In this document: positions 1 through 40,850 of the stretch, in pieces
How the letters are laid out: each line of letters begins with the position of its first letter
How positions within the stretch are numbered: position 1 is the first letter of the stretch
Assembly: GCA_902541695.1 (NCBI GenBank)
Contig: CACBRT010000008.1
Location: 1-40,850, forward strand
Direction: 5' to 3'
Source: an uncultured Alphaproteobacteria bacterium
Lineage (GTDB): Bacteria; Pseudomonadota; Alphaproteobacteria; Rhodobacterales; Rhodobacteraceae
Length of the DNA: 40,850 nt
The notes under the pieces: model-generated
What the model saw: the letters and a program-made list of their open reading frames with translations, nothing else
What the model was told of the DNA's origin: nothing
Database searches by the model: none
Position numbers and translations under genes: made by a program

Positions 1-644
1 ATCTTACAATGGTTAGAACAGGAGAAAATGGCCCACATGGTATTTCAGCATTACTAGTAGAGAAAAATACTTCAGGATTAAGTTTTGGAAATAATGAAGA
101 AAAAATGGGGTGGAAATCACAACCTACAGCACAAGTAATTTTTGATGATTGTAAGGTATCTTCTAAAAAATTACTTGGTGAAGAAAACAAGGGTTTCATT
201 TATGCCATGCAGGGTTTAGACGGAGGTCGTCTTAACATTGCAGCAGCCGCATTAGGAGGGGCCCAAACAGCTCTCAATACTGCAAAAAAATACATTAAAG
301 AAAGAAAAGCTTTTGGGAAAAGTTTATCTGAATTTCAAGGTTTACAGTTTAAAGTTGCCGATATGGAAATAGCTATTAACTCATCAAGGACTTTCTTAAG
401 AGAAGCTGCTTGGAAACTAGATAATGCAAAATCTGATGCTGGAGTATACTGTGCTATGGCAAAAAAATTTGTTACAGACAATTCCTTCAATATTGCGAAC
501 AATTCATTACAACTCTTAGGAGGGTATGGATATTTGGCTGATTATGGTATTGAAAAAATTGTTCGTGATTTGCGAGTTCATCAGATTTTGGAAGGTACAA
601 ATGAGATTATGCAATTAATAGTTGCTAGAGATTCTCTTAAATAA
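1..644 (+). CDS. Isobutyryl-CoA dehydrogenase-like acyl-CoA dehydrogenase (5' end outside window)
   Basis: This is the C-terminal half of a flavin acyl-CoA dehydrogenase; the reading frame is open to the left edge. It shows the acyl-CoA dehydrogenase middle beta domain (SFGNNEEKMGWKSQPT, then the VIFDDCKV stretch) and the C-terminal helical domain with GGYGYLADYGIEKIVRDLRVHQILEGTNEIM, where the family's FAD-binding motif sits. The wording is closest to the ACAD8/isobutyryl-CoA dehydrogenase branch, which oxidises isobutyryl-CoA to methacrylyl-CoA in valine breakdown. The next two genes encode later steps of the same pathway, 12 bases downstream and then 15 bases further, so an operon is likely. 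The substrate is inferred mainly from this context; a general short-branched-chain dehydrogenase is the alternative. The FAD-linked catalytic residues lying further upstream cannot be seen. Confidence 0.85.
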   Translation, partial: LTMVRTGENGPHGISALLVEKNTSGLSFGNNEEKMGWKSQPTAQVIFDDCKVSSKKLLGEENKGFIYAMQGLDGGRLNIAAAALGGAQTALNTAKKYIKERKAFGKSLSEFQGLQFKVADMEIAINSSRTFLREAAWKLDNAKSDAGVYCAMAKKFVTDNSFNIANNSLQLLGGYGYLADYGIEKIVRDLRVHQILEGTNEIMQLIVARDSLK

Positions 645-656
645 TGTGAAGTATTT

Positions 657-1685
657 ATGACAGATGTAATTATTAGGCAAAATGGTAATGTAGGTCATAT
701 TACCTTAAATAGGCCTGACGCCCTAAATGCTTTGACATATGATATGATTTTAAAAATTGAGAAAGCATTAATTTCATGGAAACAAAATGAAGAGGTAAAA
801 ATTGTACTAGTAGATGCAAATGGCGATAAAGCATTTTGCTCTGGTGGAGATGTTTCAGATTTATATAAAAATGGAACTACTGGAAATTTTGAATTTGGTA
901 AATTATTTTGGTCTGATGAATACCGTCTAAATCTTTTAGTTTCGAATTATCCAAAGCCATATGTTGTTTTTATGCAAGGTTTCACAATGGGTGGAGGTGT
1001 CGGAATATCCTGTCATGGTAGTCATCGTATCGTTGGGGATAGTTCTATTATTGCTATGCCAGAATGCAGTATTGGTTTAGTACCAGATGTAGGTGGTTCT
1101 TACTTACTTACCAGAAAATCAAAAAAATTAGGTATTTATCTTGGAATTTCTGGTCAACAGATGAAAGCAGATGATGCAATTTTTACAGATTTTGCTGATT
1201 TTTACATACCTGAAAAATATTGGAATGAAATTAAGTTACAATTAATAAAAAACGGCGATACTTCTATTTTATATGAATTTAAAAGAAACAGTTTTAAATC
1301 ATGCTTAAGGGAAAATTTACAAATTATTGAGAAGGTATTTTCACAAAATGAATTAAATTTAATAATAAAAGAAATGGAATTGAATTCTTTTTTTTCTAAG
1401 AGTTTAAAAAAATTAAAAAAATCCTCTCCATTATCTATTTTAACTTCATTTCATATGCTTCAGATGCCAGAAATTTCTTGTTCTGTAAAAGATGCGTTAA
1501 AAATTGAGTATAGAGTCACTTCAAGGGCACAAGAATTTGCTGATTTTCAAGAAGGAATTAGGGCTATGATTATTGATAAGGATAAGTTACCTATTTGGAA
1601 ATATCCAAAAATTGATCAAGTTCCTATCAAGAAAGTATTTGATTTACTTAAACCTTTAAGTCGTTCAAATGATTTAAAAATTTAA
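657..1685 (+). CDS. 3-hydroxyisobutyryl-CoA hydrolase (HIBCH-type, crotonase fold)
   Basis: Crotonase-superfamily protein of 342 residues, about 80 longer than a plain enoyl-CoA hydratase, as expected for 3-hydroxyisobutyryl-CoA hydrolases. The CSGGD (61-65) and MGGG (111-114) stretches form the CoA/oxyanion hole. The HIBCH signature MPECSIGLVPDVGGSYLL carries the expected acidic residues Glu136 and Asp144. The C-terminal HIBCH extension holds FQEGIRAMIIDKDKLPIW, typical of the family. It would release free 3-hydroxyisobutyrate from its CoA ester, between the dehydrogenase before it and the dehydrogenase after it. It starts 12 bases after the upstream stop codon. A plain enoyl-CoA hydratase is unlikely given length and C-terminal region. 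Confidence 0.88.
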   Translation: MTDVIIRQNGNVGHITLNRPDALNALTYDMILKIEKALISWKQNEEVKIVLVDANGDKAFCSGGDVSDLYKNGTTGNFEFGKLFWSDEYRLNLLVSNYPKPYVVFMQGFTMGGGVGISCHGSHRIVGDSSIIAMPECSIGLVPDVGGSYLLTRKSKKLGIYLGISGQQMKADDAIFTDFADFYIPEKYWNEIKLQLIKNGDTSILYEFKRNSFKSCLRENLQIIEKVFSQNELNLIIKEMELNSFFSKSLKKLKKSSPLSILTSFHMLQMPEISCSVKDALKIEYRVTSRAQEFADFQEGIRAMIIDKDKLPIWKYPKIDQVPIKKVFDLLKPLSRSNDLKI

Positions 1686-1700
1686 ATAGGAGGATACATT

Positions 1701-2564
1701 GTGAAAATTGGATTCATAGGCTTAGGTAAAATGGGATTGCCAATGGCTGAAAATTTACAAAAAGAGGGTCATGAGGTAACAGGATTTGATATAAATAAAA
1801 ATATTAATTCTAAGATTAGAATTTCAAACAGTATTCAAGAAATTGTTAAAAGTAATGAGGCTATATTTACAATGCTTCCAAGTGGTAAAGAAGTTATTGC
1901 AGTTTATGATGAAATTATAGATAAATGTGAAAATTCCACTATAATGATAGATTGTTCTACAATAGATATAAAAAGTACTCATATAATAGCGAATATTTCA
2001 AAAAAAAATGGACTACTTACCTTAGATGCACCAGTTTCAGGTGGAGTAGTAGGTGCAGTAGATGGCACTTTGACTTTTATGGTAGGAGGTGATGAAAGAG
2101 CTTTCAATAAAATTAAGCCTTTGTTTGAAGTGATGGGCAAAAAAGCAGTTTATTGTGGAGTTTCAGGCTCAGGACAAACAGCAAAAATGTGTAATAACAT
2201 GATTTTAGGGATTTCAATGATTGGCGTTTGTGAATCTTTTACTTTAGCAAAAAAAATTGGATTGGATTTGAAAAAACTTTATGAGGTTTCTTCAAATTCA
2301 TCTGGTAGTTGTTGGGCTCTTAACACTTACTGTCCGGCCCCTAAAGTTGGACCAGAAACACCTGCTGATAAAAATTATTTACCAGGTTTTTCATCTGAGT
2401 TAATGCTTAAAGATTTAATGCTAGCTCAGGATGCTGCAATTCAATCTAATTCGCATACCCCACTCGGTAATCACGCAATGAAAATCTACGAAGAGTTATT
2501 GAATGAGGGTGGTAAGGGTAAAGATTTCTCTTATGTTTTTCCTTTTTTTTATAAAAAGAAATAA
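1701..2564 (+). CDS. mmsB: 3-hydroxyisobutyrate dehydrogenase
   Basis: Member of the beta-hydroxyacid dehydrogenase family, 287 residues. The N-terminal Rossmann motif is GFIGLGKMGLPM (4-15), the substrate signature DAPVSGGVVGAVDGTL lies at 109-124, and the catalytic lysine is Lys162 in GQTAKMCNN. The start is GTG, chosen because a strong AGGAGG sits 7 bases upstream. It oxidises 3-hydroxyisobutyrate to methylmalonate semialdehyde with NAD+, completing the three valine steps encoded here. The long C-terminal insert around SGSCWALNTYCPAPKVG is typical of 3-hydroxyisobutyrate dehydrogenases and separates it from glyoxylate or tartronate semialdehyde reductases. Confidence 0.9.
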   Translation: MKIGFIGLGKMGLPMAENLQKEGHEVTGFDINKNINSKIRISNSIQEIVKSNEAIFTMLPSGKEVIAVYDEIIDKCENSTIMIDCSTIDIKSTHIIANISKKNGLLTLDAPVSGGVVGAVDGTLTFMVGGDERAFNKIKPLFEVMGKKAVYCGVSGSGQTAKMCNNMILGISMIGVCESFTLAKKIGLDLKKLYEVSSNSSGSCWALNTYCPAPKVGPETPADKNYLPGFSSELMLKDLMLAQDAAIQSNSHTPLGNHAMKIYEELLNEGGKGKDFSYVFPFFYKKK

Positions 2565-2565
2565 A

Positions 2566-3159
2566 TTATACACCACACTTAGCGTATACATGCATAATAA
2601 TGATTGGTTTGTTATCAAAACTAAAATTCTCTTCTCTAAATAAATTAAAAATTCTTAAGTTAAAATTTTTTAAGACGTTTCTTAATTCACCTTCGGTTCT
2701 TGGGACATACAGTCTGTTTAAGTTATCTCTATAAGCTTTGTGGCCTTCATGAATTCCGATATAAAAAATTCCCTTTTTACTTAAAGCTTTAGAAATTTTA
2801 CCAAATAATAGGTCTTGATTTTTTTTTTCCAAATGCTGAATGGAAAAAGAAGCCCAAATTCCATCATATTTTTTTGAAAAAACTATTTTATTCAAATCCA
2901 TTTGCTGAATATTAATGGCTTTATGATTCTCAAATATTTCAAGCACTTTAAGAGAAGCATCTACTGCATCAACTTTAAAACCTTTCTGACTAAACCAAAT
3001 AGACTTTTCTCCAGTTCCACAACCTAAATCTATAATTTGTCCACCTGGGGCAAGTTCGTTACAAAATATTTTTTGTGCTAAATCTATCTTTTCAGTAGAT
3101 CTCCATTTTGCATATTCATATGCATTTTTATTATAAAATTCTAAAGTTTTATGATCCAT
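2566..3159 (-). CDS. Class I SAM-dependent methyltransferase
   Basis: A 197-residue protein with the SAM-binding motif I DLGCGTG at 44-50 and a motif IV-like WASFSIQHLEK segment near 104-114, placing it in the Rossmann-fold (UbiE/Tellurite-type) small methyltransferases. No N-terminal signal or extra domain is seen. The substrate cannot be read from the sequence. It is convergent with the valine operon, whose last stop codon ends one base away, and no terminator is visible in the join. Upstream is a 187-base AT-rich gap shared with the divergent aminotransferase gene, so a divergent promoter region is likely there. Confidence 0.75.
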   Translation of the reverse strand: MDHKTLEFYNKNAYEYAKWRSTEKIDLAQKIFCNELAPGGQIIDLGCGTGEKSIWFSQKGFKVDAVDASLKVLEIFENHKAINIQQMDLNKIVFSKKYDGIWASFSIQHLEKKNQDLLFGKISKALSKKGIFYIGIHEGHKAYRDNLNRLYVPRTEGELRNVLKNFNLRIFNLFREENFSFDNKPIIIMHVYAKCGV

Positions 3160-3346
3160 ATTAAAAATTAATTTATCAAATAATTTTATTCACTTAATTT
3201 TAACTTTATTCAGTTATGTCAAATTTAAACTACTAACTAATATCGAATGATACAAAAGTTCATTACTATATCAACAATAATAAATTAGTTGTCATATCAA
3301 TTAAATTAAGTTTATCCTTAAACTGTGTAACTTATAAGGTAATAAT

Positions 3347-4738
3347 ATGAATATACAGAACAAAAGTCTGAAAAACTCGTTGGAATTTAAATCTATTGAT
3401 TATCAACTTCAACCTTACACTAATCCAGAATTAATAAGTGAAAAGGGTCCTCAAGTATTTAATTCAGGTAGTGGAGTAAATGTAGAGGATATTGATGGGA
3501 ATAGTTACATAGAAGGTATGAGTGGTCTCTGGTGTGCTTCGTTAGGTTTTGGTGAAAATGAATTAATTGAAGCAGCAGTCAAACAAATGAGGAAACTTCC
3601 ATATTATCATTCATTTACAGGTAAAACTTGTGAAGCAACAATAAAATTATCTGAAAAACTTATTGAAATTGCACCAAATAATTTGAAGAAAGTATTTTTC
3701 TGCAATTCAGGTTCAGAGGCAAATGATACTGCAATAAAAATTGTCTGGTACTATCACTCATCTTTAGGAAATCCAAAGAAAAGAAAAATTGTTAGCAGGA
3801 AAGGAAGTTACCATGGTGTCACATTAGCTGCAGCTAGTCTTACTGCATTAGATTATGCTCAAAAGGGGTTCGGTTTACCCCTTGATTTTGCCCTCCACAC
3901 AACATGGCCTCATTATTTTCAAAATTCTTATGAAAATGAGAGTGAAAAAGAATTTTGTAGCCGTTTAATTAAAGATCTAGAGAAACTTATAGAAATGGAG
4001 GGTGCTGAAAATATAGGTGCTTTTATTGCTGAACCCTTGATGGGAGCAGGTGGTGTTATTATCCCTCCAAAAAAATACTTTGAGATGATACAACCTATAC
4101 TTAAAAGAAATGAAATTTTATTTATTGCAGACGAAGTCATATCTGGTTTTGGTAGGACTGGCAATATGTGGGGGAGCCAAACTTTTAATATACAACCAGA
4201 TATTGTAACTTGTGCGAAAGGATTATCGTCTGCTTATGCACCTATTTCAGCAGTATTAATGTCTGAAAACATTTCTAAAGAAGTTGAAAAACAAGCTATA
4301 AAATTAGGTCAATTTGGTCATGGCTATACTTATTCTGGACACCCTGTTTCTTCCGCAATTGCCTTAAGAACGTTAGAAATTATGGAAGAAAGAGATATTA
4401 TAACTCATGTTAGAGACATAACTACTGTATTTTCGAAAAGAATTTCTGAGTTAAAGAAATATCGATGTATTGGCAATGTTCGTTCAATAGGTTTAATAGG
4501 TGCAGCAGAATTTATTAAACCAGGAACAAAAAGAGAAAAAATAGATCCACAACACAAATTTGCTACTAAAGTTGTAAAAAAAATTCATGAAAAAGGTGTA
4601 ATTTTAAGAGCTTTACCGATTGACGCTATAGCTTTTTGCCCACCACTTATCATAAGTAAAGATGAAATAGATCAAATGTTTGACAGGATTGAAACTATTT
4701 TACCGGAAATGGATAAAGTTGCTGATGGATATGTTTAA
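3347..4738 (+). CDS. Class III omega-aminotransferase (PLP-dependent)
   Basis: Fold-type I class III aminotransferase, 463 residues. It shows FFCNSGSEANDTAIK (117-131) for PLP phosphate binding, the DEVISGFGRTG stretch with Asp262 contacting the pyridine nitrogen, and Lys291 (CAKGLSSAYAP) as the PLP Schiff-base lysine. The N-terminal LQPYTN and GLWCASLGFG segments resemble the pyruvate-linked omega-transaminases acting on polyamines, GABA, beta-alanine or taurine. The amino donor cannot be fixed from sequence; the flanking genes (methyltransferase upstream, cation exchanger downstream) give no pathway. No strong Shine-Dalgarno is seen; the chosen ATG is the first in the frame. Confidence 0.82.
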   Translation: MNIQNKSLKNSLEFKSIDYQLQPYTNPELISEKGPQVFNSGSGVNVEDIDGNSYIEGMSGLWCASLGFGENELIEAAVKQMRKLPYYHSFTGKTCEATIKLSEKLIEIAPNNLKKVFFCNSGSEANDTAIKIVWYYHSSLGNPKKRKIVSRKGSYHGVTLAAASLTALDYAQKGFGLPLDFALHTTWPHYFQNSYENESEKEFCSRLIKDLEKLIEMEGAENIGAFIAEPLMGAGGVIIPPKKYFEMIQPILKRNEILFIADEVISGFGRTGNMWGSQTFNIQPDIVTCAKGLSSAYAPISAVLMSENISKEVEKQAIKLGQFGHGYTYSGHPVSSAIALRTLEIMEERDIITHVRDITTVFSKRISELKKYRCIGNVRSIGLIGAAEFIKPGTKREKIDPQHKFATKVVKKIHEKGVILRALPIDAIAFCPPLIISKDEIDQMFDRIETILPEMDKVADGYV

Positions 4739-4798
4739 TTAAAAATAATTTATTAGAATACACAATTCTATTTTAAGAAAAAATTACCCCAAGATTAA

Positions 4799-5758
4799 AT
4801 GGAAAATGTTGTAATACAAATACTTATTTGCTTAATTGGTCTATTTGGTCTTTTCTATGGTGGTGAGAAATTAGTTACAGGATCAGTAAATACAGCTTCA
4901 TTTTTTAAAGTCAAACCTCAGTTTATAGCAATCACAATTATTGCATTAGGGACATCATTTCCAGAATTGGTTGTTTCAGTAAATGCTGTGGTTGATAAGT
5001 CGCAAGGAATAGCTTGGGGAAATGTTTTGGGTAGTAATATTTCAAATATTCTACTCGTTTTAGGTTTAGCTTCGTTAATGCATCCTTTGTATTTAAAAGG
5101 GGGAAAATCAAATGTTAACATCTTTTGGTTATTTTTCTCATCTGTTTTATTTTTCACAATCAGTGTTGGAACAAAATCAATATCATTTTTCTATGGTATA
5201 GTTCTTATATTACTTTTGATAATATTTTTGATATATATGGTATATATCTCTAAAAATAATGGAAATAAGACAGATAGAAATAAAATTGATGAAAAATTAT
5301 CGTTATGGAATACTATTTTATTTATATTTTTTGGTATCATAATATTAATAATATCAGCTGAGGCTGTAGTAAATTCTTCTGTCAAAATAGCTTCACTATT
5401 CAATGTGCCTGAAACATTCATAGGTCTTACAATTATTGCTATAGGAACATCTTTACCTGAAATATCAGCATCCATAGTCGCAGTTAAAAAAGGCTACTCT
5501 GAGATTGCTGTCGGAAATGTTATTGGGTCAAATATATTTAATACTCTTGGAATTATTGGTGCATGCGCAGTTTTTTCCAGAAGTAGTGAATTTCTTGTGC
5601 CTGAAACTTTTTTAATTTTTGATATTCCAATTATGTTAATTTCTACTTTGTTATTTTGCTTATTAATATATATTAATGTTGTATTAGAAAAAAAAATTGG
5701 AGTCATCTTTATAACAACTTATTTTATATATATTTTTCTTAATTTTAAATTAGCTTAG
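4799..5758 (+). CDS. Calcium/sodium antiporter (CaCA family, YrbG-like)
   Basis: Inner-membrane exchanger of 319 residues with about ten hydrophobic segments. It has the two internally duplicated alpha repeats of the CaCA superfamily: IALGTSFPELVVSVNA followed by GNVLGSNISNILLVLG, and IAIGTSLPEISASIVA followed by GNVIGSNIFNTLGIIG. The glutamates in the two PE motifs and the asparagines of the GSN motifs coordinate Ca2+ and Na+ in this family. A hydrophilic loop (KNNGNKTDRNKIDEK, about 150-165) divides the halves. Only 15 bases separate it from the adenylate cyclase gene downstream, so the two may be co-transcribed. Confidence 0.88.
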   Translation: MENVVIQILICLIGLFGLFYGGEKLVTGSVNTASFFKVKPQFIAITIIALGTSFPELVVSVNAVVDKSQGIAWGNVLGSNISNILLVLGLASLMHPLYLKGGKSNVNIFWLFFSSVLFFTISVGTKSISFFYGIVLILLLIIFLIYMVYISKNNGNKTDRNKIDEKLSLWNTILFIFFGIIILIISAEAVVNSSVKIASLFNVPETFIGLTIIAIGTSLPEISASIVAVKKGYSEIAVGNVIGSNIFNTLGIIGACAVFSRSSEFLVPETFLIFDIPIMLISTLLFCLLIYINVVLEKKIGVIFITTYFIYIFLNFKLA

Positions 5759-5773
5759 AAAATAAATTTATAA

Positions 5774-6733
5774 ATGTCTGAAACTATAGAAAATGAAGAA
5801 ATAAAAAATCTTAAGAGGGAAGTAGCAAAACTTCGCTTAGAGGGAAATTTAAGAAAGTCTTTATCTAATCAATTAACAATTCAAAAAAAAATAGCCGATG
5901 AGGCTAAAGCTGAAGCACTAGCCAAAAGTGAAGAAGTTGAAAAAATATCAAAACAATTAGCAAAATATCTATCCCCTCAAATACATGAGCAAATATTCAG
6001 TGGAAAACAAAGTGCTGAAGTTAAAAGTAATAGAAAGAAATTAACAGTTTTCTTTTCTGATATTGTTGGATTTACTGATATTTCTGATGAATTAGAATCT
6101 GAAGAAATGACTAACTTGTTAAATTTTTATTTAAATGAAATGTCTCAAATAGCACTAAAATATGGTGGTACAATTGATAAATTTATTGGTGACGCACTTA
6201 TGATATTTTTTGGTGATCCTGAATCAAAAGGACATCAGAATGATGCGAAGCAATGTGTGAAAATGGCTGTAGAAATGCAAGAACTTATGAGTGAATTGAG
6301 TGGTTATTGGGCTAAAAATTATAGTTTGAAAAAAGATTTAAAAATTAGAATTGGTATTAATACAGGATTTTGTACTGTTGGAAACTTTGGTAGTTTAGAT
6401 CGCATTGATTATACAGCAATAGGTAGCACTGTTAATTTAGCATCGAGGTTAGAGAGCATGGCAGAGGCTGGCACAATTTTAGTATCTGAAGATACATATG
6501 CATTAGTAAATAATTTCTTTACATTTAAAAATCCTAAAGAAATAAAAATAAAAGGTTTTTTAAGGAGTATCAAATGTTTTGAATTAAAAGAAGAAGATAC
6601 TTCTAAGGAAGATATATTTTTTTTATCTGGCAAGGGTTTTCAAATAAGCATTAATAAAAAACTTGTAAAAAAGAATTCATTAAATGACCTAAAATCTCAA
6701 TTAGATATACTTCTCAAAACTGATAAAAATTGA
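5774..6733 (+). CDS. Class III adenylate cyclase with N-terminal coiled coil
   Basis: A 319-residue cytosolic cyclase. Residues about 5-60 are charged and heptad-like (coiled coil), followed by a LAKYLSPQ linker (62-69) and the catalytic domain (about 90-250). The metal-binding aspartates are Asp96 (FFSDIVGFT) and Asp140 (FIGDALM). Lys136 and Thr214 are at the purine-selecting positions and match adenylate rather than guanylate cyclases. Asn221 and Arg225 (TVNLASR) fit the transition-state residues. It is therefore predicted to be active, making cAMP from ATP, as a homodimer. The linker and catalytic domain closely resemble those of the GAF-cyclase at 32731, so the two are paralogues. No sensory domain other than the coiled coil is present. 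Confidence 0.87.
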   Translation: MSETIENEEIKNLKREVAKLRLEGNLRKSLSNQLTIQKKIADEAKAEALAKSEEVEKISKQLAKYLSPQIHEQIFSGKQSAEVKSNRKKLTVFFSDIVGFTDISDELESEEMTNLLNFYLNEMSQIALKYGGTIDKFIGDALMIFFGDPESKGHQNDAKQCVKMAVEMQELMSELSGYWAKNYSLKKDLKIRIGINTGFCTVGNFGSLDRIDYTAIGSTVNLASRLESMAEAGTILVSEDTYALVNNFFTFKNPKEIKIKGFLRSIKCFELKEEDTSKEDIFFLSGKGFQISINKKLVKKNSLNDLKSQLDILLKTDKN

Positions 6734-6768
6734 TATTTCATAAACTAAATAAGCATGTACTTATATTG

Positions 6769-6972
6769 ATGAATAATCTTGAAACAAAAAAAATTTGCAT
6801 GTTTTGTAATAGGCCTAAAGAAGAAGTTAGCAAACTTTTTACAGGGAAAAATGCAAATATATGTGATGAATGTGTAAAGGTCGCATTTACACTAAAAGAT
6901 GATATAAATACTAGTAATACCATTAAACATTTTTTGTTTAGAAAAGATGATAAAAATGAAAATAGAGAATAG
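6769..6972 (+). CDS. Stand-alone ClpX-type C4 zinc-finger protein
   Basis: A 67-residue protein that is little more than a ClpX N-terminal zinc-binding domain: Cys10-x2-Cys13 (CMFC), an EVSKLFTGKNANICDEC core, then Cys32-x2-Cys35, with a charged tail. In ClpX this domain dimerises and binds adaptors and substrates; here no AAA+ ATPase follows, so the protein could act as an adaptor or competitor for ClpXP, which is inference. The ATG at 6769 was preferred over an in-frame TTG at 6730 that overlaps the cyclase stop codon, because homology begins after it; no good Shine-Dalgarno supports either. It lies 35 bases after the cyclase. Confidence 0.68.
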   Translation: MNNLETKKICMFCNRPKEEVSKLFTGKNANICDECVKVAFTLKDDINTSNTIKHFLFRKDDKNENRE

Positions 6973-7088
6973 TTTTTTTAATTGGTTATATAAACTGCTT
7001 GAGAGAAGTTATTATTTGTGCAAGAAGTAACCATTAAATCTATGGAATTGAATTAAATTTTAAATATATATTAATTCAATATAAATGT

Positions 7089-7165
7089 GGGCACGTAGCT
7101 CAGTTGGATAGAGCGACGGACTTCTAATCCGTAGGTCGGGGGTTCGAATCCTCCCGTGCTCACCA
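7089..7165 (+). tRNA. tRNA-Arg(UCU)
   Basis: A complete cloverleaf of 77 bases with the CCA encoded. The acceptor stem pairs GGGCACG with CGTGCTC (one G-T), followed by discriminator A and CCA. The D arm is TAGCTCAGTTGGATAGAGC. The anticodon stem ACGGA/TCCGT encloses the loop CTTCTAA with anticodon TCT at 7123-7125. The T arm is GGGGGTTCGAATCCTCC. All stems pair well, so it should be functional and reads AGA (and AGG) codons, which are frequent in this AT-rich genome. Confidence 0.96.
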
Positions 7166-7187
7166 TAAACTTTTGCAGACTATCTAA

Positions 7188-7499
7188 TCAGTGTGTCCAG
7201 GGTATTTTTTTGTTATAAGAAAAATTTTCGCCATATCCATTTTCTCTAATTATGTGTTTTCTTGAGTTGCTTTTCAAAACAGTAAAAGTTAACCCTTTAT
7301 TTTTTGCATATAATATAGCCGCATCTTTTGTTGGAAACTTTATCTGTATTTGGCTTGAGGTATCACTTGATCCTGTCCATCCCATCAAAGGATCAATAGA
7401 TTTAGATTTGTCATATTCTAATTCTAAAATCCATTCTTTTGCTTGTCCCATACCTGACTGCATTGCAGATTTTTGTGATTTGAAAATTCTAGCTACCAT
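7188..7499 (-). CDS. NDUFS4-like NADH:ubiquinone oxidoreductase accessory subunit (ETC_C1 family)
   Basis: A 103-residue protein of the ETC Complex I subunit conserved region family, the bacterial relatives of mitochondrial NDUFS4. It begins MVARIFKSQKSAMQSG and carries the family's WILELE, DPLMGWTGSSDT and FPTKDAAILYAKNKG stretches; the last corresponds to the conserved region that packs onto the peripheral arm of Complex I. It is found chiefly in alphaproteobacteria and mitochondria, which supports the taxonomic reading. It is encoded opposite and just downstream of tRNA-Arg, away from any nuo operon, as is common for this gene. Length is normal for bacterial members. Confidence 0.88.
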   Translation of the reverse strand: MVARIFKSQKSAMQSGMGQAKEWILELEYDKSKSIDPLMGWTGSSDTSSQIQIKFPTKDAAILYAKNKGLTFTVLKSNSRKHIIRENGYGENFSYNKKIPWTH

Positions 7500-7648
7500 T
7501 CTATAATAATCTGATCATTGAAGTTGTTTATATAATTACTAAATAATCTTTAATATCAAAAATTACTACTTTATAGTCAACCGAATTTTCATTGTGCTTA
7601 TATTAATTATTTTTCAAATTTCTATTTTTTAAATGGAAAAGGAACGAA

Positions 7649-9787
7649 ATGGCTAAAGAACAATTAAATCCTGTCACTTCTTTTAGAATTTCTTCTGATT
7701 TTAAACCTTCTGGTGATCAGCCTAGTGCAATAAAAAATTTGGTTAATGGTATAAATAATTTTGAAAAAAACCAAGTTTTACTAGGTGCTACTGGTACTGG
7801 AAAAACTTTTACTATTGCACATGTTATAGAGCAAACTCAAAGGCCTGCAATTATATTAGCTCCTAATAAAACACTAGCTGCACAATTATATGGAGAATTT
7901 AAAACTTTTTTTCCAGACAATGCAGTAGAATATTTTGTTTCTTTTTATGATTACTATCAACCAGAAGCATATGTTCCCAGATCAGATACTTATATAGAAA
8001 AAGATGCCCAAATTAATGAACAAATCGACAGAATGAGGCATGCAGCTACTCAAGCTCTATTAGAGAGAGATGATGTTATAATTGTAGCATCAGTGTCTTG
8101 TATATACGGTATCGGTTCAGTAGAAACATATAGTGCTATGGTTCAGAATCTCAAAATTGAATCAAAATATGAAATGAGAGAAATTATATCAAGTTTAGTA
8201 TCACAACAGTACAGAAGAAATGATCAATCTTTTCACAGAGGGACTTTTCGTTTGCGAGGAGACGTTTTAGAAATTTGGCCAGCACATTTAGAAAGTCGTG
8301 CATGGCGATTATCATTTTTTGGCGATGAGTTAGAGAGGTTAGATGAATTTGATCCTCTTACAGGAGAAAAAACTAAGAAGATGAATTCTATTAGAATTTA
8401 TGCTAACTCACATTATGTAACACCTAGGCCAACACTTAATCAAGCAATAAAAAAAATTAAAAATGATCTAATAAAGAGACTCGCGGAATTAAATAAGAAT
8501 AATCAATTATTAGAAGCTCAAAGACTGGAACAAAGAACAAATTTTGATTTAGAAATGTTAGAAGCTACAGGTTCTTGTAACGGTATAGAAAATTACTCTC
8601 GTTATTTGACAGGAAGAAAACCTGGAGAGCCACCACCCACTTTATTTGAATATATCCCTGACAATGCTATTATTTTTGCCGATGAAAGTCATGTAGCTAT
8701 ACCACAATTAGGAGGCATGTTTAAAGGAGATCATAGAAGAAAGCTTACCCTTTCAGAGCACGGGTTTAGGCTACCCTCATGTATGGACAACCGGCCTTTA
8801 AAGTTTGAAGAATGGAATGCAATGAGACCTCAATCAATTTTCGTCTCTGCTACACCAGGGAATTGGGAATTAACTGAGACTGATGGTGTTTTTGTTGAAC
8901 AAATAATCAGACCAACTGGATTAATTGATCCTTTAGTAGAAATACGGCCTATTGAAAATCAAGTCGATGACCTCCTTCATGAAGTTAATATTGCATCAAA
9001 AAAAAATCTAAGAACCTTGTGTACCGTTTTAACAAAGAGGATGGCAGAAGATCTCACAGAATTTCTCAACGAAAAAGGAGTTCGTGTTCGTTATCTTCAC
9101 TCAGATATAGATACTTTAGAGCGTATTGAGATATTAAGAGACCTAAGGCTAGGGACTTTTGATGTTCTTGTTGGAATTAACCTCTTAAGAGAAGGTCTTG
9201 ATATTCCAGAGTGTGGCCTAGTAGCAATATTAGATGCTGATAAAGAAGGGTTTTTGAGATCTCAAACATCTCTTATACAAACAATTGGTCGTGCTGCCAG
9301 AAATATAGAGGGAAAAGTTATTATGTATGCTGACAAAATTACTAACAGTATTAAAGTAGCGATAGAGGAAACTCAAAGAAGAAGAGATAAGCAAATTGCT
9401 TATAATAAAAAAAATAAAATCACACCAGAAAGTATACAAAAAAACGTAAAAGATGTTCTTGAAGGTGTTTTTGAAGGTAAGACAGATTTAGAAAGAGTAA
9501 CAGCCAAAATTGAAACAACTGGAAAAATTGGTGACAATCTACAATCACATCTTAAAGGTTTAAGAAAAGAAATGTTAGCTGCTGCAGAAAATTTGGAATT
9601 TGAAGAAGCTGCAAGATTACGTGATGAAATCAGTGAACTTGAAAAAGCAGAGCTATCTATAATGGAAAATCCATTTATAAGACAATCAAAATTAAAGTCT
9701 GACAACAATCCTTCTAAAGTAAAAGGTCGTTCAAAAGGAGGAATCGCTGGAACTCGTACAGTTAGAAGTAAAGCCAGGATAATATAA
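7649..9787 (+). CDS. uvrB: Excinuclease ABC subunit B
   Basis: UvrB of 712 residues, the damage-verifying helicase-like subunit of nucleotide excision repair. Walker A is GATGTGKT (46-53); the beta-hairpin that clamps DNA lies in YDYYQPEAYVPRSDTYIEKD; FADESH is the DEAD-like motif; the helicase C-terminal part has GINLLREGLDIPE and QTIGRAARN; and the UVR domain (LRKEMLAAAENLEFEEAARLRDEI, near 640-660) binds UvrA/UvrC. It extends beyond the UVR domain with a basic tail, common in alphaproteobacteria. The start follows GGA five bases upstream (AAAAGGAACGAA). I saw no GTTC-N7-GTTC-like LexA box upstream. Confidence 0.97.
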   Translation: MAKEQLNPVTSFRISSDFKPSGDQPSAIKNLVNGINNFEKNQVLLGATGTGKTFTIAHVIEQTQRPAIILAPNKTLAAQLYGEFKTFFPDNAVEYFVSFYDYYQPEAYVPRSDTYIEKDAQINEQIDRMRHAATQALLERDDVIIVASVSCIYGIGSVETYSAMVQNLKIESKYEMREIISSLVSQQYRRNDQSFHRGTFRLRGDVLEIWPAHLESRAWRLSFFGDELERLDEFDPLTGEKTKKMNSIRIYANSHYVTPRPTLNQAIKKIKNDLIKRLAELNKNNQLLEAQRLEQRTNFDLEMLEATGSCNGIENYSRYLTGRKPGEPPPTLFEYIPDNAIIFADESHVAIPQLGGMFKGDHRRKLTLSEHGFRLPSCMDNRPLKFEEWNAMRPQSIFVSATPGNWELTETDGVFVEQIIRPTGLIDPLVEIRPIENQVDDLLHEVNIASKKNLRTLCTVLTKRMAEDLTEFLNEKGVRVRYLHSDIDTLERIEILRDLRLGTFDVLVGINLLREGLDIPECGLVAILDADKEGFLRSQTSLIQTIGRAARNIEGKVIMYADKITNSIKVAIEETQRRRDKQIAYNKKNKITPESIQKNVKDVLEGVFEGKTDLERVTAKIETTGKIGDNLQSHLKGLRKEMLAAAENLEFEEAARLRDEISELEKAELSIMENPFIRQSKLKSDNNPSKVKGRSKGGIAGTRTVRSKARII

Positions 9788-9802
9788 TTGATTTCTAAGT
9801 AT

Positions 9803-10258
9803 TTAAGCCCCAGATGAAGATTTTTTTACTTGATACACACCATTGATTAACCAATTATCGTCACCATAATTTTTTAATTCATAATCAAATATAAACATAC
9901 TTTCGTTTTCATCTATAAAAAGTACCCTTTGAATAAGACTTGCGTTAAAATAAGTAAATTCCAAAAATCTGTAATTTGTTGGTGCCCAAATCATTGGATA
10001 TGAAGATTTAACCATTGTCGCAAATATTTCTGCATTTGCAAACTTAGATTTAATAAATGGTGAAGCAAAAGAATATGCTTTATTTACATTTGAGTTTTTA
10101 AATGCATTTATTTGATTAGATATAATAAACTGAGCTTTATCTTCTAATAATAAATTTTCAGTAGTTTCAGAAAAGATGTTATTAGCAGACGATAATACAA
10201 AAAAAGCTGATAAAAGCATAATCTGTAAAGTTAAAGATGTTCTAAAAATTACTTTCAT
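9803..10258 (-). CDS. Secreted DUF4864 protein
   Basis: A 151-residue exported protein. Residues 1-30 form a signal peptide (basic KVIFR, hydrophobic LQIMLLSAFFVLSSA, small residues before the predicted cleavage near NNIFSE). The mature part has the DUF4864 pattern: QINAFKNSNVNKAYSFASPFIKSKF, then FATMVKSSYPMIWAP, and ends with YELKNYGDDNWLINGVYQV. The fold is predicted to be of the NTF2-like kind that includes many extracytoplasmic binding proteins. Its biochemical role is unknown. It is convergent with uvrB and is followed on its own strand by no close gene. Confidence 0.75.
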   Translation of the reverse strand: MKVIFRTSLTLQIMLLSAFFVLSSANNIFSETTENLLLEDKAQFIISNQINAFKNSNVNKAYSFASPFIKSKFANAEIFATMVKSSYPMIWAPTNYRFLEFTYFNASLIQRVLFIDENESMFIFDYELKNYGDDNWLINGVYQVKKSSSGA

Positions 10259-10341
10259 ATTTAATCCCGCATTGATAATTTATTTATATAATTATTTTAA
10301 TTTAATATTAAATGAAATTTATAGTGATTTGTTTATTAAGT

Positions 10342-11910
10342 TTAAAAATCTAATTTATTTGAGATAAGTTTTTGTGTTTCTTCAATCCCATATATTGCAA
10401 TAAAACCCCCTAATCTTGGTCCAGTTTTTGTTCCTAATATTATCTCATAAAATGCAGAAAACCAATCTCTAAGATTTTCAAAGTTATGTTTTTTGCCAAT
10501 CGAAAATAAAAGTTTTTGAATTTCTTCAGTTTCACAACTTTTGTTAAGGCCTCTTAAATTATTACAGAGATCAATTAATGCATTTTTTTCTTTTGTTGAA
10601 GCTTTTCTAAATTTTTTATTAGGTTTAACAAAATCTTGATAATAATTTATTGCATATTTTACTGCTTTTTTAAGATCAGGATGATCATTAGATTCAAGAT
10701 TTGGTTTATAACGTTTGATAAATGACCATAACGTTGATTCATTCTCTGAACCAGATGCCGATACTAAATTTAATAGCATCGAGAAATTTATTACCATATT
10801 GGATAATGGAGGTTTTCCAGAGTGAATATACCATACTGGGTTATTAAGCTTTTCCACTTCATCTTGATTTAAGTATTTACCTAAATTTTGGTGATATTCA
10901 TCAACCATTTTTGGTATAATATCAAAATATAATCTTTTTGCAGTTTTTGGTTTTTGAAACATAAAATAACTTAGAGAATTTTGGTCTGCATACCTTAACC
11001 ATTCTTCTATTGATAAACCATTACCTTTTGATTTTGAAATTTTTTGACCATTTTCATCTAAAAAAAGTTCATAATTGAGGAGTTCTGGTGGTGTACCACC
11101 AATAATTTTGCAGATTTTAGCAGCTAATTCTGCAGAAGGTATTAGGTCCTTTCCAAACATTTCATAATCTATATCTAATGCATACCATCTCATAGCCCAA
11201 TCAGGTTTCCATTGTAATTTTACGTTACCAGATTTAACAGATAACTCGACTTTTTCTCCTTTTGGCTCTTTATATATAATACAGCCTTTATTTTTATTAA
11301 TCTCTTCAATAGATACTTGCAAAACTTTACCACTATAGGGACTTATTGGAAGAAAAGGGGAATAAGTTTTTTTTCTATCATCTCTTAATGATGGTAAAAT
11401 TAATTCCATAATTTCGTCATAATTCTCTAAAATTTTAATCAAAGCTTCATCAAATTTTCCATTTTTATAATTTTTAGTAGCTGATTCAAATCTGTAATCT
11501 AAATTATAATTATCAAGAAATTCCATTAATTTAGCATTATTATGTTCCCCAAAACTATTGTGTGTACCAAATGGATCCCTGACTTTTGTTAAAGGAAGAT
11601 CTAAATCTTTTTGAAGGTCTTCTGTATTTGGTACATTTGTCGGTACTTTTCTCAATCCGTCTAGATCATCTGAAAAGCATATTAACTTAGTTGGCATATC
11701 ACTTAAAAAAGAGAACGCTGTTCTAACCATATTAGTTCTTACTACTTCACCAAAAGTACCAATATGGGGTAAGCCAGATGGGCCATACCCAGTTTGAAAA
11801 TTCACAATATTTTTACCTTTTTGATTTTGTGACAATCGTTTTAAAATTTTTTTTGCTTCCAAAAAAGGCCAGGCATTCGATTGATTAAAAATTTTATTTT
11901 GAGGATACAT
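10342..11910 (-). CDS. lysS: Class I lysyl-tRNA synthetase
   Basis: A 522-residue lysyl-tRNA synthetase of the archaeal-type class I, with a Rossmann catalytic domain. The HIGH motif appears as GPSGLPHIGTFGE and the KMSKS motif as GQKISKSKGNG; SDDLDGLRKVP is a further class I LysRS hallmark. The C-terminal helical domain recognises the anticodon. Class I LysS replaces the class II enzyme in most alphaproteobacteria, consistent with the proposed host. It is encoded alone, with AT-rich gaps on both sides. The normal length and intact motifs suggest it is the functional lysine enzyme of this cell. Confidence 0.95.
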   Translation of the reverse strand: MYPQNKIFNQSNAWPFLEAKKILKRLSQNQKGKNIVNFQTGYGPSGLPHIGTFGEVVRTNMVRTAFSFLSDMPTKLICFSDDLDGLRKVPTNVPNTEDLQKDLDLPLTKVRDPFGTHNSFGEHNNAKLMEFLDNYNLDYRFESATKNYKNGKFDEALIKILENYDEIMELILPSLRDDRKKTYSPFLPISPYSGKVLQVSIEEINKNKGCIIYKEPKGEKVELSVKSGNVKLQWKPDWAMRWYALDIDYEMFGKDLIPSAELAAKICKIIGGTPPELLNYELFLDENGQKISKSKGNGLSIEEWLRYADQNSLSYFMFQKPKTAKRLYFDIIPKMVDEYHQNLGKYLNQDEVEKLNNPVWYIHSGKPPLSNMVINFSMLLNLVSASGSENESTLWSFIKRYKPNLESNDHPDLKKAVKYAINYYQDFVKPNKKFRKASTKEKNALIDLCNNLRGLNKSCETEEIQKLLFSIGKKHNFENLRDWFSAFYEIILGTKTGPRLGGFIAIYGIEETQKLISNKLDF

Positions 11911-12007
11911 ATATGAACCATATCAAACTTAAAATTACATAAATGCTTCTATTATATAGGATTTATATTATCGTCAAATTAAAAAAAATATGTTAAGAAG
12001 TTTTATT

Positions 12008-12442
12008 ATGAATAAAAATCTTAATATTAATACTTTGATGACCCCACAAGATGCTCTAGTCGCAATAATGGTTGCTGGAGGTGCATCTGACGAAAATATA
12101 TCTAACAGAGAACTTGTTTCCATAAGTAGAATAGTGGATCATTTGCCAATATTTAAAAATTACGATCCATCAAAAATTAAGGTTATTGCAGAAACAGTTT
12201 TTGATCTCTTTGAAGAAGAGGATGGCTTAGATGCATTATTTGGTTTAATTAAGGAAGCTTTACCAGAAAAATTATATGAAACAGCTTATGCATTAGCTTG
12301 TGATGTAGCTGCTGCTGATGGTAAGCTTCCTGAAGTACAATTACGTTTCTTGGAAGAAATAAGACATGAACTTGATATTGATCGATTGCATGGCGCCGCT
12401 ATTGAAAGAGGTGCTAGAGCAAGACATCTTTTGCTTGAATAA
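12008..12442 (+). CDS. TerB-like protein
   Basis: A 144-residue all-helical protein of the TerB/tellurite-resistance B-like family, with the pair of acidic metal-binding-type helices (GGASDENISNRELVSISRIVD near the N-terminus, and CDVAAADGKLPEVQLRFLEEI in the second half). Such single-domain members are widespread in alphaproteobacteria; their role is not established and tellurite resistance should not be assumed. The ATG at 12008 was chosen over one at 11990 because AAGAAG lies 7 bases before it. It stands between lysS (divergent) and nadD (convergent). Confidence 0.72.
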   Translation: MNKNLNINTLMTPQDALVAIMVAGGASDENISNRELVSISRIVDHLPIFKNYDPSKIKVIAETVFDLFEEEDGLDALFGLIKEALPEKLYETAYALACDVAAADGKLPEVQLRFLEEIRHELDIDRLHGAAIERGARARHLLLE

Positions 12443-12456
12443 ATTGCTTAAATACT

Positions 12457-13053
12457 CTATGGCCAAACTCCTTTTTGTCTAAGAGAGGTTGATGAGGCTT
12501 TTTTCATTGGGCCAATTATAAGTGTCCATACAGGTGGTTTTAAATGAGGGAGAAGAAGTGATTTTTCAATGGGAATTCTATGTTTTTTATATTTACTTGC
12601 AGCTAGTGATAATCCTGCTTTAACTTGTTCATTAGATCTTGCAAAAATTCCAATTGGAATATTATTCATAATCCAGTTCCAATTATACCAATAATGAAAA
12701 TTTACAAAATTATCAGCACCCATAAGCCATACAAATTTCACACCAGGATATAAATTTTTTAGTTTTAAAAGGGTTTCTGCTGTATATTTAGTTTTAAGAT
12801 TATTTTCTAAATCAGATATAATCACTGACGGATGATTAATAATTTTTTTTGCAGCTAAATTTCTCTTATCAATTTCAGAAGGTATTATTTTCTTAAGTGG
12901 GTTTTTTGGACTTACTAGCCACCATAACTTTGATAAATTAAAAATTTTTATTGCTTCTTTTGTCACATGTACATGACCCTCATGAGGAGGATCAAAAGAT
13001 CCACCTAACAAACCAACAGTAATTCCAGGTATAGCAAATGGATGTCCTAACAT
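12457..13053 (-). CDS. nadD: Nicotinate-nucleotide adenylyltransferase
   Basis: A 198-residue nucleotidyltransferase of the NadD family, which adenylates nicotinate mononucleotide to deamido-NAD. The phosphate-binding signature is GLLGGSFDPPHEGHVHV (15-31, with the H-x-G-H pair), followed by WLVSPKNPLKK; the adenine-binding C-terminal motif is SSTSLRQKG. The usual alphaproteobacterial arrangement puts nadD near obgE/proB/rsfS; here it stands alone on its strand between the TerB-like gene and ettA. Together with the glutamine-dependent nadE at 16194 it supplies the last two steps of NAD synthesis. Confidence 0.9.
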   Translation of the reverse strand: MLGHPFAIPGITVGLLGGSFDPPHEGHVHVTKEAIKIFNLSKLWWLVSPKNPLKKIIPSEIDKRNLAAKKIINHPSVIISDLENNLKTKYTAETLLKLKNLYPGVKFVWLMGADNFVNFHYWYNWNWIMNNIPIGIFARSNEQVKAGLSLAASKYKKHRIPIEKSLLLPHLKPPVWTLIIGPMKKASSTSLRQKGVWP

Positions 13054-13191
13054 TTCAACTCCTGATATAATGGATGGTGAATATATATATTGGCTTCGAA
13101 TTTAAATAAAGTTAAAAAACTATTTATTGTTATATCTTTTTTTTTAAAATAATAATTTAATCTTCTATGACTTTTTTTTGAGGTTATAACT

Positions 13192-14859
13192 ATGTCATCA
13201 ATTAAATATATTTATCATATTCAAGAACTTTCAAAATCATTTCCTGGAGGTAAAAAGTGTTTTGAAAATATTCACCTTTCTTTTCTACCAGGTGTCAAAA
13301 TAGGGGTAGTAGGGGTTAATGGAGCGGGGAAAAGTAGCCTTATGAAAATTATGGCTGGACTAGATAAAGATTTTACTGGCGAGGCATGGGCTGCAGAAAA
13401 TATAAATGTAGGATATTTACCTCAAGAACCTATTTTAGCTCCTAATTTGACTGTAAGAGAAAATGTAATGGATGCCGTTAAAGATAAAAAAAGATTATTA
13501 GACGATTTTAACAAAATTGCAGAAAAACTTGCAGATAATTATTCTCAAGAAATTATGGATGAAATGACTGATCTTCAAGATAAAATTGATTCTCAAAACC
13601 TTTGGGAATTAGATAATCAAATTACGGTTGCTATGGAGGCATTAAGGTGTCCTCAGGATGATTTATCAATTGACCAACTTTCAGGTGGTGAAAAAAGAAG
13701 AGTTGCTTTATGTCAACTCTTACTGAGATCTCCTGAATTACTATTATTAGATGAACCAACGAATCATTTAGATGCAGAGACAGTTGATTGGTTGCAACGT
13801 TTTTTAATAAACTACAAAGGTACTTGTCTGATTGTTACACACGACAGATATTTTCTTGACAAAATTACAGGATGGATTCTCGAATTAGATAGGGGCAAAG
13901 GACTTCCTTATGAAGGAAATTACTCATCATGGTTAGAACAAAAAGCACAAAGATTAGAGCTTGAAGGAAAAGAAGATAGAAAGAAGCAGAAAGTTCTTCA
14001 AAAAGAATTAGAATGGATCAGACAGGGAGTAAAGGCACGTCACGCCAAACAGAAAGCAAGAATTAAATCTTATGAAGAACTTGTTAACTCCTCTGAAAAA
14101 ATTAAACAGTTAAATGCTCAGATTATTATTCCAAATGGTGATAGGTTAGGATCTAAAGTGATTGAAGTTAAAAACTTAGGGATGTATTTTGATGATAAAA
14201 TTTTATTTGAAAAATTATCTTTCACTTTACCAGCAGGTGGAATTCTAGGTATAATTGGACCTAATGGAGTTGGTAAAAGTACGCTATTTAAATTAATTAC
14301 TGGAGATTATGAACCATCAGAAGGAGAAATAATTTTAGGTGATACAGTAAAATTGTCATATGTTGATCAAAGTAGAGAAGATTTAAATAATGAAAATTCA
14401 GTATGGGAAGAGATTTCAGGTGGTCAAGAAATTGTGCAACTTGGTGATTTAGAACTTAATTCCAGAGCTTATTGTAGCTCCTTCAATTTTAAAGGAGTTG
14501 ATCAACAAAAACCAATGTGTAAATTATCTGGAGGAGAAAGAAATCGGGTTCATATTGCAAAAATGTTAAAATCTGGAGGAAATGTTTTAATGTTGGATGA
14601 ACCGACTAATGATCTAGACGTAGAAACTTTAAGTGCTTTAGAATATGCTATTTCTGAATTCGCTGGAAGTGCAATGGTTATTAGCCATGATAGGTTTTTT
14701 TTAAACAGAATTTGTACACATATTCTTGCTTTTGAGGGTGATAGCCACGTTGAATGGTTTGAAGGTGATTATGATGACTATATTTTGGATAAAAGGAGAA
14801 GATTGGGCGAAGCCATAGTGAATCCGAAAAGAACCAAATATAGGAAATTTTCAGTTTAA
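13192..14859 (+). CDS. ettA: Energy-dependent translational throttle protein (ABC-F ATPase)
   Basis: A soluble 555-residue protein with two ABC ATPase domains and no membrane part. The first Walker A is GVNGAGKS (41-48) and the second GPNGVGKS; the signatures are LSGGEKRRVALCQLL and LSGGERNRVHIAKML; both Walker B regions (LLLLDEPTNHLD, LMLDEPTNDLD) are intact. The arm (about 95-140) and the P-site tRNA interaction linker (about 245-300, rich in Lys/Arg/Glu) are present with EttA-like length. EttA binds the ribosomal E site and gates entry into elongation by ATP/ADP ratio. It is convergent with gltX, 12 bases apart. Confidence 0.93.
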   Translation: MSSIKYIYHIQELSKSFPGGKKCFENIHLSFLPGVKIGVVGVNGAGKSSLMKIMAGLDKDFTGEAWAAENINVGYLPQEPILAPNLTVRENVMDAVKDKKRLLDDFNKIAEKLADNYSQEIMDEMTDLQDKIDSQNLWELDNQITVAMEALRCPQDDLSIDQLSGGEKRRVALCQLLLRSPELLLLDEPTNHLDAETVDWLQRFLINYKGTCLIVTHDRYFLDKITGWILELDRGKGLPYEGNYSSWLEQKAQRLELEGKEDRKKQKVLQKELEWIRQGVKARHAKQKARIKSYEELVNSSEKIKQLNAQIIIPNGDRLGSKVIEVKNLGMYFDDKILFEKLSFTLPAGGILGIIGPNGVGKSTLFKLITGDYEPSEGEIILGDTVKLSYVDQSREDLNNENSVWEEISGGQEIVQLGDLELNSRAYCSSFNFKGVDQQKPMCKLSGGERNRVHIAKMLKSGGNVLMLDEPTNDLDVETLSALEYAISEFAGSAMVISHDRFFLNRICTHILAFEGDSHVEWFEGDYDDYILDKRRRLGEAIVNPKRTKYRKFSV

Positions 14860-14871
14860 AATGATGAATTT

Positions 14872-16197
14872 TTATATAGTTGGAATTTTACTTAAAAATG
14901 GCAATAATTTTCCCATATCAGGCCCAAAACTTTTACCGGTTAAAGCTTTTCTAAGAGGAAGAAACAAATGTTTTCCTTTTCTACCAGTTTTTTCAGAAAC
15001 TTTTTTAGTCCATATTCCCCAGCTTTCTTCATTGTAAGGTGGGGAAGGTAATATTTTAAATGCCATTCTTACATATTCTAAATCTTCATAATCGATGATA
15101 GGTGTAGTTCCATTTATACATAGATTCCATAATTTTGAAATTTCGTCACGTGTATTGAGGTTTGCTCTTATTGCTTCCCAAAAAGTTTTGTGATCTTTAT
15201 TCGGTATGCCAATTTCAACAAATTCTTTTTTTATAGTTTTTAAAGGAGTATCTCTCAAAATTTTTGATGACATATTATTTAGAAGATTAAAGTCAAATTT
15301 TATAGGTGCAGATCCAAACGAAGAAATTGTAAAAAATTCACTTATTTCTTCCAAAGTATGTAATAATTTAGGTGATTTTGATGAGCCTAAGGTTGAAATT
15401 ATATTATTTAATGCCATTGGTTCGATACCAGCATTTCTTATATCTTTAATTGATAGTGCCCCAAGCCTTTTTGATAAATTATCACCTGATAAATCAATTA
15501 ATAAAGAGTGATGACCATAAAATGGGATATTTCCACCCAAATTATTTATGAGTTGTATCTGAGTAGCTGTATTTGTAAGGTGATCTACTCCTCTAATTAC
15601 ATGAGTAACATTGTAGTCAATATCATCACATACTGAAGCTAATGTATATAGAAATTGGCCGTCCTCCTTTACAAAGACCGGATCTGAAAGAGATTTTAGA
15701 TCTATTGATACAGACCCTATGATTAAGTCTTTCCAATTAATCTTTTTTTGCTCTAATAAAAAACGCCAATGAGGTTTGATGCCGTTTTCCTCTAATTTTT
15801 TTTTATCCTGTTTTGTTAATTTTAAAGAAGATCTATCATAGATAGGAGGTTTTCCTATATTGAGCTGTTTTTTTCTTTTTAAATCAAGTTCACTTTTAGT
15901 CTCATAGCAAGGATATAAGCTAGTTTCAGATTTTAAATTGTCAAAAATTTCAAAATAACGATCGAACCTATTAGATTGTCTCTCACAATAATCCCACTCA
16001 ATACCAAGCCATTCTAAATCCCTTTTAATTTCATCTTCATAAATTTGTTTTGATCTTTCTAAATCAGTATCATCTATTCTTAATAAAAATTTACCATCAT
16101 TTTTTTTTGCAATTAAAAAATTAAAAAGTGCAGTTCTTATATTACCAATATGTAAATATCCAGTAGGTGAAGGAGCAAATCTAGTTAAAAGTGTCAT
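14872..16197 (-). CDS. gltX: Glutamyl-tRNA synthetase (SKRLG type)
   Basis: A 441-residue class I glutamyl-tRNA synthetase. HIGH appears in RFAPSPTGYLHIGNIRTALF (His16-Ile-Gly) and the KMSKS loop reads LSKRLG at 241-246. Alphaproteobacteria often carry two GltX copies, one of them with this SKRLG loop and used for mischarging tRNA-Gln before GatCAB amidation; whether this is that copy or the only one cannot be told from the window. Its start codon overlaps the last four bases of nadE, so translation is probably coupled in a nadE-gltX operon. Confidence 0.92.
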   Translation of the reverse strand: MTLLTRFAPSPTGYLHIGNIRTALFNFLIAKKNDGKFLLRIDDTDLERSKQIYEDEIKRDLEWLGIEWDYCERQSNRFDRYFEIFDNLKSETSLYPCYETKSELDLKRKKQLNIGKPPIYDRSSLKLTKQDKKKLEENGIKPHWRFLLEQKKINWKDLIIGSVSIDLKSLSDPVFVKEDGQFLYTLASVCDDIDYNVTHVIRGVDHLTNTATQIQLINNLGGNIPFYGHHSLLIDLSGDNLSKRLGALSIKDIRNAGIEPMALNNIISTLGSSKSPKLLHTLEEISEFFTISSFGSAPIKFDFNLLNNMSSKILRDTPLKTIKKEFVEIGIPNKDHKTFWEAIRANLNTRDEISKLWNLCINGTTPIIDYEDLEYVRMAFKILPSPPYNEESWGIWTKKVSEKTGRKGKHLFLPLRKALTGKSFGPDMGKLLPFLSKIPTI

Positions 16198-17852
16198 AAA
16201 CTATCTCTCCAATTTTGAATTATCGGATATCTACGACTTAATTGGAAAGATTTTTCAGACAAATGAACACCTGGTGCAGATTGAAATCTTTTATATTCTG
16301 ATTGATAAACTAATTTTTCAATTTTTTTAACTAAATTATAATCGTAACCTTTATTTACTATTTCAGATATGGATAGATCTTTTTCAATAAGGCACTCAAG
16401 TATAAAATCTAATTGTTCATAAGGTGGTAAACTGTCTTGATCCGTTTGATTAGGACGAAGTTCGGCCGTTGGTGGTTTTTCTAATATACTTTTTGGTATT
16501 ATAGAACCCTTAGGACCTTTCATCCAAGGTTCATAGTAAGAATTTCGCCATTGGCAAATTTTATATAATCTGGTTTTATAAAGATCTTTAATTGGGTTAT
16601 AACCACCACACATATCACCATAAATTGTTGAATACCCTACGGCTATTTCTGATTTATTTCCAGTTGTAAGTAATAAACTATTAGTTTTATTAGAAAAGGC
16701 CATTAAGATTAATCCACGTATCCTAGATTGTATGTTTTCCTCTGTTTCACTTTCTTTTTGGTTAGATTCGGAAGGGAATAAAGTTCCTTTTATTAAATTG
16801 TATATTTCAGTAATTGAGATAGTTTTACTTTTTATTTTTAAATTGTTTGTTAATTCTTCAGCATCAATTAATGATAATTTACTTGTGTATTGAGAAGGCA
16901 ATTTTATACAGAATACATTTTCACTTCCTAAAATATCTACCGCAATAGTAGCTACCAAAGCACTATCTATTCCACCAGATAATCCTACTAGCACATTTTT
17001 GAAACCAGATTTCAAAATATAATCTTTTGTACCTTCAGACATAGCTCTGTAATCCTGAGATAAATTATTTTTTATTACTTCATTAAATGTCACTGATTTT
17101 TTGAAAAAAGGTTCTTTGTTCTCAAATTCTAAAATGAGATTTGATCTTTCAAATTGAGGCAATTGAATCATTTTATTTCCCTTATTATCCATAACAAAAG
17201 ATCCTCCATCAAAAACTTGATCGTCTTGGCCTCCTATTAGATTCAAGTAAATAATTGGAATGTTATTTTCATTACACCTTTTGTAAACTTCGTTATGTCT
17301 TTTAATTAATTTATTCCGCTCATAAGGAGATCCATTTGGTGATATCAAGAGATCTGCACCTTTTCTTTTAAGGATACTTGATACATCTTTATACCAAATG
17401 TCTTCGCAGATAGGAAAACCAATTTTAATGCCATTAATTTCAATTAAATTTTTATCATTTGATTTTTCAAAATATCTATGTTCATCAAATAATGAATTAT
17501 TTGGTAAATGAAACTTTTTTGAAACAATTTTTCTTTCACCGTTTTTTATAAGAATATATGAATTAAATAATTTGTTATCTTCTGTAATGGGAGCTCCTAC
17601 CATTAATGAAGTTCTATCAACACAATTTTTTACAATAAAATTCAAAAAATAATCTACATCTCTTTGAAAAGCTTGTTTAAGAACTAAATCCTGTATTTGG
17701 TATCCTGATAAAAACATTTCTGGGAAAGTTAAAATATCAACTTTTTGTTTAACTGCTGTTTTATATAGTTTTAAGATTTCTTCAGTATTTTTTTCAAGAT
17801 CTCCTACTGTTGGATTTAATTGTGCTAACATGATTTTTATTTTTTTATACAT
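16194..17852 (-). CDS. nadE: Glutamine-dependent NAD+ synthetase
   Basis: A 552-residue two-domain NadE. The N-terminal nitrilase-like glutaminase has the Glu-Lys-Cys triad in TFPEMFLSGY (Glu45), SKKFHLPN and PICEDIWY. The C-terminal ammonia-dependent synthetase carries the ATP P-loop GLSGGIDSALVATI and LTTGNKSEIAVGYSTIYGD. It amidates deamido-NAD to NAD+ using glutamine. The start could also be an internal ATG at 17831 (protein beginning MLAQLNPTVGD), which fits many homologues; no clear Shine-Dalgarno decides. It overlaps gltX by four bases. Confidence 0.94.
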   Translation of the reverse strand: MYKKIKIMLAQLNPTVGDLEKNTEEILKLYKTAVKQKVDILTFPEMFLSGYQIQDLVLKQAFQRDVDYFLNFIVKNCVDRTSLMVGAPITEDNKLFNSYILIKNGERKIVSKKFHLPNNSLFDEHRYFEKSNDKNLIEINGIKIGFPICEDIWYKDVSSILKRKGADLLISPNGSPYERNKLIKRHNEVYKRCNENNIPIIYLNLIGGQDDQVFDGGSFVMDNKGNKMIQLPQFERSNLILEFENKEPFFKKSVTFNEVIKNNLSQDYRAMSEGTKDYILKSGFKNVLVGLSGGIDSALVATIAVDILGSENVFCIKLPSQYTSKLSLIDAEELTNNLKIKSKTISITEIYNLIKGTLFPSESNQKESETEENIQSRIRGLILMAFSNKTNSLLLTTGNKSEIAVGYSTIYGDMCGGYNPIKDLYKTRLYKICQWRNSYYEPWMKGPKGSIIPKSILEKPPTAELRPNQTDQDSLPPYEQLDFILECLIEKDLSISEIVNKGYDYNLVKKIEKLVYQSEYKRFQSAPGVHLSEKSFQLSRRYPIIQNWRDSL

Positions 17853-18062
17853 TTTGTAAATTTTCTAAACTAAAATATTGAATTTAAATTTGTTAAAAAT
17901 TAAAACAAATCTTTTGATATAATAATTACGGGTTGATTTCTATAGGACTTATGAAATAATTACATATGATAAATAATTACTATTTAATATGAAATAAGAT
18001 ATGAATTTCATTTTTATTTAAATTTCAATAATTAAATAACTTTAATTGCTAAGGTAAGATAA

Positions 18063-19463
18063 TTGAAACTATTTTTTCATTTTTTAAAATTAAATTTGTT
18101 AATTTCCATATTTTGTTTGTGTTATCCATCGTTCTCGCAAGAAAATTTACAAATTAAACAATATGAGACTGGTGGTATATATGAAGGAGAATTTTTGAAT
18201 GGGTTGCAACATGGAAAAGGTAAATATACTTTGCCAAATGGGTATACCTATGATGGAGATTGGATAGAAGGTAAAATAGAAGGAATTGGTACTGCAAAAT
18301 ATCCTGATGGATCTATATATGAAGGATCATTTGTAGATGGGCAGCATTCAGGTAATGGGAAACTTATTTTTCCTGATGGAACTTTTTATGTAGGTAATTG
18401 GTTTGAGGGTTCTTTTAATGGAAACGGCCTTTTAAAATATTTTAATGGAGTAACTTTAGAAGGAGTGTTTGATAATGGTATGCTTAATGGTAAAGGAATC
18501 CAGAAAAATAATGACGGGTATCAGTATGATGGAGATTGGAAATTTGGTAAAAAAACTGGATTTGCAACGATTAATTATGAAGGTGGAGGAAAATATATTG
18601 GTAATGTCAAGAATGGAATTAGAGATGGTAAAGGAAAATTGACTTTATTAGATGGTACAGTATTAGAAGGTAATTTCTATAATGGTACTATTTCAGGCGT
18701 TGGTTCAATATTTTATTATAATGGTGATAGTTATGAAGGAGAATTATTAAATAACAAAATCGAAGGTAAAGGTGTGAAAAAATATGCTTCCGGAGCAATA
18801 TATGAGGGTAATTTCAAAAATGATTTATTTAATGGTTATGGTTTATATAAATCTGATGACAACTATGTTGCTGAAGGTAATTGGATTGATGGGCAAATTA
18901 ATGGGGACGGTAAAATAATTTACCCAGATTTATCTGTTTACAGTGGACAACTAAGTGATGGTATTCCTAATGGTGCCGGAACTATTAATTATAAAGATGG
19001 AAGCAATTATTCTGGGCAATGGTTGAATGGTAAAATTGATGGCTATGGAACAGCAAAATATTCTAATGGTCAAGTATATATTGGGAATTTTAAAAATGGA
19101 AAAAACCATGGTAAAGGGAAAATGATCTTTGGAGATGGGTATATCTATGAAGGTCTTTGGTCTGACGGTTTATTTGATGGTAAAGGTGTGGCACAATATT
19201 CTGATGGTTCTATTTACGATGGATCATTTAAAATGGGGAAAAGACATGGTTTTGGAAAAATAGAAATGTCTGATGGCTCTATTTTTGAAGGTAATTTTTT
19301 GAATGGTCAAATTAATGGTATTGGAGTTGCTATTTATCCAAATGGTGATCGCTATGAAGGATTATTTAAAGATGGAAAAAGAGAAGGTAAAGGCAAAATC
19401 ACCTATAAAAGTGGAATAATTTATGAAGGTCAATGGAAAGAAAATAAAAGAATATCAGATTAA
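18063..19463 (+). CDS. Exported MORN-repeat protein (18 full 23-residue repeats)
   Basis: A 466-residue protein made of a signal peptide (1-25, hydrophobic core LLISIFCLCYPSF, cleavage near SQE) followed by uninterrupted MORN repeats. Each unit is 23 residues of the form G-x-x-Y-x-G-x-W/F-x-x-G-x-x-x-G-x-G-x-x-x-Y-x-D/N; I count 18 complete units plus one partial at the C-terminus, without insertions or deletions. MORN arrays form long beta-hairpin rods that bind membranes or act as scaffolds; which applies here is unknown. The start is TTG, supported by AAGG eight bases upstream. A small loss of consensus is seen in units 5-6 and 11-12. The protein ends within a few residues of the last repeat, with no other domain. 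Confidence 0.85.
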   Translation: MKLFFHFLKLNLLISIFCLCYPSFSQENLQIKQYETGGIYEGEFLNGLQHGKGKYTLPNGYTYDGDWIEGKIEGIGTAKYPDGSIYEGSFVDGQHSGNGKLIFPDGTFYVGNWFEGSFNGNGLLKYFNGVTLEGVFDNGMLNGKGIQKNNDGYQYDGDWKFGKKTGFATINYEGGGKYIGNVKNGIRDGKGKLTLLDGTVLEGNFYNGTISGVGSIFYYNGDSYEGELLNNKIEGKGVKKYASGAIYEGNFKNDLFNGYGLYKSDDNYVAEGNWIDGQINGDGKIIYPDLSVYSGQLSDGIPNGAGTINYKDGSNYSGQWLNGKIDGYGTAKYSNGQVYIGNFKNGKNHGKGKMIFGDGYIYEGLWSDGLFDGKGVAQYSDGSIYDGSFKMGKRHGFGKIEMSDGSIFEGNFLNGQINGIGVAIYPNGDRYEGLFKDGKREGKGKITYKSGIIYEGQWKENKRISD

Positions 19464-19508
19464 TTTTTTTTTAATTAGTTAGTAAATTATATTTTTTTTA
19501 ATAAATCT

Positions 19509-19541
19509 TTGATAATATGCTTAACTAGTATATAAACTAGT
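19509..19541 (+). promoter_or_regulatory. Candidate leuA promoter with overlapping inverted repeat
   Basis: TTGATA at 19509-19514 and TATAAA at 19531-19536, 16 bases apart, resemble a sigma-70 promoter upstream of leuA. An inverted repeat, ACTAGT-ATATAA-ACTAGT (19524-19541), covers the -10 box, as an operator would. This is pattern reading in a very AT-rich gap, so chance is a real alternative. Confidence 0.35.
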
Positions 19542-19572
19542 AAGGATAATATCTTTATGTTTGGAGAGGATT

Positions 19573-21126
19573 ATGTCCATAGATAAAAAAAATAAGGTTT
19601 TAATTTTTGATACTACTCTAAGGGATGGTGAACAAAGTCCTGGAGCGACAATGTCTTTGACTCAAAAAATTGAAATAGCAACACTTTTAGATCAAATGGG
19701 AGTTGATATCATAGAAGCAGGATTTCCAATTGCTTCTGAAGGTGATTTTGAAGCAGTATCAGAAATAGCAAAAATCATTAATTCCGCTAAGGTTTGTGGT
19801 TTGGCACGGGCTAACAAAAATGATATTGAAAGGTGTTGGAGAGCTGTTGAAAATTCCAAAAATCCTAGGATACATACTTTTATTGGTACTTCTCCTTTAC
19901 ATAGAGAGTTTCAAGTAAAATTATCTAAAGATGAAGTAGTTGATAGAGTTTTTGAAACTGTAAAATTTGCTAAGTCTTTTTGTGAAGATGTTCAATGGTC
20001 TCCAATGGATGCAACAAGAACAGAAATGGAATTTTTAATAAAGGTAGTGAAAGTTGCAATTGAAGCCGGTGCTTCAACTATAAATATTCCTGATACTGTT
20101 GGTTACACAGCACCAAAAGAAAGTGCACAAATAATAAAAAATCTTTTTATTAAAATACCTGAGTTAAAGAATATTGTAGTTTCCACGCATTGTCATAATG
20201 ATTTAGGAATGGCCACAGCTAATTCTCTAGCAGCTGTTGAGGCTGGTGCACGGCAGGTTGAGTGTACAATTAATGGACTAGGTGAAAGAGCTGGTAATAC
20301 AGCATTAGAAGAAATTGTTATGGCATTAAAAGTTAGAAAAGATATCTTACCATATGAAACTAATACAACAACTAATAAATTAATTCAGGCGAGTAGATTA
20401 GTCTCAAAAGTTTCAGGATTTCCCGTTCAATTTAACAAAGCTGTTGTAGGGAAAAATGCTTTTGCTCATGAATCTGGGATTCATCAGGATGGTATGCTTA
20501 AACATTCAGGTACATTTGAGATAATGAGACCTGAAGATATAGGTTTAAATGAGACAAATTTAGTTCTTGGAAAGCATTCTGGGAGAGCAGCCTTAAGAAA
20601 AAAAATTTATGACCTTGGATATAATCTTGGTGATAATCAATTACAAGATTTATTTTATCGATTTAAATCTTTAGCTGATAAGAAAAAAGAAATTTATGAT
20701 GATGACCTATTAGCTTTACTCTCGGATACTTCCATGGGAGAACAAAATGATTTTCTCAAGCTTATCGATTTAGAAGTTAAATGTGGTACAACATCTCCAC
20801 AAACTGCGAAAGCTACAATAGTTATGGATAATAAAGAGTATAAAGTTGAGTCAATAGGTGATGGTCCTGTAGATGCTGTATTTAATTCAATTAAAAAAGT
20901 TTTTTCTCATTCAGCAAAACTACAACATTTTCAAATTCATGCTGTGACAGAAGGCACAGACGCTCAAGCAACTGTCTCAGTTAGGTTAGAGGAATCTGGT
21001 AAGATTGTAACTGGTCAGTCTTCTGATACTGACACAGTAGTTGCAAGTGCTAAGGCTTACATAAATTCTTTAAATAAACTTGTAATAAGAAGACAAAAAA
21101 AGGCTCCTAAAGCCTTAGCTAATTAA
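19573..21126 (+). CDS. leuA: 2-isopropylmalate synthase
   Basis: First committed enzyme of leucine synthesis, 517 residues. The HMGL-like TIM barrel opens with DTTLRDGEQSPGATM (13-27, with the catalytic Arg and metal-binding Asp) and contains the metal ligands His-x-His in STHCHNDLGMATANS and the LNGLGERAGN-type loop (here INGLGERAGN). The C-terminal LeuA dimer/regulatory domain (about 385-510) is present, so leucine feedback is expected. The ATG at 19573 is chosen because GGAGAGG precedes it by 3-6 bases; an in-frame TTG 12 bases earlier lies inside that site. It is followed by mreB after 85 bases, an order seen in many alphaproteobacteria. Confidence 0.95.
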   Translation: MSIDKKNKVLIFDTTLRDGEQSPGATMSLTQKIEIATLLDQMGVDIIEAGFPIASEGDFEAVSEIAKIINSAKVCGLARANKNDIERCWRAVENSKNPRIHTFIGTSPLHREFQVKLSKDEVVDRVFETVKFAKSFCEDVQWSPMDATRTEMEFLIKVVKVAIEAGASTINIPDTVGYTAPKESAQIIKNLFIKIPELKNIVVSTHCHNDLGMATANSLAAVEAGARQVECTINGLGERAGNTALEEIVMALKVRKDILPYETNTTTNKLIQASRLVSKVSGFPVQFNKAVVGKNAFAHESGIHQDGMLKHSGTFEIMRPEDIGLNETNLVLGKHSGRAALRKKIYDLGYNLGDNQLQDLFYRFKSLADKKKEIYDDDLLALLSDTSMGEQNDFLKLIDLEVKCGTTSPQTAKATIVMDNKEYKVESIGDGPVDAVFNSIKKVFSHSAKLQHFQIHAVTEGTDAQATVSVRLEESGKIVTGQSSDTDTVVASAKAYINSLNKLVIRRQKKAPKALAN

Positions 21127-21190
21127 ACAGTAATTAAACTAAATGGTTTGAGGGAATATATTGATATTTCAAATAATGTAATAAGAATAA

Positions 21191-22252
<1,062 letters not shown>

Positions 22253-22294
22253 AAATCTTATTTCTTAATAATAATAAAAGAATTAAAAATAATC

Positions 22295-23146
22295 ATGTCT
22301 TCAAAAAGTCAAACAGACTATGGGATAATATTGAAATATATTGTTTTAGTAGCAGCCTTTTTATTTTTTATTTTCATATTTTTTTTGTGGAGAATTGATA
22401 ATCCTAGAGTAGAGAGATTTCGCCTAGCATTATTGGATCAGATAGTTCCAAAAGTAGATTTTTTTACTTCATCAGTTAAGGTAATTGGAAGGATTGTTTT
22501 GGATATTTCTTCATTTACAAAAGTTTATGAACAAAACGAAAGACTAAAAAATGAATTACAGGATATGAGAAAATGGAGAGAGGCGGCGATACAACTTGAA
22601 CAAAAAAATGCTAAACTACGTGCACTAAATAACCTAAAAGTGAATTCAAAATTAAATTGGGTTTCTGGGGAAGTAATTGCTGATAGTGGTAGTCCTTATA
22701 GTTCTTCAGTATTAATTAATGTTGGTATTGATGACGGGATAATTGATGGATCTGCTGTAGTTGATGGACTTGGATTAGTAGGTAGAATTTCAGGTGTTGA
22801 GGATCAAATATCTAGAATTATTCTCTTATCTGATACTAAATCTTATGTTCCTGTTATTATTGAACCTAATAATCAAGAAGCTATTATAAGGGGAGATAAC
22901 TCTTCTACACCTTTAGTAGATTTTATAAGAGGTTCAGATAAAATTCAGCCAGGCTTTCGTATTTACACTAGTGGTACAGGAGGAGTTTATCCTCCAGGAA
23001 TTTTGATTGGAAAAGTAGTTTTATCATCGGATAAAAAAATAAGAGTGAGATTATCTGCAAATATTAATAAACTTGATTATTTAAGAATATTAATAGACAA
23101 AAAAAGAAAAATACCTTCTGGTGTTGGGAACATAGTTATAAATTAA
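22295..23146 (+). CDS. mreC: Rod shape-determining protein MreC
   Basis: A 283-residue bitopic membrane protein: a cytoplasmic start, one transmembrane helix (about 13-33, IVLVAAFLFFIFIFFLW), a periplasmic coiled coil (about 75-110) and the two-barrel MreC core (about 120-275, with VSGEVIADSGSPYSSSVLI and VVDGLGLVGRI). MreC activates PBP2-RodA from the periplasm. Its position between mreB and mreD agrees. The protein ends soon after the second barrel, so it lacks the long disordered tail of some alphaproteobacterial homologues. Confidence 0.93.
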   Translation: MSSKSQTDYGIILKYIVLVAAFLFFIFIFFLWRIDNPRVERFRLALLDQIVPKVDFFTSSVKVIGRIVLDISSFTKVYEQNERLKNELQDMRKWREAAIQLEQKNAKLRALNNLKVNSKLNWVSGEVIADSGSPYSSSVLINVGIDDGIIDGSAVVDGLGLVGRISGVEDQISRIILLSDTKSYVPVIIEPNNQEAIIRGDNSSTPLVDFIRGSDKIQPGFRIYTSGTGGVYPPGILIGKVVLSSDKKIRVRLSANINKLDYLRILIDKKRKIPSGVGNIVIN

Positions 23147-23227
23147 TAAGATATACTGTTTATTTTTAAATTCATTTTAAATATTTTAATCAAACTAATA
23201 TAATTAAATTGTAAATTAGAATTTTTT

Positions 23228-23734
23228 ATGAAAATTATAAAATTTAAAAAAACAATAATATCGTTTCTTGGTGTATTTTTTATAATTTTACCAATTTCGC
23301 CCATAGCTAATCAACCAACAATTATAGAAAAACCAGACTTTTTGTCATGTTTAATTTTTGCTTGGTTAGTAATTGATCCAAAAAATTCATCTTTGGTTAT
23401 TATAATATTCTTATCTTTTTTAGCAGATATTTTATGGCATAGACCTTTAGGTTTATGGCCAATTCTTGTGCTAATAGGAGCAATTTTAATAAAATTTATG
23501 ATGACAAAAATTTCACTTGAAAGATTTTTTTTGAAATATATCTATTTCACTTTATTTCTATTTTGTATCGATACATGCATCTATATCACGTCCTTAATTG
23601 GAATGACAGAACAATTGGATTTTATGATATGGATTAACCGTTTTATTTTTTCTACATTGGCTTTTCCATTAGTTATTTTTTTATTAGAAAAACTATTTTT
23701 AAAAAATTTAAAAAGTTCAAATTCTAAATTGTGA
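23228..23734 (+). CDS. mreD: Rod shape-determining protein MreD
   Basis: A 168-residue integral membrane protein with about five hydrophobic segments. Little sequence conservation is expected in this family; the FLADILWHRPLGLWPIL stretch (loop and start of a helix) is its recognisable core. Placement between mreC and mrdA supports the call. The gap to mreC is 81 bases, the gap to mrdA is one base. Confidence 0.88.
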   Translation: MKIIKFKKTIISFLGVFFIILPISPIANQPTIIEKPDFLSCLIFAWLVIDPKNSSLVIIIFLSFLADILWHRPLGLWPILVLIGAILIKFMMTKISLERFFLKYIYFTLFLFCIDTCIYITSLIGMTEQLDFMIWINRFIFSTLAFPLVIFLLEKLFLKNLKSSNSKL

Positions 23735-23735
23735 T

Positions 23736-25655
23736 ATGGAAATAAATTCTTTCAAAAAAAATATTTTAGAAAAGAAATATAGTAGACGATCAATTATCAT
23801 TGGTGCAAGTCAACTTATTCTAGTAGGTTTTCTTATTAAACAAATGCGTCAAATTCAGTTAAATGAAACTGAAAAGTATAGACTTCTGGCAGAAGAAAAT
23901 AGAATCGATATTCAGATTATTCCTCCGTTAAGAGGACTTATTTTTGATAATGACGGAACATTACTAGCAAAAAATAAGGAAAATTATCGGATTAGAATAG
24001 TCAAAGATAAAGATAGTAATTTATCAAAGGTGATTGATGATTTTTCAAAAATAATAAATATCAGAGATGAGAGAAAAATTCAAATATTAAAAAAACTTCA
24101 GGAACAGAGATCAAAATCGTCAACCATAATTGCAGATAATGTTAATTGGTATGAATTTAAAAAAATAGTAGCTAATCTTCCTTCGTTGCCTGGGATTATT
24201 CCCGAAGTTGAATTACAAAGATATTATACGCAAAGTGAAATTTTAGCACATCTTTTAGGTTATGTGGGTTCTATTTCTTCAAAAGATATTAAAAGAATTT
24301 CAAATGATGATCCTATTTTACAAATAGAAGATTTTAAAATTGGGAAAGTGGGTATTGAAAAGGGGTTAGATAAATTTTTAAGAGGTCAAGTTGGTTTAAG
24401 TAAATATGAAGTTAATGCGTCTGGAAAAGTGATTAGGAAGCTTAGCGAAAAGCAGAGCATCTCAGGAAAAGATATTCACTTAACAATAGATTCAAACTTA
24501 CAAAAATTTTCAATGTTAAGAATTAAAGATTTTAGTGCTTCTGTAGTCGTCATCAATTTAATGAATGGTAGTATAAGTGCAATGGTCTCAAATCCTAGTT
24601 ATAATCCTAATAAATTTGTTGAAGGTATGTCTCAAGAAGATTGGGATGTTTTACGTAAAAGCAAAAATCAACCTTTAGCAAATAAGGCAATTTCAGGAAA
24701 TTATCCTCCTGGGTCAACATTCAAAATGATAGTTGCTATTGCTGCGTTGGAAGAGAATTTAATTAGTCCAGATGACATTTTTGAATGTAATGGTTTTTAT
24801 GAATTAGAGGGGAGAAAATTTCACTGCTGGAAATATTCTGGTCATGGAAATACAAATTTATTAAAAGGATTAGAAGAATCGTGTGATGTATACTTTTATA
24901 ATTTAGCAGAAAGAGTAGGTATTGACAGTATAGCGAAAATTGCAAAAAAATTTGGTATTGGGATTTCACCAGATTTACCTCTTTCTGGTATATCAAAAGG
25001 TTTGATGCCTTCAAAAAATTGGAAAAAAATAAATAAAAAGCAATCGTGGTTTACTGGTGACACTCTAAATTCTGGTATTGGACAAGGATTTATCTTGTCC
25101 TCGCCTATTCAAATTGCAATTATGACTTCTAGAATTGCAACAGGTTTAGAAATTAAACCAACTTTAATAAAAGCTATTGATGGGAGACCTGTAACATATG
25201 ATCAAAAAAAATCTTTAGGGATAAAAAAAAGAACATTAGATATTATTCGTAAAGCGATGTTTGGTGTTGTAAATAATAAAAAAGGAACAGCATTCAATTC
25301 CAGGGTAGTTGAAGTGAAAAATAATCTAGCTGGTAAAACAGGTACATCTCAAGTTAGACAAATCACAGAAGATGAAAGAAAAAAAGGTATAATTAAAAAT
25401 GAAGATTTACCTAGGAATCAAAGAGACCATGCATTGTTTACAGGTTATGCTCCAAATATAAATCCTAAATTTTCAATAAGTGTAGTGATAGAGCATGGTG
25501 GAGGTGGAGGAAAAGTGGCGGCACCTATTGCTAGAGATATACTTCTTTATGCTTTGAATGGAAATATGCCTTCTTTGGAAGCTTATCCTTTTGAAGAGAG
25601 AAATAATGTAGACAAAATTTTAAACAGTATTAAAAGGGAAATGATTTCTAAATAA
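23736..25655 (+). CDS. mrdA: Penicillin-binding protein 2 (elongasome transpeptidase)
   Basis: A class B PBP of 639 residues. One transmembrane helix (about 19-36) anchors it; the pedestal domain holds PPLRGLIFDNDGTLLAKN and the RYYTQSEILAHLLGYVG region. The transpeptidase domain has Ser327-x-x-Lys330 (GSTFK), Ser382-Cys-Asp384 in place of SxN (as in known PBP2 proteins) and Lys534-Thr-Gly-Thr. It cross-links lateral-wall peptidoglycan together with RodA, encoded immediately downstream. It begins one base after the mreD stop, so the two are translationally linked. Confidence 0.95.
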   Translation: MEINSFKKNILEKKYSRRSIIIGASQLILVGFLIKQMRQIQLNETEKYRLLAEENRIDIQIIPPLRGLIFDNDGTLLAKNKENYRIRIVKDKDSNLSKVIDDFSKIINIRDERKIQILKKLQEQRSKSSTIIADNVNWYEFKKIVANLPSLPGIIPEVELQRYYTQSEILAHLLGYVGSISSKDIKRISNDDPILQIEDFKIGKVGIEKGLDKFLRGQVGLSKYEVNASGKVIRKLSEKQSISGKDIHLTIDSNLQKFSMLRIKDFSASVVVINLMNGSISAMVSNPSYNPNKFVEGMSQEDWDVLRKSKNQPLANKAISGNYPPGSTFKMIVAIAALEENLISPDDIFECNGFYELEGRKFHCWKYSGHGNTNLLKGLEESCDVYFYNLAERVGIDSIAKIAKKFGIGISPDLPLSGISKGLMPSKNWKKINKKQSWFTGDTLNSGIGQGFILSSPIQIAIMTSRIATGLEIKPTLIKAIDGRPVTYDQKKSLGIKKRTLDIIRKAMFGVVNNKKGTAFNSRVVEVKNNLAGKTGTSQVRQITEDERKKGIIKNEDLPRNQRDHALFTGYAPNINPKFSISVVIEHGGGGGKVAAPIARDILLYALNGNMPSLEAYPFEERNNVDKILNSIKREMISK

Positions 25656-25701
25656 AGGAATTTAATTATAGTAGTTAATTATACACAAAATTTTAGGGAA
25701 C

Positions 25702-25719
25702 TTCCCAAGGGCTTGGGAA
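25702..25719 (+). repeat. Palindromic hairpin across the proposed rodA start
   Basis: TTCCCAAG-GG-CTTGGGAA is an 18-base palindrome; as RNA it gives a 7-pair stem with a GGGC loop that buries the TTG at 25713. A second GGGAA at 25696-25700 is also complementary to the TTCCC, so two pairings compete. It could limit initiation at TTG, or simply be coding sequence if rodA starts further upstream. Confidence 0.45.
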
Positions 25720-26819
25720 AAGTATTTTATTTACATTGGCCAGTTATATTCCTTATCTTAGTGGTAGGTTCTTTTGGTTTCCTTATGTTATATTCTGTTT
25801 CTGATGGTGATTATGATCAATGGAGTAAACCTCAATTTAAAAGATTTATGGTAGGCTTTGTCATAATGATATTAATGGGTTTTATAAGTATTGATTTTTG
25901 GCGTACATGTTCACCCTTTGTGTATGTTTTTGGAATAATATTACTTTCTTTAGTGCTTTTTTTCGGTGATTATGGTGGAGGAGCTAAAAGATGGTTAGAA
26001 TTAAGATCATTTAGATTTCAACCTTCTGAAATCATGAAAGTTGGTCTAGTTATGTTTCTTGCTATATATTATGATTGGCTAAAACCAAAAAATATATCAA
26101 AAATTTTTTGGGTATTTATACCAGTTTTGATTATTGCACTCCCTACTGCGTTAGTTATTCCTCAACCTGATTTAGGTACGGGTGTAATAATAGCTATGAC
26201 TGGGATAACTATGATGTTCGCTGCAGGAGTTCATTTTATTTATTTTTTTATAATTATCTTATTAATACCCGCTTTTTTAGCACTTATCTTTTACAGTCGG
26301 GGTACTTCGTGGCAATTAGTAACGGACTATCAATTTAATAGAATTGATACTTATATCAATCCTGACAAAGATCCGCTTGGTGGCGCATACCAAATCACGC
26401 AGTCAAAAATTGCACTGGGTTCTGGTGGACTAGAAGGTAAAGGTTTCATGCAGGGAAGTCAAAGTCAATTAGATTTTTTGCCTTATAAACACACTGATTT
26501 TATATTCACAACAATAGCAGAAGAGTTTGGTTTTTTCGGTGGGGTTGGGTTACTTTTGATTTATTCAACAATTATTATTTTTTGTTTATTTTCTGCATAT
26601 AACAATAAAAATAGTTTTGGGAGATTGTTAACTATTGGACTTTCAACAATATTTTTCTCTTATTTTTTTGTTAACATAGCAGCAGTAACAGGTATGGTCC
26701 CAGTTACTGGAGTCCCACTTCCATTGATTTCCTATGGTGGTTCAGCAATGTTAGTTGTATTAGGTACTTTTGGCCTAATTCAAAGTGCTCATGTTCACCG
26801 ATTATTGAAAAGGGACTAA
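25713..26819 (+). CDS. rodA: Peptidoglycan glycosyltransferase RodA (SEDS)
   Basis: Polytopic SEDS-family glycan polymerase of about 368 residues and ten transmembrane segments, partner of PBP2. Family stretches include WLELRSFRFQPSEIMKVGLV, IPQPDLGTGVII, LGSGGLEGKGFMQGSQSQLDFLPYKHTDFIF (the large loop with the essential Asp region) and PVTGVPLPLISYGGSAML. The start is uncertain: TTG at 25713 lies in a hairpin and has no well-spaced Shine-Dalgarno. The frame is open back to 25656 and AAAGGAA there precedes ATT/ATA codons at 25665-25670, so a rarer start codon giving an extra 15-16 residues is possible. It follows mrdA by 57 bases. Confidence 0.93.
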   Translation: MGKVFYLHWPVIFLILVVGSFGFLMLYSVSDGDYDQWSKPQFKRFMVGFVIMILMGFISIDFWRTCSPFVYVFGIILLSLVLFFGDYGGGAKRWLELRSFRFQPSEIMKVGLVMFLAIYYDWLKPKNISKIFWVFIPVLIIALPTALVIPQPDLGTGVIIAMTGITMMFAAGVHFIYFFIIILLIPAFLALIFYSRGTSWQLVTDYQFNRIDTYINPDKDPLGGAYQITQSKIALGSGGLEGKGFMQGSQSQLDFLPYKHTDFIFTTIAEEFGFFGGVGLLLIYSTIIIFCLFSAYNNKNSFGRLLTIGLSTIFFSYFFVNIAAVTGMVPVTGVPLPLISYGGSAMLVVLGTFGLIQSAHVHRLLKRD

Positions 26820-26820
26820 A

Positions 26821-27771
26821 ATGAAAATCCTTTTTATGTCTGATTTATTACCATATTACAAAAAAATTTTTTCAGAAGAACTTGAGAAAATTGGCATTAA
26901 AAATTTCGAACTTTCCGACAATTATTCTGAAACTGATACAGATGTAGAATTCATCATTTATTCTCCAATTATGTTAGGCGGAAAACTATTAAAAAGAGAT
27001 TTTTCAAAATTCAAAAAATTAAAAGCAGTTTTGAGTCTTTATGCAGGTATTGAAGATGTTATTCATAATAAAACTCTAAATTGCCCACTTATCAAAATGA
27101 TTGATAAAGATGGTTTAACAAATAGTATGGTTGAATGGTGTTTAGCTCATACCTTAAGATTACATTTGGGTATTGATAGACATATTTATGGCCAAGATGG
27201 AATTTGGAGACATAAGATTAAACATCCTATTGCTAAAGATAGAACCATTGGAATATTGGGATTAGGAGAGCTTGGTAAGTCTGTAGCGTTATTACTTAGT
27301 CAATTAGGTTTTAATATATATGGTTGGAGTAGAACAAAAAAAAAGATCAAAGGTGTTAATAGTTTAGTTGGTTGTGCTGGCCTTAGGCAGACATTAAGAA
27401 AATCAGAAATTTTGATTTTGTTATTACCTTTAACTGATAATACTAAATTTATATTAAATGAAAAAAATCTTTCATTATTACCAAAGAAATCTCAACTGAT
27501 TAATGCTGGTAGGGGTGAATTAATTGATGATAGGGCTTTAATCAGAAAATTAAGGTCTGGACATATACAAAATGCAACTTTGGATGTTTTTCAAAAAGAG
27601 CCTCTACCCAAAGAACATCCCTATTGGAGTTTACCAAATGTTACTGTTACACCTCATATAGCTGCAGACACACCAATTTTAAGCTCCTCAAAAGTTCTTG
27701 CACAAAACATTAAAGATTTAACCGAAAATAGGTTGCCTGCTGGTGTTGTAGACGTAGACAGAGGTTATTAA
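26821..27771 (+). CDS. GhrA-like glyoxylate/hydroxypyruvate reductase (D-2-hydroxyacid dehydrogenase)
   Basis: A 316-residue NAD(P)-dependent 2-hydroxyacid dehydrogenase. The nucleotide-binding motif is GILGLGELG (144-152); the catalytic Arg231 (NAGRGELIDD), Glu260 (DVFQKEPLP) and His279 (VTPHIAADT) are all present. The short, divergent substrate domain and VEWCLAHTLRLHLGID are typical of the GhrA/YcdW branch, which reduces glyoxylate and hydroxypyruvate. It begins one base after the rodA stop codon, so it is very likely carried on the elongasome transcript, although no functional link to wall synthesis is known. Confidence 0.85.
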   Translation: MKILFMSDLLPYYKKIFSEELEKIGIKNFELSDNYSETDTDVEFIIYSPIMLGGKLLKRDFSKFKKLKAVLSLYAGIEDVIHNKTLNCPLIKMIDKDGLTNSMVEWCLAHTLRLHLGIDRHIYGQDGIWRHKIKHPIAKDRTIGILGLGELGKSVALLLSQLGFNIYGWSRTKKKIKGVNSLVGCAGLRQTLRKSEILILLLPLTDNTKFILNEKNLSLLPKKSQLINAGRGELIDDRALIRKLRSGHIQNATLDVFQKEPLPKEHPYWSLPNVTVTPHIAADTPILSSSKVLAQNIKDLTENRLPAGVVDVDRGY

Positions 27772-27872
27772 ATCAATATTCAATGTATCAAGTTATTGCA
27801 CTATTTAATATTTAAAAACTTGTCTTTTTTAAAATAAAGTTTTAATAAAAAAAAAATTATAGGATTTAAATT

Positions 27873-29132
27873 ATGAATAGAGCTTTAACATTTTTAACAG
27901 AATATTCACTATTATTAATTATAGGTGCATTAATTGCTCTATTTTGGGCAAATATAAATTACGAAAGTTACCATCATTTTGTAGAGTTTCCAATTTGGGA
28001 CGGTGGGTTTATAGGTCACGGTCACTATGATGACGAAGGGCATTATCATCGTACACTTACACTACATTATCTAGTTAATGATTTACTTATGGCTTTTTTC
28101 TTTGCTGTTGCTGGTAAAGAAGTATGGGAAGCTGTGGCACTAAAGTCTGGTCCTTTACGAGGTAAAAAAGCACTGACACCACTTGTAGCAACTTCAGGTG
28201 GTATGTTTGGTCCAATTGCTGTTTATTTAGGATTAGCATATTTCATGGGCTCTGACACCTATACTGCAGTTGCAAATGGTTGGGCAATACCAACTGCAAC
28301 AGATATAGCTTTCTCATATTTAGTAGGTAGAATTATATTTGGGGCAGGTCATCCAGCTGTTCGTTTTCTTTTGTTATTAGCAATTGCAGATGATGCAGCA
28401 GGGTTAATAATTTTAGCAATATTCTATCCATCAGGCGAACTACAACCAATTTTTATATTATACGCTGCAATAGCTGCTTTTTTGGTTTTTATTATTGCAA
28501 ATTGGTTGCCTAGAAAGCTAGATGGAGATGATCCAAAAAATCCAGTATCTTCCATGGTCAGAAAAAAATTCTCATTTTGGCCCTACGCTTTAGGTGGAGT
28601 TATAACTTGGTTGTGTTTCCAAGAATCCGGAATTCATCCTGCACTAGGTTTGCTTTTTATGGTGCCAGCTATTCCACATGCTGAGTCTGATTTTGGTTTT
28701 TTTGCAGAAGAGGAAGAACATGAACATGATTTACTTAATGATATTGAACATGGTTTGAAAATACCAGTAGAGTTTATTTTATTTTTCTTTGGTTTAATGA
28801 ACGCAGGAGTTGCTTTTTCTGCAATTGGGGATGCTACCTGGTTAGTTTTGGCAGGTCTCTTCATTGGAAAACCTTTTGGAATTTTCTTTTTTGGATGGTT
28901 AGCTGCTAAACCACTTAAATTTGGGATGCCAGAAGGTATGACATATGCTGATATTTTTGTTTTAGGTATGGTTGCAGCTATTGGATTCACTGTATCTTTA
29001 TTTGTAGCAACGGTTGCTTTTGAACCAGGCTCTGTTCAAGATGCAGCTAAAATGGGTGCTTTACTAAGCTTTTTCGCAGCTGTTATTTCATTATTACTAG
29101 GCAAATTTTTTAAGATTAAGAAAGTTCAGTAA
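27873..29132 (+). CDS. nhaA: Na+/H+ antiporter NhaA
   Basis: NhaA-family antiporter of 419 residues with about twelve transmembrane segments. The transport-site aspartates are Asp173-Asp174 (LLLLAIADDAAG), and the unwound-helix motif IPTATDIAFS holds Asp144. The cytoplasmic loop with DIEHGLKIPVEFILFFFGLMNAG is conserved. It is about 30 residues longer than the E. coli protein, mainly through a histidine-rich stretch at 49-65 (GHGHYDDEGHYHRTLTLH) in the first periplasmic region and an acidic/His loop (AEEEEHEHDLLND). It exports sodium in exchange for protons, consistent with a marine cell. About 100 AT-rich bases precede it, so it probably has its own promoter. Confidence 0.95.
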   Translation: MNRALTFLTEYSLLLIIGALIALFWANINYESYHHFVEFPIWDGGFIGHGHYDDEGHYHRTLTLHYLVNDLLMAFFFAVAGKEVWEAVALKSGPLRGKKALTPLVATSGGMFGPIAVYLGLAYFMGSDTYTAVANGWAIPTATDIAFSYLVGRIIFGAGHPAVRFLLLLAIADDAAGLIILAIFYPSGELQPIFILYAAIAAFLVFIIANWLPRKLDGDDPKNPVSSMVRKKFSFWPYALGGVITWLCFQESGIHPALGLLFMVPAIPHAESDFGFFAEEEEHEHDLLNDIEHGLKIPVEFILFFFGLMNAGVAFSAIGDATWLVLAGLFIGKPFGIFFFGWLAAKPLKFGMPEGMTYADIFVLGMVAAIGFTVSLFVATVAFEPGSVQDAAKMGALLSFFAAVISLLLGKFFKIKKVQ

Positions 29133-29153
29133 ATAAATAGAATTTAATGAGTG

Positions 29154-29189
29154 GAGCCAGTTTAACAGGGGTACTTGTTTAACTGGCTC
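29154..29189 (+). other. Long hairpin downstream of nhaA
   Basis: GAGCCAGTTTAAC (29154-29166) pairs with GTTTAACTGGCTC (29177-29189), 13 positions with a single T-T mismatch and a 10-base loop. No U-run follows directly, so it is not a standard intrinsic terminator. It lies 22 bases after the nhaA stop codon and could protect or end that transcript, or belong to a separate small RNA. Confidence 0.55.
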
Positions 29190-29410
29190 AAGAGGGTTTA
29201 CGTAACCAGATTTACAATAACCTGGACGGGCTTATTAAGGAGCCAACCTAGATAAATGTTTGCAAAAATTGAGCCAACTTTAAGATGCTTTTAAATTTTC
29301 ACTCAATTCTAAAACTATTTTATAATTTTTTTGGTCTATTTTTTGCATTTATAGATTTGATAAAGAGCTGGAAGATTAAAATACTACTTGCTTCACATCT
29401 CCTATCGATC

Positions 29411-29448
29411 GAGCCAGTGAATAAAACCACTGGCTTACCAAATTTTTT
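29411..29448 (+). terminator. Terminator-like hairpin with T-run
   Basis: AGCCAGTG (29412-29419) pairs perfectly with CACTGGCT (29428-29435) around an 8-base A-rich loop, and a run of six T follows at 29443-29448 after a 7-base gap. The gap makes it a weak terminator on paper. It could close a transcript running through the hairpin-rich stretch that begins at 29154. Confidence 0.45.
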
Positions 29449-29492
29449 ACATTATTATTGAGACTACAAAGTATTTAAAATTCAGGTGTGCT

Positions 29493-29630
29493 ATGAAGAA
29501 ATCTCAACTTCCAACCAAAATATGTGTTGTTTGTGATCGCCCTTTTAATTGGAGAAAAAAATGGTCTAAGGTATGGCAAGAAGTTAAATATTGTTCAAAC
29601 GCGTGCAAAAAAAAAAATAAATTAAAATGA
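29493..29630 (+). CDS. DUF2256 small zinc-ribbon-like protein
   Basis: A 45-residue protein with the unmistakable DUF2256 pattern: PTKICVVCDRPFNWRKKW (7-24) and QEVKYCSNACKKK (29-41), giving Cys11, Cys14, Cys34 and Cys38 as likely zinc ligands, and a very basic tail. The function of the family is unknown; it is widespread in marine bacteria and cyanobacteria and is often missed because of its size. The gene has a clear start (ATG after GGTGTGCT) and stop, and it stands alone between two structured non-coding stretches. Confidence 0.85.
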   Translation: MKKSQLPTKICVVCDRPFNWRKKWSKVWQEVKYCSNACKKKNKLK

Positions 29631-29644
29631 TTAGAAGGTGCGCC

Positions 29645-29662
29645 AAAAAGTCCCCACTTTTT
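29645..29662 (+). other. Hairpin after the DUF2256 gene
   Basis: AAAAAGT (29645-29651) pairs with ACTTTTT (29656-29662) around a CCCC loop, 14 bases after the DUF2256 stop codon. The stem is A/T-rich and its own 3' arm supplies five T, so it may act as a weak terminator on either strand. Confidence 0.45.
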
Positions 29663-29740
29663 CCATTGAAATGAAAAGAAATAAATTATAGTTAAATTTC
29701 ATCTAGTATACACCATGTGTATTACTTCCTCCCTATACCT

Positions 29741-29768
29741 GGGCTACACTATAGTAGCCCTTTTTTTT
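29741..29768 (+). terminator. Strong intrinsic terminator
   Basis: GGGCTAC (29741-29747) pairs perfectly with GTAGCCC (29754-29760) around a 6-base loop, followed at once by eight T (29761-29768). This is the clearest rho-independent terminator in the window. It ends whatever is transcribed through 29493-29740, either the DUF2256 mRNA or a short RNA that includes a further stem-loop at about 29704-29725 (AGTATACAC / GTGTATTACT). Confidence 0.82.
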
Positions 29769-29789
29769 AATTTTTTTTACAACAATAAA

Positions 29790-30548
29790 ATGTATTTTCG
29801 GTTTTTTTCTTATAATAATTCTGTATCAGAAAAAATAGTTGCACTTATTTATGGTTTAATTTGTCATATGACCTTTTTGGTAGCTGGGTCATGTATGTTT
29901 TTAGTTTTATATAATGGTTTTTCAGTATCCTTAGGAACATTTAAATATCCGTATAGTATACTCTCAAACCTGATTTTATTAATTCAATTTCCTATATTGC
30001 ATTCTTTTTTACTATCAACTCCTGGTAGAAAAATACTAAGGTTATTTGCTCCAAATAAATTTTCAAAAACCCTAGAAACAACTATTTATGCTTCAATAGC
30101 ATCTTTTCAATTGATTATTCTTTTTCTTTTCTGGACACCAACAGAAATAACAATTTATTCCATAAATTATCCGTACAGTTTGATTAATACAATTTTGTAT
30201 TGTTTTAGTTGGATACTACTAAGTATTTCATCCATTCAAGCTGGTTATAAGGTCCAAACTGGTTCTTTAGGATGGACATCTATGTACCTGTCAAAAAAAC
30301 CAGAATTTCCTAATTTACCAGTTAAAGGTTTATTTAAATTAACAAGGCAACCAATATACCTTTCATTTTGTCTTATATTATGGACACCACCACTTATGAC
30401 TTTAGATTTATTTATAGTTGCAATTTTTTACAGTATCTATTGTTATACTGCTCCAAGATTTAAAGAAAAAAGATTTAAAAAAATTTATGGTAATTCGTTT
30501 TTAAAGTATAAACAAAACACTCCCTATTTTTTTCCAAGAATATTTTAA
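29790..30548 (+). CDS. Isoprenylcysteine methyltransferase-like membrane protein
   Basis: A 252-residue polytopic membrane protein (about six hydrophobic segments). The C-terminal part, GLFKLTRQPIYLSFCLILW followed by RFKEKRFKKIYGNSFLKYKQNTPYFFP, is the SAM-binding signature of the ICMT/PEMT-type integral membrane methyltransferases (R-x-P-x-Y, then E/K-R-x-x-x-x-x-G-x-x-Y). The substrate is unknown; many bacterial members lack any isoprenylated target. The ATG at 29790 is chosen because the longer in-frame reading from 29715 would begin inside the intrinsic terminator. The transcript must therefore start after 29768, leaving almost no leader, or come from readthrough. Confidence 0.72.
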   Translation: MYFRFFSYNNSVSEKIVALIYGLICHMTFLVAGSCMFLVLYNGFSVSLGTFKYPYSILSNLILLIQFPILHSFLLSTPGRKILRLFAPNKFSKTLETTIYASIASFQLIILFLFWTPTEITIYSINYPYSLINTILYCFSWILLSISSIQAGYKVQTGSLGWTSMYLSKKPEFPNLPVKGLFKLTRQPIYLSFCLILWTPPLMTLDLFIVAIFYSIYCYTAPRFKEKRFKKIYGNSFLKYKQNTPYFFPRIF

Positions 30549-30712
30549 TACTTAAAAATAACATGAAATACCCCTAAACTATTATGTCATAAATAAATAC
30601 CAAAATTTAAAGCATTATTCTGAGTAGTTTAATTTTTATCTCAAATAAACGTTATTAGTAACTATATAAAAAACACAAAAATACTTAATCAATATTAAAG
30701 ATCAATTGTAAT

Positions 30713-31225
30713 TTAGAAGCCTTGTTCTTTTATGCATTCTTCTAATTTGTTTAGAGAGGCTGCAGATCCCATAAGAGAAAAGCTATCTATAATTTTCCTA
30801 TCTTCGTTTAAATGAAAAAGTTCTTGTCCTTCACGAATTTCGCGGATTAACGAATTAAAAGTTTTTTTTGATCCACTATTAAGGTCCATAATTAGCCACC
30901 CAGAATCCAGATAAGGACTTTCACTATACCAACTAGAAAGGTCATCAACAGCAAATTCAAAAATTTTAAGTGTACTATTTACGTCTGAGTCGTCATAATA
31001 AATTGCTAATTCGTCAACTTCAGAATTTACATATATTTGTAATTCTTTATTTCCTTTACCGTTTCGGGCCACACAAGCTGTGCTCCTATTATCATATCTT
31101 AATAAAACTACTTCCCAATCTTTTTGTTTAAAAAGTACCTTTTCATCAAAAATCTCTGATGCAAAAATAAAATTATTAGCATTAAAAAAAATTGGTATTA
31201 AAAATAAGATTTTAAAGAAGTTCAT
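30713..31225 (-). CDS. Secreted protein of unknown function
   Basis: A 170-residue exported protein: signal peptide 1-23 (MNFFKILFLIPIFFNANNFIFA) and a mature domain with two cysteines, one in RSTACVARN and one in LEECIKEQ, which may form a disulfide. The closing pattern SFSLMGSAASLNKLEECI resembles the end of IalB-like and related alphaproteobacterial periplasmic proteins, but this is a weak likeness and I do not assign a family. The gene next to it on the same strand (31282) also encodes a small exported protein with two cysteines, 56 bases upstream, so the two may be co-transcribed. Confidence 0.6.
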   Translation of the reverse strand: MNFFKILFLIPIFFNANNFIFASEIFDEKVLFKQKDWEVVLLRYDNRSTACVARNGKGNKELQIYVNSEVDELAIYYDDSDVNSTLKIFEFAVDDLSSWYSESPYLDSGWLIMDLNSGSKKTFNSLIREIREGQELFHLNEDRKIIDSFSLMGSAASLNKLEECIKEQGF

Positions 31226-31281
31226 CCTATACTCCGTATTAATAAACTTGAGATTTTATGTTCGAGAAATTAAATTATAAC

Positions 31282-31539
31282 TCATTTTTCATCTTTAGTA
31301 CCAGCACAATTTACTATTAAATAATCTGGACGAGGATAACTTTCTATTTTTTTTACTGCAGGAATTAAAAAGCATGCGTGAATTTCTTTCCTATATTGCA
31401 TATAAAAAGTTCCGGAGTCATCCACATGTAATAATTTTCCTTTACCCATTATCTCGGAAGAATATTTAGATGAATAAGTTTCTGAATAAACTGGCGTTTG
31501 TGGGTATATAAACAATAATGCAAGTATAATTTTTTTCAT
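31282..31539 (-). CDS. Small secreted protein of unknown function
   Basis: An 85-residue exported protein with a signal peptide (1-19, KKIILALLFIYPQTPVYS) and a short mature region that includes Cys residues in HACFLIP and IVNCAGT. No family recognised. The signal peptide, stop-to-start spacing and same orientation link it with the secreted protein downstream at 30713. The 279 bases upstream, to the next gene at 31819, are AT-rich and show nothing distinct. Confidence 0.5.
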   Translation of the reverse strand: MKKIILALLFIYPQTPVYSETYSSKYSSEIMGKGKLLHVDDSGTFYMQYRKEIHACFLIPAVKKIESYPRPDYLIVNCAGTKDEK

Positions 31540-31818
31540 TGAATCAACCTGTTTTTTAACAAATATTAGTAATATTTATAACTATCATAAATCTATATTT
31601 AAATTAAAAAAATATATACTTTTTGATTTCGTAAGCTATAGCAATTGTTAATTATAAACAGATACAGAAAATCGTATGATATTTAAATTAATAAATTGTA
31701 GGACCTATAAATTGCGTGTAGTAATTAATTTGCATTAGTTCTTATTTTGATAACAAAAAATTATTTACATAAATCTATATTTTTGTAATCTTAATTCTAA
31801 TAATATTTGTGAATTAAT

Positions 31819-32274
31819 ATGGTACCATTACTTACATTAAATGCTTTAAGTTCTGGATTGGGTCATCTAGGTGTCGCTTTTGAAAATAATCATATCCGAC
31901 ATGTTGATACATACGGAGCCTTAGTTAATGATTGTAAAACAAACATCACGTGTTTTGTTCGATCTTCAGAAAGTAAAGATGTTTTAAATATTCTAAAAAA
32001 ATTTCCTAAAGTAAGTTACTATGTAGGTATGATAAGTCATGAAGCATACAATTTTAAGGGTGTATTTAATGAAGTATTTAATTTAGATACTGATGCTTTA
32101 AGCTTATCAGAGAATTATAGAAATAAATTAATTGATGCTTTATCAAGTGTTGGGTTAGATAGAGAAGCTGTTGAAAATAAATTCAAGGAACCTCCTGATT
32201 TAGGTATTAATTTTATGGTTAATAAAGTTTTTATACAAACTCCAGGACCTGAAGCTGGAAACATTATAGAATAG
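31819..32274 (+). CDS. PPOX-like flavin split-barrel protein (probable)
   Basis: A 151-residue cytosolic protein. The middle, ILKKFPKVSYYVGMISHEAYNFKGVFNEV, has the shape of the split-barrel flavin fold of pyridoxamine-5'-phosphate-oxidase relatives (N-x-x-x-x-P-x-V then T/A-Y-x-x-x-x-x-G), and the tail FIQTPGPEAGN resembles the end of one alphaproteobacterial subgroup. I judge this likely rather than proven. It precedes another PPOX-family gene by 12 bases and a GAF-adenylate cyclase after that, all on the same strand, which suggests a shared signalling role. Flavin, heme or F420 binding is untested. Confidence 0.5.
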   Translation: MVPLLTLNALSSGLGHLGVAFENNHIRHVDTYGALVNDCKTNITCFVRSSESKDVLNILKKFPKVSYYVGMISHEAYNFKGVFNEVFNLDTDALSLSENYRNKLIDALSSVGLDREAVENKFKEPPDLGINFMVNKVFIQTPGPEAGNIIE

Positions 32275-32286
32275 GAATTTTAAAAA

Positions 32287-32670
32287 ATGATAAAAGATAA
32301 TCATTTACCAGCAATGCAAGGAATGTTTCCAAGTTGGATCACAAGCTGTTCTAATGATGGTGAACCTAACACAACAGTTATTTCTCAGATATGGTATGTT
32401 GATGAAAATCACGTGGCTCTGTCTTTCCAATTTTTTAATAAAACTAAAAAAAATATATCAGAAAATCCATTTGCCTATGCCACAATTACTGACCCTTCTA
32501 ACATGAAACAATATAACCTAGAGCTTCAATTTGACCATTCAGAAACAGAGGGTGATTTATTTGATGAGATGGATATGAAGTTACAAGCAATTGCTTCTAT
32601 GACTGGAATGGAAGGCATTTTTGAATTGCAAGCTGCTGATGTATATAAAGTTCTATCGATTAGCAATTAA
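32287..32670 (+). CDS. Pyridoxamine 5'-phosphate oxidase-family FMN-binding protein
   Basis: A 127-residue single-domain split-barrel protein. It shows the family pattern: FPSWITSCSNDGEPNTTVIS (strands 1-2), VDENHVALSFQFFNKTKKNISENPFAYATI (phosphate-contacting K-T-x-x-N and the N-P step) and an LELQFDHSETEGDLFDEM section. Short members like this bind FMN or related cofactors but usually lack PdxH activity. AGGA lies nine bases upstream of the ATG. It sits between a probable relative and the GAF-cyclase gene (60 bases downstream), making a sensor or redox-related function for the group plausible. Confidence 0.75.
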   Translation: MIKDNHLPAMQGMFPSWITSCSNDGEPNTTVISQIWYVDENHVALSFQFFNKTKKNISENPFAYATITDPSNMKQYNLELQFDHSETEGDLFDEMDMKLQAIASMTGMEGIFELQAADVYKVLSISN

Positions 32671-32730
32671 ACTATTTAAAAAAATAATTTTTATTTAAAT
32701 AAGTTTAGTCAAAAGGTAAGAATTGTTTTT

Positions 32731-34233
32731 ATGGATACCCCTATTAAAAAAGAAGATTTCGAAAATTTAAAAAATATCTTGGAAAGAAAAACCAAGGATT
32801 TTGAAATTATTAAGCAGATTTCTTCACAAATCAACAAAACATTAGATGTTAATCTAATTGCTTCAGCCATGTTAAACGCAATGGATGAGTTTTTTGGATT
32901 TAAACACTCAATGATATTACTAATCGATGAAAAAATGGAAAAATTAAATGTATTAGCAACACACGGTTACGAAATTGAAGGTATTGGAGCTAGTGTGAAA
33001 TTAGGTGTTGGTGTAATAGGAATAGTAGCAAAAAAGAAAAAAATGATGAGAATGGCTAACTTAGGAATGCAACGAAGTTATATGAAGGCCATAAAAAATC
33101 AGATAAGCTCTGATGAAAAAAAAAATTTGAGTGATGAGGTCGAATTACCAGGTTTAAAAAACGTTGAAAGTCAGGTTGCTATCCCAATGCTTTTTAATAA
33201 TGACCTAATAGGTGTTTTATCTGTTGAAAGTAAAAAGGTAAATATTTTTGATAATTCTGATGAGCTTTTAATAGGAATTTTAGCCAATCAAACTGCAAAC
33301 GCACTTCAAAATGCAAAACTTTATCAATTAGAACAGAAGAGAAAATTAGAGCTCAATCAAGCACTCTCAAAACTAGCAATACTTAATACCACTCTAGAAA
33401 AAAAAGTTGAAGAAAGAACAAAAGAACTTGTAGAACTTTCAAAAAAATTAGCAAAATATTTTTCACCACAAGTTTATCAATCAATTTTTTCTGGTGAATT
33501 GGATGTAAAAATTCAAACACAAAGAAAGCCATTAACGGTGTTTTTTTCAGATCTTGAAGGATTTACTGAATTAACTGAGAGACTTGAACCTGAAGTTTTA
33601 ACAGAAATTCTCACCCAATATTTAACAGAAATGTCAAAGATAGCTATCAAATGGGGTGGAACAATTGATAAATTTATTGGTGATGCATTACTTGTTTTCT
33701 TTGGTGATCCTAACTCTAATGGAAACAAAAAAGATGCAGTAGCATGTGTTTCTATGGCTATTGAAATGCTTAAAAAGCTAAAAAAATTGAGAAAATTTTG
33801 GAGGGATAAAGGAATTTCCAAACCCTTGAATGCAAGAATTGGTATTCATACAGGAGTTTGTACGGTAGGTAATTTTGGTTCAGAAGACAGATTAGATTAT
33901 ACTATTATTGGAAATGGAGTAAATCTTGCTTCAAGAATTGAGACAAGTGCAGAACCTAATAAAATCTTATTATCAGAAGATACTTATCTTTTGATTAAAG
34001 AAGAAGTAGTTTGTTTAAAAAAACAAAAAATTTCAGTCAAAGGTATATCTTATCCAGTACAAACTTATGAGGTGTTAGGATATGTAGATGAAATCTCTAA
34101 AAATAGTCTTATTATTGAAAAAAGTATTCCGGGTCTTTCTTTATCATTAGATAAATCTGAAATTCAAGATAACCAGACTGCTATAAATTTAATACAAGAC
34201 GCTTTAAAATCTCTCAGATCTAAAAAGAGTTAA
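32731..34233 (+). CDS. GAF-domain class III adenylate cyclase
   Basis: A 500-residue cytosolic signalling enzyme: a GAF domain (about 35-195, with GVGVIGIVAKKKKMMRMAN and SQVAIPMLFNNDLIGVLSVES), a coiled-coil signalling helix (about 200-240), the LAKYFSPQ linker and a cyclase domain (about 265-450). Metal aspartates are Asp274 and Asp318; Lys314 and Thr391 mark ATP specificity; Asn398 and Arg402 complete the site, so it should be active. A GAF ligand cannot be named; the conserved tyrosines or cysteines of known chromophore-binding GAF domains are not evident. It is a paralogue of the cyclase at 5774 and likely the output of the operon with the two flavin-fold proteins. Confidence 0.88.
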   Translation: MDTPIKKEDFENLKNILERKTKDFEIIKQISSQINKTLDVNLIASAMLNAMDEFFGFKHSMILLIDEKMEKLNVLATHGYEIEGIGASVKLGVGVIGIVAKKKKMMRMANLGMQRSYMKAIKNQISSDEKKNLSDEVELPGLKNVESQVAIPMLFNNDLIGVLSVESKKVNIFDNSDELLIGILANQTANALQNAKLYQLEQKRKLELNQALSKLAILNTTLEKKVEERTKELVELSKKLAKYFSPQVYQSIFSGELDVKIQTQRKPLTVFFSDLEGFTELTERLEPEVLTEILTQYLTEMSKIAIKWGGTIDKFIGDALLVFFGDPNSNGNKKDAVACVSMAIEMLKKLKKLRKFWRDKGISKPLNARIGIHTGVCTVGNFGSEDRLDYTIIGNGVNLASRIETSAEPNKILLSEDTYLLIKEEVVCLKKQKISVKGISYPVQTYEVLGYVDEISKNSLIIEKSIPGLSLSLDKSEIQDNQTAINLIQDALKSLRSKKS

Positions 34234-34256
34234 AATTTGATCTAACTTTAATTTAT

Positions 34257-35138
34257 TTAATTACGAGAAAAAAAATTGGACATAAGCTCAGCAATTTCCA
34301 CAGGAATTTCTTCTGCCATATAATGTGAGGTATTGAGAGCTTTACCCTCAACTTTTTTGGCTCGATTACGCCAAAGGCTCATTCCATTAAAACACGTTTC
34401 TATTACTCCTTTTTTTGCCCAAAGCGTAAGTATAGGCATTTCAAGTTTTTTACCAAAATCTTCATTATCATGTTCAATGTCAATGCTAGCAGCAGCACGA
34501 TAGTCTTCACAGCTTGCGTGTATCATGTCTGGATCTGCAAAGGCATTCAAATATTCAGTAAGAGCTTTAGATGAAAATGGGATTTTTTCTTTTGATTGAT
34601 TTATACATTTCTGCATCCAAAACATTTTAGGATCTGCTCCAATTATTTTTTCTGGAAATGGGCTTGGTAAAGTTAGAAAAAACCAATGCCAATATCTAAT
34701 TGCAAATTCTGTGTTGGTGTTAGCATACATTTCACGTGTAGGTGCTATATCGAGTAAGGTCATAGCTTTAACACAATTAGGATGATCTAAGCCCATCCTA
34801 TGTGCAACCCGTGCTCCTCGATCATGAGCTCCAACCAAAAATCTTTCATGTCCTAAACGCCGCATAATTGCTACAATATCATTAGCCATAACGCGTTTTG
34901 AATAAGGCTTATGTAAGGAATCCGAAGCTGGTTTGTCTGATTGTCCATATCCTCGTAAATCTGGACAAATAACTTGATAGGATTGTGCCAATATTGGTGC
35001 CACACCATGCCACATAGCAGATGTTTGTGGATAACCATGAAGGAGTACAATAGATGGTGCATTTCTGGGACCAGCACGTCGAACAAACAAAGTTGCGCCG
35101 TCACCTTCGATTTTTTCACTAATAAAGTTCTCAAACAT
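34257..35138 (-). CDS. Fluoroacetate/haloacetate dehalogenase-like alpha/beta hydrolase
   Basis: A 293-residue alpha/beta hydrolase with the full residue set of the fluoroacetate dehalogenase family: nucleophile Asp106 with Arg107 and Arg110 (HDRGARVAHR), acid Asp130, halide-pocket His151-Trp152 (YWHWFFL) and Tyr213 (EDYRAAA), and base His272 (NTSHYMAEE). The oxyanion HGYPQTS motif is at 34-40. The family hydrolyses haloacetates to glycolate by a covalent ester; an epoxide hydrolase would need a different cap pattern. AAGGAG lies six bases before the ATG. It is less AT-rich than the neighbouring cyclase gene and is divergent from a TRAP transporter of similar composition. Confidence 0.82.
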   Translation of the reverse strand: MFENFISEKIEGDGATLFVRRAGPRNAPSIVLLHGYPQTSAMWHGVAPILAQSYQVICPDLRGYGQSDKPASDSLHKPYSKRVMANDIVAIMRRLGHERFLVGAHDRGARVAHRMGLDHPNCVKAMTLLDIAPTREMYANTNTEFAIRYWHWFFLTLPSPFPEKIIGADPKMFWMQKCINQSKEKIPFSSKALTEYLNAFADPDMIHASCEDYRAAASIDIEHDNEDFGKKLEMPILTLWAKKGVIETCFNGMSLWRNRAKKVEGKALNTSHYMAEEIPVEIAELMSNFFSRN

Positions 35139-35368
35139 TTTATTCTCCTTAAGGATACTATGTTTAATTTTATATTTCAGATTGAAATTAAATATTTAAC
35201 CTTAAAAAATAAACAATTTTACGACTAATTGTTTCATCAACCCCCTGTTTTTTTTGTTGGCACTAGACTCATACCTATATTTGTGAAATCTATTTTATAA
35301 TAATCACTAATAATTTGAATTTTAATTAATTTAAAAACGTTACAAAAAAAAAGAAAAAGGAGTACATA
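35139..35368. promoter_or_regulatory. Shared divergent upstream region of the dehalogenase-like gene and dctP
   Basis: The 230 bases between the two divergent genes must hold both promoters. Each gene has an AAGGAG Shine-Dalgarno six bases before its ATG (35145-35150 on the minus strand and 35356-35362 on the plus strand), stronger than most in the window. TATAAT at about 35294-35299 faces dctP but lacks a well-placed -35 box. A TTGGCAC at 35257 has no matching sigma-54 -12 element. Confidence 0.4.
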
Positions 35369-36361
35369 ATGAAGTTTCTTCTAAAAACAGCACTTTCCCT
35401 TACATTGGCGGTCAGTGCAACAACTGTCTTTGCAGCATGCGACTCAGGTGAAATAAATATCAAATTTAGCCACGTAACTAACACTGACAAACATCCTAAG
35501 GGAATAGCTGCAACACTTTTAAGTGAGCGTGTGAATAAAGAGATGAATGGCAAGGCTTGCATGGAGGTCTTCCCAAATTCAACCCTATATGACGACAACA
35601 AGGTTCTTGAAGCTCTCCTTCAAGGTGACGTTCAGCTAGCAGCACCGTCACTCTCTAAGTTTGAGAAGTTCACTAAACAGTTTCGTATTTTCGACTTACC
35701 TTTCATGTTCGAAAATATTGAAGCAGTAGATGCATTTCAATCTTCAGAATCAGGCCAGAACTTGCTAGACAGCATGCAGCGCCGTGGCCTTCAAGGATTG
35801 ACGTTTTGGCATAATGGAATGAAACAAATGTCTGCGAATGTACCATTGATTTCACCATCAGATGCTAATGGTTTAAAATTTAGAGTTATGTCATCAGATG
35901 TTCTAGTAGCTCAAATGAAAGCAATCGGTGGGGCCCCACAAAAAATGGCATTCTCTGAAGTATATGGTGGCCTTCAGCAAGGTGTTGTAGATGGGCAAGA
36001 AAATACATGGTCTAACATCTATGGTAAGAAATTTTTTGAAGTACAGGATGGTGTTACTGAAACTAACCACGGGATAATTGATTATTTGGTTGTAACAAGT
36101 GTTGATTGGTTAGAAAGTCTTGATACAGATATTCGTGATCAGTTCTTAACAATTTTGAAAGAAGTCACAGAACTGCGAAATGCTGAGTCCTTTGCTGTCA
36201 ATCAGGCGAATAGACAGGCTATTATTGATGCAGGTGGTACTATAAGAACATTAAGTCCAGCAGAGCGTCAAGCTTGGGTTGATGTGATGAAACCAGTATG
36301 GAGTCAATTTTCTGATGATGTTGGTCAGGATATGATTGACGCTGCACAAGCCCTAAATTAG
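35369..36361 (+). CDS. dctP: TRAP transporter substrate-binding protein DctP
   Basis: Periplasmic solute receptor of 330 residues: signal peptide 1-22 (FLLKTALSLTLAVSATTVFA), then the DctP fold with FSHVTNTDKHPKG, the long helix region, and the ligand part LKFRVMSSDVLVAQMKAIGG (carboxylate-clamping Arg) with KMAFSEVYGGLQQGVVDGQENTWSNIYGKKFFEVQ, the hallmark of C4-dicarboxylate-type DctP receptors. The most likely ligands are malate, succinate or fumarate, or a small organic acid; a haloacid link is suggested only by the divergent hydrolase. AAGGAG precedes the ATG. It heads a dctPQM operon. Confidence 0.9.
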   Translation: MKFLLKTALSLTLAVSATTVFAACDSGEINIKFSHVTNTDKHPKGIAATLLSERVNKEMNGKACMEVFPNSTLYDDNKVLEALLQGDVQLAAPSLSKFEKFTKQFRIFDLPFMFENIEAVDAFQSSESGQNLLDSMQRRGLQGLTFWHNGMKQMSANVPLISPSDANGLKFRVMSSDVLVAQMKAIGGAPQKMAFSEVYGGLQQGVVDGQENTWSNIYGKKFFEVQDGVTETNHGIIDYLVVTSVDWLESLDTDIRDQFLTILKEVTELRNAESFAVNQANRQAIIDAGGTIRTLSPAERQAWVDVMKPVWSQFSDDVGQDMIDAAQALN

Positions 36362-36422
36362 GGAAAGTTCAACCTATCTGGAGGTGGATTTGCTACCTCC
36401 AGAAAAGTTTAGAAGGTCCGAT

Positions 36423-37097
36423 ATGGATCACTCAAAATCCTTCATAGACCGAATTGAAGAAATGCTTATTGCAGGTATTCTCGGTCTTATGACATTGATC
36501 ACATTTGCAAATGTCATAACTCGTTATGGTTTCAATAAGAATGTACTTTGGGCATTAGAATTGACTGTATTTCTTTTTGGTTGGCTCGTACTTCTTGGCG
36601 CTTCTTATGCAGTAAAGAAAAGTTCTCACCTAGGTGTTGATATAATAATAAACATTTTGACTCCTAAACCTCGCCGTATTTTGGGGCTTATTTCTGTATT
36701 TGTATGCATCGCGTTCAGTTTATTAATGCTGAAAGGCGCATGGGACTATTGGGCTAATTTTGCTAATCTTCCTGGTACTAAGGGACGTTGGTTTCCCCTA
36801 GGTTTTGAGGAAAAGTATCGCCATAAAGGCTGGTATGAGGTAAACGATATACCACATCCTGCTATATTGGGATGGATGGAAAGTGTATTTAATGAAGGTG
36901 AAGAATATGAGAAAATCCCACGGTTAATTCCTTATTTTGTTTTACCTTTGTCAATGGCATTGATGCTTTTTCGGTTTTTTCAAGCAGCATTAGCTCTCTT
37001 GGTAGGTAAAACAGATCGTTTGATAGCTAACCACGAAGTGGAAAATGAAGTCCAAAAAAAAAGTGACGAATTGCTGGAGAAAAATAGATGGAGGTAG
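36423..37097 (+). CDS. dctQ: TRAP transporter small permease DctQ
   Basis: A 224-residue membrane protein with the four-helix DctQ core: FIDRIEEMLIAGILGLMTLITFANVITRYGF, then WALELTVFLFGWLVLLGASYAVKKSSHLGVDII and the helix ending SLLMLKGAWDYW. A soluble insert of about 50 residues (FANLPGTKGRWFPLGFEEKYRHKG, to about 165) lies before the last helix and is longer than in E. coli-type DctQ. The ATG at 36423 is preferred over an in-frame GTG at 36384 because AGAAGG sits six bases before it. It overlaps dctM by ten bases. Confidence 0.88.
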   Translation: MDHSKSFIDRIEEMLIAGILGLMTLITFANVITRYGFNKNVLWALELTVFLFGWLVLLGASYAVKKSSHLGVDIIINILTPKPRRILGLISVFVCIAFSLLMLKGAWDYWANFANLPGTKGRWFPLGFEEKYRHKGWYEVNDIPHPAILGWMESVFNEGEEYEKIPRLIPYFVLPLSMALMLFRFFQAALALLVGKTDRLIANHEVENEVQKKSDELLEKNRWR

Positions 37098-38494
37098 CAC
37101 TACTCTTTTTCCTGGTGATTGGCTTGCTTATTATCGGAGTGCCAATAGCAATATCTCTTGGTATGTCCTCAGTTCTTTTTTTATTAGTATTTTCCGACAG
37201 TTCATTGGCGTCTATTGCCCAAACACTTTTCAGTGCTTTTGAAGGACATTATACCTTACTTGCTATTCCATTTTTTATTCTAGCATCAGCGTTTATGACT
37301 ACTGGTGGGGTTGCAAAAAGGATCATAAGATTTTCAATTGCATGCGTAGGTCACTTGCCAGGAGGCTTGGCAATTGCTGGAGTTTTTGCGTGTATGTTAT
37401 TTGCTGCACTTTCAGGTTCATCACCAGCAACAGTGGTTGCTATAGGTACAATAGTCATTGGAGGTATGGTTCAGGTTGGATATTCAAAAGAATTCGCTGC
37501 AGGCATTATATGTAATGCAGGTACGTTAGGGATCCTAATTCCTCCATCTATAGTGATGGTTGTATATGCAGCTTCAGTTGAAGTTTCAGTTGGAAGGATG
37601 TTCCTTGCTGGTGTAATTCCGGGACTTCTTGCTGGTTTTATGCTAATGACAACCATTTATATAGTAGCTAAGATCAAAAACCTTCCCAAGGAAAAGTGGA
37701 AAGGTTGGAGAGAAATTTTAGTTTCAGGTCGTGAAGCAGGTTGGGGTCTTTTTCTAATAGTTATTATTCTTGGGGGTATTTATGGTGGTATATTTACGCC
37801 TACAGAGGCAGCAGCAGTTGCTGCAGTCTATGCTTTCTTCATAGCTAATTTTATATATAAGGATATGGGACCACTATCTGAGAACTACAACCTGCAACTT
37901 TCAGATACATTTGTTGAGGAACCAAGTAAAAAATCTTTTTTTCTAAAACCTTGGACGCTGGTGACGGCATTCTTTCATCAAGATACAAAAAAAACATTAT
38001 TGGATGCTGGTAAGCTTACGGTAACACTTTTATTTATAATAGCAAACGCTCTCATTCTTAAGCATGTACTGACAAATGAACAAGTTCCACAGCAAGTTGC
38101 AAGCGCAATGTTATCAGCAGGCTTTGGACCAATCATGTTTCTAGTTATAGTTAACGTCATCCTACTTATTGGTGGACAGTTTATGGAGCCTTCGGGTTTA
38201 CTCGTTATTGTTGCACCGTTAGTTTTTCCAATCGCTATAGAATTGGGAATCGACCCAATTCATTTAGGTATTATTATGGTCGTGAATATGGAAATTGGAA
38301 TGATTACTCCACCTGTTGGTTTGAATCTTTTTGTAACCTCTGGTGTTGCTGGAATGCCTATATTGTCAGTGGTGAGAGCGGCCCTACCATTTCTATGTGT
38401 ATTATTTATTTTTTTAATTCTAGTGACATATGTGCCATGGATTTCGACATTCCTCCCAAATATGATCATGGGGCCAGAAATAATTCTAAAATAG
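37088..38494 (+). CDS. dctM: TRAP transporter large permease DctM
   Basis: A 468-residue permease, about 40 longer than the usual DctM, with 12 or more transmembrane segments. Family motifs include ALSGSSPATVVAIGTIVIGGM, FAAGIICNAGTLGILIPPSIVMVVYA, GVFTPTEAAAVAAVYAF-type (here GIFTPTEAAAVAAVYAF) and IGMITPPVGLNLFVTSGVAGM near the C-terminus. The extra length is a hydrophilic stretch around 255-300 (KDMGPLSENYNLQLSD and following) between helices. Its ATG lies inside the end of dctQ, preceded by GGAG, so the two are translationally coupled. It completes the Na+-driven TRAP system. Confidence 0.92.
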   Translation: MEVALLFFLVIGLLIIGVPIAISLGMSSVLFLLVFSDSSLASIAQTLFSAFEGHYTLLAIPFFILASAFMTTGGVAKRIIRFSIACVGHLPGGLAIAGVFACMLFAALSGSSPATVVAIGTIVIGGMVQVGYSKEFAAGIICNAGTLGILIPPSIVMVVYAASVEVSVGRMFLAGVIPGLLAGFMLMTTIYIVAKIKNLPKEKWKGWREILVSGREAGWGLFLIVIILGGIYGGIFTPTEAAAVAAVYAFFIANFIYKDMGPLSENYNLQLSDTFVEEPSKKSFFLKPWTLVTAFFHQDTKKTLLDAGKLTVTLLFIIANALILKHVLTNEQVPQQVASAMLSAGFGPIMFLVIVNVILLIGGQFMEPSGLLVIVAPLVFPIAIELGIDPIHLGIIMVVNMEIGMITPPVGLNLFVTSGVAGMPILSVVRAALPFLCVLFIFLILVTYVPWISTFLPNMIMGPEIILK

Positions 38495-38650
38495 GCACAT
38501 TTTATGTTTACTAGAAACTTAATCTAATCTTAAAAAAATTGAGAGAAATGCAATTTATTGTAACCGATTAAATACGTTATTTTTTAATTAATGACTATTG
38601 TTACTATCAGAGATTGTTAAGAAAAAATTAAGATAAAGAAAGGATTTAGA

Positions 38651-39412
38651 TTAAATAAACGCTTTTCTAATGAGATTAATTGAAGCAATTAAAATCATAA
38701 TTAAAGTAATAATTTTAAAAGTAGTATGGTTGATTTTATTTCTAATTATTGAACCAATGAATAAACCAATGATACATAAAGGAACTAGTGCCAAAGATAA
38801 AGAAACTATATATAAGTTCAAAATACCTGAATATAAATGACCAATAAGTAATAAAACGCTTCCAAAACTATACATTATACCTTGAACTTTAATTTGTTCG
38901 TTTTTTTCAATTTTTAATGATGTTAAATATGATACAGTTAATGGCCCCCATATTCCTGAAATCCCGCCTAAAAAACCATTTATTGACCCTATAATAATTG
39001 TCAAAAAATTATTTTTTGTTAATTTTAATTCATATCCCAAAATTTGTGAAAATGTATAAACAAAAAGTACTATTCCTATAAACCCCATTATTAATTCAGT
39101 GGCTAATATTACATATATTTGACTGCTTATAACCAAAAAAAAACTAGAGAAAAATAAGTAAATTTTATAATTACTAATTGTTCTATAAAAACTAGATTTG
39201 CTTGTAGTGAATGATTGTATGAGATTAGTAAAAATAGTTGGTAATATTAAACTTGCTAAAGCTTGTTCGATTGATATTAAAATACTCAACCCACTTATTA
39301 AAATCATTGGTAAAGCAAAACCAACAATTCCTTTAACAATTCCAGCAATCAAGCCTATTGAAAATATTATTATTAATGTAGTAGGGTCGTTTATCAGAAG
39401 ATAAGTAAACAT
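38651..39412 (-). CDS. TauE/SafE-family membrane permease
   Basis: A 253-residue polytopic membrane protein with about eight hydrophobic segments. The family's duplicated motif is seen: IGLIAGIVKGIVGFALPMIL in the first half and IIGSINGFLGGISGIWGPLTVSYL in the second. Members export or import sulfite, sulfoacetate and other small organosulfur or organic anions; the substrate here is unknown. The ATG at 39412 was chosen over an in-frame TTG at 39475 because the homologous part starts there; neither has a good Shine-Dalgarno. It is more AT-rich than the TRAP genes and so does not seem part of that cassette. Confidence 0.82.
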   Translation of the reverse strand: MFTYLLINDPTTLIIIFSIGLIAGIVKGIVGFALPMILISGLSILISIEQALASLILPTIFTNLIQSFTTSKSSFYRTISNYKIYLFFSSFFLVISSQIYVILATELIMGFIGIVLFVYTFSQILGYELKLTKNNFLTIIIGSINGFLGGISGIWGPLTVSYLTSLKIEKNEQIKVQGIMYSFGSVLLLIGHLYSGILNLYIVSLSLALVPLCIIGLFIGSIIRNKINHTTFKIITLIMILIASINLIRKAFI

Positions 39413-39668
39413 TTTAAAAATATTTAATAAATCATAATTACTAAAAACCTTTACATGATTTATTTTTCTATTCAATATTTATGATTATAATTAATAACAA
39501 AGTAGCAAAACAATAAAACTTATTAGTTCTTCAAAAACTTTAGTTTTAGGGTATTTACCTTTAAAGTGTTTATATCTTTATAAATATAATATAATTCTAA
39601 CACAATTCTATCTTTAAGAAAATTATATATTTAAATAGCTAAATAGACTTTTATGTAATGTATTTATT

Positions 39669-39697
39669 TGGCTGGAGTGGTAGGTTTCGAACCTATC
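39669..39697 (-). other. tRNA 3'-end fragment, probably tRNA-Gln (candidate attachment-site remnant)
   Basis: On the minus strand the 29 bases read GATAGGTTCGAAACCTACC ACTCCAGCCA: a T arm with the loop TTCGAAA and four of five stem pairs, then a 7-base 3' acceptor strand (CACTCCA), discriminator G and CCA. An A72-G73 end implies U1 in the acceptor stem, which points to tRNA-Gln. No anticodon or D arm lies upstream, so it is not a working gene. Such 3' tails are left where integrative elements enter tRNA genes. Confidence 0.6.
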
Positions 39698-39748
39698 TTA
39701 AACAAAACCAAAAAATGATATAAACCACTATCATGTTTCTCATGTCTT

Positions 39749-39788
39749 TCAAAATGAGGAATTTATATTATCACCTTTCTCATTTTGA
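39749..39788. repeat. 10-base inverted repeat beside the tRNA fragment
   Basis: TCAAAATGAG (39749-39758) and CTCATTTTGA (39779-39788) are perfect inverted copies separated by 20 bases, between the tRNA fragment and the recombinase pseudogene. They could be an integrase arm site or a degraded terminator; in this AT-rich stretch chance is possible. Confidence 0.4.
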
Positions 39789-39833
39789 TTTATATTCTCA
39801 GTAATTTCTATATTGTTTTTGTTTTTTTCATAG

Positions 39834-40025
39834 TCATTTTAAGTCTATTGAAACATTTTGTAGTTTTCTTTTACTTTCTAATTTAAGTGGGTTTTTAATA
39901 TCTTAAGTTACAGCTGCTAAACTATGATCCAATCTTTCACTTATAGTTAATATGTCAAAATCTGAATCAAATAAATCAGTTGCTTAAGTATGAGTAATTG
40001 TATTATAACTTATATGCTTAAGTGA
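39834..40025 (-). pseudogene. Decayed tyrosine recombinase (integrase) C-terminus
   Basis: One frame reads ISYNTITHT-stop-ATDLFDSDFDILTISERLDHS, then LAAVT-stop-DIKNPLKLESKRKLQNVSIDL and a final stop. This aligns by eye with the active-site region of tyrosine recombinases (YHDLRHTHAT ... TISERLGHSS-AVTLDIY). The Box II arginine has become Thr, the HTH histidine and a Leu codon have become TAA, and the ERLGH glycine is Asp, so it is inactive. The upstream catalytic part is not recognisable. It runs toward the tRNA fragment 137 bases away, the usual arrangement at the end of an integrated element. Confidence 0.72.
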
Positions 40026-40205
40026 CGACTACTTCTTTATAATAAGATATCTTTTTTATATAACTTTTGTTTGGTAGTCTAAAATTATCAGATAAAATGT
40101 TTGTACTTTATCAAAATTTGTAAATAAAAGTTAATAAATTTCTTATAGACCCATAAATAGGGTTAATACTTTTAAAAAAAAGAAACAAAGCTTTAATAAA
40201 ATTTA

Positions 40206-40733
40206 TTATTTAGATGATAATCGTAAAGAAAAATTAGCTTTCCAATCTCCAATTTCCAATCTGGTTTGCAGTTTCTCATCAAGTGGTTTGAAATTATGTT
40301 TGGATTTTTTTGAAATGTTAATGAATTCCCCATTTTTAAAATCTACTTGTAAGTCGTCACCATCTTCAACTAATTCTGTAACTCCAGGGCAATTAGGTAA
40401 AAAAGGTAAACCTGCATTAATTGCATTTCTAAAACTTCCACGTGGAATTGACTCAACTACTAATCCAAGTTTTTTACCAACTATACCTAGAAAACCTTGT
40501 ATATGTGGGTTTCCTTGTGCAAATCTTTTTCCGGCTACTATAATATCACCAGGTCTAACTTTATTATGAAAATCTTTATCAATACCAGACATTAAATAAT
40601 TCTTTAAAATTTCGGGATTTAATTCTCTTTCTATAGCAAATCTTAGTGGCATTATATCTCCGTCAATTCCTAAATTATTGCCAAACTTCCAACATTTCCC
40701 TGAATATTTCCACTTGAATTGCATTTCAAACAT
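40206..40733 (-). CDS. Aconitase-superfamily small subunit (LeuD/DmdB-like), atypical substrate loop
   Basis: A 175-residue swivel-domain protein of the kind that forms the small subunit of isopropylmalate-type hydro-lyases. It has GNNLGIDGDIMPLRF in place of the usual GDNIDTDxIIP start, VRPGDIIVAGKRFAQG, ESIPRGSFRNAINAGLPFLPN (the family's FRNAxNxGL) and GDDLQVDFKNGEF. The loop that normally reads CGSSREHA, whose Ser and Arg bind the substrate carboxylate, is GNPHIQGF here. The substrate is therefore probably not isopropylmalate. It begins two bases after the large-subunit stop codon. Confidence 0.72.
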   Translation of the reverse strand: MFEMQFKWKYSGKCWKFGNNLGIDGDIMPLRFAIERELNPEILKNYLMSGIDKDFHNKVRPGDIIVAGKRFAQGNPHIQGFLGIVGKKLGLVVESIPRGSFRNAINAGLPFLPNCPGVTELVEDGDDLQVDFKNGEFINISKKSKHNFKPLDEKLQTRLEIGDWKANFSLRLSSK

Positions 40734-40735
40734 TC

Positions 40736-40850
40736 TTATTTAATTTTTCTTGGATCAGAAATTTCACCATTAATGGCAGAAGCAGCTACCGTAGCAGCAC
40801 TACCAAGAAATATTTTTGCATCAACTGCTCCTAATCTTCCATAGTCATTC
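40736..40850 (-). CDS. Aconitase-superfamily large subunit, C-terminal end only
   Basis: The last 37 residues of a gene entering from the right edge: NDYGRLGAVDAKIFLGSAATVAASAINGEISDPRKIK and stop. This matches the closing segment of LeuC/aconitase-type large subunits (GRxGSxxAxIYLxSPATVAASAxxGxIxDPR). The [4Fe-4S] cysteines are outside the window. It is followed two bases later by the small-subunit gene, forming a translationally coupled heterodimeric hydro-lyase. Confidence 0.75.
   Translation of the reverse strand, partial: NDYGRLGAVDAKIFLGSAATVAASAINGEISDPRKIK

Follow-up and report, generated by a model that had tools for sequence, protein, structure and literature searches.

Close to the right-hand end of the window (the whole 40,850-nucleotide stretch of DNA analysed here), the remnant of a tyrosine recombinase gene is followed, about 120 bp beyond its 3′ end and on the same strand, by the 3′ half of a tRNA-Gln(TTG) gene. 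The features surrounding this pair are collected in Table 1, together with the corresponding features of three congeners.

Table 1. Features at the tRNA-Gln locus of the window and at matching loci in congeners
Feature	Position	Strand	Basis
TauE/SafE-family permease, chromosomal side, last gene of the block shared with G001, G002 and G011	38651-39475	-	synteny
Very AT-rich stretch (17% GC), from tRNA half to synteny breakpoint	39482-39668	.	synteny, composition
tRNA-Gln(TTG) 3′ half, displaced fragment, attR-like end	39669-39714	-	similarity to G010 tRNA-Gln
Spacer separating relic and tRNA half, probably an old attP arm	39715-39833	-	spacer alignment
C-terminal tyrosine recombinase relic	39834-40028	-	profile, PHROGs, alignments with relatives, translation
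LeuD/DmdB-like small subunit, probable island cargo	40206-40733	-	profile scores, congener search
LeuC-like large subunit, 3′ end, cut by contig end	40734-40850	-	family assigned by eye
G010:C1 relic	135653-135841		
G010:C1 tRNA-Gln 3′ half	136010-136057		
G006:C8 relic	308693-308580		
G006:C8 tRNA-Gln 3′ half	308396-308352		
G004:C8 relic	45427-45239		
G004:C8 tRNA-Gln 3′ half	45046-45001		

The minus-strand translation of the relic (40028-39834) reads SSLKHISYNTITHT, stop, ATDLFDSDFDILTISERLDHSLAAVT, stop, DIKNPLKLESKRKLQNVSIDLK, and then TGA. Its frame starts with SSLK (40028), ends with IDLK (39837) and is closed by the TGA at 39836-39834; the preliminary description had placed an integrase pseudogene exactly here (39834-40025, minus strand), and its two in-frame TAA codons are located at 39986-39984 and 39905-39903. 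About 60 residues are left, corresponding to the C-terminal quarter of a tyrosine recombinase gene. The other three quarters are gone, and the 180 bp between the relic and the LeuD-like gene showed no N-terminal integrase part. The motifs R-H-T-H-A-T, ERLGHS and AVTLDIY previously read in this frame are recognisable, but only in the degraded forms T-H-T-stop-A-T, ERLDHS and AVT-stop-DIK. In the HxxR box, L-R-H-T-H-A has become I-T-H-T-stop-A and aligns as NxxT, with the His replaced by Asn and the catalytic Arg by Thr, which confirms the loss of the arginine. The Tyr position aligns to Lys (DIY to DIK), a 1-base gap follows directly after DIK in the DNA alignment with relatives, and the nucleophile has probably been lost too. 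The catalytic set R-H-x-x-R-H-Y is not found in the relic, the region of the N-terminal Arg being missing altogether. Judged by its sequence, this is a dead tyrosine recombinase fragment, a pseudogene rather than a working member.

Comparisons with relatives bear out that the fragment is an integrase fossil. With a genus profile built from five congener integrase C-termini, the window's own relic being left out, the relic scored 34.3 bits (E 4.8e-10) in a six-frame translation of the whole window, the best of 20 shuffled windows reaching 10.2 bits and the reversed window 5.7 bits. Pairwise, its peptide scored 103 with the G004 relic (shuffled maximum 42) and 87 with that of G010 (shuffled maximum 39), and it matched the PHROGs integrase families phrog_7685 (E 0.0018) and phrog_1 (E 0.029). 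The preliminary description had looked to a Phage_integrase profile search allowing for stops. In Pfam, the full-length peptide with its stops written as X gave no integrase match and the trimmed peptide matched Phage_integrase (PF00589) at E 0.092 only, so that Pfam alone would not decide the identity; similarity to the C-terminal catalytic domain of this family comes from the genus profile and phrog_7685. The best Pfam match of the relic, MBTP1_N (E 0.011), fell below the cut-off and was taken as chance. A DNA search with 39476-40205 against 41 genomes returned only AT-rich matches of 23-64 bases. The G010 relic matches integrases in 924 phage records, with up to about 55% identity; integrases of viral contigs reach 50% identity to it and are thus too distant to name a parent.

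The tRNA half (39714-39669, minus strand; TTTTTGG...AGGTTCGAAACCTACCACTCCAGCCA) comprises 46 bases equivalent to positions 30-75 of tRNA-Gln, from the anticodon loop through the CCA. It is identical to the tRNA-Gln of G010 at 38 of the 46 bases (83%; E 4e-9 within the window) and was found once in the window's own genome. ARAGORN left it undetected in the window, where Rfam gave sub-threshold matches only. The tyrosine integrases of tRNA islands act at an attP that carries part of the tRNA sequence in a second copy. On integration the tRNA is restored, and the original fragment, now displaced, marks the end of the island (PMC4383910). All that is seen in the window agrees with this scheme. Extending over 46 bases to the tRNA end, the half is the type of displaced fragment that integration in the anticodon loop leaves behind. 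Part of the spacer separating it from the relic aligns with the G006 spacer, with a score reached by none of 500 shuffles; homology with the G004 spacer was not significant. Viral contigs contained no exact copy of the tRNA-Gln 3′ half, so that the search revealed no free phage using this attachment site.

The same arrangement recurs in three congeners (G010, G006 and G004): with order and orientation unchanged, a tRNA-Gln 3′ half comes about 170-195 bp after an integrase C-terminal relic. Two of them have an intact tRNA-Gln at the other end, upstream of the half and facing the same way. The distance is 1.9 kb in G010, where 48 bases are repeated identically, and 15 kb in G006, where the identical repeat comprises 45 bases. 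The G006 interval contains a set of metabolic genes, a further LeuC/LeuD-like pair among them. In G004, 1.6 kb separate the half from the intact tRNA-Gln, but the latter is inverted, suggesting either rearrangement or faulty assembly. Empty sites are present at the genus level, at the congeners' sites. The intact tRNA-Gln of G003 directly adjoins the nhaA flank, which follows the half in G006 and G004 and is alignable with G003 over about 500 bases, and G007 is the empty-site partner of G010. By these comparisons, the tRNA-Gln target has been used repeatedly in the genus, in at least three related marine bacteria besides the window. With its 38 matching bases, the window's half is more decayed than the halves of G010 and G006; relic and half being both decayed, the integration can be called old, as had been proposed, in relative terms only.

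Other broken tRNA genes were observed in these genomes. Orphan tRNA-Gln 5′ halves broken at the anticodon loop occur at G000:C22 10792-10824 (L114), G009:C22 20862-20902 (L111), G010:C3 26290-26323 (L112) and G004:C19 3122-3089 (L113). Those of G009, G010 and G004 retain a promoter-like upstream flank, and an integrase C-terminal relic faces the break at L113; the split is old, since the G000 and G010 copies have a common downstream gene (92% identical). Five congeners carry integrase C-terminal relics or a broken integrase about 130-265 bp before an intact tRNA. These mirror arrangements (L132, L133, L134 and L138 at tRNA-Leu TAA, L142 at tRNA-Ser TGA) give the impression that the tRNA's 5′ side was restored by an element. 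The tRNA-Pro(TGG)-like 3′ halves cut at the anticodon loop (G006:C2 62364-62409 and 53410-53450, G010:C3 61526-61560, G011:C3 85842-85819) are probably further island ends. A candidate island of very small size is seen at G007:C3 88129-88617 (L147): a 266-aa integrase frame is flanked by an intact tRNA-Gly on one side and, facing the same way, a tRNA-Gly 3′ half on the other, with some 1.7 kb separating the two tRNA sequences.

Because the displaced half of the window keeps the chromosomal 3′ flank, the island is placed to the right of 39714, with the relic and the LeuD-like gene inside it. From the half it would extend beyond the LeuD-like gene and past the end of the contig; the window contains 1.1 kb of it, with one end only, and in this 1.1 kb no gene for a phage structural protein was seen beside the relic. 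The island edge suspected earlier is upheld by the half, by the three similar congeners and by the empty sites, and is now drawn more sharply, at 39669-39714 with the island toward higher coordinates. The window's own pair of ends cannot be shown, because its 70%-complete genome assembly holds no intact tRNA-Gln and the contig stops at 40850. The LeuD-like/LeuC-like pair, the atypical hydro-lyase pair of the preliminary description, is plausibly island cargo, the LeuD-like gene having no close homologue in 11 congeners, but the other island end is off the contig. The LeuD-like protein belongs to the LeuD/DmdB group, scores below the cut-off in the LeuD/DmdB and homoaconitase models and has no Pfam match at E 0.01. 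It reads GNPHIQG in place of the usual GSSRE-type motif. A profile search with the LeuC-like fragment of 37 residues gave no match.

On the chromosomal side, a block of TRAP transporter, hydrolase and TauE permease is kept in G001, G002 and G011, and synteny with these genomes ends at about 39481/39482. There a GMC oxidoreductase continues the block instead, and no intact tRNA-Gln was found in these incomplete assemblies, which together point to an additional rearrangement that probably took place at this spot in the window's lineage. The 10 kb to the left of the half (29132-39669) was also considered as an island and dropped, its genes being syntenic blocks in congeners.

We consider it very probable that a tyrosine-integrase element recombined into the anticodon loop of tRNA-Gln(TTG), and that the relic, the half and the right-hand island are its remains. 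An element with a phage-type tyrosine integrase would have entered the loop, its own copy of the 3′ half rebuilding the tRNA gene at one end while the original 3′ half was pushed to the other, beside the 3′ end of the integrase gene. Most of the integrase would have been deleted later and the remainder would have gained stops and active-site changes, with which the element could no longer leave by its own enzyme. Relic and half would then stem from one event, and the intact mate tRNA-Gln would lie beyond the contig end. A later rearrangement must also be assumed, since the window's half adjoins a block found elsewhere in relatives and not the nhaA site of the congeners. As such, the locus is one end of a tRNA-integrated genomic island, a further example of a well-known kind.

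Tandem islands are common at hot spots, and integrase relics and tRNA halves are numerous in the genus; the two could accordingly be leftovers of two elements that hit the same tRNA in turn. The recurrence of their pairing, spacing and orientation in three congeners and the alignment of the window spacer with that of G006 make this unlikely. A more general conjecture is that these streamlined marine bacteria retain integrase 3′ ends and attachment arms at tRNA genes to serve as landing pads, and that cargo islands with no active integrase of their own replace one another there by homologous recombination; we regard it as quite improbable. It is very improbable that the junction is a chimera of assembly or amplification and that the relic, the half and the neighbouring blocks lie apart in the cell. 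Single-cell and metagenome assemblies are indeed among the related genomes, synteny stops nearby, and the inverted tRNA-Gln of G004 is a possible product of amplification chimeras, but relic and half are so close together and both decayed, and three independent genomes show their pairing, in one case on a contig of 331 kb. That the small frame is retained because its product works, perhaps as a DNA-binding or recombination-directionality peptide, is hardly credible: C-terminal-only fragments recur in the genus, a few without stops (89 aa in G004, 117 aa in G003:C80), but the window's frame has its two stops and has lost its active-site residues, the G006 and G010 relics likewise carry stops, and the Pfam search detects C-terminal-only fragments most easily. 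As the search model favours this part of the protein, such relics were not taken as proof of a special mechanism.

The preferred reading, integration into the tRNA-Gln anticodon loop, can be set beside known systems. Among 3919 mapped islands, 2083 use anticodon-loop sites and 3760 have 3′ fragments (PMC4383910). Like islands of this Islander class (anticodon-loop site A, 3′ fragment type), the window has an anticodon-cut tRNA fragment with an adjoining integrase, and its congeners show the intact tRNA, the fragment and the empty site; unlike them, its integrase is a relic only and a single end is seen (PMC4383910). The Islander pipeline, which requires that the tRNA be intact and that the interval contain an integrase reading frame, would probably not list the window. 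Rhodobacteraceae prophages in tRNA genes, tRNA-Gln included, have already been reported (PMC8224337). The kind of target is the same and the host family is apparently shared, whereas the window's relic has no adjoining phage structural gene in the part of the island that is read. Only a general likeness, read from the same 1.1 kb, exists with tycheposons, which are described as cargo islands of aquatic plankton that are bounded by tRNAs and carry tyrosine recombinases (PMC10872708).

As a single case, this locus leaves general ideas unchanged, and it is a modest addition to a known kind, in which the same tRNA was hit repeatedly within a genus. Integration targeted to tRNA genes extends to this marine genus with its small, AT-rich genomes, where it leaves readable scars. 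The combination of an integrase tail and a tRNA half is a marker for islands with dead integrases, which are passed over by gene finders and island finders.
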